From Collinsella tanakaei (GTDB lineage Bacteria; Actinomycetota; Coriobacteriia; Coriobacteriales; Coriobacteriaceae), in assembly GCF_016900375.1 (NCBI RefSeq), contig NZ_JACJKB010000017.1, positions 1-43,898 on the forward strand: a stretch of DNA of 43,898 nucleotides. The letters run 5' to 3'. Shown in pieces: positions 1 through 43,898 of this stretch. Numbering within the stretch: position 1 is the stretch's first letter; the number at the start of each line of letters is the position of its first letter. A model generated the notes under the pieces. That model had not been told where the DNA came from, did no database searches, and saw only the letters and a program-made list of their open reading frames with translations. The translations under genes and the position numbers were made by a program.

Positions 1-53
1 ATCTGCCTCTTGAAATCGTCGGTGAAATGCCTCGGGTGCTTTGGATCGGCCAT
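1..53 (-). CDS. IS3-family transposase OrfA, N-terminal fragment at window edge
   Basis: Only 17 residues are visible, starting MADPKHPRHFTDD and ending FKRQ. The pattern of a short basic start followed by (Y/F)(T/S)xxFKxQ is the usual opening of the helix-turn-helix OrfA of IS3-family elements, which binds the element ends and is joined to OrfB by frameshifting. The start at 53 is preceded by GGAAGGAGG at about 7 nt. It is in frame with the interrupted IS110 gene upstream, so a readthrough fusion could also be made. The rest lies outside the window. Confidence 0.55.
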   Translation of the reverse strand, partial: MADPKHPRHFTDDFKRQ

Positions 54-89
54 CGAGCCTCCTTCCATAGGCCCTCGTGAAACTGTCCA
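1..89 (-). mobile_element. Terminus of an IS3-family element (runs off the window)
   Basis: On the minus strand a sequence beginning TGGACAGTTTC near position 89 separates the interrupted IS110 gene from a new, well-placed start codon at 53 that opens an IS3 OrfA-like protein. A TG-starting terminus and a short leader with a good ribosome site fit the IS3 family. The exact end is uncertain by about 10 bp because the second terminus and target duplication lie outside the window. Confidence 0.55.
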
Positions 90-98
90 ACCTAGTGT

Positions 99-653
99 AG
101 CCAATCCAACGAGCCGCTCGCAGGGGTCGGGCAGCTCGACCCGCGACAGCCACGCCTCGTGGGCCTTCGTCCACGCCCTGCCCCCGTCGTACACGATTCC
201 CTTCCTGAGCAGGAACTTCGAGAGCAGGTGCCTGGCGCGCATGAGGTCGCGGCGGCAGTCCTCGCGCGCCCGCGCCAGGTCGCGCGCCGCCTCCATCTCG
301 GGCGTCGGCACCGCGACCTCGACGACGTTGCCCACGGCGAGCATCCTGGCCAGGAACGCGGCGTCGCGCCTGTCGTTCTTGACCCTGTCCCCGGAGGGCC
401 TGAGCATCTTGCTCACGGCGCCGACGACGCACTCGACGCCCGCGCGCCCGAGCGACCTCTGCAGGTCGAAGCCGGTCGGGCCGCTCTCGTAGACGCACCT
501 CGCGGGCCCCTCGAGGGAGAGGACCCACGCGGCGACGGCCGCGGGGTCGTACGCGAACGACCTCTGCGCCACCTCCCCGGTCAGGTGGTCGAGCGCCGCG
601 GCGGCGATGGAGCGGGCGTGCACGTCGAGACCCACGCTGGTACGATAGATCAT
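99..653 (-). pseudogene. IS110-family transposase (DEDD recombinase), truncated by IS3 insertion
   Basis: The first ~183 residues of an IS110-family transposase are intact. The RuvC-like DEDD catalytic residues can be read: D10 in VGLDVH, E56 in YESGP, and D94 and D97 in KNDRRDA. IS110 enzymes are usually 300-400 residues with a C-terminal serine-containing Tnp20 domain; here that half is missing because the sequence changes at about position 100 into an IS3-type terminus. Start at 653 is preceded by AGGAGGT at good spacing. IS110 recombinases use an element-encoded bridge RNA (established for the family). This copy should be inactive unless the missing half lies beyond the IS3 element. Confidence 0.8.
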
Positions 654-790
654 GGTCGGGACCTCCTATGAATGTGGTAGAGCCGGACTCCTACAAGACC
701 GAGCCTAACCCACGATGCCCCGGAGAGGGCCCTGCTTCATAGAGTGAGGTCCCGATCACTCTACATATCGTCTAACTGTCACGCTTTGCG
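654..790 (-). other. Non-coding left end of the IS110 element; possible bridge-RNA region
   Basis: In IS110-group elements the non-coding stretch upstream of the recombinase gene is known to encode the bridge RNA. Here the bases between the transposase start (653) and the chromosomal tRNA remnant (about 800) have no gene and hold the expected leader. I did not fold it, and the outer edge of the element is not resolved; it probably lies between 755 and 800. The RNA call is inference from family knowledge only. Confidence 0.3.
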
Positions 791-794
791 CAGC

Positions 795-829
795 ATGAGA
801 CCCTTGCGGGTTCGAATCCCCAGCGCACG
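795..829 (+). pseudogene. tRNA 3'-end remnant (T-arm and acceptor-like)
   Basis: Bases 808-824 read GGGTTCGAATCCCCAGC, the T-loop signature of a tRNA, and 17 bases match the T-arm of the neighbouring tRNA-Ser in the opposite orientation. The left side of the T-stem (TTGCGGG) does not pair with the right side (CCCCAGC), and no D-arm or anticodon arm precedes it. It is therefore a broken or recombined tRNA end next to the IS110 element, perhaps an insertion or attachment scar. Confidence 0.45.
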
Positions 830-834
830 TTCAA

Positions 835-866
835 GAAAAAGCCCGTCACCGCGAGGGCAACGGGCT
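835..866 (-). terminator. Intrinsic terminator of tRNA-Ser
   Basis: On the minus strand AGCCCGT (866-860) pairs with ACGGGCT (846-840) around a 13-nt loop and is followed at once by TTTTT. It lies 13 bp downstream of the tRNA-Ser 3' end. Confidence 0.8.
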
Positions 867-878
867 CGTCTCTTCAAC

Positions 879-969
879 TGGCGGAGAGCTGGGGATTCGA
901 ACCCCAGATTCCCTTGTGGGGAATACTCGCTTAGCAGGCGAGCACCTTCGGCCTCTCGGTCAGCTCTCC
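879..969 (-). tRNA. tRNA-Ser (anticodon GCT)
   Basis: A type II tRNA of 91 nt. The acceptor stem GGAGAGC (969-963) pairs with GCTCTCC (889-883); discriminator G at 882 is followed by an encoded CCA (881-879). The anticodon arm reads GCTCGCC-TGCTAA-GCGAGT, giving loop CTGCTAA with anticodon GCT, which reads AGC/AGU serine codons. A long variable arm (ATTCCCCACAAGGGAAT) and the T-arm GGGGTTCGAATCCCC are clear. A terminator follows, so it appears to be a single-gene transcript. Confidence 0.95.
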
Positions 970-1062
970 GGAACAGTGACGCCTATCTTAACGCACAGGC
1001 GGTTGGGAGTGCAAGGGAAATATTGGCTCCACAGCAAGTTCCGTTTTGGGGCGGACGGAGGT

Positions 1063-2043
1063 CTACCCGAAGAAGCCGTCATCGATCACGATGTCGCCCG
1101 CATGCTCGGCAAGCGTGTCCCACGAGAAGAGGCCGATGAGCTGCTCGGCGCCGCGCGGTGTGTCATCGGGCGTCAGCCCCGAAGCCCCCGCGAGCCGTCC
1201 CAGCAGGCGCTCCGGTGTGCCGAAGACGCGCTTGAGCTCGCCCATGTCGCAGTCGCGCTCGCGCTTGGACAGGCGCCTGCCGTCGGGCGCGACGAGCATG
1301 GGGACGTGCGCGTAGGACGGCTGCGCGTAGCCGAGGAGCCGCTGCAGGTAGATCTGCCGAGGAACCGATGGCAGCAGGTCGTTTCCGCGTACGATCTCGG
1401 TGACACCCATCTCCGCGTCGTCGACCACCACCACGAGCTGGTAGGCGAACACGCCGTCGCTGCGTTGGATGAGGAAGTCGCCGCACTCCACGGCAAGTTT
1501 TTCGGATTGCGGCCCATACACGCGGTCGGTAAACGAGATCTCGCCCGCGGGGTCGCCCGATTCGGGCACACGCAGGCGCATCGCCGCCGGGCGGAGCTGC
1601 ATCTTCTCGGCGATCTGCTCGGGCGTCAGGTTGCGGCAGGTGCCGGCGTACACGGGCGTACCGTCGCTGGCGTGGGGCGCGCTCGCGGCATGGAGCTCGG
1701 CGCGCGTGCAGAAGCAGGGGTATACGAGGCCGCGCGCCTCGAGCGCGGCGACGGAATCGCGGTACAGGTCGAGGCGGTCGTGCTGGTAGATGGGCCCTTC
1801 GTCCCAATCGAGGCCGAGCCATTGGAGGTCCGCCATGATCTGCTCGGCGCGCCGGGTGTCGGCGCAGCGCGGATCGAGGTCCTCGATGCGCAGGACCATG
1901 CGCCCGCCTGCCGAGCGGACGGACAGCCAGGCGATAAGGGCCGAGAAGATATTGCCCAGATGCATGCGCCCCGATGGCGAGGGCGCAAAGCGTCCGGTGA
2001 CGGGCGCGTTGCCGTCTTCGCTGCAGGGGGTTGAACGATCCAT
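1063..2043 (-). CDS. gluQ: Glutamyl-Q tRNA(Asp) synthetase
   Basis: Paralogue of the catalytic half of glutamyl-tRNA synthetase that attaches glutamate to queuosine at position 34 of tRNA-Asp (family knowledge). The class I signatures are present: the HIGH-type HLGN at residues 28-31 and the KMSKS-type LSKRE at 258-262. The zinc site typical of GluQ-RS is visible as C110, C112, Y132 and C136. At 326 residues it lacks the anticodon-binding half, as expected. I start at 2043 (MDRSTP), where the GluQ-RS fold begins shortly after; the frame stays open to 2103 but that adds only a basic tail. The ribosome site (AAAGAAGAAG) is weak. It lies alone, downstream of the ferritin gene and a long palindrome. 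Confidence 0.88.
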   Translation of the reverse strand: MDRSTPCSEDGNAPVTGRFAPSPSGRMHLGNIFSALIAWLSVRSAGGRMVLRIEDLDPRCADTRRAEQIMADLQWLGLDWDEGPIYQHDRLDLYRDSVAALEARGLVYPCFCTRAELHAASAPHASDGTPVYAGTCRNLTPEQIAEKMQLRPAAMRLRVPESGDPAGEISFTDRVYGPQSEKLAVECGDFLIQRSDGVFAYQLVVVVDDAEMGVTEIVRGNDLLPSVPRQIYLQRLLGYAQPSYAHVPMLVAPDGRRLSKRERDCDMGELKRVFGTPERLLGRLAGASGLTPDDTPRGAEQLIGLFSWDTLAEHAGDIVIDDGFFG

Positions 2044-2121
2044 CGCTTCTTCTTTCGTTCCCGATGGCACGCACGGCCGCGGTCGAGTTGCATGGCATCG
2101 CAATGATACTCGCTTTTCGTG

Positions 2122-2199
2122 AACATGGCCTCTCTGGGGACGTAGCAGGAAGGCGCCATTTTTGGCGCCTTCCTGCTACGTCCCCAGAGAGGCCATGTT
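2122..2199. repeat. Perfect 37-bp palindrome with 4-nt loop
   Basis: The left arm (2122-2158) and right arm (2163-2199) are exact reverse complements with TTTT between them. The arms contain CTGGGGACGTAGCAGG and GGCGCC. It lies downstream of ferritin and upstream of gluQ, both on the minus strand, with no T-tract after it on either strand, so it is not an ordinary terminator. An extragenic palindrome or a small non-autonomous mobile repeat is more likely. Confidence 0.9.
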
Positions 2200-2264
2200 G
2201 AAAACGCGCCGCCTCGCAATCACATCGCGGGGCGGCGCGGTCGTGCCGTATGGCTGCTCGAAAC

Positions 2265-2783
2265 CTACAGCGGCAGAGCGGTCATCTGGGTGTAGACGCG
2301 GGTCTGGTACTCGCGGTCAAGGTCGTACAGGCCCTTGGGGTCGCCGCCGAACAGCTTCATGTTGGTGATCATGTCGCGGGCGTTCGTCTCCTCCTCGCCC
2401 TGTTCCTTCACGAACCAGTCGAGCATCTGCATGGCGCGGATGTCGTGCGCCTCGTGGGCGACCTCGTAGCAGTGGTGGATGAGGCTTGTCACGTACTCCT
2501 CGTGCTCAAGGCCGGCCTCGAGCGGGGCGAGGTCGTTGTCGAAGGTCTTGTCGGGCTGGGCGATTGCCTTCATCGTCGGCTTGTAGTCGTTGTCCAGCAG
2601 GTAGCGACGCAGGGCCATGGCGTGGTCCATCTCCTCCTTGGCTTGGATCTCGTACCAGTTGGCGAAGCCCTTGAGGCCGCGGTCCTCGTAGTAGTCAGCA
2701 AAGGTCAGGTACAGATAGGACGAGTAGAGCTCCTTGTTGATCTGGTCCTCGAGCACCTCGGCGACCTTCTCGTTGATGGCCAT
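2265..2783 (-). CDS. ftnA: Ferritin (iron storage)
   Basis: A 172-residue bacterial non-haem ferritin that oxidises Fe(II) and stores it in a 24-subunit cytosolic shell. All ferroxidase ligands align: E18, E51 and H54 (EMDH), E95, and Q128/E131 in KEQGEEE. Full length for the family. Start at 2783 has TAAGGAGAT at suitable spacing. It is monocistronic as far as can be seen, with an intergenic gap of over 200 bp to the next gene on its strand. No Fur box was recognised by eye in the roughly 170 bp upstream. Confidence 0.95.
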   Translation of the reverse strand: MAINEKVAEVLEDQINKELYSSYLYLTFADYYEDRGLKGFANWYEIQAKEEMDHAMALRRYLLDNDYKPTMKAIAQPDKTFDNDLAPLEAGLEHEEYVTSLIHHCYEVAHEAHDIRAMQMLDWFVKEQGEEETNARDMITNMKLFGGDPKGLYDLDREYQTRVYTQMTALPL

Positions 2784-2949
2784 GCGCGCATCTCCTTACT
2801 CGCGTGCCGCCCGGCGGACGGCTTTTACACATTCGATGAGAGTATACCCATCTGCGCGGACCCTATCGGGCAAGGCGGCTTTCGTGTACGAGACGCCGCC
2901 CTGTATGGGCGCTTGCCCGATTCATCGCGCTGTTCCGGATGCGTTCCGT

Positions 2950-2955
2950 CATAAT
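2950..2955 (+). promoter_or_regulatory. -10-like box for the DUF2207 gene
   Basis: CATAAT followed by GGGG, 36 bp before the chosen start codon; the same CATAATGG form appears before the response regulator gene at 8446. No convincing -35 box at 17 bp was seen. Confidence 0.35.
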
Positions 2956-2991
2956 GGGGCCATCGAAGCCGACCTCGTTGAAAGGTTCGCC

Positions 2992-4905
2992 ATGCGATCG
3001 GGAAAACGTTTGCTGTGCGCGTGCGCGGCTCTTGTCATGTTGGTCTCCGTGCTGGTTGCCCGGCCCGTGCAGGCACTTGCGGATTCGTATGCTTACGGCG
3101 TCGACATTCAAGCGCAGGTGCAGGCAAACGGCGACCTCAAGGTGAGCGAATGCCGCCTGTTCGATCTTGATGACGATGCCAACGGGGTCTACTGGACCAT
3201 CCCCTTCGCGCAAAACCAGCAGGGTGCAGCATCGTCGGCGGTGATCACGGGCGTGTCGGTCGATGAGCACGACGGTAACGGCCCGCATCCCTTCCAGCGC
3301 GTCGACGCGGCAGAAAACGGCCAAAACGGCGTCTACACGGTGGCAAATGAGGGCGATAGCCTCATGCTCAAGGTCTTTACGCCACACGAAGACGGCGATG
3401 CGTTTTACGTCACGGTCGAATACACGCTGACCGGCGCGGTCATGGCGTGGGCCGACACCGCCGAGCTGTACTGGCAGTTCATCGGCCCGGATTGGGAGGA
3501 CGATTCTGAGAGTGTTGGCGTGCTCATCGGCTTCGCGGGCGCTGCCGGCTCCGGGGTCGCGGCGCAGGCGGGGGAGAACCTGCTGGCATGGGGCCATGGC
3601 CCCCTCGACGGATCGGTCGCCCTCGATGCCGCTGCGCCGCAGGTCAGGCTGGATATGCCCCGCGTGCAGTCGGGCGAGTTCGCCGAGGCGCGCGTCGTCT
3701 TCCCGACGGCATGGGTGCCGGCACTTGCCGCGTCGAGCGAGGAGCGCCTGCCGACCATCCTCGAAGAGGAGCAGGCGTGGGCCGACGAGGCCAATGCCCG
3801 CCGCGAGCAGGCGCGCGCCATCGTGGGCGCGGGCAGCGCGGCACAGGTGTCGATCCCGGCGATCTTCCTGGCCATCGTCAGCTATCTCAAGCTCACGCGG
3901 GGGCGCAGCCCCAAGCCTGTGTTCCAGGAGACCTACTTCCGCGATGTTCCCTCGGCCGACCATCCGGCGGTCATCGCCGCCTTCATGGAGAACGGCGATG
4001 TCCCCGACCGGGCCTTCGTGGCGACGCTCATGAAGCTGACCGACGAGCGCGTCATCGCCCTCGAGGTCCAGACGGTCGAGACCGACGGGCTGTTTGGCAC
4101 CAAGCAGGAGGAACGCTACTGCCTGAGGCTTCTCGACCGTGCCGCCGCGACCGACCCCATCGACCGCGCGGCGTTGCAACTCTACTTTGGCAATGAGGCC
4201 GACGGCGTGACCGAGGTGCCGTTCGACCAGGTCAAATACCGCGCCGAACACGATGCCGAAGCCTGCAAGGAGCTTGTTGACGACTACAAGGCAGAAATCT
4301 CCGCGCAGCTGGAGCGGCGCTCGCTCGTGCAAAGTGACGGCGGGACTCTCAAAGCGACGGTTACCGGTATTGCCATCGCACTGGGCATCGCTTCGCTTCT
4401 CTTTTTCTTGTTTACGGACTTCGCCAACCTCGGTGCGTTTGCCATTTCTATCTTGCTGCTCGTAGCGGCGGCGGTGGTGGCCATGACCTATTGCGTGTAT
4501 TCGCAGGAGGGCGTCGAGCTGCGTGAGCGCTGCGTCGCCCTCAAGCGGTGGCTCGAGGATTTCACCCGTCTGAACGAGGCGATGCCCTCCGATCTGATTC
4601 TGTGGAACAAGCTGCTCGTGATGGCGGTCGCGCTCGGCGTGTCCGACGAGGTCCTGCGCCAGCTTGCCGATGCCGTCCCGCGCGAGCTGCGCGAGGACCT
4701 GTACGGCGGCTACTACTACCCGGTCTACTGGTGGTGCTATCCGTACGGCAGGTTGAACTCCCCGACCGATTCGATGCGGTCGGTCCAGGCGGCGTCGCTT
4801 GCCGCCCTGGCGTCGAGCCTCGACACCTCGGGCGCGGGTATGGGTGGAGGCTTCTCTGTCGGCGGCGGAGGAGGCGTCGGCGGCGGAGGCGGCGGCACGT
4901 TCTAG
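2992..4905 (+). CDS. DUF2207-type membrane protein with Gly-rich tail
   Basis: A 637-residue predicted membrane protein of the DUF2207 family; function unknown. Layout: N-terminal signal or membrane segment (residues 1-29, ending VQALADS), a large extracytoplasmic beta-rich domain starting YAYGVDIQAQVQANGDLKV, a short hydrophobic stretch near 288-301, a cytoplasmic portion, two closely spaced membrane helices near 456-505, and a C-terminal run of glycines (GGGFSVGGGGGVGGGG). That glycine-rich ending and the order of parts are characteristic of the family. The frame is open back to 2734, but start 2992 follows AAAGG and begins a proper signal sequence. It is divergent from ferritin and ends at a hairpin shared with the next gene. 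Confidence 0.82.
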   Translation: MRSGKRLLCACAALVMLVSVLVARPVQALADSYAYGVDIQAQVQANGDLKVSECRLFDLDDDANGVYWTIPFAQNQQGAASSAVITGVSVDEHDGNGPHPFQRVDAAENGQNGVYTVANEGDSLMLKVFTPHEDGDAFYVTVEYTLTGAVMAWADTAELYWQFIGPDWEDDSESVGVLIGFAGAAGSGVAAQAGENLLAWGHGPLDGSVALDAAAPQVRLDMPRVQSGEFAEARVVFPTAWVPALAASSEERLPTILEEEQAWADEANARREQARAIVGAGSAAQVSIPAIFLAIVSYLKLTRGRSPKPVFQETYFRDVPSADHPAVIAAFMENGDVPDRAFVATLMKLTDERVIALEVQTVETDGLFGTKQEERYCLRLLDRAAATDPIDRAALQLYFGNEADGVTEVPFDQVKYRAEHDAEACKELVDDYKAEISAQLERRSLVQSDGGTLKATVTGIAIALGIASLLFFLFTDFANLGAFAISILLLVAAAVVAMTYCVYSQEGVELRERCVALKRWLEDFTRLNEAMPSDLILWNKLLVMAVALGVSDEVLRQLADAVPRELREDLYGGYYYPVYWWCYPYGRLNSPTDSMRSVQAASLAALASSLDTSGAGMGGGFSVGGGGGVGGGGGGTF

Positions 4906-4924
4906 CGGCATCGCGCAACGCGAA

Positions 4925-4959
4925 CGCGCCCGCGGTCCCGATCTGGGGCCGCGGGCGCG
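4925..4959. terminator. Hairpin between convergent genes
   Basis: An 11-bp GC stem (4925-4935 with 4949-4959) around a 13-nt loop, between the convergent DUF2207 and GNAT genes. It lacks a strong T-tract on either side, so terminator strength is uncertain. Confidence 0.55.
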
Positions 4960-4996
4960 CTGTGTTCAGTGCGAAACTCCGGGTTCAGCCGATCCG

Positions 4997-5632
4997 TCAG
5001 TCCGAGATCGTCATCCGGTAGAGATACATCTCGCGGGGGAGCAGGCGGCGCTCCTCCCAGCTCGCGCTGTACCGGGCGACGCGCTTCATGCCGCGCGCCT
5101 CGTAGAACTTCCAGTCGCAGGTGGTGTCGGTGCTCAGGTACGCCTGCGAGCAGCCCTGGGCAGAGAGCTCGCTGCGGGCGGCGTCGAGCAGCACCGAACC
5201 GATGCCGAGGCCGCGCGCCGTCTCGTCAACGGCAAGCAGCGTGATCTCGCTTGCCGGGTCCACGCCGCCCTCTTTGATCAGCCGGTCGGTGATCTTAACC
5301 GTTGCCGCGATGAATTCCAGATACCGGTCGAGCGCCTTCTTGTTCACGGAGCGCATCTGCGTCATGAAGTCGTCCGAGGCGCGCGCCCAGCGCCGCACCC
5401 ACGCGGGATCGCGCTCTCCCGCACGCGCGAGCACGATGCCGCGCGGCACGTCGTCGACGAGAGCTACCTGCGAGAACGTGGAGCCAGAAAGACAGTACGC
5501 CAAATCGTCGCACGCCTCCAGGAAGTTGTAGACCTCCTGGTTATCGCCCGTGTGCCACTGGGCCTGCAGGATCATCGCGATGGTATCGAAGTCCGTCTCC
5601 TCAAAAGGGCGGTAGAGGACTTTCGAGACCAT
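4997..5632 (-). CDS. GNAT-family N-acetyltransferase
   Basis: A 211-residue acetyl-CoA-dependent acetyltransferase of unknown substrate. Motif A is clear near residues 138-160: LLAVDETARGLGIGSVLLDAA, with the RGLGIG pyrophosphate-binding loop; motif B-like sequence KFYEARGMKRV follows, typical of the C-terminal strand-helix. The N-terminal ~100 residues are longer than in minimal GNATs. Start at 5632 (MVSKVLYRPF) has GGAGGT 6 nt upstream; the open frame extends to 5752 but adds non-homologous-looking sequence. No neighbour suggests the substrate. It is convergent with the DUF2207 gene. Confidence 0.85.
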   Translation of the reverse strand: MVSKVLYRPFEETDFDTIAMILQAQWHTGDNQEVYNFLEACDDLAYCLSGSTFSQVALVDDVPRGIVLARAGERDPAWVRRWARASDDFMTQMRSVNKKALDRYLEFIAATVKITDRLIKEGGVDPASEITLLAVDETARGLGIGSVLLDAARSELSAQGCSQAYLSTDTTCDWKFYEARGMKRVARYSASWEERRLLPREMYLYRMTISD

Positions 5633-5814
5633 ATTGAACCTCCGGGACAGCCGAGACGATACGACATGTATGGTTGTATCACCTGACGCGGACCGAAATA
5701 TGGTGCCTTCATGGGCACCGCCCAGCGGTCGCGTTTTTCGCCAAAGCGACACGTTGTCTCGGCGAATTCTTCAAAAAGGATGCCCCATACGCACCCGCGT
5801 GCAGACCGATGCGC

Positions 5815-5834
5815 TACATTAGATGGGTACCCAT
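5815..5834 (+). promoter_or_regulatory. Putative purH promoter with adjoining palindrome
   Basis: TACATT (5815-5820) resembles the -10 boxes used elsewhere here, and is followed at once by the perfect 12-bp palindrome ATGGGTACCCAT (5823-5834), placed where transcription would start. It could be an operator; no regulator is implied by neighbours. Confidence 0.3.
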
Positions 5835-5887
5835 GCGTCCGCTGAAGGCCATGACCGCTGCGGGCGCCAAGAAGAAGGAGGGGTTGC

Positions 5888-7495
5888 ATGGCAACAGACG
5901 TGAAGATCAAGCGCGCCTTGATCTCGGTGACCGACAAGAAGTGGGTCGTCGAGTTCGCGCGCGAGCTGCAGACCGTCTATGGGGTGGAGATCATCTCCAC
6001 CGGTGGTACGGCTCGTGCACTCGAGGAGGGCGGCGTCACCGTCGTGCCCATCGAGCAGTACACCGGGTTCCCCGAGATGATGGACGGTCGCGTCAAGACC
6101 CTGCACCCCAAGGTGCACGGCGGTCTGCTGGCGCGTCGCGACGACCCCAAGCACATGGCCGAGGCCGCTGAGCACGGCATCGGCATGATCGATATGGTCG
6201 TCGTGAACCTGTACGAGTTCGAGAAGACCGTGGCGAACCCCGATGTCACCTTTGCCGACGCCATCGAGCACATCGATATCGGCGGCCCCTCCATGCTTCG
6301 CTCCGCCGCCAAGAACGCCGACGCGGTAACGGTCGTGTCCGACCCCGCCGACTACGGTACGGTGCTCGCCGAGATGGCCGAGCACGATGGCGCCACGACG
6401 CTCGAGACCCGCCGTCGCCTGCAGCTGAAGGTCTACCAGACCACGGCCGCCTACGACGCCGCCATCGCGGCGTGGCTCGGCAAGCAGGCCGGCGAGGCCG
6501 AGGCCGCTCCCGCCACGCTCGACCTGCACCTCGAGAAGGTCGACGACCTGCGTTACGGCGAGAACCCGCAGCAGACGGCTGCCGTCTACCGCTTTGCCGA
6601 CGACTTCGCCGGCAAGGGCTCCTCGGCAAACCCGCTGGTCGGAGCCGAGCAGATCCAGGGCAAGCCGCTGTCGTACAACAACTACCTGGATGCCGACGCC
6701 GCTTGGAACCTCGTGCGCGAGTTCGACGGTCCCGCCTGCGTGATCCTGAAGCACCAGAATCCCTGCGGCTCCGCCGTCGCCGCGGACATCACCGCCGCCT
6801 ACGACGCCGCCTTCGCCTGCGATCCCAAGAGCGCCTTCGGTGGCATCATCGCCTGCAACCGTGAGGTGCCCTACGAGCTCGTCGAGCACTTCGCCGACGA
6901 GAACAAGCAGTTCGTCGAGGTCATCATCGCCCCGAGCTACACGGACGAGGCCCTCGAGCGCATGGCCAAGCGCCCCAACCTGCGCGTGCTCGCAACCGGC
7001 GGCGCCGACGGCCACGCCGACTTCGAGCTGCGCTCCATCGACGGCGGCGTGCTCGTGCAGAACGTCGACACCGTCTCCGAGGACCCGACGACCTTCACCT
7101 GCCCGACCGAGCGCAAGCCGACCGAGGAGGAGATGGCCGAGCTCATGTTCGCCTGGCGCGTGTGCAAGGGCGTGAAGTCCAACGCCATTCTCATCTCCAA
7201 GAACAACGCCGGCATCGGCATGGGTCCCGGCCAGCCGAACCGCGTCGACTCCGCGCTGCTCGCCTGCGAGCGTGCCGAGGACGCCTGCGAGCGCATGGGC
7301 TGGGAGAAGGGCGGCTTCGCCTGCGCGTCCGATGCGTTCTTCCCGTTCCGCGACAACGTGGATGTGCTCGCCGCGCACGGCGTGACCTGCATCATCCAGC
7401 CGGGTGGCTCCAAGCGCGACGATGAGTCCATCGAGGCCTGCAACGAGCACGGCATCGCCATGGTATTCACGGGCGCCCGCCACTTCCGTCACTAA
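5888..7495 (+). CDS. purH: Bifunctional AICAR transformylase / IMP cyclohydrolase
   Basis: Carries out the last two steps of purine nucleotide synthesis: formyl transfer from 10-formyl-THF to AICAR, then ring closure to IMP. The N-terminal MGS-like cyclohydrolase domain has the STGGTA loop and DGRVKTLHPKVHGG; the transformylase part has YGENPQQ, KHQNPCG, DPKSAFGGI and ends GARHFRH. At 535 residues it is full length. Start at 5888 follows AAGGAGG. It stands alone rather than in a pur operon and ends with a terminator hairpin at 7506. Confidence 0.97.
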   Translation: MATDVKIKRALISVTDKKWVVEFARELQTVYGVEIISTGGTARALEEGGVTVVPIEQYTGFPEMMDGRVKTLHPKVHGGLLARRDDPKHMAEAAEHGIGMIDMVVVNLYEFEKTVANPDVTFADAIEHIDIGGPSMLRSAAKNADAVTVVSDPADYGTVLAEMAEHDGATTLETRRRLQLKVYQTTAAYDAAIAAWLGKQAGEAEAAPATLDLHLEKVDDLRYGENPQQTAAVYRFADDFAGKGSSANPLVGAEQIQGKPLSYNNYLDADAAWNLVREFDGPACVILKHQNPCGSAVAADITAAYDAAFACDPKSAFGGIIACNREVPYELVEHFADENKQFVEVIIAPSYTDEALERMAKRPNLRVLATGGADGHADFELRSIDGGVLVQNVDTVSEDPTTFTCPTERKPTEEEMAELMFAWRVCKGVKSNAILISKNNAGIGMGPGQPNRVDSALLACERAEDACERMGWEKGGFACASDAFFPFRDNVDVLAAHGVTCIIQPGGSKRDDESIEACNEHGIAMVFTGARHFRH

Positions 7496-7505
7496 GCCTT
7501 GATGT

Positions 7506-7533
7506 GCCCCGGCGCCTGGCGTCGGGGCCTGTT
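7506..7533 (+). terminator. Terminator after purH
   Basis: GCCCCGGCGC (7506-7515) pairs with GCGTCGGGGC (7519-7528) with one G-T pair and a 3-nt loop, followed by CTGTTT; 10 bp after the purH stop codon. Confidence 0.65.
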
Positions 7534-7598
7534 TGACATCGGGGCAGGAGCATGCCGTCCGGCGTGCGCCTGTCCCGATTCTTCTTGAGAGGAGCGGC

Positions 7599-8306
7599 AT
7601 GTCCGACGCATTCGATAGCGACTTGTTTTCGACAGCCGAGGAGCAGCGGGCTTACGAGGAGTTCTGCGAGCAGCAGGAGCGCGCCCAGGAGTTTCGGCTC
7701 GACCAGCCGGCGCTCATCTGCCGCTGGCGCATGGCCAAGCGCACGGTACCCCTGCTCAACCGCCATATCCGCGCGCTCTCCCAACGCACGGTGAACGGGG
7801 CGCCGCTATCGCACAATATGCTGAGCTGGGCGAAGCAGCACGTCGAGTGGTCGCTTGCCGAAGGGGATTACACGGATCCCAACGGTGTGCTCATGCTGGT
7901 GATCGACACCAACGGAAACGCCGCCATGTCCGTGGGGCCCTACGAGCCGTTGAGCGAGACCTCGGCCGCGGCGCTTCGGTCGCGTGCCGAGCGGGCGCAG
8001 GAGGAGCGCGGGGAGACGGGCGTGGCACCGGAGGTGCTCTGTGCGGTTCGAGGTGGCGTTCTGCAGGTGGCGGCATCTTCCGATGAGCACCTGTGCGGCG
8101 CGATGACCTTGGTGGAGCAGCTGGCTGCGACCTGCGGGCACGACATCGTGCGGGCGGGTGCCGAGATGCCGGCCGACGGCGCGCTCGCGTTGGTGTCCGA
8201 TGAACACGGAGTGGTGCTCGCAGCGGAATGCGAGGGATCTGCTGACCAGGACGACGTCGCCTTCCTGCGCTTTTTGGCCGGGGGCGTGGCGAAGCTCTTC
8301 TCGTAA
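7599..8306 (+). CDS. Uncharacterised 235-residue protein
   Basis: I do not recognise this family. The start at 7599 (MSDAFDSDLF) is preceded by GAGAGGAGC. There is no signal peptide or membrane segment, so it should be cytosolic. Visible features are an acidic N-terminus rich in E and Q (about residues 10-30), a central part reading LNRHIRALSQRTVNG followed by a tryptophan-containing helix, a beta-like stretch VLMLVIDTNGNAAMSVGPYE, and a C-terminal half with alternating strands and helices that could be a repeat of the same fold (LALVSDEHGVVLAAEC against LMLVIDTNGNAAMSVG). It sits between purH and a two-component system, each with its own signals. Confidence 0.75.
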   Translation: MSDAFDSDLFSTAEEQRAYEEFCEQQERAQEFRLDQPALICRWRMAKRTVPLLNRHIRALSQRTVNGAPLSHNMLSWAKQHVEWSLAEGDYTDPNGVLMLVIDTNGNAAMSVGPYEPLSETSAAALRSRAERAQEERGETGVAPEVLCAVRGGVLQVAASSDEHLCGAMTLVEQLAATCGHDIVRAGAEMPADGALALVSDEHGVVLAAECEGSADQDDVAFLRFLAGGVAKLFS

Positions 8307-8422
8307 GCGGGCAGAGGCACCCAATAATCGTACCCCGGTTAATACCCGATATATATTCACGCCTTTGGCGGGGAGGTATCGCGGCCGGTCTCCTTACATT
8401 GCTGCAACCTCGAGCGGATGCG

Positions 8423-8451
8423 TGACCCGCGTCGGCGAAGCGCGGCATAAT
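8423..8451 (+). promoter_or_regulatory. Promoter of the two-component operon
   Basis: TGACCC (8423-8428) and CATAAT (8446-8451) are separated by 17 bp, 34 bp before the response regulator start codon. Confidence 0.5.
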
Positions 8452-8484
8452 GGAGACACGATTTTGGGAAAGCGAGGAGCCGCC

Positions 8485-9150
8485 ATGCCGCTCATCTACA
8501 TCGTCGAGGACGACGCCGCCATCCGCACCGAGCTCGCGCAGGTGCTCGAGCGCAACGGCTTTACGACGGCTGCCTGCACGGCTTTCGACGCCGTGGTCGA
8601 CGACATCCTTGCCGCCGATCCGGACCTCGTGCTGCTCGATCTGACGCTTCCCGGCACCGACGGCCAGTTTGTCTGCCGCGACCTGCGTACCCGCTCGGAC
8701 GTTCCCATCATCGTGCTCACCTCGCGCACTACCGAGATCGACGAGGTCATGAGCATGACCATGGGCGCCGACGACTTCGTGCCAAAGCCCTACAGCTCGC
8801 GTGTGCTCGTCGCTCGCATCCAGGCGCTGCTGCGCCGCGCGTCTGCAGTGCCCGAGCGCAACGCCATCGCACATAACGGCGTCGAGCTCGACCTGGCGCG
8901 CTCGCTCGCCTTGGCAAACGGCAAGCAGGTCGAGCTCACCAAAAACGAGATGCGTATCCTCGCCCTGCTCATGCGCCATGCGGGGACCATCGTGTCGCGC
9001 GAGGCCATCATGCGCGACCTCTGGGATTCCGACGCGTTCGTCGACGACAACACGCTGACCGTGAACATCAACCGCCTGCGCAACACGCTCGAGAAGATCG
9101 GCGTCACGGGATACCTGTCCACGCACCGCGGGCGCGGCTATTCGGTGTAG
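8485..9150 (+). CDS. OmpR/PhoB-family response regulator
   Basis: A 222-residue DNA-binding response regulator. The receiver domain (1-120) has acidic residues IVEDD at 6-10, the phosphoryl-acceptor D52 in LLDLTLPGTDG, and the conserved lysine in VPKPY. The C-terminal winged helix (about 130-222) reads LTKNEMRILALLMRHAGTIVSREAIM and ends in RGRGYSV, typical of the OmpR class. Start 8485 follows AGCGAGGAG. Its closest look is to BceR/GraR-type regulators, in line with the partner kinase 8 bp downstream. Targets are not evident from the window. Confidence 0.92.
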   Translation: MPLIYIVEDDAAIRTELAQVLERNGFTTAACTAFDAVVDDILAADPDLVLLDLTLPGTDGQFVCRDLRTRSDVPIIVLTSRTTEIDEVMSMTMGADDFVPKPYSSRVLVARIQALLRRASAVPERNAIAHNGVELDLARSLALANGKQVELTKNEMRILALLMRHAGTIVSREAIMRDLWDSDAFVDDNTLTVNINRLRNTLEKIGVTGYLSTHRGRGYSV

Positions 9151-9158
9151 GTGCGCCC

Positions 9159-10229
9159 ATGTCGTACAGTGATTATCTGCGCTCATCCGCAGCGAGCATC
9201 CTGATCGTGCTCTGCCTGATCGCGCTCGTCTGCTTCGTTCTCATCGTCTCCGGCGCGTCCTGGGCGGTGACGCTGCTGATCGCGGGCATGATCGCCCTTG
9301 CGACGATCCTGGCGAGCATCATCGATTACCTGCGTCGTCGCCCTTTCTACACCGATCTTGCCACGAGCGCCTCCGAGGTCGAGCATCCGCTCTGGATCGC
9401 CGAGATGGTCGATTGCCCCGACTTCGCCGAGGGCGCGATTACCTACCATGCGCTGCGCGCCATATCCAAGGCCGCTAACGACGACGTCGCGGCCTACCGC
9501 CGCCAGGCGGCCGACTACCGTGAGTACATCGAGACGTGGGTCCACGAGGCAAAGTCACCGCTCGCCGCGGCCCATCTTATGCTCGAGAATCTCGTGGAGT
9601 CGGTGCCGGCAACCGACGCCGCCGAGCCGGTGCTCGCGAAGGCGGACGCCCTCGAGGAGGAGCTCGACCGCGTTGAGGCCTATATCGAGCAGGCGCTGTT
9701 CTTCGCGCGGTCCGAAGCGGTCGATCGCGACTACCTGATTCGCAGCCACAGCCTGAAAGACCTCGTGACCTCCGCCATCAAGGCTAACGCCCGCGCGATG
9801 ATCGCGGCGCATGTGGCGCCTCTGCGCCGCAACCTCGACCTCATGGTGTTCACGGACGACAAGTGGATGGCGTTCATCTTAGGGCAGCTCATCCAGAACA
9901 GCGTCAAGTACGCGCGCGAGGAGGGGGCGGCGATGGAGTTCTCCGGCCGCGTTGTCGGCGCGGGAACGGCAGACGAGGCGATCGAGCTTACCGTGCGCGA
10001 CAACGGCTACGGTGTGCCGGCGGCCGACCTGCCGCGCGTGTTCGAGAAGGGGTTCACCGGCCAGAACGGTCGCACCGGCAAGCGCTCGACGGGCATCGGG
10101 CTCTATCTTGTGCGGCGCCTTTGCGACAAGATGGGCATCGGGGTTGCCGCCGACTCCGTCGAGGGTGAGGGGTTCAGCGTGCGGTTGACGTTCCCCAGCA
10201 ACAAGATGCACTACTTCGAGGCTAATTGA
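9159..10229 (+). CDS. BceS-like sensor histidine kinase
   Basis: A 356-residue membrane kinase with two transmembrane helices in the first ~60 residues separated by almost no external loop, the 'intramembrane-sensing' layout. The H-box reads ETWVHEAKSPLAAA (catalytic His near residue 129), matching the WxHxxKxP form of BceS/GraS kinases. ATPase motifs follow: N-box QLIQNSVKYA, DNGYGVP, FEKGFTGQNGR and STGIGLYL. Relatives usually sense antimicrobial-peptide flux through a BceAB-type ABC transporter, and none is encoded next to it here. It is 8 bp after the response regulator, so co-transcribed. It ends at a bidirectional terminator. Confidence 0.9.
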   Translation: MSYSDYLRSSAASILIVLCLIALVCFVLIVSGASWAVTLLIAGMIALATILASIIDYLRRRPFYTDLATSASEVEHPLWIAEMVDCPDFAEGAITYHALRAISKAANDDVAAYRRQAADYREYIETWVHEAKSPLAAAHLMLENLVESVPATDAAEPVLAKADALEEELDRVEAYIEQALFFARSEAVDRDYLIRSHSLKDLVTSAIKANARAMIAAHVAPLRRNLDLMVFTDDKWMAFILGQLIQNSVKYAREEGAAMEFSGRVVGAGTADEAIELTVRDNGYGVPAADLPRVFEKGFTGQNGRTGKRSTGIGLYLVRRLCDKMGIGVAADSVEGEGFSVRLTFPSNKMHYFEAN

Positions 10230-10246
10230 TTGGCAGCGAAAACAAA

Positions 10247-10275
10247 GGACGGGCGGCGCCTTGCGTCGCCCGTCC
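10247..10275. terminator. Bidirectional terminator
   Basis: A 13-bp stem with one mismatch-type G-T pair (10247-10259 with 10263-10275) and a 3-nt loop. On the minus strand it is followed by TTTGTTTTC, a good tail for uspA; the plus-strand tail for the kinase gene is weaker. Confidence 0.75.
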
Positions 10276-10304
10276 CCTGTTGTGCTGGCTTGTTGCGCCT
10301 GCGG

Positions 10305-10742
10305 CTACTTGACGACAAGGATGTCGCATTCGGTGCTGCGGAGCAGGAATGTCGAGATGGACCCGAGCAGTGCGTACTTGATGGACGATAGGCCACGCGC
10401 ACCGCACATGACCAGGTCGGGTTGGATCACGTCGAGCATCTCGTCCTTGAGGGTCTCGCGGATGCGGCCGGCGCGAACGATGATCTCGACCCCGGCGATA
10501 TCCTGGTTCTCCTGCGCCTCCTCGACCTGTTCGGCGATGGAGTTGCGGAACGCCTCCTCGAGCCCATTGACCAGGTCGACAGGGTAGGCGCCTGCGGACT
10601 CGAGGGCAGTGGAGTCGATCACATGCCCGATGAAGAGCTTCGCGCCGTTGTTCGCGGCGACCTTGATGGCGCGCGCGAGAACGAAGTCCTGCTGCTCAGT
10701 GCCGTCGAGTGCAACGAATACCTTGGAATACCCCTCATTCAT
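10305..10742 (-). CDS. Universal stress protein, UspA family
   Basis: A 145-residue single-domain cytosolic Usp. The N-terminus KVFVALDGTEQQD is the first strand and nucleotide loop. The ATP-binding motif G-x2-G-x9-G-(S/T) is intact in GARGLSSIKYALLGSIS, so it is likely of the ATP-binding class. It ends with the usual strand CDILVVK. Start 10742 has TAAGGAGG 5-7 nt upstream. The gene is monocistronic, between a terminator and a divergent uppP promoter region. The specific stress is not predictable from sequence. Confidence 0.93.
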   Translation of the reverse strand: MNEGYSKVFVALDGTEQQDFVLARAIKVAANNGAKLFIGHVIDSTALESAGAYPVDLVNGLEEAFRNSIAEQVEEAQENQDIAGVEIIVRAGRIRETLKDEMLDVIQPDLVMCGARGLSSIKYALLGSISTFLLRSTECDILVVK

Positions 10743-10869
10743 GGTTTCCTCCTTAGGGCTTACGCGGCGCGCCGTCCGTGCGCGCGCCGCTAGGCTTCCC
10801 GCTTCGTAAAGGGTTATACCCTGCGATATACCGCATGCTCCTTATTATTCTGTGAACGCTTTCGTCTTC

Positions 10870-10900
10870 TTGCGCCACCCTATCGGCGCCGGGCGATAAT
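10870..10900 (+). promoter_or_regulatory. Putative uppP promoter
   Basis: TTGCGC (10870-10875) and GATAAT (10895-10900) with 19-bp spacing. This overlaps the first in-frame ATG of the open frame (10899), which is one reason to place the real start downstream. Confidence 0.4.
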
Positions 10901-10955
10901 GGGACATCACATGGGAACGACCGCCCCGCGCGAGGGGCGTTTCGCGGAGGATGCT

Positions 10956-11912
10956 TTGGATATCATCGAACTTCTCAAATCTGCCTTTCTGGGCGTGGTC
11001 GAGGGCATCACGGAATGGCTGCCCATCTCGTCGACGGGCCATCTGATCCTGGTCGACGAGTTCGTACAGCTCAACGTGACCCCTGAGTTCTGGAATATGT
11101 TCCAGGTGGTCATCCAGCTCGGCGCGATCCTTGCCGTATGCGTGCTGTTCTTCCACGACCTCAATCCGTTCTCGCCCTCCAAGGGCGCCGACGGCCGTCG
11201 CGAGACGTGGAAGCTCTGGGGCAAGATCGTGCTCGGTTGTATTCCCGCCGCCGCGGTCGGCATCCCGCTCGACGACTTCATGGAGGAGCATCTGTACAAC
11301 TCCGTGGTCGTCGCTGGCGCGCTCATCGTCTACGGCATCGCGTTCATCGCCATCGAGATGTGGAGGGCGTCCAAGCGCCGCCGCATGATCGAGAGCGGCG
11401 AGCTTGCCGTCGGCCGTCCCGCCGGCGCCCACTTCGCCCCGCGTAGCATCGCGGCGGCAGACGACGAGGGCGATACCGACTTCGGCTCCATCACCTCGCT
11501 CGAGGACCTGTCGTTCAAGACGGCGTTCGGCATCGGCTGCTTCCAGGTGCTGTCGCTCATTCCCGGCACCTCGCGTTCCGGCTCGACCATCATCGGCGGC
11601 TTGCTGCTGGGCTGCACGCGCGCCGTGGCGTCCAAGTTCACCTTCTTTTTGGCCGTCCCGGTCATGTTCGGCGCGAGTGCGCTCAAGCTTTTGAAGTACC
11701 TGGTGCTCGACGGTGGCACCTTCGGTACCAGCGAGATCGCCATCATGGCGGTGGGGTGCCTGACCGCGTTCGTGGTCTCGCTCGTCGTCATCCGCTGGCT
11801 CATGGGCTTCGTGCGCCGTCACGACTTCAAGGGCTTCGGCGTCTACCGCATCATCCTCGGCATCCTCGTGCTCCTGTACTTCTTGGTGCTCCAACCCATG
11901 GGCATCCTGTAG
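10956..11912 (+). CDS. uppP: Undecaprenyl-diphosphatase (BacA/UppP)
   Basis: Membrane phosphatase that recycles undecaprenyl pyrophosphate to the lipid carrier used in cell-wall synthesis, and gives bacitracin tolerance. Both signature motifs are present: [15 protein letters not shown] at residues 16-30 and [10 protein letters not shown] in the second half; about eight hydrophobic segments. I choose a TTG start at 10956 ([12 protein letters not shown] follows, the usual family N-terminus) with GGAGG 5 nt upstream. In-frame ATGs at 10899 and 10914 would add a non-family tail, and 10899 lies within a -10-like box. At 318 residues it is longer than usual because of an acidic cytoplasmic insert ([11 protein letters not shown]) mid-protein. 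A terminator follows at 11990. Confidence 0.92.
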
Positions 11913-11989
11913 CGCAGGGCGGTTTTCGACGGCCGATCGATCCGCTTCACCCGCATCCGTGCCAGGATGGCATTCTCGGGGCGCATCGA

Positions 11990-12024
11990 GCGCCCGGCGA
12001 TGCCGTCCGGGCACGTTTTGTTTT
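11990..12024 (+). terminator. Terminator after uppP
   Basis: GCGCCCGG (11990-11997) pairs with CCGGGCAC (12007-12014) with one mismatch, followed by GTTTTGTTTT. It is about 78 bp after the uppP stop codon. Confidence 0.65.
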
Positions 12025-12102
12025 CAATGCCGTTCGCTACCTTGCCGATCGCGCGGGCGGACGAACGCGGCTCTTCAGCCCGCGCAGGCCGCCACGGCGT
12101 GC

Positions 12103-12133
12103 TAGCATGTCGCTTTAATAAGGTAAAGCGACA
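12103..12133 (+). promoter_or_regulatory. -10 box overlapping a perfect dyad (candidate operator)
   Basis: TAGCAT (12103-12108) resembles the local -10 boxes. It runs into the perfect inverted repeat TGTCGCTTTA (12108-12117), 6-nt spacer, TAAAGCGACA (12124-12133), which ends directly before the AGGAGG ribosome site of the peptidase gene. A repressor bound here would cover the start of transcription; alternatively the dyad forms an mRNA hairpin just ahead of the ribosome site. No regulator gene is adjacent. Confidence 0.55.
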
Positions 12134-12145
12134 AGGAGGTTCGTC

Positions 12146-13684
12146 ATGCGGGCTTCGACGGTTGTGAAGGTTGCCGCGGCAACGGCGGCGGTCGCTGCGG
12201 GATCGGCGCTGGGAGCCTTGGGGGTGAAGTGCGCTGCGCGTGCGGCGGCGCTCAAACCGGCGCGACCGGCGGGCTCCCCGCTCGATGCGGGTGAATATCG
12301 CGCGGGCGACGACGCCGTCGGCAGGTTCCAGACGCTGCTGCGCATCCCCACCGTATCGCGCGACGATCCCGCGCAGGTCGATCGCGGCGCTTTCGAGCGC
12401 TGGGTGCCGACCCTGCGCCAGCTCTACCCCCGGACGTTTGCCACCTGCGACCTCACGATGATCGACGAGCTCGGCATCCTGATGCGTTGGCCGGGTGCCG
12501 ACTCGTCGCTCGACCCCATCGTCATGATGGCGCATCACGACGTGGTGCCGGTCGAGGGGCAGGAGTGGGAGCACGATCCCTTTGGGGCCGAGATCATCGA
12601 TGGCGAGATCTGGGCGCGCGGCTCGCTTGACACCAAATGCATCGTCGGGGCGTTCTTCGAGGCGGCGGAGTACCTGATCGCCCAAGGGTACCGACCGCCA
12701 CGCGACGTGTACTACTTCTCGTCGAACGGCGAGGAGATCTACGGCCCCGCGGCGCGCGATGCCGTGGCCTGGCTGCGCGAGCGCGGCATCCACCCCTACC
12801 TGGTGCTCGACGAGGGCGGTGCCGTGGCGACCGATGTCCCGCTCGGGGTTGAGGTGCCCATCGCCATGGTGGGCGTGTCCGAGAAGGGCCATGTCGACCT
12901 GCGGGTGACGGCAACGGCCGACGGCGGGCACGCCTCGACGCCGGACGCCAACGACGCCACGCGCCTGCTGGCGCGCGTGTGCGAGCGCATCGCGGCGCAT
13001 CCGGGCAAGCCGGAGTTCGTCGGCGCGGTCGATGCGACCCTGACCGAGCTCGCCAGCCGCAGCAACCCGCTGTACCGGACCGTGTTCGCGAACCTCTGGC
13101 TCACGCGTCCCGTGGTGGCGGCCATCATGGCGGGCAACGGCGAGACGGCGGCCATGGTGCGCACCACCTACGCGCTCACGCAGCTCGAGGGGTCGCCGGC
13201 ACGCAACGTGCTGCCCACGGTCGCACGCGCCAACTTCAATGTCCGCGTGGCTCCATTCGAGACGGTTGCCGACGCGGTCGCGCGGGCCCGCACCCTCGCG
13301 GCGGAGGAGTGCGCGGCGTGCGGCGTGTCGCCCGACCACGTGACCATCGACATCGAGGGCGAGGCCTCCTACACCGAGCCCGCGCCCATCAGCCCGTTCG
13401 AGCGCGACCCCGCGTTCGACTACATCCACCGCTGCGTGGCCGGTGTGTATCCCGAGGCGGGATGCGCCCCGTACGTCCAGAACTCGTGCACCGACTCGCG
13501 CGAGTTCAACGAAATCTGCGAGCGCGTCTACCGCTTCTGCGGGTTCATCTACTCGGGCGAGGCTCGAACGCTCATCCATACGGCCAACGAGCGCATCGGT
13601 GTGGACGTGTACAAGCGCGGCATCGAGTTCTACGTGGCGTTCCTGCGCCATCTCGACCTGGTCGATAAGTACGGGGCGCGGTAG
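12146..13684 (+). CDS. M20-family metallopeptidase with N-terminal hydrophobic anchor
   Basis: A 512-residue zinc peptidase of the M20 family, nearest to the carboxypeptidase-S branch; it probably hydrolyses dipeptides or N-acylated amino acids. Zinc and catalytic residues are visible: H130 and D132 in AHHDVVPV, D162 in GSLDT, E196/E197 in SSNGEEIYG, D222 in VLDEGG, and the late histidine in LIHTANERI. Residues 1-33 form an alanine-rich hydrophobic segment, suggesting membrane anchoring or a signal-like leader. Start 12146 follows AAGGAGG. The MFS gene follows after 31 bp, so the pair may process and move the same class of compound (inference). Regulation is likely through the dyad at 12108-12133. 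Confidence 0.9.
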   Translation: MRASTVVKVAAATAAVAAGSALGALGVKCAARAAALKPARPAGSPLDAGEYRAGDDAVGRFQTLLRIPTVSRDDPAQVDRGAFERWVPTLRQLYPRTFATCDLTMIDELGILMRWPGADSSLDPIVMMAHHDVVPVEGQEWEHDPFGAEIIDGEIWARGSLDTKCIVGAFFEAAEYLIAQGYRPPRDVYYFSSNGEEIYGPAARDAVAWLRERGIHPYLVLDEGGAVATDVPLGVEVPIAMVGVSEKGHVDLRVTATADGGHASTPDANDATRLLARVCERIAAHPGKPEFVGAVDATLTELASRSNPLYRTVFANLWLTRPVVAAIMAGNGETAAMVRTTYALTQLEGSPARNVLPTVARANFNVRVAPFETVADAVARARTLAAEECAACGVSPDHVTIDIEGEASYTEPAPISPFERDPAFDYIHRCVAGVYPEAGCAPYVQNSCTDSREFNEICERVYRFCGFIYSGEARTLIHTANERIGVDVYKRGIEFYVAFLRHLDLVDKYGAR

Positions 13685-13715
13685 CGCGCCTGCGCTCAGA
13701 GGGGAAGGGGAAGAC

Positions 13716-15056
13716 ATGGCGGTTTCCAGCAAGGCGGTGCGCGCCGCGAGCAAGCTCGACTATCGAAGCGTGGCGCTCGTATCGCTCCCGTTCATGGGGA
13801 TGATCAGCTTCTGGCAGGTGTACGACGGTATCGTGCCCAAGATCCTCACCGACACCTTCGGCCTGTCGGATACGCTGACCGGTGCGGTGATGGCGCTCGA
13901 TAACGTGTTCGGCCTCTTCCTGCTGCCGATCTTCGGCGTGCTGTCGGACCGCTGCGGCAGCAGGCTCGGGCGGCGCACGCCTTTCATCCTGGTCGGATCG
14001 GCCATCGCGACGATCGCTGTGCCGCTCATCGCCGTGGCCGACCAGCTGGCAATCTTTCCGCTGCTTATCTGCATGATTTTGCTCGCGCTGTTCGCGATCT
14101 GTATGTACCGCACCATGACGGTGGCGATCATCGCCGACATCACGCCGCGTCCGCTGCGCACCAAGGCCGATTCCATCGAGAAGATCGTGGGCTATGCGGG
14201 CACGGGCGTCATGCTCGTGGCCATTGCGGTGATGGTCCCGAGCGTGGCGCACCCCAACTACATCCCGCTGTTCCTGCTGCAGGCCCTCTTCATTGCCGGC
14301 TCGGCCCTCATCTACGCGTGGAAGGTGCGCGAGCCCGCGCTCGTGCAGCGCATGCACGAGAAGAGCCTCGAGATGGGCATCGAGGAGTCGCAGATCGACG
14401 TCGACGATTCCCCCGAGGCGGGCGGCAAGCAGCGCATCACCGACCCCTCCGTGCGCTTCTCGGTCATCATGATCCTCGCCACGACGTTTTTCTATTACAT
14501 GAGCTATAACGCGATGACCACGAACATCTCGCGTTACGCCGACGAGTTCTACGGCCTTGCGGGCGGCAGCTACGCCATCATCAACATCGTGACGATCGTC
14601 GGCGCGCTGGCGAGCTACGTGCCTGTGGCCAACCTCTCGCTCAAGATCGGGCGCAAGAAGGTCGCCATCCTGTCGGCGCTCGTCATGACGGTGTGTCCGG
14701 TCGTGCTGTGGCTGGTCCCCGGCTTCAACCCCGCGTTCTACGCCATCTTCCTCGTCATGGGCGCAGCGCTCGGCGCGGTGGATATGTGCGTCTACACGAT
14801 GCTCGTGGAGAACTGCGACGCCAACAGCGTCGGCCGCTACTCGGGCTATTACTACACGCTGTCGATGGCCGGTCAGGTGGCGACGCCCATCCTCTCGGGT
14901 ATCGTCATGGATGTCGCGGCAAACCAGCTGTTCGCTTACATCGCCGCCATGGGCGCCTGCATGCTCGTGTGCGTGCTGCTCACCAAGCACGGCGACGCGA
15001 TCCTGATCGACGAGGTCGCACGCCGCGAGGAGGCCTTCGCCAAGACGGCCGATTAG
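13716..15056 (+). CDS. MFS transporter, GPH/SLC45-like
   Basis: A 446-residue inner-membrane transporter with about 12 predicted helices. The loop after helix 2 has the MFS motif A-like sequence LSDRCGSRLGRRTPFI, and a central cytoplasmic loop (MHEKSLEMGIEESQID) divides the two halves. The form resembles glycoside-cation symporter and SLC45-type sugar carriers, so a sugar or glycoside is possible, but its operon partner is a peptidase; the substrate is open. Start 13716 is preceded by GAGGGGAAGGGG. The open frame extends upstream into the peptidase gene but that is a shadow. No terminator was noted before the pcrA promoter. Confidence 0.87.
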   Translation: MAVSSKAVRAASKLDYRSVALVSLPFMGMISFWQVYDGIVPKILTDTFGLSDTLTGAVMALDNVFGLFLLPIFGVLSDRCGSRLGRRTPFILVGSAIATIAVPLIAVADQLAIFPLLICMILLALFAICMYRTMTVAIIADITPRPLRTKADSIEKIVGYAGTGVMLVAIAVMVPSVAHPNYIPLFLLQALFIAGSALIYAWKVREPALVQRMHEKSLEMGIEESQIDVDDSPEAGGKQRITDPSVRFSVIMILATTFFYYMSYNAMTTNISRYADEFYGLAGGSYAIINIVTIVGALASYVPVANLSLKIGRKKVAILSALVMTVCPVVLWLVPGFNPAFYAIFLVMGAALGAVDMCVYTMLVENCDANSVGRYSGYYYTLSMAGQVATPILSGIVMDVAANQLFAYIAAMGACMLVCVLLTKHGDAILIDEVARREEAFAKTAD

Positions 15057-15156
15057 CCGCGCGAACTCATTGCGGCTCTGGAGGGCGGGTCGCGGGTGCC
15101 GCTTGGAGTATCGGTGCCTGCTGCCCGCCCTCGGCATGCGTGTCTACGCGGGCGGC

Positions 15157-15162
15157 TATACT
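15157..15162 (+). promoter_or_regulatory. -10-like box for pcrA
   Basis: TATACT, 27-80 bp ahead of the three candidate pcrA start codons; it rules out the more upstream starts in the open frame. Confidence 0.4.
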
Positions 15163-15206
15163 TGTCTGGCTCAAAGAAGGTTCGTCCGATGTGCCGGAGG
15201 TCGTCG

Positions 15207-18020
15207 ATGCCGCAACAGCTACCATGGGAGAGGAACATGCAGGCCGCCCGTCAGGCAACGGGTGGGGTTCAGCAGACGATGCCGTTCGCTGCGCCCGCAG
15301 CGCCGTCTGCGCCGGAGTACGAGCAGGTTCCGCTCGATGTGTACGATGCGCCCGCGGCACCGGTGGCGCCGGCTGTGCCCAAGGTCGATATCGAGAGCCT
15401 GAACCCCGCGCAGAAAGAGGCGGTCCTCACCACCGAAGGCCCGCTGCTCGTGCTCGCGGGTGCGGGCTCGGGCAAGACCCGCGTGCTCACGTTCCGCATC
15501 GCGCATATGATCGCCGACCTCGGCGTGCGTCCGTGGCAGATCCTGGCCATCACCTTCACCAACAAGGCCGCGGCCGAGATGCGCGAGCGCCTGCAGGGCC
15601 TGCTGCCCGGCGGCACGCGCGGCATGTGGGTCTGCACCTTCCACGCCATGTGCGTGCGCATGCTGCGCGAGGACGCCGACCTGCTGGGCTACACAGGGCA
15701 GTTCACCATCTACGATGACGACGACTCGCGCCGCCTGGTGCGCGACATCATGTCGTCCATGGATATCGACCAGAAGCAGTACCCCATCAACATGATCCGC
15801 TCCAAGATCTCGGCGGCCAAAAACGCCATGATCGGCCCCGAGGAGATGGCGCAGCGCGCCGACGACCCGAGGACCGAGAAGGCTGCTCGCGTGTACGCGG
15901 AGCTGGAGCGCCGCCTGCGCGCGGCGAACGCCATGGACTTCGACGACCTGCTCGTGCGGGCGCTGGAGCTGCTGCGCACGCGCCCCGAGGTGCTCGATCG
16001 CTACCAGGAGCGCTTCCGCTACATCAGCGTCGACGAGTACCAGGACACCAACCATGTCCAGTACGAGATCGCGAACCTGCTTGCCGCCAAGTACCAGAAC
16101 CTCATGGTCGTCGGCGACGACGACCAGTCCATCTACAGCTGGCGCGGTGCGGATATCTCGAACATCCTCGATTTCGAGAAGGATTTCGCCTCGGCGAAGG
16201 TGGTCAAGCTCGAGCAGAACTACCGCTCGACCGGCCATATTCTGGCCGCGGCGAACGCCGTGGTGCGCCATAACTCCCAGCGCAAGGACAAGCGCCTGTT
16301 CACCGAGGCGGGCGATGGCGAGAAGATCCAGGCGTACCAGGCGAGCGACGAGCGCGACGAGGGCCGCTGGATCGCCGCCGAGATCGACAAGCTGCACGAT
16401 GGCGGCACGAGCTACGACGACATGGCGGTCTTCTACCGTACGAACGCCCAGTCGCGCATCCTCGAAGATATGTTCCTGCGCGCCGGCGTGCCGTACCGCA
16501 TCGTGGGAGGCACGCGCTTCTTCGACCGCGCTGAGATCCGCGACGTCATGGCCTACCTCAAGATGATTGTGAATCCGGCCGACGAGATGAGCGTCAAGCG
16601 CGTCATCAACACGCCGCGCCGCGGCATCGGTTCGACCTCCATCGCGAAGATCGAGCTGCTAGCGCAGGAGAACCGCTGCTCGTTCTTCCAGGCCTGCGAG
16701 CTCGCGTGCGCCGAGACGGGCATGTTCTCGGCCAAGGTGCGTAACGGCCTGTCCGATTTCGTGAACATCGTCCGCGAGGGGCGCCGCATGGACGGCGAGC
16801 TCAAGGACGTCGTCGACGCCATCGTGGAGAAGGCCGGGCTCGTGCAGGCCTTCCGCGCCGAGGGCACCATGGAGGCCGAGAGCCGCGCCGAGAACATCCA
16901 GGAATTCCTCGGCGTCGCGGCCGAGTTCGAGGAGACCCACGAGGACATCGAGGGCACGCTCGAGAGCCTGGCGGAGCTGCGCGCGGCGGGCATCGCGCCC
17001 GCGGAGGGCGACGATGCGGCGGAGGATGCCGCTTCCGGCGGCACCGCGCCGCTCGGCCGCGATGCCGAGCAGGGAAATCCGCTCGATGCGCTCGCGGCGC
17101 CGCTCACCTCGGCACAGGAGGCGCTGGCTCAGCTCATCTCGAGTAACGAGATGGCCGCGGCCCCTGCCGAGCCCGCGCATGTGGCGCAGATCGCCGATGA
17201 GATCGAGCGCACCTACGGCCCGCTTGCCTGCAAGGCGCTGCCGGCGCTCCTCGAGTGGCTCGCCCTGCGCTCCGACCTCGATGCGCTCTCCGGCCAGGCG
17301 AGCGCCATCACGATGATGACCGTGCACTCCGCCAAGGGCCTGGAGTTCCCGGTGGTGTTCGTCGCCGGCATGGAGGAGGGCATCTTCCCGCACGTTGCCG
17401 GCTTTGCCGCCGCCGACGATCCGGGCAAGCTCGAGGAGGAGCGTCGTTTGGCCTACGTGGCCATCACACGCGCCCGCAAGCGCCTCTTCCTGACGTATGC
17501 CGCAACGCGTCGTACCTACGGGTCGACGCAGGCCAATCCGCGCTCGCGCTTCGTGAACGAGATTCCCGAGGGCGATATCGAGTTCTCGGGCATCGGCTCT
17601 TCGGGTTTCGAGGGCACCGGCTGGGAGAAGCGCGGCGACCGCCGGGGTACCTTCGGGTCCGGCATGGGCTCCGACATGTACGGCGGCCGCGTCTTCGGAT
17701 CGTATACGCGCTCGACCGGTTCGGGCGGGGTCTCGCGCCATACGGGCATCAGCCCCGATGCGGGCCGTGCGCCCTCGACCTTCGGCAGCGGCCAGCCGCG
17801 CAAGCGCCCGAGTGCCGCTGAATCCACGGTGGTGCAGCGCCGCCCCGACGCCGTGAAGGCGGCCGAGGCCTTTGCTCCGGGCGACACCGTGAGCCACAAG
17901 ACGTTCGGCACGGGCAAGGTCATCTCGGCCGAGGGCGACATGATCGAGGTGCAGTTCGACAAGTCCGGTCAGACCAAGCGCCTCATGAAGGGATTCGCGC
18001 CCATCGTGAAGCTCAGCTAA
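15207..18020 (+). CDS. pcrA: ATP-dependent DNA helicase PcrA/UvrD
   Basis: Superfamily 1A 3'-5' helicase acting in nucleotide-excision repair and in clearing RNA polymerase or recombinase from DNA. Motifs in order: Q-motif LNPAQKEAV (65-73), Walker A AGAGSGKT (84-91), ITFTNKAAAEM, Walker B DEYQDTN, GDDDQSIYSWRGA, QNYRST, TVHSAKGLEFP and AYVAITRARKRL. The C-terminal Tudor-like RNA-polymerase-binding domain (GDTVSHKTFGTGKV) closes the protein. Odd points are a ~60-residue Ala/Pro-rich N-terminal extension and an Ala/Glu-rich insert in the 2B region (roughly 590-680). At 937 residues it is longer than the usual 720-780. Start 15207 has GGAGG at 6 nt; 15189 and 15237 are possible. Confidence 0.95.
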   Translation: MPQQLPWERNMQAARQATGGVQQTMPFAAPAAPSAPEYEQVPLDVYDAPAAPVAPAVPKVDIESLNPAQKEAVLTTEGPLLVLAGAGSGKTRVLTFRIAHMIADLGVRPWQILAITFTNKAAAEMRERLQGLLPGGTRGMWVCTFHAMCVRMLREDADLLGYTGQFTIYDDDDSRRLVRDIMSSMDIDQKQYPINMIRSKISAAKNAMIGPEEMAQRADDPRTEKAARVYAELERRLRAANAMDFDDLLVRALELLRTRPEVLDRYQERFRYISVDEYQDTNHVQYEIANLLAAKYQNLMVVGDDDQSIYSWRGADISNILDFEKDFASAKVVKLEQNYRSTGHILAAANAVVRHNSQRKDKRLFTEAGDGEKIQAYQASDERDEGRWIAAEIDKLHDGGTSYDDMAVFYRTNAQSRILEDMFLRAGVPYRIVGGTRFFDRAEIRDVMAYLKMIVNPADEMSVKRVINTPRRGIGSTSIAKIELLAQENRCSFFQACELACAETGMFSAKVRNGLSDFVNIVREGRRMDGELKDVVDAIVEKAGLVQAFRAEGTMEAESRAENIQEFLGVAAEFEETHEDIEGTLESLAELRAAGIAPAEGDDAAEDAASGGTAPLGRDAEQGNPLDALAAPLTSAQEALAQLISSNEMAAAPAEPAHVAQIADEIERTYGPLACKALPALLEWLALRSDLDALSGQASAITMMTVHSAKGLEFPVVFVAGMEEGIFPHVAGFAAADDPGKLEEERRLAYVAITRARKRLFLTYAATRRTYGSTQANPRSRFVNEIPEGDIEFSGIGSSGFEGTGWEKRGDRRGTFGSGMGSDMYGGRVFGSYTRSTGSGGVSRHTGISPDAGRAPSTFGSGQPRKRPSAAESTVVQRRPDAVKAAEAFAPGDTVSHKTFGTGKVISAEGDMIEVQFDKSGQTKRLMKGFAPIVKLS

Positions 18021-18061
18021 GGGCTTGGGCGCTCGCACAGCCTACCTGTAAAGGGGTATCG

Positions 18062-18105
18062 GGCCCGCATCGACTCGGATGATTCGTGTCGATGCGGGCC
18101 TTTGC
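18062..18105 (+). terminator. Terminator after pcrA
   Basis: A perfect 13-bp stem, GGCCCGCATCGAC (18062-18074) with its complement (18088-18100), 13-nt loop, followed by TTTGC; 41 bp after the pcrA stop. Confidence 0.8.
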
Positions 18106-18207
18106 TGTCTTTGGACATGGCCTGCGGTGCGCGCGGGGTGCGTTCGGGGTGGATGTTTGCCCGCAAAGGCCTTGGAGCCGGCGGTTTTCATGGTTCGCCT
18201 GCAGGTT

Positions 18208-18404
18208 CTGGATGAAAAGGCGGGTTTTGTACCGCTGCTGCCTGCGCGAGAGCTGGCTTTCGCCAGACCGCTAGCGCTTCTGCATTCCAATTGGCCTCAA
18301 TAGGGCGGCAAATTGTCCGGTATGGCCGCTATTGCTGCTATTGCTCAAGAACCCCGTTCCCAGAGCGGCTGGCTATCGGGTACAAAAGTCGCATTTTCAT
18401 CCAG
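18208..18404. repeat. Widely spaced 26-bp inverted repeat in a gene-free stretch
   Basis: Bases 18106-18590 hold no convincing gene. Within them, 18208-18233 (CTGGATGAAAAGGCGGG then TTTTGTACC) and 18379-18404 (GGTACAAAAGTCGCA then TTTTCATCCAG) are reverse complements except for three or four central mismatches, with 145 bp between. The conserved outer parts are CTGGATGAAAA and TTTTGTACC. The arrangement fits either the two ends of a tiny non-autonomous element or paired regulator sites ahead of the ROK kinase gene. The interior also contains short CGCTAGCG-type dyads. Confidence 0.65.
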
Positions 18405-18524
18405 TTCCTTCGATTGAGCCGAGAAACGAGCCCGTTTGTTCAGTTCGATTACACCTGCGGAGCCGGTTGCCGGCGGCTGGCGGCGTATCGGCGGCTCGCG
18501 GCCCACGTGGCTCGTCACTCGCGG

Positions 18525-18530
18525 TACCAT
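18525..18530 (+). promoter_or_regulatory. -10-like box for the ROK kinase gene
   Basis: TACCAT followed by AGGG, 60 bp before the start codon; the same TACCATA(A)GG form precedes ppaC at 38520. Confidence 0.4.
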
Positions 18531-18590
18531 AGGGCGTGCAGTGCGCCCCTCTTCAGGGGCGTCAGGCAGGGGAGCGAAAGGAGCCATGTC

Positions 18591-19547
18591 ATGGCAGAAG
18601 CCGTCAAGTACTTCGTGGGCATCGACGTGGGAGGCACGTCGGTCAAGGAGGGCCTGTTCACCGAGGAGGGCGCGCTGGTCGCCCGCGCGAGCGTGCCGAC
18701 GCCGCCGCTGATCAACAGCGCCGGATACGATGCGGTCGTGAGCGGCATCGACCAGCTCATGGCGGAGGCCCAGGCAGGCGCGGACAGCGTGTACGGCATC
18801 GGCCTCGCGGTGCCCTGTCCGGTTCCCGCCGACGGCGATATCCGTCTGCAGGCCAACATCCAGCTCAACGCCCCGGGCCTCATGCACGCGCTCGAGGCCC
18901 ACTGCCCCAACGCGGCGGTCAAGTTCGGCAACGACGCCAACGCGGCCGCCATGGGCGAGGTGTGGCGCGGCAGCGCGCGCGGCAAGCAGAGCATGGTCAT
19001 GGTGACCATCGGCACGGGCGTCGGCGGCGGCGTCGTGGTGAACGGCGACATGATTGAGGGCTTCGTCGGTGCCGGCGGCGAGATCGGCCATATGTGCCTG
19101 AACCCCGACGAGGAGCGCACCTGCGGCTGCGGCGGCAAGGGCCACCTGGAGCAGTACGCCTCGGCGACGGGTATCGTGACGAGCTATCGCGAGGAGTGCG
19201 CCAAGCGCGGCATCGAGCCCGTCGAGCTTGCCGGTCCCAGCGATTCCCGTGCGGTCTTCGAGGCCCATGCTGCGGGCGATGAGGCCGCAGCTGCCGCCAT
19301 CTCCACGATGTGCGAGTACTTGGGCCGCGCGCTCGCCCTCATCGCTGCGGTCGTCGATCCCGAGGCCTTCGTGCTGGGCGGTGGCGTTTCGAACTCCGCG
19401 AGCCAGTACCTCGACGAGCTGTACGCCGCGTACCGCCGCTATGCCCTGTCCGTCTGTGCCGACACGCCGATCGAGATCGCCTCGCTCGGAAACGACGCGG
19501 GCATCTTCGGTGCGGCCTACATGGCGCTGCGTGCGGCAGAGGCGTAA
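18591..19547 (+). CDS. ROK-family sugar kinase, probable glucokinase
   Basis: A 318-residue cytosolic kinase, likely phosphorylating glucose. ATP site: GIDVGGTSVKEG (10-21). Catalytic aspartate D115 in FGNDANAAAMGE; second phosphate loop IGTGVGGGV (140-148). The ROK zinc site is H167 (EIGHM), C178, C180 and position 185; where most ROK proteins have a third cysteine (CxCGxxGCxE) this one has H185 (CGCGGKGHLE). Start at 18591 is fixed by AAAGGAG 7 nt upstream; a nearby ATG at 18586 is out of frame. It has its own promoter and a terminator (19630). Free glucose released from alpha-galactosides such as melibiose, imported by the Msm-type system downstream in the window, would be a natural substrate (inference). 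Confidence 0.9.
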   Translation: MAEAVKYFVGIDVGGTSVKEGLFTEEGALVARASVPTPPLINSAGYDAVVSGIDQLMAEAQAGADSVYGIGLAVPCPVPADGDIRLQANIQLNAPGLMHALEAHCPNAAVKFGNDANAAAMGEVWRGSARGKQSMVMVTIGTGVGGGVVVNGDMIEGFVGAGGEIGHMCLNPDEERTCGCGGKGHLEQYASATGIVTSYREECAKRGIEPVELAGPSDSRAVFEAHAAGDEAAAAAISTMCEYLGRALALIAAVVDPEAFVLGGGVSNSASQYLDELYAAYRRYALSVCADTPIEIASLGNDAGIFGAAYMALRAAEA

Positions 19548-19629
19548 AGCGGGGCGAATCCGAGCGCCCCCACACCGCGCGGCAGATAAGCTGCCGTGCG
19601 GACGCAGGCAAAATGAACTATGCTGTGTT

Positions 19630-19661
19630 ACCCGGCGTGTATTCACGCGCCGGGTTGTTTT
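19630..19661 (+). terminator. Hairpin with T-tract between ROK kinase and brnQ
   Basis: ACCCGGCG-TG (19630-19639) pairs with CA-CG-CGCCGGGT (19644-19655) with a 2-nt bulge, followed by TGTTTT. It terminates the kinase gene. It also lies immediately after a -10-like TATGCT (19619-19624), so it would sit at the very 5' end of a brnQ transcript started there. Confidence 0.7.
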
Positions 19662-19688
19662 ATGCACCGATTTGTCGTTTGGGTGGCT

Positions 19689-20990
19689 ATGGCTCAGCAG
19701 TCTCTTTCGGCGCGACAGTCCGCGTTGGTCGGCGTCACGCTGTTCTCCATGTTCTTCGGCGCGGGCAATCTGATCTTGCCTCCGCTGCTCGGCCTGCAGG
19801 CGGGGGAGGCGACCGTTCCCGCCGCGATCGGCTTTCTGATCGCAGCCATCGGCCTGCCGGTGCTCGGTATCGTTGCCGTTGCACTCGCCGGAACCCTGCG
19901 CGACCTTACCGCACGCGTGCATCCCCTGTTCTCGCGCGTGTTCGTCGCGGCGGTGTACCTGGCCATCGGCCCCTGCCTCGCCATCCCGCGCACCTCGTCG
20001 ACTGCCTTCGAGATGCTCCAGCCCCTGCTGCCCGCATCGGTTCCCGCGGGTACGGCGAGCATCGTTTTCTCCGTCGCGTTCTTCGTCGTCGCCTACGTGC
20101 TGGCCATGCACCCTGGCCGCCTGACGCGCCTGCTGGGCCGCATCACCGGTCCGGCGCTCATCGCCCTGATCGTGGCGGTGACGGGCGCCGCCCTGCTGTC
20201 AGAGGCCCCGGAGCTCGGCCCTGCGACCGCCCCGTACGATAACGGCGCGGGCATCCAGGGCTTCCTTGTGGGCTATCAGACCATGGACTTGCTCGCCTCG
20301 TTGACCTTCGGCCTGGTTATCGCCACGAATATTCGCGAGATGGGCGTGACCGAGCCCGGCGGTATCGCGCGTGAGGTCTCGCGTGCCGGCGTGCTCGCGG
20401 GCATCCTCATGGCGCTCATCTACTGCGGCTTGGCCTATGTGGGTGTGAGCACCCGCGCGATCGCACCCGACGCCACGAACGGAGCCGTGGTGCTCACGGC
20501 CTCCGCCACCCAGCACTTCGGCACGGCGGGAACCGTCGTGGTCGCCGCGATCTTCCTGCTTGCCTGCCTAAACGTGTGCACCGGCCTTATCAGCTGCTGC
20601 GGCACCTATTTTGCCGGTGAGCTGCCCCGCGTGTCGTACCGCGCCTGCGCCCTCGTCTTCGCGGCCTTCTCGTGCGTGCTGTCGAACTTCGGTCTCGATG
20701 CCATCCTCGCGTTTTCCGTCCCGCTGCTCGGAGCGCTCTACCCCATGGCGATCGTGCTCGTGCTCATGGGCATGTTCCACAGCGTGTGCGACCGCTTCCA
20801 CCTCATGTGGCCCCTGGTGGTCGCCGCCACGGCGATCGTGAGCGTGGCCGATTCTCTGCGCAGCGCGGTCGCCCCCGACCTCTGGCTTCCTATCGATGCC
20901 CTGCCCTTCGCCGGCCTTGACATGGGCTGGGTCGTTCCCGCCCTGATCGCCGCCGTGCTCGGCGCGCTCCTTTCCCGCAAGCGCGCGTAG
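19689..20990 (+). CDS. brnQ: Branched-chain amino acid carrier BrnQ
   Basis: A 433-residue sodium- or proton-coupled carrier of leucine, isoleucine and valine with about 12 membrane helices. The family start SLSARQSALVGVTLFSMFFGAGNLILPP is clear, with the conserved FFGAGNLIFP-type motif, then PRTSSTAFE and a helix pattern covering the full usual length (E. coli BrnQ is 439). I choose 19689 (MAQQSL) over 19662 and 19620 because upstream sequence crosses a terminator-like hairpin and is not family-like; the ribosome site is weak (GGGTGG). Control by the leader hairpin is possible but unproven. Confidence 0.92.
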   Translation: MAQQSLSARQSALVGVTLFSMFFGAGNLILPPLLGLQAGEATVPAAIGFLIAAIGLPVLGIVAVALAGTLRDLTARVHPLFSRVFVAAVYLAIGPCLAIPRTSSTAFEMLQPLLPASVPAGTASIVFSVAFFVVAYVLAMHPGRLTRLLGRITGPALIALIVAVTGAALLSEAPELGPATAPYDNGAGIQGFLVGYQTMDLLASLTFGLVIATNIREMGVTEPGGIAREVSRAGVLAGILMALIYCGLAYVGVSTRAIAPDATNGAVVLTASATQHFGTAGTVVVAAIFLLACLNVCTGLISCCGTYFAGELPRVSYRACALVFAAFSCVLSNFGLDAILAFSVPLLGALYPMAIVLVLMGMFHSVCDRFHLMWPLVVAATAIVSVADSLRSAVAPDLWLPIDALPFAGLDMGWVVPALIAAVLGALLSRKRA

Positions 20991-21031
20991 GCAGGGACCG
21001 TCCTTTTCGACGCATATTCCCATATATCTAC

Positions 21032-21042
21032 AGCACAGTGCT
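21032..21042 (+). promoter_or_regulatory. Short palindrome upstream of the BMP-type gene
   Basis: AGCACAGTGCT, an 11-bp palindrome in the only AT-rich part (ATATTCCCATATATC) of the 168-bp interval between brnQ and the BMP-type gene. Possibly an operator; weak evidence. Confidence 0.25.
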
Positions 21043-21158
21043 ATGAGATGCGAAGGAGTTCTGCCGCATGGCGGAGCGAGCACTCCCATCCGTCCGAGGG
21101 GATGGATAATGAGGGCGAAAGCCCCAGAGGGCCGCACGCCGAGGGAGAGCGAGGGCGC

Positions 21159-23123
21159 ATGATCGAGGACTACCGCAAGGCGAGAAGGGCTGCCCAGAAG
21201 CAGGTCCAGCGCGATATCTCAGCCGGCCGCTACCCCTATCCCGTCGCGCTGAGCGACATCCTGCAGGACAGCGGCTACCAGGGCGAGGTGCCCATCGGCG
21301 TCATGGAGATCGACATGGCGCTCATAGCGGGCACGCGCACGCACGGGCGCCAGAACTCCTTCTCGCGCGGGTTCATGCCGCTGCTCGAGGACGATTCCGA
21401 GTTCGCCGCCAAGTGGAGCGCGCTGATCGATTCCCAGCGCGAGGAAGGGCTGCATGAGCCCATCGTCGTCTACGAGTACCTTCAGCGCTTCTACGTGCAG
21501 GAGGGCAACAAGCGCGTCTCGGTGATGCGCTATCTGGACATGCCGTCGATCACCGCGAGCGTAACGCGCGTGCTCCCCATGCCCTCTGACTCCAAGGAGT
21601 CGCGTATCTACCAGGAGTTTCTGCGCTTCTACCGCGTGGCGCCCATCTACGGTTTCGTCTTTTCGAACGAGGGCTCCTATGAGCGGCTCGCGGTGTTCGC
21701 CGGCCACGACCTCGACAACCCGTGGCCCGATGACGACGTCAAGACGCTTCGCTCAGCGTTCTCGAGCTTCGCCGAGTCGTTCCAGCATCGCGGGGGCGAG
21801 CGCCTGGGGATGACCGCGGGCGACGCCTTCCTCATCTACCTCAAGATCTACGGCTACGAGCTTGCCGTGTGCGGCTCTCCGACCGAGATCGCCGACCGCT
21901 TGGGGCGCATCTGGGGCGAGCTGCGCGTCTCCACGAGCCATGAGCCGATTGCGTACCTCGAGTCGCCGAGCGAGCCCCCGGCGCGCACATCGCTCATCTC
22001 GGACCTCAAGGGACTCGCGAAGAAGGCGATGTCTCCCAAACCGCTGCGGATCGCCTATATCTACGAGTTCAGCCCGTCCACATCGGGCTGGGCGGCGGCT
22101 CATGATAAGGGCCGCGTGGAGCTCGAGCGCTTCTACGGTGGCTCGGTCGAGACCACGGTCTATACCGACTGCAAATCCGATGCGGCGTTCGACCGCGCGA
22201 TCGACAGCGCGGTCGCCGATATGAGCGACCTCGTGGTGACGAACGTCCCGACGCAGATGTCGCAGGCGCTGCGCGCGGCGGTCAGGTATCCGCAGCTCAA
22301 GGTGCTCAACTGCTCGGTCAGCCTCTCGCACAGCGCCGTGCGTACCTTCAGCACGAAGACCTACGAGGTCAAATACCTGCTGGGCGCGCTCGCGGCGAGC
22401 CTTTCGGACAACCACCGCGTGGGCTATGTGGCCGATTCCCCGGTCTACGGCACGGTGGCGGGTATCAACGCCTTCGCCATCGGCGCGCAGACGGTCGACC
22501 CGCATGCGACGGTCTACCTCAAATGGTATTCCGCGAAGGATTACGACTGGCGTCGCGAGCTTGCCGAGACCGACGTGCGCATCGTGTGCGCCCGCGACGT
22601 TCCCAATCCGCGCAACCCCGAGGAATCCTGGGGACTCTACCTGGTGGAGCACGACGGCACCGAGGTCCATCTGGGCGAGCCGGTGTGGGAGTGGGGCCGC
22701 TACTACGAGCGCATCGTTCAGTCCATCCGCGACAACTCCTGGCGCCGCGAGGCGGACGTGCTGCGCGACAAGGCGCTCAACTACTGGTGGGGTCTGTCGT
22801 CGGGCGTCATGGACGTGCATATCGACCCGGTGGTTCCCCTGCGCCAACGCAATCTCGTGGAGGTGTTCAAGCAGAGCCTGCTGAACGGTCAGATGCATCC
22901 GTTCGCCGGCGAGCTCAAGAGCCAGGCGGGCATCGTCCAGCCGGTGGGTTCCGCGCGGCTTGCCAGCAACCAGATCGCGCGCATGGCATGGCTGAACGAG
23001 AACGTCGTCGGTCGCCTGCCCGAGGAGCGGGAGCTGTCCGATCGCGCCTTGGACGAGGTCAGCGTGGCCGGCGTCATCCCGCTCGATCCCGCGGTGGCGG
23101 CTCAGCGCGAGGCCAAGCGATGA
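21159..23123 (+). CDS. BMP-type protein with ParB-like N-terminal domain, no signal peptide
   Basis: A 654-residue protein in two parts. Residues ~1-290 begin with a helical EDYRKARRAAQKQVQRDISAG and contain PIVVYEYLQRFYVQEGNKRVSVMRYL (102-126), a ParB/sulfiredoxin-like strand-GxxR-helix box. Residues ~295-570 (LRIAYIYEFSPSTSGWAAAHDKGR through GYVADSPVYGTVAGINAFAIGAQ) have the fold signature of basic membrane protein (BMP/Med) nucleoside-binding proteins. Normal BMP proteins are secreted lipoproteins of ABC importers; this one has no leader, lipobox or nearby permease, so it should be cytosolic. Start 21159 (MIEDY) fits the first family-like helix with GAGGG upstream; 21048 and 21102 are alternatives. 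Its stop overlaps the metallophosphoesterase start (ATGA), so the two are translationally coupled. Function unknown; ligand-responsive enzyme control or nucleic-acid work are guesses. Confidence 0.82.
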   Translation: MIEDYRKARRAAQKQVQRDISAGRYPYPVALSDILQDSGYQGEVPIGVMEIDMALIAGTRTHGRQNSFSRGFMPLLEDDSEFAAKWSALIDSQREEGLHEPIVVYEYLQRFYVQEGNKRVSVMRYLDMPSITASVTRVLPMPSDSKESRIYQEFLRFYRVAPIYGFVFSNEGSYERLAVFAGHDLDNPWPDDDVKTLRSAFSSFAESFQHRGGERLGMTAGDAFLIYLKIYGYELAVCGSPTEIADRLGRIWGELRVSTSHEPIAYLESPSEPPARTSLISDLKGLAKKAMSPKPLRIAYIYEFSPSTSGWAAAHDKGRVELERFYGGSVETTVYTDCKSDAAFDRAIDSAVADMSDLVVTNVPTQMSQALRAAVRYPQLKVLNCSVSLSHSAVRTFSTKTYEVKYLLGALAASLSDNHRVGYVADSPVYGTVAGINAFAIGAQTVDPHATVYLKWYSAKDYDWRRELAETDVRIVCARDVPNPRNPEESWGLYLVEHDGTEVHLGEPVWEWGRYYERIVQSIRDNSWRREADVLRDKALNYWWGLSSGVMDVHIDPVVPLRQRNLVEVFKQSLLNGQMHPFAGELKSQAGIVQPVGSARLASNQIARMAWLNENVVGRLPEERELSDRALDEVSVAGVIPLDPAVAAQREAKR

Positions 23124-23761
23124 AGATTCTCGCCATCGCCGATGTCGAGGAGTCCTGGCTGACCGACCACTACGATCGCGAGCGCATGGAGGGCGTCGAG
23201 CTCATCATCTCATGCGGCGACCTGCCGGCACGCTATCTCGAGCACGTCGTGACGCTCGCCAACGTGCCGTTGGTCTACGTATGGGGCAACCACGACATGT
23301 CGTATGTCGAGCATCCGCCGCAGGGCTGTATCTCCATCGAGGGGCAGCTGCGCGACTTCCATGGCATCCGGATCCTCGGCGTCGGCGGGTCCATCAGGTA
23401 CAACGATCGCGTCTTCGGGTTTTCAGAAAAGGAGATGCGGTCGCGCTTGGGCAAGCTCGCGCTGCTTGGCCGTGCGACCGGCGGCGTGGACATCATCGTC
23501 ACGCATGCGCCGATTCGCGGGTACGGCGACATGGACGACTTACCCCATCAGGGGTTCGAGGCCTTCGACTACTACGTGGACAAGTTGAAGCCGACATACC
23601 TGCTCCACGGCCACGTGCACATGAACTACGGGCGCGTGCAGCGCTCGCTCGAGCATCCGTGCGGCACGAAGGTCGTCAACGCATACGGAGGCTATATCAT
23701 CGATTACCCCGACGAGCTCATTCGCGACCGCGAGCCGTTTCTGGTACCCACGATCGGGTAG
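23120..23761 (+). CDS. Calcineurin-like metallophosphoesterase
   Basis: A 213-residue cytosolic phosphoesterase. Metal-site motifs: IADVEESW (D8, with E10 where DxH normally has His), CGDLP (D34), GNHD (N57, H58), VTHAP and HGHVH. The DxH to DxE change alters the first metal site and is shared with some small phosphodiesterase branches. The start codon overlaps the stop of the BMP-type gene by 4 bp (ATGA), so stoichiometric expression and a common task are likely. The substrate could be a nucleotide or cyclic nucleotide sensed by the BMP domain, which is inference. It is convergent with the DeoR gene, 11 bp away. Confidence 0.9.
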   Translation: MKILAIADVEESWLTDHYDRERMEGVELIISCGDLPARYLEHVVTLANVPLVYVWGNHDMSYVEHPPQGCISIEGQLRDFHGIRILGVGGSIRYNDRVFGFSEKEMRSRLGKLALLGRATGGVDIIVTHAPIRGYGDMDDLPHQGFEAFDYYVDKLKPTYLLHGHVHMNYGRVQRSLEHPCGTKVVNAYGGYIIDYPDELIRDREPFLVPTIG

Positions 23762-23772
23762 GGGGCCGGTAC

Positions 23773-24555
23773 CTACGCCATCAGTGCGACGCTCTGGGAA
23801 AGCTCCTCGCGGCGCGCGCGGTCGAGCCCGCTGTCACAGATGAGCGCCGTGAGCTTGGACAGGCTGTAGAACGCGTAGAAGTCGCAGCGGCCGACCTTGC
23901 TGGCGTCGCAGGCGGCGTAGCGCTCCTGCGCCTTGTCGAGCACCATGCGCTGGATCTTGCCCTCGTCCATGTCGGAGGTGAACAGCGAGCCGCTCGCCAC
24001 GCCGTTCGTGCCGATGAACGCCTTGTCGATGCCGAGGGGTGCCACGGCGTCCTCCGCCATGCTGCCCACGAAGCACCCGGTCTGGCGGCGGTAGAGCCCG
24101 CCGACCAGGTAGAGCTCGCATTGGTCGTTGTGCTCGAGCAGCTTGAACACGGAAAGGCTGTTGGTGACGATGCGCAGCGGTGCGGCGGGCAGGTACTCGA
24201 TCATGGCCTCGACCGTGGTGCCCGCCCCTAAAAACACGCTCTCGCCCGGCTTGATGAGCTGGGCGGCGCGGAGCGCCACCTCGCGCTTCGCCTCGGTATG
24301 AAGGCGGCGCTTCTCGACATGCGAGTATTCGCGCAAAAGCGGGATGCCGCTGGATGAGAACGACTCCTTGAGCGCGACGGGCAGGCGCGCACCGCCGTAG
24401 ACGCGCTCTATGATGCCGCGTTCGGCGAGCTCCTCAAGATCGCGTCGGATGGTCATCTCCGACACCTGCAGGGCGCGCGCGATGGCGCCGACCGTTGCCG
24501 TTCCGTTCGCCGTGAGGCGCTGGACGATCTGCTCCTGTCGTTCCGCTTTGAGCAT
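23773..24555 (-). CDS. DeoR-family transcriptional repressor
   Basis: A 260-residue sugar-phosphate-responsive repressor. The N-terminal winged HTH (residues 1-55) is MLKAERQEQIVQRL to VSEMTIRRDLEELAERGIIERVYGGA, the DeoR signature. The C-terminal DeoRC domain has VFLGAGTTVEAM, VTNSLSVFKLL, LVGGLYRRQTGCFVG and KAFIGTNGV. Start 24555 follows TAAGGAGGT; the frame open to 24759 lacks family sequence. It is divergent from galK-galT across a 393-bp interval with repeated TGTTCGAC-like motifs, so it probably represses the gal genes and itself, released by a galactose-derived phosphate (inference by position). Confidence 0.92.
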   Translation of the reverse strand: MLKAERQEQIVQRLTANGTATVGAIARALQVSEMTIRRDLEELAERGIIERVYGGARLPVALKESFSSSGIPLLREYSHVEKRRLHTEAKREVALRAAQLIKPGESVFLGAGTTVEAMIEYLPAAPLRIVTNSLSVFKLLEHNDQCELYLVGGLYRRQTGCFVGSMAEDAVAPLGIDKAFIGTNGVASGSLFTSDMDEGKIQRMVLDKAQERYAACDASKVGRCDFYAFYSLSKLTALICDSGLDRARREELSQSVALMA

Positions 24556-24577
24556 GGGGGACCTCCTTAGCGCTATT

Positions 24578-24704
24578 TGAACATAGTCGAACAGAGTTGC
24601 GCAAGAAATTGTTGGCGGCACCTCTTTCGCCCCTGTTGTCCGACCGTTCACGGAGCCGACACGTTCGCTCAGGGCATCGCGCGCCGGATGTTCGACTTTT
24701 TTGA
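24578..24704. promoter_or_regulatory. Cluster of TGTTCGAC-like motifs (candidate DeoR operators)
   Basis: Three related sites lie between the DeoR gene and galK: 24578-24593 (TGAACATAGTCGAACA, complement TGTTCGACTATGTTCA), 24637-24650 (TGTCCGACCGTTCA) and 24689-24704 (TGTTCGAC then TTTTTTGA). TTCGA/GAACA-type sites are used by several DeoR-family repressors. The first lies 23 bp upstream of the DeoR start codon, as expected for autoregulation. Confidence 0.45.
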
Positions 24705-24717
24705 GGCGCATGGCTGC

Positions 24718-24760
24718 ATAAAGACATAAAACAGCAGGTATATAGCGTAATAAAGACATA
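24718..24760. repeat. 11-bp direct repeats in the galK upstream region
   Basis: ATAAAGACATA occurs at 24718-24728 and 24750-24760, a 32-bp period (about three helical turns), within the most AT-rich part of the interval. It suggests a second regulator or paired sites on the same DNA face. Confidence 0.6.
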
Positions 24761-24805
24761 GGTCCAGGCGATGGGGCGCCGATGCCGCCTCGTCTGCCGA
24801 TACCG

Positions 24806-24836
24806 TCGACCCGCGGTCGGCGCCCTGTGGTACATT
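24806..24836 (+). promoter_or_regulatory. Putative galK promoter
   Basis: TCGACC (24806-24811) and TACATT (24831-24836), 19-bp spacer; the same TACATT box precedes purH. This would leave a leader of about 105 nt. Confidence 0.3.
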
Positions 24837-24903
24837 CGCGTATAGGTTATCAAACTCTATCAGGTCCAAACATTTGACCGTGATGGATCAGGATGTGAAT
24901 CGG

Positions 24904-24927
24904 GCGCCCGCTCTCCCGTGCGGGCGC
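24904..24927 (+). other. Leader hairpin ahead of galK
   Basis: GCGCCCGC (24904-24911) pairs perfectly with GCGGGCGC (24920-24927), ending 7 nt before the GAGGGGAG ribosome site. It has no T-tract; it may stabilise or modulate translation of the galKT message. Confidence 0.5.
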
Positions 24928-24948
24928 GGCTTATCGAGGGGAGACTCC

Positions 24949-26133
24949 ATGGGTACTGCCGTAACACAGCTCATCGACCGCTTCTCCGAGCAGTTCGGGG
25001 CGGGGCGCGATCTGGCGCACGTGCATGCACCGGCGCGCAGCGAGATCGCGGGCAACCACACCGACCACGAGGGCGGCCATGTGGTCGCCGGCGCGCTCGA
25101 CGTATCCATCGAGGGCGTTGCCGCGCTCAACGGCACCATGACGGCGCGCGTGGCGAGCGCCGGCTACGAGCCCTTCGAGATCGACCTCTCCGATCTTTCG
25201 CCCCGCGAGGACGAGAAGGTGAGCACGGCGGGTCTCGTTCGCGGCATGGCTGCCGACCTCGCGGCGACCGGCCGTGAGGTCCAGGGCTTCGACCTCGTCA
25301 TGGACAGCGATATCCCCGGCGGCTCCGGCCTGTCCTCGTCCGCAGCGCTCGAGCTCGCCGTCGGCCGCGTCATGGAGACCCTGTGGCCCGGCGACCCGGT
25401 GACGCCGACGGCCATGGCGCAGGCGGCCCAGCGCGCCGAGAACGTGTACTTCGGCAAGCCCTGTGGCCTCATGGACCAGCTCTCCGAGGCGCTCGGCGGC
25501 ATCGCCCACATCAACTTCGAGGACCCGGCGAACCCCGTGTCCGAGAAGCTCGACTTCGACTTCGCCGACAAGGGCTACGCGCTCTGCCTGGCCTACATGG
25601 GCACCGATCACAGCGTGAGCACGGCCGACTACGCCGCCGTTCCCGGCGAGATGCAGGCCGTGGCCGCCGAGTTCGGCAAGACCCGCCTGTGCGAGGTCGC
25701 GCCCGAGCAGTTCGACGAGCGCGTGCGCGATCTGCGCGCCAAGCTGGGCGACCGTCCCGTGCTGCGCGCGCTGCACTACTACATCGAGAACCGCCTGGTG
25801 GTCGAGCGCTGGGACGCCCTGTGCGCCGGCGATATCGATACCTTCCTCGACCTCACCCGCCGCTCCGGTGCGAGCTCGGGCATGTACCTGCAGAACGTCT
25901 CGTGCGGCGGCAACGACCAGCCCGCCATGGTGGCCCTGGCGCTGGCCGAGCACCTGCTGGGCGATGCCGGCGCCGTGCGAATCCACGGCGGCGGTTTTGG
26001 CGGCTCCATCCAGGCCTTCGTGCCGCTCGACATGGTCGACATGTTCGTGTCCGGCATGGACGGCTGGCTCGGCGAGGGCAACTGCCGCGTCTACCGCATC
26101 GCTTCCGAGGGGGCGTACGCGGCATGGCTGTAG
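24949..26133 (+). CDS. galK: Galactokinase
   Basis: GHMP kinase of the Leloir pathway: ATP-dependent phosphorylation of galactose to galactose-1-phosphate. Motif 1 is APARSEIAGNHTDHEGGHV, a variant of the usual GRxNLIGEHTDY; the ATP loop is IPGGSGLSSSAALE; the third motif is VRIHGGGFGGSIQAFV. Catalytic aspartate in GLMDQLSE. 394 residues, full length. Start 24949 has GAGGGGAG 6 nt upstream; the frame from 24874 runs through the leader hairpin. It overlaps galT by 10 bp, so the genes are translationally coupled. Probably under the divergent DeoR repressor. Confidence 0.95.
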   Translation: MGTAVTQLIDRFSEQFGAGRDLAHVHAPARSEIAGNHTDHEGGHVVAGALDVSIEGVAALNGTMTARVASAGYEPFEIDLSDLSPREDEKVSTAGLVRGMAADLAATGREVQGFDLVMDSDIPGGSGLSSSAALELAVGRVMETLWPGDPVTPTAMAQAAQRAENVYFGKPCGLMDQLSEALGGIAHINFEDPANPVSEKLDFDFADKGYALCLAYMGTDHSVSTADYAAVPGEMQAVAAEFGKTRLCEVAPEQFDERVRDLRAKLGDRPVLRALHYYIENRLVVERWDALCAGDIDTFLDLTRRSGASSGMYLQNVSCGGNDQPAMVALALAEHLLGDAGAVRIHGGGFGGSIQAFVPLDMVDMFVSGMDGWLGEGNCRVYRIASEGAYAAWL

Positions 26134-27794
26134 AGAAGACCTACGACGCCGCGGCGCTCGCGGCCGATATCGAGGCGCTCGTGCGCTATGCCGTGCGCTG
26201 CGGCCTCGTGGCGCCCGCCGACGCGGTATGGGCGCACAACACCGTGCTCGAGGCCGTGGGCGCGCCCGGCCCCGCCGCCCCGTACACCGAGGTGTACCTG
26301 GCGGCGGCCTACGCGACCTCGCCGACCTCCGACCTGACGGGCGAGCCGCCCGTGCCCAACGTGGCGATGGGCGACGACGTGTTCGACCTCGAGGGCACCG
26401 TCGAGCGCATCGCCGCGGCGGGCGTCGCCAACGGCTGCGAGGAGGACACCCCGTCGGGCGCCGACCGCATCGCCACGCGCATCATGAACATCCTCATGCC
26501 GCGCCCCTCCGAGGTGGAGCGCACCTTCGCCGCCCTGTACCGCGCGTACGGCGCTACGCCGGCGACCGACTGGTTCTACAAGATGAGCTGCGACAGCCGC
26601 TACGTGCGCAAGGCGGCCATCGCCAGGAATATCGCCTGGACCTCGGATACCGAGTGGGGCCAGCTCGAGATCACCATCAACCTCTCCAAGCCCGAGAAGG
26701 ACCCCAAGGCCATCGCTGCCGCCGGTGCCGCCAAGGACACGGGCGACGTGTACCCCGCCTGCCAGCTGTGCATGGAGAACGAGGGCTACCACGGCCGCGG
26801 CGCCGGCGCCCCGCACGGCGCCCATCCGGCCCGCCAGAACCTGCGCATCCTGCCCATCACGCTGGGCGGCGAGCACTGGGGCCTGCAGTACAGCCCGTAC
26901 GCCTACTTCAACGAGCACTGCATCGCCATGAGCGCCGAGCATCGCCTCATGCATGTGGACCGCGAGAACATGAGCCGTCTGCTCGATTTCGTCGATCTGT
27001 TCGGCCACTACTTCGTGGGCTCCAACGCCGACCTGCCCATCGTGGGCGGGTCCATCCTCTCGCACGATCACTTCCAGGGCGGGCGCCATGTGTTCCCCAT
27101 GATGAAGGCGCCCGCCGCCAAGACGTTCGCGATCGCGGGCTTCGACAGCGTGGCCTGCGAGGTCGTGCGCTGGCCCATGAGCGTGCTGCGCCTGACGAGC
27201 GCCGACCGCGAGCAGCTGCTCGATGCGGCGGCGCACGTGCTCGAGGTGTGGCGCGGCTATTCCGATGCGGAGGCGGGTGTCGTCGCCGAGACGGTGGAAG
27301 ACGGGCAGACCGTGCGCCACAACACCATCACGCCTGTTGCCTGCAAGGTCGACGGCTCCTACGTGCTCTATCTGGCCCTGCGCTGCAATATCACGACCGA
27401 TGAGCACCCTCTGGGCGTGTTCCACCCGCATGCCGAGTGGCACCACATCAAGAAGGAGAACATCGGCCTCATCGAGGTCATGGGTTTGGCCATCCTGCCG
27501 CCGCGCCTGGTGGACGAGCTCGCCGCCGTGCGCGCGCGCCTGCTGGCTCATGCGGGCGATGCCGATGCCGCGGTGCTCGCCGCCGAGCTCGAGGCCGACC
27601 CGCTGACGGCCTCGCATGCCGCCTGGGCACTCGAGCTCGCCGCCGCCCATCCGGATATCGCCGAGGACACCGCCGAGCAGATCATCCGCGACGGCGTGAG
27701 CGACGTCTTCGGGCACGTGCTCGCCGACGCCGGCGTCTTCAAGTGGGACGAGGCCGGCCGCGCCGCCCAGGATCGGTTCCTCGCCGCCCTGTAG
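26124..27794 (+). CDS. galT: UDP-glucose:hexose-1-phosphate uridylyltransferase, Firmicutes-type class
   Basis: Exchanges galactose-1-phosphate with UDP-glucose to give UDP-galactose and glucose-1-phosphate. At 556 residues it belongs to the long GalT class found in Gram-positives (about 490-560), rather than the ~350-residue E. coli type. Recognisable parts: RIMNILMPRPSEVERTF, WFYKMSCDSRYVRK, ARQNLRILPITLGGEHWGLQYSPYAYFNEH, the probable active-site stretch GGSILSHDHFQGGRHVFPM, and the C-terminal PHAEWHHIKKENIGLIEVMG. Start 26124 overlaps the galK stop. No galE lies in the window, so UDP-galactose epimerisation must be encoded elsewhere. A strong terminator follows. Confidence 0.95.
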   Translation: MAVEKTYDAAALAADIEALVRYAVRCGLVAPADAVWAHNTVLEAVGAPGPAAPYTEVYLAAAYATSPTSDLTGEPPVPNVAMGDDVFDLEGTVERIAAAGVANGCEEDTPSGADRIATRIMNILMPRPSEVERTFAALYRAYGATPATDWFYKMSCDSRYVRKAAIARNIAWTSDTEWGQLEITINLSKPEKDPKAIAAAGAAKDTGDVYPACQLCMENEGYHGRGAGAPHGAHPARQNLRILPITLGGEHWGLQYSPYAYFNEHCIAMSAEHRLMHVDRENMSRLLDFVDLFGHYFVGSNADLPIVGGSILSHDHFQGGRHVFPMMKAPAAKTFAIAGFDSVACEVVRWPMSVLRLTSADREQLLDAAAHVLEVWRGYSDAEAGVVAETVEDGQTVRHNTITPVACKVDGSYVLYLALRCNITTDEHPLGVFHPHAEWHHIKKENIGLIEVMGLAILPPRLVDELAAVRARLLAHAGDADAAVLAAELEADPLTASHAAWALELAAAHPDIAEDTAEQIIRDGVSDVFGHVLADAGVFKWDEAGRAAQDRFLAAL

Positions 27795-27819
27795 CAACAC
27801 GTCCTCTCTCCCTCCTACG

Positions 27820-27854
27820 CGCCCCCGCCGATGCCCCGGTGGGGGCGTTTTTTT
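27820..27854 (+). terminator. Strong terminator after galKT
   Basis: CGCCCCCGCC (27820-27829) pairs with GGTGGGGGCG (27838-27847) with one G-T pair, then seven T residues. It isolates the following RiPP genes from gal readthrough. Confidence 0.9.
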
Positions 27855-27930
27855 GCAGGATGGCGTGCCGCACAGAAGGCATGTACGAATTGCCCATGTA
27901 TCGGGTGGAGAGGCGGACGGATGCGCATGG

Positions 27931-27956
27931 TAGCTTGGATGTGTCGGGCAGGGAGG
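27931..27956 (+). promoter_or_regulatory. Possible RiPP promoter and ribosome site
   Basis: TAGCTT (27931-27936) resembles the TAGCAT box at 12103, and GGGAGG (27951-27956) lies 6 nt before the maturase start. No clear -35. Confidence 0.25.
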
Positions 27957-27962
27957 TCCACC

Positions 27963-29402
27963 ATGCGCTATGTGCTCAGCGAACAGTATCTTTTGCGTGG
28001 CTGGGACCGTCTGCCTTGGGCGGTCGTGCGCCGTCCTGAGAACACGGTGCGCTTCATCGACGCGCCCATGTTCCGCGTGCTCGAGCTGAGCGACGGCACC
28101 GTCGATTTCGACCTTCCCCTCATTTCCGACCAGATGCGGGATGTCGCCGCCCGACTCGAGCGCGAGGGCGTGCTGCGCGCCCTCGCCGACGGGGAGCGTG
28201 CCGAACTCACCGATGACCAGCGCTATGTGCGCTATCCCAACCGCTTCATCAAGACGGTTCACTGGTCCATCACGGGCCGCTGCAACTATCGGTGCCGTCA
28301 TTGCTTTATGGATGCGCCGGATGCAAGGCTCGGCGAGCTCGACCATGACACGATGATGGATATCGCCCGCCAGATCGTTGAGGCGGGCATCCTGCACGTG
28401 AACCTCACCGGCGGTGAGCCGTTGGTGCGCCCCGACTTCCTAGAGATCGTGGATTACCTCATCGCGCACCACGTGGTTATCGAGCAGATCTACTCCAATG
28501 GGCGCTTGGTGACGCGCGAGCTGCTTGAAAAGCTCGATGAGCGGGGCACCCATCCCGAGTTCAACATGAGTTTTGACGGTACCGAGGGTTGGCACGACTG
28601 GCTTCGCGGTGTCGACGGTGCGACCGACGACATCTTGCGCGCCTTCGACCTTTGCCGTGCGATGGGCTTCCCCACGGGCGCAGAGATATGCCTGCACAGG
28701 GGCAACCTCCATACCCTGCGCGACAGCGTGAACCTGCTCGCCGAGCATGGTTGCCTTTCGCTCAAGACCAACCCGGTCTCCCCGACGGAGGCCTGGAAGA
28801 GAAGCGGCTCGTCCGACCTCACGCTTTCCATCGAGGAGGCCGCTGAGGCCTACCTCACCTACATCCCGCGCTACTTCGAAGACGGCATGCCGCTTTCGAT
28901 CATGCTCGGTGGCATGTTCTCGTGCGAGAAGGGCAGCACCGACTGGTTCGTTCCTCGCATGCACGTTGCCACCTGCGATGCGGGGGAGAAGCCCGATGAG
29001 GCGGTTATGCAGGACTGCTTGGATTCCTGCATATGCGGCCATGCGCGGGTGACGCTCTACATATCCCCCGAAGGGCGCATGCTCCCATGCATGCCGCTCT
29101 CGGAGCTTCCCGTTCAGGACGACTATCCGGCAGTTCAGGATTTCGGCCTTGCTCGGGGGCTTACCGATTCTTCCTATCTCAGGCTCGTCACCACGACGGT
29201 AGGCGAGTACCTTGCGCGCAATCCGGAGTGCGCGGCATGTGAGTATCGCTTCGCATGCGGGGGAGGCTGCCGCGCTGGGGCGATTCGCGCGGATCCCGAC
29301 AACATCATGGGTCCCGATCGTGCGATGTGCGCGCTGTACCGGGGAGGCTACTACAGGCGGGTTCGCGAGGTGGCGGAAGCTGCCGCGAAGATGAACGGAT
29401 GA
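27963..29402 (+). CDS. Radical SAM/SPASM peptide maturase of a Nif11-type RiPP
   Basis: A 479-residue radical SAM enzyme expected to modify the peptide encoded next door. Residues 1-95 form a small alpha/beta region that could be a PqqD-like leader-recognition element (FIDAPMFRVLELSDGTVDFDLPLISDQM). The radical SAM cluster is C107-x3-C111-x2-C114 in GRCNYRCRHCF, followed by LTGGEPLVRPDF. The C-terminal SPASM domain shows C-x12-G-x4-C (CGHARVTLYISPEGRMLPC), then C423, C426, C432, C436 and C456 in the CxxCx5CxxxC...C form, so two auxiliary Fe-S clusters are likely. Start 27963 follows GGGAGG. SPASM peptide enzymes make thioether, C-C or epimer changes or excise tyramine; which applies here cannot be read from sequence. 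The precursor starts 11 bp after its stop. Confidence 0.9.
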   Translation: MRYVLSEQYLLRGWDRLPWAVVRRPENTVRFIDAPMFRVLELSDGTVDFDLPLISDQMRDVAARLEREGVLRALADGERAELTDDQRYVRYPNRFIKTVHWSITGRCNYRCRHCFMDAPDARLGELDHDTMMDIARQIVEAGILHVNLTGGEPLVRPDFLEIVDYLIAHHVVIEQIYSNGRLVTRELLEKLDERGTHPEFNMSFDGTEGWHDWLRGVDGATDDILRAFDLCRAMGFPTGAEICLHRGNLHTLRDSVNLLAEHGCLSLKTNPVSPTEAWKRSGSSDLTLSIEEAAEAYLTYIPRYFEDGMPLSIMLGGMFSCEKGSTDWFVPRMHVATCDAGEKPDEAVMQDCLDSCICGHARVTLYISPEGRMLPCMPLSELPVQDDYPAVQDFGLARGLTDSSYLRLVTTTVGEYLARNPECAACEYRFACGGGCRAGAIRADPDNIMGPDRAMCALYRGGYYRRVREVAEAAAKMNG

Positions 29403-29413
29403 AGGAGGCCATT

Positions 29414-29899
29414 ATGAACGAGAGCCTGAAAGCGTTTCTCAGCCGTGCAGGCGAGGATGATGAGCTGAAGAAGCGGATCGGCGAGGCGATGGACAAAGAC
29501 GTCGAGACGAGCAGCGAGGCGGTTGCCGCGCTTGCCCGGGAAGCGGGTTTCGACATGAGCGCCGAAGACGTGCGCGAGCTGTGCCGCGGGGGCAGAGAAG
29601 AGATTGACGAGGAGGAGCTCGCCCAGGTTGTCGGTGGCGGCAGCAGCGGCACGGGTAAGGTGGTCTACAAGGATTACTGCTGGTGCGTATTCGAAGGCGA
29701 GGGTGAATTCAGGGGCAACAGCTACAAGCACTGCACATGCAGTTGGGACGGCACCGGTGAGACGATGGGCATCCACCGTTTGGTTCCGGATGGGCGCGGG
29801 AGCGGAGAGGTCCATTGCGACTGCTATGTGTACGGTTCGGGCGACGCGGTGGGAGGCGTCGATCTGTCCTGCGTAAACCTCGCGAATTCGCATCGATAG
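29414..29899 (+). CDS. Nif11-leader RiPP precursor with three CxC modules
   Basis: A 161-residue precursor. The leader (1-76) is Nif11-type: SLKAFLSRAGEDDELKKRI, then AVAALAREAGFDMSAEDVREL, an acidic stretch and the double-glycine end LAQVVGGG at 70-76. The core (77-161) has seven cysteines: C89/C91 (YCWCVF), C107/C109 (HCTCSW), C135/C137 (HCDCYVY) and C153. The pattern [YH]CxC followed by an aromatic residue 2-3 positions on recurs three times, separated by Gly/Asp/Glu-rich spacers. A single VYG tripeptide (139-141) also occurs. Start 29414 has AAGGAGG at 5 nt; an in-frame ATG at 29399 overlaps the maturase. The core is long for a RiPP, so it may yield a multi-ring peptide. No peptidase-containing transporter for double-glycine cleavage is encoded nearby. 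Confidence 0.88.
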   Translation: MNESLKAFLSRAGEDDELKKRIGEAMDKDVETSSEAVAALAREAGFDMSAEDVRELCRGGREEIDEEELAQVVGGGSSGTGKVVYKDYCWCVFEGEGEFRGNSYKHCTCSWDGTGETMGIHRLVPDGRGSGEVHCDCYVYGSGDAVGGVDLSCVNLANSHR

Positions 29900-29964
29900 C
29901 GACAAGTTGGGTCCGGGTACAATCTTGTCGTATCGACAAGAAGGGGCCAGGTTCAAACTTGTTG
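29900..29964. repeat. Left pair of ~31-bp CGACAAG/CTTGTCG repeats
   Basis: 29900-29930 starts CGACAAG and ends CTTGTCG, an inverted-repeat-bounded unit with a diverged middle. 29934-29964 (CGACAAGAAGGGGCCAGG then TTCAAACTTGTTGC) is a second unit. The latter matches 30622-30652 in direct orientation at all but two or three positions. The first unit starts one base after the RiPP precursor stop codon. Confidence 0.85.
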
Positions 29965-30663
29965 CTGGAAGTATGCCTCGACACCAACTGGTATGCGGTG
30001 CTGCGTGCGGCGCGCGCTGAGGGCTGTCCCGTAGAGGATATCGAGGTCTTTGAAGATTGCTTGACCTTCGGTGATATCGCCGATCTTTCAGCGGAGGCCC
30101 GCATGGACCAACTCGGACGATGGGGTATCCCGGTTGCCGATGGGTTCCAGAAGCACCAACAGCGTTTTTACGGGTGCGTGCCTCAGGCATGCACGGTACG
30201 TGTCTGGACGGGCCGTCTCCCGCATCAGGTCATTGCGCTCGCGCTCGTCTGCGCTCTGGCGCAGACGAGCGCATCCGTGGTATGCGTCCGGGGTGCAGTG
30301 GGGGAGTGGCTGCTTGATAATCGACGGCTTCCCGAACGATTCGAAGCGTTTGCTCGCGACGCTTCGCCCATAGACGGCGTTGACCGTAAGCGCCAGGTGA
30401 TGATCTGGGAGCAGCTTGTTCAAGAAGATGCCGAACTCAGAATCGCTCCGGGCGGCCAGCCATGCAGCGCGAAGGTCGACGTGTTCGACAACATCATTCG
30501 GCAGGAGCTCGCGCGAGGCGGATATCGCGACCCCGAGCGTCGAGCATACGAAATCGCATGCGCATGCATAGAGGCGGCAGGCGGTCTGCTTGCGCCCGAG
30601 TTCTTTGCCTGGCGCATACATGACAAGAAGGGGCCGGGTTCAAACTTGTCGCGACAAGTTTGA
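29962..30663 (+). CDS. DUF1835/DUF3658-like protein bounded by repeats
   Basis: A 233-residue protein of unknown function. The N-terminal part (LEVCLDTNWYAVLRAA, then IEVFEDCLTFGDI and VRVWTGRLPHQVIALALVCAL) resembles DUF1835; the C-terminal part (KRQVMIWEQLVQEDAELRI to EIACACIEAAGGLLAPEFFAWRIH) resembles DUF3658, and the two domains commonly occur together. No in-frame ATG exists near the expected N-terminus. The likely start is TTG at 29962 (or 29959), both inside the left repeat, so the repeat would supply the start and possibly the AAGGGG ribosome site. At the 3' end the frame runs into the right repeat, adding the tail DKKGPGSNLSRQV. It may be a captured, possibly decaying gene. A role with the RiPP genes is not implied by sequence. 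GC looks a little lower than flanking genes. Confidence 0.55.
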   Translation: MLEVCLDTNWYAVLRAARAEGCPVEDIEVFEDCLTFGDIADLSAEARMDQLGRWGIPVADGFQKHQQRFYGCVPQACTVRVWTGRLPHQVIALALVCALAQTSASVVCVRGAVGEWLLDNRRLPERFEAFARDASPIDGVDRKRQVMIWEQLVQEDAELRIAPGGQPCSAKVDVFDNIIRQELARGGYRDPERRAYEIACACIEAAGGLLAPEFFAWRIHDKKGPGSNLSRQV

Positions 30664-30677
30664 ACCCGGCCCCATTT
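30622..30677. repeat. Right repeat pair forming a perfect 21-bp hairpin
   Basis: 30622-30652 is a direct copy of the left repeat (29935-29964), and 30651-30673 is an inverted copy. Together 30630-30650 and 30653-30673 are exact reverse complements with a 2-nt GC loop, followed by ATTTTG on the plus strand and CTTCTTG on the minus strand. It probably also stops transcription from both the left gene and the alpha-galactosidase gene, which ends at 30684. Confidence 0.9.
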
Positions 30678-30683
30678 TGCCGG

Positions 30684-32876
30684 CTACTCGTCCACGCGGA
30701 CGAAGCGGTAGCTGCGGCTCATGTAGAGCGCCGAGCTCACCGGCAGCGGCAGGCCCATGTCCATAAGGGCGTTGGCGGCGTACACGCGGTCGGAGTTGAC
30801 CTCGCGGTACAGGGCGCCCGGGGTCAGGCCGCGCGGCACGACGTAGCGGGCCTCGCCGTAGCCCTCGGCCTTGGCGATGACGGAGTTCACGATAGCCTCG
30901 GAGCCGTCTTCAGCAGCGAACTCCCACATATAGACGTCGTCGGTCATGGGGTTGCTCAGGCGGTAGTACAGGCCCTCGCGCACGAGACGCTCCATGTCAC
31001 GGAACTGCTGCACCTGGTTGCGGATGATCTCGCAGGCGCGCTCGGGGAGCTCAAGCAGGTCGAGCTCGTAGCCGAAGCCGCCGCCCGACATGGCGATGAG
31101 GCCGCGGGCGGAAAGCGACACGGTGCGGCCGTTGACCTCGTTGGGGCAGGCCGACACGTGGGCGCCCATGACGGAGCAGGGGTAGCCGAAGGAGCTGCCG
31201 TACTGGATGGTCATGCGGTCATGGCCGTCGGTGTTGTCACTCGTCCAGAACTGCGGGGCGTAGTGGAACCAGCCGGCGTCAAAGCGGCCGCCGCCCGCGG
31301 CGCAGCCCTCGATGAGCAGATGCGGGTAGCGCTGCACGAGGCGCTCGAGCACGTCGTAAAGGCCCAGGTAGTAGTCGTACACAACGCGGCCCTGATCGGC
31401 GGTCGCGTGCGAGTAGATGTCGACGATGCTGCGGTTGAAGTCCCACTTGAGGTACTCGATATTGCCCTGGTCGAGCACGGCGCACAGCTGATCGAAGATG
31501 TTCTTGCGCACCTCGGCGCGCGAGAAGTCGAGGACGAGCTGGTCGCGGCCGAGCGCCGGGGCCTTGCCGGGAACGGCGAGCGCCCAGTCGGGGTGCGCAC
31601 GGTAGAGGTCGCTGTTCTCGTTGACCATCTCGGGCTCGACCCAGATGCCGAACTTGACGCCCGCGGCGTTGATGCGCTCGATGAGCTGGCCGAGCGTGCC
31701 GCCGAGCTTCTCCTCGTTGACGGTCCAGTCGCCGAGTGAGCGGAAGTCGTCGTGGCGCTCGCCGAACCAGCCATCGTCCATGACGAGCATGTCCATGCCC
31801 AGGTCGGCGGCCTTCTCGGCAAGGCGCACGAGCTCATCGCCGGTGAAGTTGAAGTAATGGGCCTCCCAGCTGTTCACGAGCACGGGGCGCGGGGCATCGC
31901 GCCACTCGCCACGGCACACGTTCTTGCGGATGCAGCGGTGCAGGTTGTGCGACAGGCGCTCGAGGCCGGCGTTGGAGTAGGTCATGATGATCTCGGGCGC
32001 CACGAGCTGCTCGCCGCCTTCGAGCGGGTAGGAGAACAGCTCGTCGGAGAGGCCCATCTGCATGCGGATCTGCTGGTACTGGGTCTGCTCGACCTCGGCC
32101 TTGAAGTTGCCGCTGTACACGAAGGTCATCGACCACGCACGGCCGGCGGTCTCGGTGGCATCGCGGTCGCACAGGATCATGAACGGGTTGTACTGATGGG
32201 ACGACTGGCCACGGCGGCTGCCCACGCTGAAGCTGCCGGGCAGCACGTGCTGGCGGCTCGGCTTGCGCTCCATGCAGTGCTGGCCGTTGAAGGTGATGAC
32301 GTCGAAGCTGCCGTGAACGAAGTCGAGGCAGGCGGTCTGCAGCTTCTCGACGGTGATGCGGCCGGTGCCCACGTTCTTGACGATGGCCGCGCGCGTGATG
32401 ACGTCGACATCGGGCAGCACGCCGAACAGCAGCTCGACCTCGAGGCCGATGCGCTCGTCGGCAAGCGTCACCGAAAGCGTCTGCGTGTCGTCGGCAGCAT
32501 CGCTGTAGGCTGCGGGCAGGCCGGGCAGCGCGTACTTGCCGTCGCGCATCTCGTGGCGCACGTAGCGCAGGTCGCAGCCGAAGACGCCCTCGCCGTCGCG
32601 AACCTGAAGCAGGGTGCTGCGCAGGTCGCCATTGCCCTGGAAGGGGAACTCCTGCGGCAGGACGTCGAGCGAGTAGGTGCGGTTTGCGACATCGTGCGGG
32701 CAGGCGCAGCAGCCGCTGCGGTCCGCATAGGTGGGCAGGTAGTCCATCGTGCCCTCGCTGCGCGTACCGTAGTACAGATGCAGCAGGTAGCCGTATTCGT
32801 CAACATGCATCTGATAGGTGGTGTTGCGTGTGTGCAGCGTGAAGGTGCGCGTTGCGTCATCAATGCGAATTGACAT
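30684..32876 (-). CDS. aga: Alpha-galactosidase, GH36
   Basis: A 730-residue cytosolic retaining glycosidase that removes terminal alpha-1,6-galactose from melibiose, raffinose and stachyose. N-terminal beta-sandwich, then a (beta/alpha)8 barrel with WEAHYFNFTGDEL and LVMDDGWFGERHDD. The nucleophile is D479 in YLKWDFNRS and the acid/base D547 in TSDNTDGHD, close to the numbering of characterised Lactobacillus GH36 enzymes (D482 and D548). No signal peptide, so sugar is imported intact first. Start 32876 with GAGG 4 nt upstream. It lies last in the minus-strand ABC transporter locus, after a 169-bp gap holding a strong hairpin, which may lower its expression relative to the transporter or mark a separate transcript. 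Confidence 0.95.
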   Translation of the reverse strand: MSIRIDDATRTFTLHTRNTTYQMHVDEYGYLLHLYYGTRSEGTMDYLPTYADRSGCCACPHDVANRTYSLDVLPQEFPFQGNGDLRSTLLQVRDGEGVFGCDLRYVRHEMRDGKYALPGLPAAYSDAADDTQTLSVTLADERIGLEVELLFGVLPDVDVITRAAIVKNVGTGRITVEKLQTACLDFVHGSFDVITFNGQHCMERKPSRQHVLPGSFSVGSRRGQSSHQYNPFMILCDRDATETAGRAWSMTFVYSGNFKAEVEQTQYQQIRMQMGLSDELFSYPLEGGEQLVAPEIIMTYSNAGLERLSHNLHRCIRKNVCRGEWRDAPRPVLVNSWEAHYFNFTGDELVRLAEKAADLGMDMLVMDDGWFGERHDDFRSLGDWTVNEEKLGGTLGQLIERINAAGVKFGIWVEPEMVNENSDLYRAHPDWALAVPGKAPALGRDQLVLDFSRAEVRKNIFDQLCAVLDQGNIEYLKWDFNRSIVDIYSHATADQGRVVYDYYLGLYDVLERLVQRYPHLLIEGCAAGGGRFDAGWFHYAPQFWTSDNTDGHDRMTIQYGSSFGYPCSVMGAHVSACPNEVNGRTVSLSARGLIAMSGGGFGYELDLLELPERACEIIRNQVQQFRDMERLVREGLYYRLSNPMTDDVYMWEFAAEDGSEAIVNSVIAKAEGYGEARYVVPRGLTPGALYREVNSDRVYAANALMDMGLPLPVSSALYMSRSYRFVRVDE

Positions 32877-32949
32877 CGTGCCTCGCTCTGTCTCTTGGTT
32901 TGAAGGGAATGGCGCCGGGATCGTCCGGCAAGTCGGGGGTATTGTACGG

Positions 32950-32979
32950 CAGTTGGGCCCCGTCTCCGGGGCCCAACTG
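32950..32979 (-). other. Strong hairpin between transporter genes and alpha-galactosidase
   Basis: Perfect 13-bp arms (32950-32962 and 32967-32979, CAGTTGGGCCCCG and its complement) with a 4-nt loop, without a T-tract on the minus strand. Candidate partial terminator or mRNA 3'-end stabiliser for the permease genes. Confidence 0.7.
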
Positions 32980-33045
32980 TGAGAGGTTATAAGCTACATC
33001 TGCTATGCATATGTCGCATCATGTGCATGTAATGTCGCAAAACCG

Positions 33046-33891
33046 CTATTTAACCGCACCGTTGGTGACGCCGCCGATGATCTGCTTCTGGGCGACGATG
33101 TAGAAGATGATCATCGGGAGCATGGCCAGCAGGTAGGACGCGAACGCCAGGTTGTAGTTCGTGGAGAATGCGGTCTGGAAGTTCATCTGCGCGAGCGGCA
33201 GCGTGTTCACGCCCTGGCCTCCCATGATGACGAGCGGGGTCATGACGTCGTTCCACACGGCCAGGCCGGTGATGACGGCGACGGTGGCGTGCATGGGCTT
33301 CATGAGCGGGAAGATGACCTTCCAATAGGTGCTCCAGGTGGAGGCGCCGTCCATGCGCGCGGCCTCTTCGAGCGCGATGGGGATGTTACGCAGGTAGCCG
33401 GTGTAGAGCATCATGTTCATGGGCATGTAGAACACGATGTAGAGGATCATGACGCCCACCATGTTGTCCAGGTGCATCACGGCGGTCTGCTTGACGAGCG
33501 GCATCATCAGGATCGCGAAGGGCACGTACATGCCGGCGATGATGAAGTAGTACGACGCCTTGTAGACGCGGCTGTGATCCATGTTGCGGCCGATCGCGTA
33601 GGCGGCGAGGCTGTGGATCAGGATGGACGCCACGACGGCCACGACGGTGATGATCAGCGAATTCAGGAACGAATTGAAGAAGTCGGTGACCTGGATGGCC
33701 TGGATGAAGTTGTCGAGGCTCCAGGAGCTCGGCAGAGACAGGATGCCGGCGATGTCGTTCGTCATCTCGGAGGGATCCTTGAAGGCGATGACGACCGCCA
33801 TGTACAGCGGGAAGATGATGGTGATGAGGCCGATGATGAGCAGGATGGTGATAGGCCAGTTCACCCGCTCTTTAACTTTCTCGTTAGCCAT
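33046..33891 (-). CDS. Sugar ABC transporter permease, MsmG-like
   Basis: A 281-residue inner-membrane permease of the CUT1 class with six predicted helices. The EAA loop that contacts the ATPase reads EEAARMDGASTWSTYWKVIFPLMKP (about residues 180-205). The N-terminus VNWPITILLIIGLITIIFPLYMAVVIAFKDP is typical of MalG/MsmG. The start codon overlaps the stop of the partner permease by one base (TAATG). With the other permease, lipoprotein and ATPase it should import alpha-galactosides, given the GH36 enzyme downstream. Confidence 0.93.
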   Translation of the reverse strand: MANEKVKERVNWPITILLIIGLITIIFPLYMAVVIAFKDPSEMTNDIAGILSLPSSWSLDNFIQAIQVTDFFNSFLNSLIITVVAVVASILIHSLAAYAIGRNMDHSRVYKASYYFIIAGMYVPFAILMMPLVKQTAVMHLDNMVGVMILYIVFYMPMNMMLYTGYLRNIPIALEEAARMDGASTWSTYWKVIFPLMKPMHATVAVITGLAVWNDVMTPLVIMGGQGVNTLPLAQMNFQTAFSTNYNLAFASYLLAMLPMIIFYIVAQKQIIGGVTNGAVK

Positions 33892-34754
33892 TAGAGCTGC
33901 TCCTCCTTACTGTTCAAGAACTTGGTCTGCAGGATGGAGACCACGGCGATCAGGATGAAGAAGATCACCGCGTTGGCGCACTGGTAGCCGAACTGGCCGC
34001 CGGACAGGCCGTTGTTGTAGATGAGGTAGGAGATCGACTCGGTGGACTGGGCGGGACCGCCGGAGGTCATCGAGACGATCTGGTCGAAGACCATCAGCAT
34101 GTCCTTCATCACGAGCACCATGTTGGTGGTGACGCTTGGCATGATGAGGGGGAAGGTGATGTAGCGGAACTTATCCCAGCCGGTGGCGCCGTCGAGGCTG
34201 CCTGCCTCGTAGACGTCTTCGGGCACCGACGACAGGCCGGTGATGTAGATGATCGTGGTCTGCGCGCAGGCCTGCCACACGACGACGACCACGATGGCCA
34301 CCCACGCCCAGTCGGGGTTCGCGAGAATGGATTCGGTGCCGGTGATGGCGGGCACGATGTAGGTGAAGAAGTAGCTGAACACGTAGCCGACGACCAGGCC
34401 GCCCAGGATGCGGGGCACGAAGTAGACGCCGCGCAGTGCGCTCTTGAACTTGATTTTGCTCGAAAGCCCGATGGCCAGCATGAGCGAGATGACGTTCGTG
34501 CCGAGTGTGGCGACGATGGCCACCTTGAACGTGAACAGATACGAGTTCAGGATACGAGTATCGCTGAACATGTCGATGTAGTTCTGGATGCCGACGATGT
34601 TGAAGGCGCCGTAGCCCTTCGAGTCGGTGAAGCTGTACAAAAAGCCCGTGATGAGCGGGATCGTATTGAATGCGCAGAAGAGCACAAGAACCGGAATCAG
34701 AATCGCCATGAAGGTCTTGCGGCGATTCGACCCGATTGCAGCCGTACTTGCCAT
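33891..34754 (-). CDS. Sugar ABC transporter permease, MsmF-like
   Basis: A 287-residue CUT1 permease with six helices. N-terminus RRKTFMAILIPVLVLFCAFNTIPLITGFLYSFTD; EAA loop PEDVYEAGSLDGATGWDKFRYITFPLIMP. It pairs with the MsmG-like subunit, whose gene overlaps it by 1 bp. Start 34754 is preceded by AAGGAGGA. It sits 12 bp after the binding-protein gene, within one transcription unit. Confidence 0.93.
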   Translation of the reverse strand: MASTAAIGSNRRKTFMAILIPVLVLFCAFNTIPLITGFLYSFTDSKGYGAFNIVGIQNYIDMFSDTRILNSYLFTFKVAIVATLGTNVISLMLAIGLSSKIKFKSALRGVYFVPRILGGLVVGYVFSYFFTYIVPAITGTESILANPDWAWVAIVVVVVWQACAQTTIIYITGLSSVPEDVYEAGSLDGATGWDKFRYITFPLIMPSVTTNMVLVMKDMLMVFDQIVSMTSGGPAQSTESISYLIYNNGLSGGQFGYQCANAVIFFILIAVVSILQTKFLNSKEEQL

Positions 34755-34766
34755 AGCGCGTCCTCC

Positions 34767-36053
34767 TTACTGCTGACCCTTGCTGTCCTGTACCTTACGG
34801 ATGACATTGCGGTTGTAGCGTTGCCAATCGGTGTCCCATTTCTCCAGGAACGCGTCGATGTCCTTGTTCAGAAGCATCGTCTGGACCTGCGCGTCGCAAC
34901 CCATGGAGGATGGATAGGAGTGGTCGAGGTAGTCGAGGACGCGGCCCTCGTCCAAGAAGGACTGGATGTCGTCAAACAGCGGATCGAGCTCGAAATCTCC
35001 CTTCAGACAGGGGATGGCGCGCTGGTCGTCGATGTAGGTCTGGATGTTCTCGGCTTGCGACAGGAAATTGATGACCTCATACACGGCGTCCTTGTGCTCG
35101 CAGGTCTCGGCGACGCACCACTGCAGGTCGACGCCGGAGACGACTACGCGGTCCTCGGCGCGCTCCGCCGAGGGCATGGCGAACATGCCGATGTTCATAT
35201 CGGGGTTCACCGAGAGGATCTGCGGTACGGCAAACGAGCCGCAGGGGTACATGGCGCTCTGGCCGCGCGCGAACGCGGTGCAGGCGTCGTTATAGGCATA
35301 GGCGAACGGGCCGGGCTCCGCGTAGTCCAGCAGCTCGAGCATGCGCTCGGCGGGTTCGCGGTAGTAGTCTGCGAACTTGGCCTCGCCGAGGTTCACCTTG
35401 TAATTGAGATCCGACGGGACCATATTCGCCGTGATGGAGTTCCACGGCGACAGGATGGTCCACGTGTCGAGGTAGCCCAGGTAGATGGGGTAGATATCGG
35501 GTGTTTCACTCTGGATCTGCTTGAACAAGGCGATCAGCTCGTCCCAGGTCTCGGGAATCATCCAGCCGTGCTCCTCGAACATATCCTTGTTGTAGAGCAT
35601 GCCGGCGGCGTTCGCTACATAGGGCACGCCGTAGATGCCCTCCATGGGTACGTAGGTCACGCTGTCGAGGATGTCGATGTAGGCGTCCTGTACGTCGTTG
35701 AGGGTCGGGCAGTCGGAGACGTCGGCGAGAATCTGGGAGTCGGTGAAGCTCGCGTAGTCACCATCGCCACCGATGCCGATGACATCGGGGTAGTTCTCAC
35801 GCACGAAGCGCGTCTTCATGACGGTCACGGCGTCTGCCGGGCTCTGGATATTGAGGTAGATGTCATCGTGCGCCGCGTTGAACTCCTCCATGAGGTGCTC
35901 GAAGATGCTCACGGCCTCCTGCTTGTAGCTGACGATCTCAACCTCGATCTTGCCGTCTGCGCGCTCGGTGGTGCAGCCGCTGAACAGCAGGCCTGCTGCT
36001 CCGGTAGCCGCTCCTCCCAGGAGCGCGCGGCGGGAAATGGGTTTGTTCAGCAT
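34767..36053 (-). CDS. Sugar-binding lipoprotein (family 1 extracellular solute-binding protein)
   Basis: A 428-residue substrate-binding protein. The leader combines a twin-arginine motif (ISRRALLGG) with a lipobox (LLFSGC, cysteine near residue 26), so it is probably Tat-exported and lipid-anchored. The mature part has the usual features: FNAAHDDIYLNIQ, GVPYVANAAGMLYNKDMFEEHGWMIPETWDEL and FARGQSAMYPCGSF. Start 36053 has GGAAGGAGG upstream. It would hand oligosaccharide to the two permeases; raffinose-family sugars are inferred from the GH36 gene. Confidence 0.93.
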   Translation of the reverse strand: MLNKPISRRALLGGAATGAAGLLFSGCTTERADGKIEVEIVSYKQEAVSIFEHLMEEFNAAHDDIYLNIQSPADAVTVMKTRFVRENYPDVIGIGGDGDYASFTDSQILADVSDCPTLNDVQDAYIDILDSVTYVPMEGIYGVPYVANAAGMLYNKDMFEEHGWMIPETWDELIALFKQIQSETPDIYPIYLGYLDTWTILSPWNSITANMVPSDLNYKVNLGEAKFADYYREPAERMLELLDYAEPGPFAYAYNDACTAFARGQSAMYPCGSFAVPQILSVNPDMNIGMFAMPSAERAEDRVVVSGVDLQWCVAETCEHKDAVYEVINFLSQAENIQTYIDDQRAIPCLKGDFELDPLFDDIQSFLDEGRVLDYLDHSYPSSMGCDAQVQTMLLNKDIDAFLEKWDTDWQRYNRNVIRKVQDSKGQQ

Positions 36054-36074
36054 GCGAAAAGCCTCCTTCCGCGC

Positions 36075-37190
<1,116 letters not shown>

Positions 37191-37605
37191 TGCGTAACCC
37201 CTTCCTGTATGCCCGTTCATCCAGCTACGTCAGACGGGCAGTTCTTACTGCGGGTTTTATACTAAGTTAGCCATTTTGCGAGCTTTAGCATCCATGAAGG
37301 TATACAAACTGATGGAGTTCGTGATGGTGCAGGAAAACAGCTATGGAAAAGGGGACTGAAAAAGGGATGTGTTCGGCAAACGGCGCGAATCGGTCCGGAA
37401 ACGGTTTTTCTTCAAAATCGCATTTACGCAAGTCATCTGCAGAAATGCCATCTACCAGCGCAAATGATGGAAAACACGCATAACGGTAGAAAATATACCA
37501 ATTTGGGAAAGAAAAATCGCAAAAACTAATATACAGTGATAGAGCGATTTACGACATATCGAACCATCCGAGAATGCATCATGCGGAAGTGGGAGGGCGC
37601 GGGCC
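37191..37605. promoter_or_regulatory. Divergent control region between the sugar operon and its AraC regulator
   Basis: No gene. On the minus strand TATAAA (37261-37256) is a likely -10 for the transporter operon, followed in the leader by a hairpin TGCCCGT/ACGGGCA (37210-37216 with 37234-37240). The middle is unusually AT-rich. AAAATCGCA occurs twice in the same direction (near 37414 and 37506), a candidate AraC half-site pair; TATACA or TAATAT near 37530 may be the regulator's -10. Confidence 0.4.
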
Positions 37606-38460
37606 ATGCCGATGCACGAGATCGTCTCGTCGACGTTTTCCAGGGGTAAGTACATCGATCTGATGCCGTACCAGTATGGGCGCGAGGTCTGCACGCCCGG
37701 TCACGCGTTCGGACCGTTCCGCCGCAGCCATTACCTGTTCCACTACATCATCGCCGGACGCGGTACGCTCGTGGCGTCCGACGAGTCGGGCAAGCAGACG
37801 ACCTACCACCTGCAGGCGGGCGAGGGTTTCATGATCTTCCCCGGTCAGGTGAACACCTACTATGCGGATATGGAAGACCCATGGGAATATATCTGGGTGG
37901 AGTTCGACGGCATCAGGGTCAAGGAGTCCCTGTCGTTTGCCGGCATGATGGAGTCCTCTCCCATCTACCGCGCGGATAAAACCGATATGCGCGAGGTCAT
38001 GGAGCAGGAGATGCGCTACCTGGTCGACCATCAGGACGACTCGGCCTTCCAGCTCATCGGCCACACCTACCTGTTCTTGGACAGTCTGCTGCGCTCCGCG
38101 GTGACGCCGCGTGCGACCGCGACGAGCAAGCTGCAGGACCTCTACATTCGCGAGGCCATGACCTATATCGAGCAGAACTACCAAAACGGCATCACGGTGG
38201 AGGACATCGCCCGTCAGACGGGGCTCAACCGCAGCTACTTCGGCAAGATCTTCAAGAGCGCCACGGACAAATCGCCCCAGCAGTACCTCATCGACTTCCG
38301 CATGACCAAGGCGGCCCAGCTGCTCAAGCTCACGGCGCTGTCGGTGGGCGAGGTCGGCCGCGCGGTGGGCTACCCCAACCAGCTGCACTTCTCGCGCGCC
38401 TTCAAGAGCACCTTCGGCCTGTGCCCGCGCGAGTGGCGCCGCGAGAACGCCAAGGTGTAG
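37606..38460 (+). CDS. AraC-family regulator, MsmR/RafR-like
   Basis: A 284-residue regulator. The N-terminal cupin (about 20-120) reads HYIIAGRGTLVASDESG and AGEGFMIFPGQVNTYYAD, which should bind the inducing sugar. The C-terminal pair of HTH motifs (about 185-284) includes ITVEDIARQTGLNRSYFGKIFKSATDKSPQQYLIDFRM and VGEVGRAVGYPNQLHFSRAFKSTFGLCPREWR, the full AraC signature. GGGAGG lies 9 nt before ATG 37606; ATG 37612 is possible. Divergent from the transporter operon, which it probably activates in response to raffinose or melibiose. Confidence 0.93.
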   Translation: MPMHEIVSSTFSRGKYIDLMPYQYGREVCTPGHAFGPFRRSHYLFHYIIAGRGTLVASDESGKQTTYHLQAGEGFMIFPGQVNTYYADMEDPWEYIWVEFDGIRVKESLSFAGMMESSPIYRADKTDMREVMEQEMRYLVDHQDDSAFQLIGHTYLFLDSLLRSAVTPRATATSKLQDLYIREAMTYIEQNYQNGITVEDIARQTGLNRSYFGKIFKSATDKSPQQYLIDFRMTKAAQLLKLTALSVGEVGRAVGYPNQLHFSRAFKSTFGLCPREWRRENAKV

Positions 38461-38519
38461 ACGCGCTTTGCGAATCGATGGGAATGGGGCCGGCAGGCGC
38501 GCTGCCCGCTGCTCCGTGC

Positions 38520-38525
38520 TACCAT
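38520..38525 (+). promoter_or_regulatory. -10-like box for ppaC
   Basis: TACCAT followed by AAGG, 40 bp before the ppaC start. Confidence 0.4.
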
Positions 38526-38565
38526 AAGGACGTTTGCAAACCACCTCGCACCTTGGAGGAAATCC

Positions 38566-39492
38566 ATGAGCAACGTTCTCGTTTTCGGTCACCAGAACCC
38601 CGATAACGACGCCATCATGAGCGCCGTCGTCCTCTCCCAGCTGCTGAACCAGGTCAACTACAACGGCGATACCTACCAGGCCTGCTGCCTGGGTCCGCTG
38701 CCCGCTGAGTCCGCCAAGCTGCTGGCCGACGCCGGCATCGACGAGCCCCAGCTGATCGAGTCCGTCGAGGAGGGCCAGAAGGTCGTCCTGACCGACCACA
38801 ACGAGGCCGGCCAGTCCGTCGCGGGCCTCGAGGGCGCGCAGATCGTCGGCGTGGTCGACCACCATCGCTTCGGCGGCTTCACCACCGCGGCCCCGCTGCA
38901 CATCATCGCGCTGCCCTGGGGCTCCTCCTGCTCCATCGTGGCCAAGCTCTTCGACGTCCTCGGCGTCGTTCCCACCGACACCCAGGCCAAGCTGCTGCTG
39001 TCGGCCATGATGACCGACACCCTCATGCTCAAGAGCCCCACGGCGACCGATATCGACGCCGCCATCGCCGCCAAGCTCGGCGAGCAGCTGGGCGTCGACC
39101 CGGTCAAGTTCGGCATGGAGGTCTTCCTCACCCGTCCGTCCGGCTCCTTCACGGCCGAGCAGATGGTCGGCAACGACATCAAGCAGTTCGAGGTCGGCGA
39201 CAAGAAGCTGCTCATCGGTCAGTATGAGACGGTCGACAAGACCCGCGCGCTCGGCATGATCCCCGAGATCCGCGAGGCCATGCGCGCCTATCAGGCCGAG
39301 AAGGGTGCCGACGGCATCGTTTTGTGCCTGACCGACATCATGGAGGAGGGCTCGCAGGTGCTCTTCGAGGGCGAGACCGCCGTGGCTCAGAAGGGCCTGG
39401 GCGTCGCCGATGTCGCCGAGGGCGTGTGGATGCCCGGCGTGCTGTCGCGCAAGAAGCAGGTCGCCGCGCCCATCCTCGCCGCCGCCGAGTAG
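38566..39492 (+). CDS. ppaC: Manganese-dependent inorganic pyrophosphatase, family II
   Basis: A 308-residue cytosolic DHH-family enzyme that hydrolyses pyrophosphate and so drives biosynthetic reactions. Metal motifs: FGHQNPDNDAI (8-18), LTDHNE (75-80) and VVDHHR (the DHH signature near 96-101), plus the C-terminal DHHA2 domain with GSFTAEQM and an SRKKQV substrate-binding stretch near the end. Full length (about 305-310 is usual). Start 38566 has GGAGGAAAT upstream; own promoter and following hairpins. Codon use is highly biased toward C/G-ending codons, typical of a highly expressed gene. Confidence 0.97.
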   Translation: MSNVLVFGHQNPDNDAIMSAVVLSQLLNQVNYNGDTYQACCLGPLPAESAKLLADAGIDEPQLIESVEEGQKVVLTDHNEAGQSVAGLEGAQIVGVVDHHRFGGFTTAAPLHIIALPWGSSCSIVAKLFDVLGVVPTDTQAKLLLSAMMTDTLMLKSPTATDIDAAIAAKLGEQLGVDPVKFGMEVFLTRPSGSFTAEQMVGNDIKQFEVGDKKLLIGQYETVDKTRALGMIPEIREAMRAYQAEKGADGIVLCLTDIMEEGSQVLFEGETAVAQKGLGVADVAEGVWMPGVLSRKKQVAAPILAAAE

Positions 39493-39514
39493 CCTGATCG
39501 CAAGCTGTCTCTTC

Positions 39515-39584
39515 AATGCCCGGTGCCGCGTGATGCGGTGCCGGGCATTGTCTTCCGGCTGCGCGCAACGGTGCCGGAAGACAA
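39515..39584 (+). terminator. Two adjoining hairpins after ppaC
   Basis: 39515-39549: a 15-bp stem with two mismatches (AATGCCCGGTGCCGC and partner), 5-nt loop. 39548-39584: a perfect 12-bp stem (TTGTCTTCCGGC with GCCGGAAGACAA), 13-nt loop. They overlap by two bases, so the two cannot both extend fully. No long T-tract. From 39585 to 39792 I see no gene and no clear signal except AT-rich TTTACATTGAGAATAACG near 39739. Confidence 0.6.
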
Positions 39585-39792
39585 GCTGGGCGCCCCTGCG
39601 ACCGCCGGCGGCGAATCCAGCCTTATTCCCGGGGCCGGCATCAATTCGAGATCCCCGGTGAAGCGCCCGCGCCTGCCGTCCTCTTTCCAAGGGTCGCTTC
39701 GCCCTCTTTGAACGGCAATCGGCGGGTCATACCCTGTTTACATTGAGAATAACGATGCGTGCCGATCGCGTATGCCGCGGCGATAGCTCCGC

Positions 39793-39828
39793 ATGCAGGC
39801 GGCCTCCTGCATAAGCCTCGTCAGAGGC
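39793..39828 (-). terminator. Hairpins at the end of the thi operon
   Basis: GCCTC/GAGGC (39815-39819 with 39824-39828) overlaps the thiE stop codon, and ATGCAGG/CCTGCAT (39793-39799 with 39806-39812) follows. Neither has a proper T-tract, so termination is only probable. Confidence 0.4.
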
Positions 39829-40540
39829 GCATGTAGCCCGACATGCGGCAGGCTCCTGCGGCCTTGGTCTGGCGGATCTGTTGCTCGGTGGTGTCGGTGA
39901 CGCCGCCCAGGGCGAGCACCGGAACATGGGCCCGGGCGATAACCGCGTTGAGGAAATCCAGGCCGCGCCCGGGCAGCGGCTTGCACGACGGGGCGAAGAC
40001 AGGGCTGGCAATGAGGTAGTCTGCGCCCAGGGCCTCCGCGCCGACGACCTCGTCCAGCTCGTGAACGTTGGTGCCCACCAGCTCAAAGCCCGCCGGGCGG
40101 CCCGTGCGCGCCAGCACGGGCAGCGGCAGGTGCAGGCTCCGAGCGCCCGCGCGCCGGGCGGGCTCGACAAAGGAGTGGGCGATGAAGGCGACGTGCGCGC
40201 GCTCGCAGGCTGCGCGCACGTCGCGCGCCAAGCGCTCGTAGGCGTCTGGCGCCAGGTCCTTCTCGCGCAGGACCAGTGCGTCGACCTTGCCGGCCAGCCG
40301 CTCCACCTGATCGGGAAGCGGGCGTGTGCAGTTGTGCCGATCCGTTATCGCCACGCGAGCGAATTGTCCGGATGAGAAGAGCACGGCAAGGCTCGGTGCG
40401 CCAGCGGGTGCCGTTCCAGCGCCGGCGGCAGCCGGGGCGGACGTCTGCATGGCGGCAGGACTGGCCGCCCCGGTCGTCCCCGCGGCACCGACGGCCCTCA
40501 CCTCCATTGATCGACCGGATGCGATATGCTCGTCAACCAT
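39821..40540 (-). CDS. thiE: Thiamine-phosphate synthase
   Basis: Couples the thiazole phosphate made by the upstream genes to HMP-pyrophosphate, giving thiamine phosphate. The TIM-barrel motifs are readable though divergent: VAITDRHNC, ALVLREKDL, HSFVEPA, VGTNVHELDEVVGAEALGADYLIASPVFAPSCKP, and VPVLALGGV. 239 residues in total, of which the first ~55 are an Ala/Gly/Thr-rich low-complexity extension not usual for ThiE. Start 40540 follows GAGAGGAGC. The GGV phosphate-binding region is followed by a shortened C-terminus. Last gene of the minus-strand thi operon. Confidence 0.85.
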   Translation of the reverse strand: MVDEHIASGRSMEVRAVGAAGTTGAASPAAMQTSAPAAAGAGTAPAGAPSLAVLFSSGQFARVAITDRHNCTRPLPDQVERLAGKVDALVLREKDLAPDAYERLARDVRAACERAHVAFIAHSFVEPARRAGARSLHLPLPVLARTGRPAGFELVGTNVHELDEVVGAEALGADYLIASPVFAPSCKPLPGRGLDFLNAVIARAHVPVLALGGVTDTTEQQIRQTKAAGACRMSGYMRL

Positions 40541-40597
40541 AGCGCTCCTCTCTGAGTTTTCGTTGATCGGCGCATCGCCTGCGGGCGGGCGCGGCGG

Positions 40598-41929
40598 CTA
40601 CACCAGCACGTGGTCGTTCATCACCGGCTCCAGACCCATCCGTCGCATGGCGGCGCACATGGTGGGGAGGTCGCGGGTGTCCGCTATCTCAAACTGATCG
40701 TCGCCCTCGTCGGCCTGGTGGGTGTGCTCGCCCACGCCCGTCGACACGCCTGCCGATACCTTGGTGGCCGTGATGACGGCCGCGTGGTCACGGAACCGCG
40801 CGCTTTCGCGCGAGGACACCGTGAGTCCCGCAAACGGCATGAAGATGCGGTACGCGCAGATGACCTGCATGAGCTGGCGCTCGCTCACGTGCGGCGCATG
40901 CGGAACGACACCGCCCTTGGCCGGGCGCATGCGCGGGCACGAGAAGCTGATCTCGGCCGCGGGGTAGGCGCGCTGGATCTCCCATGCGTGCAGGCCGCAG
41001 GCCAGGGCATCGCGGCGGAAGTCGGCTAGGCCCAGCAGCGGCGCAAACGCCACGCCGCGCATGCCGCCGCGCAGCGCGCGCTCCTGCGCCTCGAAGCGGT
41101 ACGGCATGATGCGCTTGCGGCCGCGCAGGTGGAGCTTGCCGTAGCGCACGGGATCGTAGGTCTCTTGGAACACGGTGACGTAGTCGACGCCGGCGGCGCG
41201 CAGGCGCGCGTAGTCCGCCACGTTGGCGGGGTAGACCTCCACGCCCACCGTGCGGAAGCGCTCCGCCGCGAGCTCGCAGGCGCGTGCGATATAGTCCACG
41301 CTGCTGCGCTGCGGGTCCTCGCCGGTGAGCAGCAGGATCTCCTCCTGGCCCGTGGCCGCGATGGCGTCGAGCTCCGCTATGATCTCGGCCTCGTTCAGCT
41401 GCGCGCGGCGGATGTCGCTTGCGCAGTTGAAACCGCAGTACACGCAGCGGTTCTCGCAGTAGTTGGCGATGTAGAGGGGCGTGAAGAACTGCACGTTGGT
41501 GCCAAACCACCGCGCGCGCTCGCGCTGGGCGCGTACGGCCATCTGTTCCAGATACGGTTCTGCTGCGGGGGCGAGAAGCACGCCGAAGTCCTCCGGCCCC
41601 ACCGTGTCCTCGGCCAGCACGCGGCGTACGTCGGCGGCGGTCACGGCGCTCGGATCGTACGTCTCGGCGGCATCGAGCACCCGGTCGAACATGCCGCCGC
41701 CCAGCACGTCCATGTCCGGCAGGAACGTGAGCGGATCGAGGGCGCGATCCGTGTGAATGGCCGCGTCGAGCGCCTCCTGGGACAGCAGTGCGAGGCGGTA
41801 CGCGCGCGTGCCCACCGCTTCGCGCGGAAGGTCGGCCGTGGTGAGGTCGCCGGCGGCCAGGGCCGCCGCGGCGTTTTCGGGAACGGTGCCCGATGCGTCC
41901 TTCTCGCCCTGCTCGGTCTTGTCCGCCAT
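40598..41929 (-). CDS. thiH: 2-iminoacetate synthase (tyrosine lyase)
   Basis: Radical SAM enzyme that cleaves tyrosine to dehydroglycine (2-iminoacetate) and p-cresol, supplying the C-N unit of the thiazole ring; oxygen-sensitive, so it marks an anaerobic route (aerobes use ThiO). The cluster motif is C158-x3-C162-x2-C165 in YCENRCVYCGF; later motifs are LTGEDP, GVEVYPAN, VFQETYDP and SFSCPRMRPAKGG. 443 residues, with a somewhat long Ala-rich N-terminus. The start lies 2 bp after the thiG stop. Confidence 0.95.
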   Translation of the reverse strand: MADKTEQGEKDASGTVPENAAAALAAGDLTTADLPREAVGTRAYRLALLSQEALDAAIHTDRALDPLTFLPDMDVLGGGMFDRVLDAAETYDPSAVTAADVRRVLAEDTVGPEDFGVLLAPAAEPYLEQMAVRAQRERARWFGTNVQFFTPLYIANYCENRCVYCGFNCASDIRRAQLNEAEIIAELDAIAATGQEEILLLTGEDPQRSSVDYIARACELAAERFRTVGVEVYPANVADYARLRAAGVDYVTVFQETYDPVRYGKLHLRGRKRIMPYRFEAQERALRGGMRGVAFAPLLGLADFRRDALACGLHAWEIQRAYPAAEISFSCPRMRPAKGGVVPHAPHVSERQLMQVICAYRIFMPFAGLTVSSRESARFRDHAAVITATKVSAGVSTGVGEHTHQADEGDDQFEIADTRDLPTMCAAMRRMGLEPVMNDHVLV

Positions 41930-41931
41930 GG

Positions 41932-42741
41932 CTACCGCCCCTCTTCCTCAAGAAAACCGGTCAGCGGGGACGACGCCTCGCCTGTGTCCAGCACGCGGCC
42001 CAGGCCGGCCCGGTACGCTGCGCGACCGGCCTCCACCGCTTGGCCGAAGGCGCGAGCCATAAGGCGGATGTCTCCGGCGGTGGCCACTGCCGTGTTGGCC
42101 ATGACCGCCGTGGCGCCCATCTCCATGGCTTCGCACGCCTGCGACGGCCGGCCGATCCCGGCGTCCACGATCACCGGCAGATCGATCTCCTCGATGAGGA
42201 TGCGGATGAAATCCCGTGTGACTAGGCCCTTGTTGGACCCGATGGGCGCGCCTAGCGGCATGACCGCGGCGGCGCCGGCGGAGACCAGATCGCGCGCCAC
42301 GTTGAGGTCGGGGTACATGTAGGGCAGCACGGTGAAGCCCTCGTCGGCGAGGAGCTCGGTGGCGCGGACGGTCTCGGCGTTATCCGGCAGCAGGTATTTG
42401 GTGTCGCGGATGACCTCCACCTTGACGAGGTCGCCGCAACCCAGCTCGCGCGCCAGGCGGGCGATGCGCACGGCTTCCTTGGCGGTGCGGGCGCCCGACG
42501 TGTTGGGCAGCAGGGTCACGCCGTCCGGGATGGCGTCCAGGATGTTGCCTTCCTGGCCGGTGTTGGCGCGCCGCACGGCCAAGGTCACGATTTCGGCGCC
42601 GGCGTCCTCGACGGCCGCGCGGACCAGGTCCAGCCTGAACTTGCCCGAACCCAGGATGAAGCGCGAGCTGAATTCCTTGCCGCCCAGCAGCCAGGTATCC
42701 GCCTCCGGGGCCTGGCAGGCGGTTTGCGTATGATCTGACAT
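41932..42741 (-). CDS. thiG: Thiazole synthase
   Basis: Forms the thiazole phosphate ring from DXP, 2-iminoacetate and ThiS-thiocarboxylate. A 269-residue TIM barrel with [21 protein letters not shown] (usual ITVAVRR), [30 protein letters not shown] (Schiff-base lysine region), [21 protein letters not shown] and PVIVDAGIG. Start 42741 follows GAGAGGAGC; the open frame to 42915 is upstream shadow. A 107-bp gap separates it from thiF. Confidence 0.96.
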
Positions 42742-42848
42742 TGATGATGCTCCTCTCTTTTCTGGGATCCTTGCCGCGCCTGTTCCATCGCTGGGACGGG
42801 GCGCAGAGGGTCGTTGCGTTACGTGCGATAGGGACGAGGGAACGCGCC

Positions 42849-43496
42849 CTAGCCCTCCGGTGCTTCCTCTCCCATGATGAGGCGCAGGGCGAGAAGCGCC
42901 TGCTGGGCGGCGCACAGCGCCACGCGCGGCGCGTAGAGCACCTGGCCCGCGCCCACGTCCGACCTTCCATCGCCGCAGAGGTAAAGCCGTCGGCCCATCC
43001 GGCGTGTGACGATTTCCGCCGCCGGCCCCAGGCCCGCCATGCCGTTGCCGGCGATGACCACCGGGCCGTCAGGCTGGGCGAGAAGCTCCTCGACCAGGAG
43101 CGCCTTGGCCTCCGGGGCGTCGAACGCCTCGCATACAAGGGGGCAGCCGGCAAAGAGCGCGCGTGCATTGGCCGCCGTCACGCGTTCGCACCGGGCGTCC
43201 ACGACGATCTTCGGGTCGATGGCGCGCAGTTGATCGGCTAGCGCCTCGACCTTGGGCATGCCCACGTGCTGCCGGAAGTAATGCTGGCGGTTGAGGTTGC
43301 TCGCATCGACCGCGTCGAAGTCCACGATGCGCAAGGCGCCGATGCCGCTGCGCGCCAGCATGACCGCGATGTTCGACCCCAGCCCGCCGGCGCCGGCGAT
43401 GCCTACGCAGGCCGCGCGCAGGCGCTCGCGCGCCGCCGTTCCGATGCGCGCCGCAAGGGGGTCTGCCGCTCCGGCGCGCACGCTGCCCTCGTCCAT
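42849..43496 (-). CDS. thiF: ThiS adenylyltransferase, ThiF family 2
   Basis: Activates the ThiS C-terminus with ATP. A 215-residue short ThiF as found in anaerobes. Rossmann motif [22 protein letters not shown], then [19 protein letters not shown] (the conserved ARG-finger type R in LNRQ), and [10 protein letters not shown]. Lacks the CxxC zinc pairs of E. coli ThiF. Start 43496 overlaps the thiS stop by one base (TGATG) and has GGGAGG upstream. Confidence 0.93.
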
Positions 43497-43693
43497 CAGC
43501 CGCCTCCCACAAACCGTACGATCTCCAGCGCATCGTCGGCGCGCAGCGTGCGTTCGGCAAACTGCGCGCGCGGCACGATGTCGCCGTTGAGCTCGCACGC
43601 CACGCGCGTGCCCTCAAAGTCCATCCGGTCGAGCAGCTGCGCCAGCGTAAGGCCGTCGACCGACGGATCCTCCTTGCCGTTCACCCGTGCCAT
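43496..43693 (-). CDS. thiS: Sulfur-carrier protein ThiS
   Basis: A 65-residue ubiquitin-like protein ending VGGG; its C-terminal glycine is adenylated by ThiF and then carries sulfur to ThiG. N-terminal strand MARVNGKE, LTLAQLLDRMDFEGTRVACELNGDIVPRAQF and DALEIVRFVGGG match the family. Start 43693 has AGGAGGT 4 nt upstream. First visible gene of the operon thiS-thiF-thiG-thiH-thiE. Confidence 0.95.
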   Translation of the reverse strand: MARVNGKEDPSVDGLTLAQLLDRMDFEGTRVACELNGDIVPRAQFAERTLRADDALEIVRFVGGG

Positions 43694-43898
43694 GGGACCT
43701 CCTCTCGTTACGGAATCGTCGCCAGCCAAGAGCACGCACCCGCGGCCACCGCGCCTCCGCTGCAAGAGCGGGGCGTCGAGCCAACAGACGATATGAGCTG
43801 AACATTGGGCCCTCCCCCTGTCGCGGCTCCGTGGGTCGGGCGACAATGGTCGTACCACCAACCGTGGCCGCGCGCCACATGCGACGGAGGAGGGCACC
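43694..43898 (-). other. Leader of the thi operon; no riboswitch seen
   Basis: I looked on the minus strand for the TPP riboswitch core (CTGAGA and the ACCTGAT...AATGCCAGCG block) and did not find it in these 205 bases. It may lie just beyond the window, or the operon may be controlled otherwise. No credible gene is present. Confidence 0.5.

Follow-up and report, generated by a model that had tools for sequence, protein, structure and literature searches.

The stretch of DNA analyzed here, hereafter referred to as the window, covers 43,898 nucleotides of a Collinsella tanakaei contig (NZ_JACJKB010000017.1). On its forward strand, we observed a two-gene RiPP locus that is separated from the upstream galactose genes by an intrinsic-terminator-like hairpin after galT (27819 to 27848), made of 12 pairs followed by a T-run. 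The first gene (27963 to 29402), preceded by the Shine-Dalgarno-like AGGGAGGT that can be read in the sequence at 27950 to 27957, encodes a 479-residue radical SAM/SPASM peptide maturase with a predicted RRE-like domain, a radical SAM core and a seven-cysteine SPASM domain. An AAGGAGG ribosome-binding site, likewise read in the sequence at 29402 to 29408, overlaps the maturase stop codon and precedes the precursor ORF, which begins 11 bp past that stop codon (ATG at 29414, stop codon ending at 29899) and encodes 161 residues. These comprise a Nif11 leader (residues 1 to 76; 29414 to 29641), which ends in EELAQVVGGG with a double-Gly site, and an 85-residue core peptide (29642 to 29896) with seven cysteines. 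The leader was recognized above cut-off by two curated models, TIGR03798 (46.4 bits versus a cut-off of 32.3, residues 3 to 75) and PF07862 (39.5 bits versus 23.8). The initial annotation had proposed a compact Nif11/SPASM RiPP locus with a leader 11 bp downstream of the enzyme and an 85-residue core holding seven cysteines, and this layout was borne out throughout.

Three modules were apparent in the core after alignment with 10 other precursors: CWCVFEGEG (residues 89 to 97; 29678 to 29704), CTCSWDGTG (residues 107 to 115; 29732 to 29758) and CDCYVYGSG (residues 135 to 143; 29816 to 29842). The remaining cysteine, Cys153 (29870 to 29872), lies in CVNLA, has Ala and not Gly at +4 and was without counterpart in the other aligned precursors. 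Three CxC motifs were reached in 1,210 of 200,000 full shuffles of the window core, and three CxCxxxGxG motifs in 4 of 200,000 shuffles in which the Cys positions were fixed. A structure model of the precursor, which is uninformative for the unmodified core, gave a core pLDDT below 50 and no hairpins.

The CX3CX2C motif of the maturase consists of C107, C111 and C114, and its SPASM cysteines are C358, C376, C423, C426, C432, C436 and C456. All ten cluster cysteines were invariant in alignments of 11 and 21 sequences, the window included, the larger one being made of the window and 20 homologues at 34 to 53% identity. This confirmed the cysteine pattern previously described for the enzyme. The maturase matched PF04055, and no NCBIfam model scored above cut-off among the best 25 of 78, in agreement with the earlier statement that no named class with this exact repeat was known. 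The sactisynthase models StsB and AlbA stayed below cut-off (76.6 of 625 bits and 49.6 of 850 bits), and TIGR04103 (nif11-class radical SAM maturase 3, which we take to be the family holding PlpX) was far under its own (70.7 of 725 bits). The best sequence relatives with solved structures were PqqE (64 bits) and SkfB (40.8 bits). As judged from these comparisons, the maturase is not near any characterized sactisynthase in sequence. Its structure model had a mean pLDDT of 92.4 and matched the folds of SkfB (Z 27.4, model residues 7 to 450) and SuiB (Z 26.4, residues about 4 to 457), both including the N-terminal domain, and of CteB (Z 24.9, residues 93 to 476). Winged-helix-like elements were predicted at residues 9 to 74, and the N-terminus (about residues 1 to 90) is predicted to be an RRE-like domain, of a kind that many but not all SPASM peptide maturases have. 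SkfB, CteB and SuiB resemble the predicted maturase in having a radical SAM plus SPASM/twitch fold with an RRE, but they are only 14 to 22% identical to it in structural alignment and act on other substrates. SuiB is not a thioether former. The fold matches do not identify the maturase reaction, and SuiB fits about as well as SkfB.

In the alignment of 11 window-type precursors, CxCxxxGxG was found up to three times in register. The precursor of G349 carries CTCYTYGSG, CECYIYGEG and CTCFHVGVG, that of L091 carries CICGIGGGG, CVCVLGGGG and CVCVVAGGG, and that of L053 carries CFCAVAGGG, CACVVGGWG and CHCPIGGYG; L095 has two precursors with three modules each, and L052, L056 and L064 have fewer modules. 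Gly occupied +6 of the CxC motif in 28 of 28 cases and +8 in 27 of 28, and CxCxxxGxG was observed 27 times versus a mean of 1.6 and a maximum of 8 in 20,000 shuffles with fixed cysteines. This set, like the 38-core set described below, was partly picked for carrying the module and, since the sequences are related, p-values are descriptive only. The module had initially been described as a [Y/H]CxC-aromatic repeat. This description did not hold as a conserved pattern: Y or H precedes CxC in 5 of 27 modules, and F, W or Y is found at +3 to +5 in 10 of 27, which include all six modules of the window and its closest relative, L051, and just 4 of the 21 others. Only the two cysteines and Gly6 are invariant within the modules of the window-type cores, and, according to the alignment, the conserved unit is CxCxxxG(xG). 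The view that each CxC marks one module of a multi-module product was supported, and the CxC modules were conserved in the homologous window-type precursors, where a lack of conservation was to have counted against it. When all 87 nonredundant Nif11 cores near 80 enzyme ORFs were considered, which were not selected for the module and, being cut automatically, may include some spurious ORFs, 25 of 36 CxC motifs were CxCxxxGxG. Ten of these 87 cores are without Cys, and other enzyme clades show different Cys patterns. No general enrichment of Gly at +4 was found in those nearby cores that lack CxCxxxG (22 of 211).

A profile of the whole precursor, which includes the module and was applied with at most 10 candidates scored per genome, matched 18 of 396 genomes of the class at E 1e-9 or better. 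Twenty matched regions were fetched, most of them from one genus taken as Atopobiaceae, with modules such as CACVVIGAVKGCGCFIGGGGK. The 23 nonredundant Atopobiaceae-type cores fetched had Gly at +6 in 41 of 41 CxC motifs and at +8 in 7 of 41. We then combined cores into a 38-core set, of which 24 (the "B" cores) comprise 22 chosen by eye from 35 ORFs, leaving out near-duplicates and one Cys-free core (L262), plus L087 and L056. In this set, Gly was at +6 in 70 of 70 CxC motifs, versus a shuffle mean of 18.4 and a maximum of 31 (5,000 shuffles, Cys fixed). Lone cysteines were followed by Gly at +4 in 34 of 52 cases, versus 11.8 expected and a maximum of 25 in 5,000 shuffles; in window-type cores this was so for 4 of 14, and Cys153 of the window is not among them. 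Thus, C-x3-G is the basic unit, and a Cys two residues earlier is the common elaboration of it. As far as these cores go, Gly8 is a mark of the window's type.

The system is real and conserved, and it probably represents a new, sactipeptide-like subfamily among the Nif11 RiPPs. As the best explanation, to which we give about an even chance, we propose a sactipeptide-like RiPP with a leader-binding maturase, Cys-Gly alpha-thioethers and NHLP export. We infer leader binding, the bond itself, the pairing of residues and the use of the exporter as follows. The RRE-like N-terminal domain of the maturase would bind the Nif11 leader, and in every module the enzyme would abstract the alpha-hydrogen from the conserved Gly6 and join the sulfur of Cys2 to the Gly6 alpha-carbon, closing a C-x3-G ring. 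A second link of this kind, between Cys0 and Gly8, would probably be formed in the window's clade; the resulting mini-hairpin, nested and held by two staples, would occur three times per peptide, and up to six links per peptide would amount to -12 Da. Cleavage after GG and secretion of the core would then fall to an NHLP exporter that has a C39 peptidase and whose genes lie elsewhere in the genome. At a guess, the product could be a bacteriocin-like or signaling peptide.

Glycine has an alpha-carbon only, so that no epimerization is possible and no atom is available for a beta or gamma link. As Gly lacks a side-chain carbon, any thioether formed at Gly6 must be an alpha-thioether, i.e., a sactionine. 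The initial annotation had suggested one modification site per module, possibly a thioether or Cys-aromatic link; the aromatic partner was not conserved, and a Cys-Gly alpha-thioether fits the Gly6 counts better. With respect to the pairing, positions 0, 2, 6 and 8 have the register of a nested hairpin (0+8 = 2+6), and subtilosin A and thurincin H reportedly keep such a constant-sum register. Among C-x3-G units of window-type cores, 27 had both Cys0 and Gly8, 1 had Cys0 only, none had Gly8 only and 5 had neither, and these counts favor Cys2-Gly6 plus Cys0-Gly8 over Cys0-Gly6 plus Cys2-Gly8. In wider sets, Cys0 and Gly8 covaried less cleanly ([[27,6],[2,15]] and [[27,7],[7,28]]). A universal Cys0-Gly8 pairing was not upheld, since the Atopobiaceae-type units showed no association ([[7,34],[4,15]]). 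The outer link is thus uncertain, because Gly8 is not universal: in the Atopobiaceae-type part of the 38-core set, it was present in 8 of 44 CxC motifs, and Gly10 was commoner (22 of 44).

The alternative that survives best keeps the same architecture and assumes another radical chemistry at the Cys/Gly module, such as cleavage at Gly or its oxidation, a Cys-to-backbone change, or linkage of Cys to the hydrophobic +3/+4 residues; Gly would then act only as a turn or recognition residue. We consider it rather unlikely. Positions +3 and +4 are mostly hydrophobic, with Ala and Pro counted (24 of 28 and 21 of 28), and the similar fold matches of SuiB and SkfB are in line with it. Moreover, enzymes 47 to 52% identical to the maturase were found beside Cys-free Nif11 cores (L054 and L092, the contig of the latter ending shortly after the enzyme) or with no Nif11 gene found nearby (L093), and the enzyme family may thus perform other chemistry. 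However, the residues at +3/+4 vary widely, and the only invariants are Gly6 and the two cysteines. Another possibility is that the cysteines of CxC are left free to bind metal or form disulfides, the enzyme having another target. As a metal or redox motif CxC is common, but the conservation of Gly6, the adjacent maturase, the double-Gly leader and the bacteriocin-type exporter in the genome make this reading improbable. About equally improbable are thioethers to beta or gamma carbons, as in ranthipeptides: the C-x3-G spacing equals the C-x3-D spacing of freyrasin-type peptides, but Gly, the invariant candidate acceptor, is without a beta carbon, and Asp, Asn or Thr has no conserved position within the module of window-type cores. 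CteB, which is among the fold matches, is a ranthipeptide synthase (PMC11002830). A Cys-aromatic crosslink in each module, be it S-C or C-C, as the initial annotation had it, would suit the window and L051, where every module has an aromatic residue at +3 to +5, but the scarcity of such residues elsewhere makes it very improbable. Least probable of all is excision by a splicease-like enzyme of the PlpX type, which acts at Xaa-Tyr-Gly on Nif11/NHLP-type precursors (PMC11002830): the PlpX pathway and TIGR04103 likewise involve a radical SAM enzyme and such precursors, and some modules read VYG, TYG or IYG, but Tyr occupies +5 in only 4 of 28 modules, X-Tyr-Gly is not conserved in the core, the maturase does not approach the TIGR04103 cut-off, and PlpX was shown, in the available text of that article, with a separate RRE protein, PlpY, whereas the RRE-like domain is fused here.

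The sactipeptide-like reading can be compared with known systems. Ruminococcin C is similar in that it comes from a gut anaerobe and a radical SAM maturase and in that its CxC cysteines act as donors in a hairpin closed by two nested links (PMC8172795). It has two hairpins per peptide, and in ruminococcin C2 the nested links are Cys22-Asn35 and Cys24-Glu31; the C2 acceptors are Asn, Glu and Arg in much larger rings, whereas Gly is proposed here (available text of PMC8172795). Streptosactin, made by the SPASM enzyme GggB, has short rings and a Gly acceptor (Cys31-Gly34), but its spacing is C-x2-G/S, its links are unnested, its product has 14 residues, and no Nif11 leader is mentioned in the accessible part of the source (PMC8172795). 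Gly is included among the sactionine acceptors listed in a review, which gives 8 to 29 residues for known sactipeptide leaders, compared to 76 with a Nif11 domain in the window precursor (PMC8326336, as far as available). The N11P precursors (TIGR03798) share the leader, the double-Gly site and the exporter type (TIGR03796/TIGR03797), but the partners named for them are thiazole/oxazole and lanthionine enzymes, and here the partner is a radical SAM/SPASM enzyme (available text of PMC2887384). No description of the CxCxxxG module was found in the accessible literature on Nif11 with radical SAM, sactipeptide or ranthipeptide and on sactipeptides in Collinsella.

Export was investigated in the same genomes. 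The NHLP exporter type was described for Nif11 precursors by Haft and colleagues (PMC2887384, in the text available). A single Peptidase_C39 match was found in the window's genome. It belongs to a complete NHLP pair encoded on a different contig (G000:C35), unlinked to the locus, and this pair scored above both cut-offs (TIGR03796, 939.6 bits versus 853.3; TIGR03797, 716 bits versus 709.4). We infer that the window peptide uses this type of exporter. In L091, a TIGR03796 plus TIGR03797 pair above cut-off adjoins the locus, and in G218 and G123 a TIGR03796 protein above cut-off is encoded on the locus contig, at most 5 kb away. The second transporter beside L053 (G218) reached 670.1 bits with TIGR03797 versus a cut-off of 709.4, and in L095 the TIGR03796 protein adjoins another ABC transporter. 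Overall, TIGR03796 was above cut-off in 6 of 8 locus-bearing genomes tested (failing in G193 and G350) and in 1 of 6 locus-free congeners. Upstream of the NHLP exporter of the window's genome, a 215-residue protein is encoded (L185, 2736 to 3383) whose C-terminus, VRLDDKELDGVVGGISGIAVRPNPGMR, is like the end of a double-Gly leader.

An enzyme match at E 1e-30 or better was found in 2 of 43 genomes of the genus, the window's own included; the 22 further genomes covered at family level had none. Across the class, 29 of 396 genomes had a match, and the closest full-length enzyme (G349, 74% identical) belongs to another family in the same order. A scan of named genomes yielded at least 80 loci, with at least 21 clear homologues (L091 to L111, E 2e-59 or better), of which at least L094 and L107 are on contigs already in the set. 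Among the matches listed, the hosts of these homologues included Lachnospiraceae, Pseudobutyrivibrio, Erysipelotrichaceae, Faecalibacterium and Synergistaceae MAGs. No enzyme relatives were found on viral contigs by pattern scan, on plasmids at E 1e-20 or on phages at E 1e-10. In an enzyme tree that left out 3 of 80 rows shorter than 280 residues, the truncated G029 enzyme among them, the window, L051, L052 and L091 formed one clade (100/97). A single origin of the CxCxxxGxG label was not found on this tree, as the 11 labeled rows need 6 changes; shuffled labels needed 10.5 changes on average, and 0 of 500 shuffles were as low as 6. L059/L060 have single-Cys units only. The Cys-free Nif11-type precursor of L054 (1775 to 2266), beside the 47% identical enzyme, has a collagen-like, Gly-rich core (GAVGEVGATGAVGPVGEVGPLGPR).

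In genomes of one Atopobiaceae-type genus (G142, G350, G298 and G216; L251 to L260 and L265 to L270), Nif11 precursors with CxCxxxG are greatly expanded, and most of them are on contigs that have no enzyme match. G142 has ten such precursors outside contig C7, five of them in L251 and the others in L256, L257, L258, L267 and L056, and for 9 of the 10 the contig, which is a MAG contig, has no match to the enzyme. G350 and G298 have nine each. The Atopobiaceae-type expansions are possibly a natural library. We tentatively propose, with less than even confidence, an unnamed Gly-acceptor sactipeptide family of gut Actinomycetota and Bacillota that would place repeatable C-x3-G or CxC-x3-G(-x-G) staples on Nif11-led peptides; in some Atopobiaceae, a few enzymes may serve at least nine precursors encoded elsewhere, as a combinatorial library like the prochlorosins, and the doubly stapled nine-residue hairpin would be a very small nested sactipeptide unit. 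If this is true, C-x3-G would be a compact, sequence-readable rule for radical SAM stapling at glycine, the precursors would make up a peptide library from gut bacteria as well as a substrate family suited to coexpression, and the NHLP/Nif11 export system would be tied to radical SAM thioether chemistry. In a platform study, none of the ranthipeptide or sactipeptide clusters tested yielded modified peptides (PMC9576775).

In the genus, 30 galT sites were fetched. The RiPP locus occupies the galT slot in two of them, the window and the congener G029, where it is found at the same galT/alpha-galactosidase site with reversed gene order. In five sites (L193 to L197), galT and the alpha-galactosidase gene are near neighbors and the locus is absent; for 22 of the 30, the 1.5 kb fetched contained no alpha-galactosidase. 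In G036 (L198), a gene homologous to the window's downstream ORF stands in the slot without the RiPP pair. The galT/alpha-galactosidase site thus takes cargo, since it is without the locus in five congeners and holds only this homologue in a sixth. The upstream galactose genes were rejected as part of the system, given the galT sites without the locus and the terminator-like hairpin before the RiPP pair, and so was the downstream ORF, whose homologue stands alone in the G036 slot. The maturase of G029 (L069, 4992 to 5816) is without residues 186 to 417, in frame, next to an intact three-module precursor, and is either a dead gene or an assembly artifact. G029 has a further CxCxxxG precursor on contig C5 (L264).

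The window's downstream ORF (29815 to 30663, forward strand, start codon uncertain) encodes DUF1835 and DUF3658 domains, and its G036 homologue, which is 69% identical, represents a second cargo gene for the same slot. REP-like palindromes of the GACAAGAAGGGGCCGGGTTCAAACTTGTC type flank this ORF at 29899 to 29963 and 30622 to 30682; the palindrome had 43 copies in the genome at up to 3 mismatches and the reversed control had 0. The window's genome also has a second radical SAM-Nif11 locus (L083/L016, G000:C87, about 13,800 to 17,100), with an enzyme that is 33% identical, two Nif11 precursors whose cysteines follow a different pattern, and a third short ORF with a double-Gly site.
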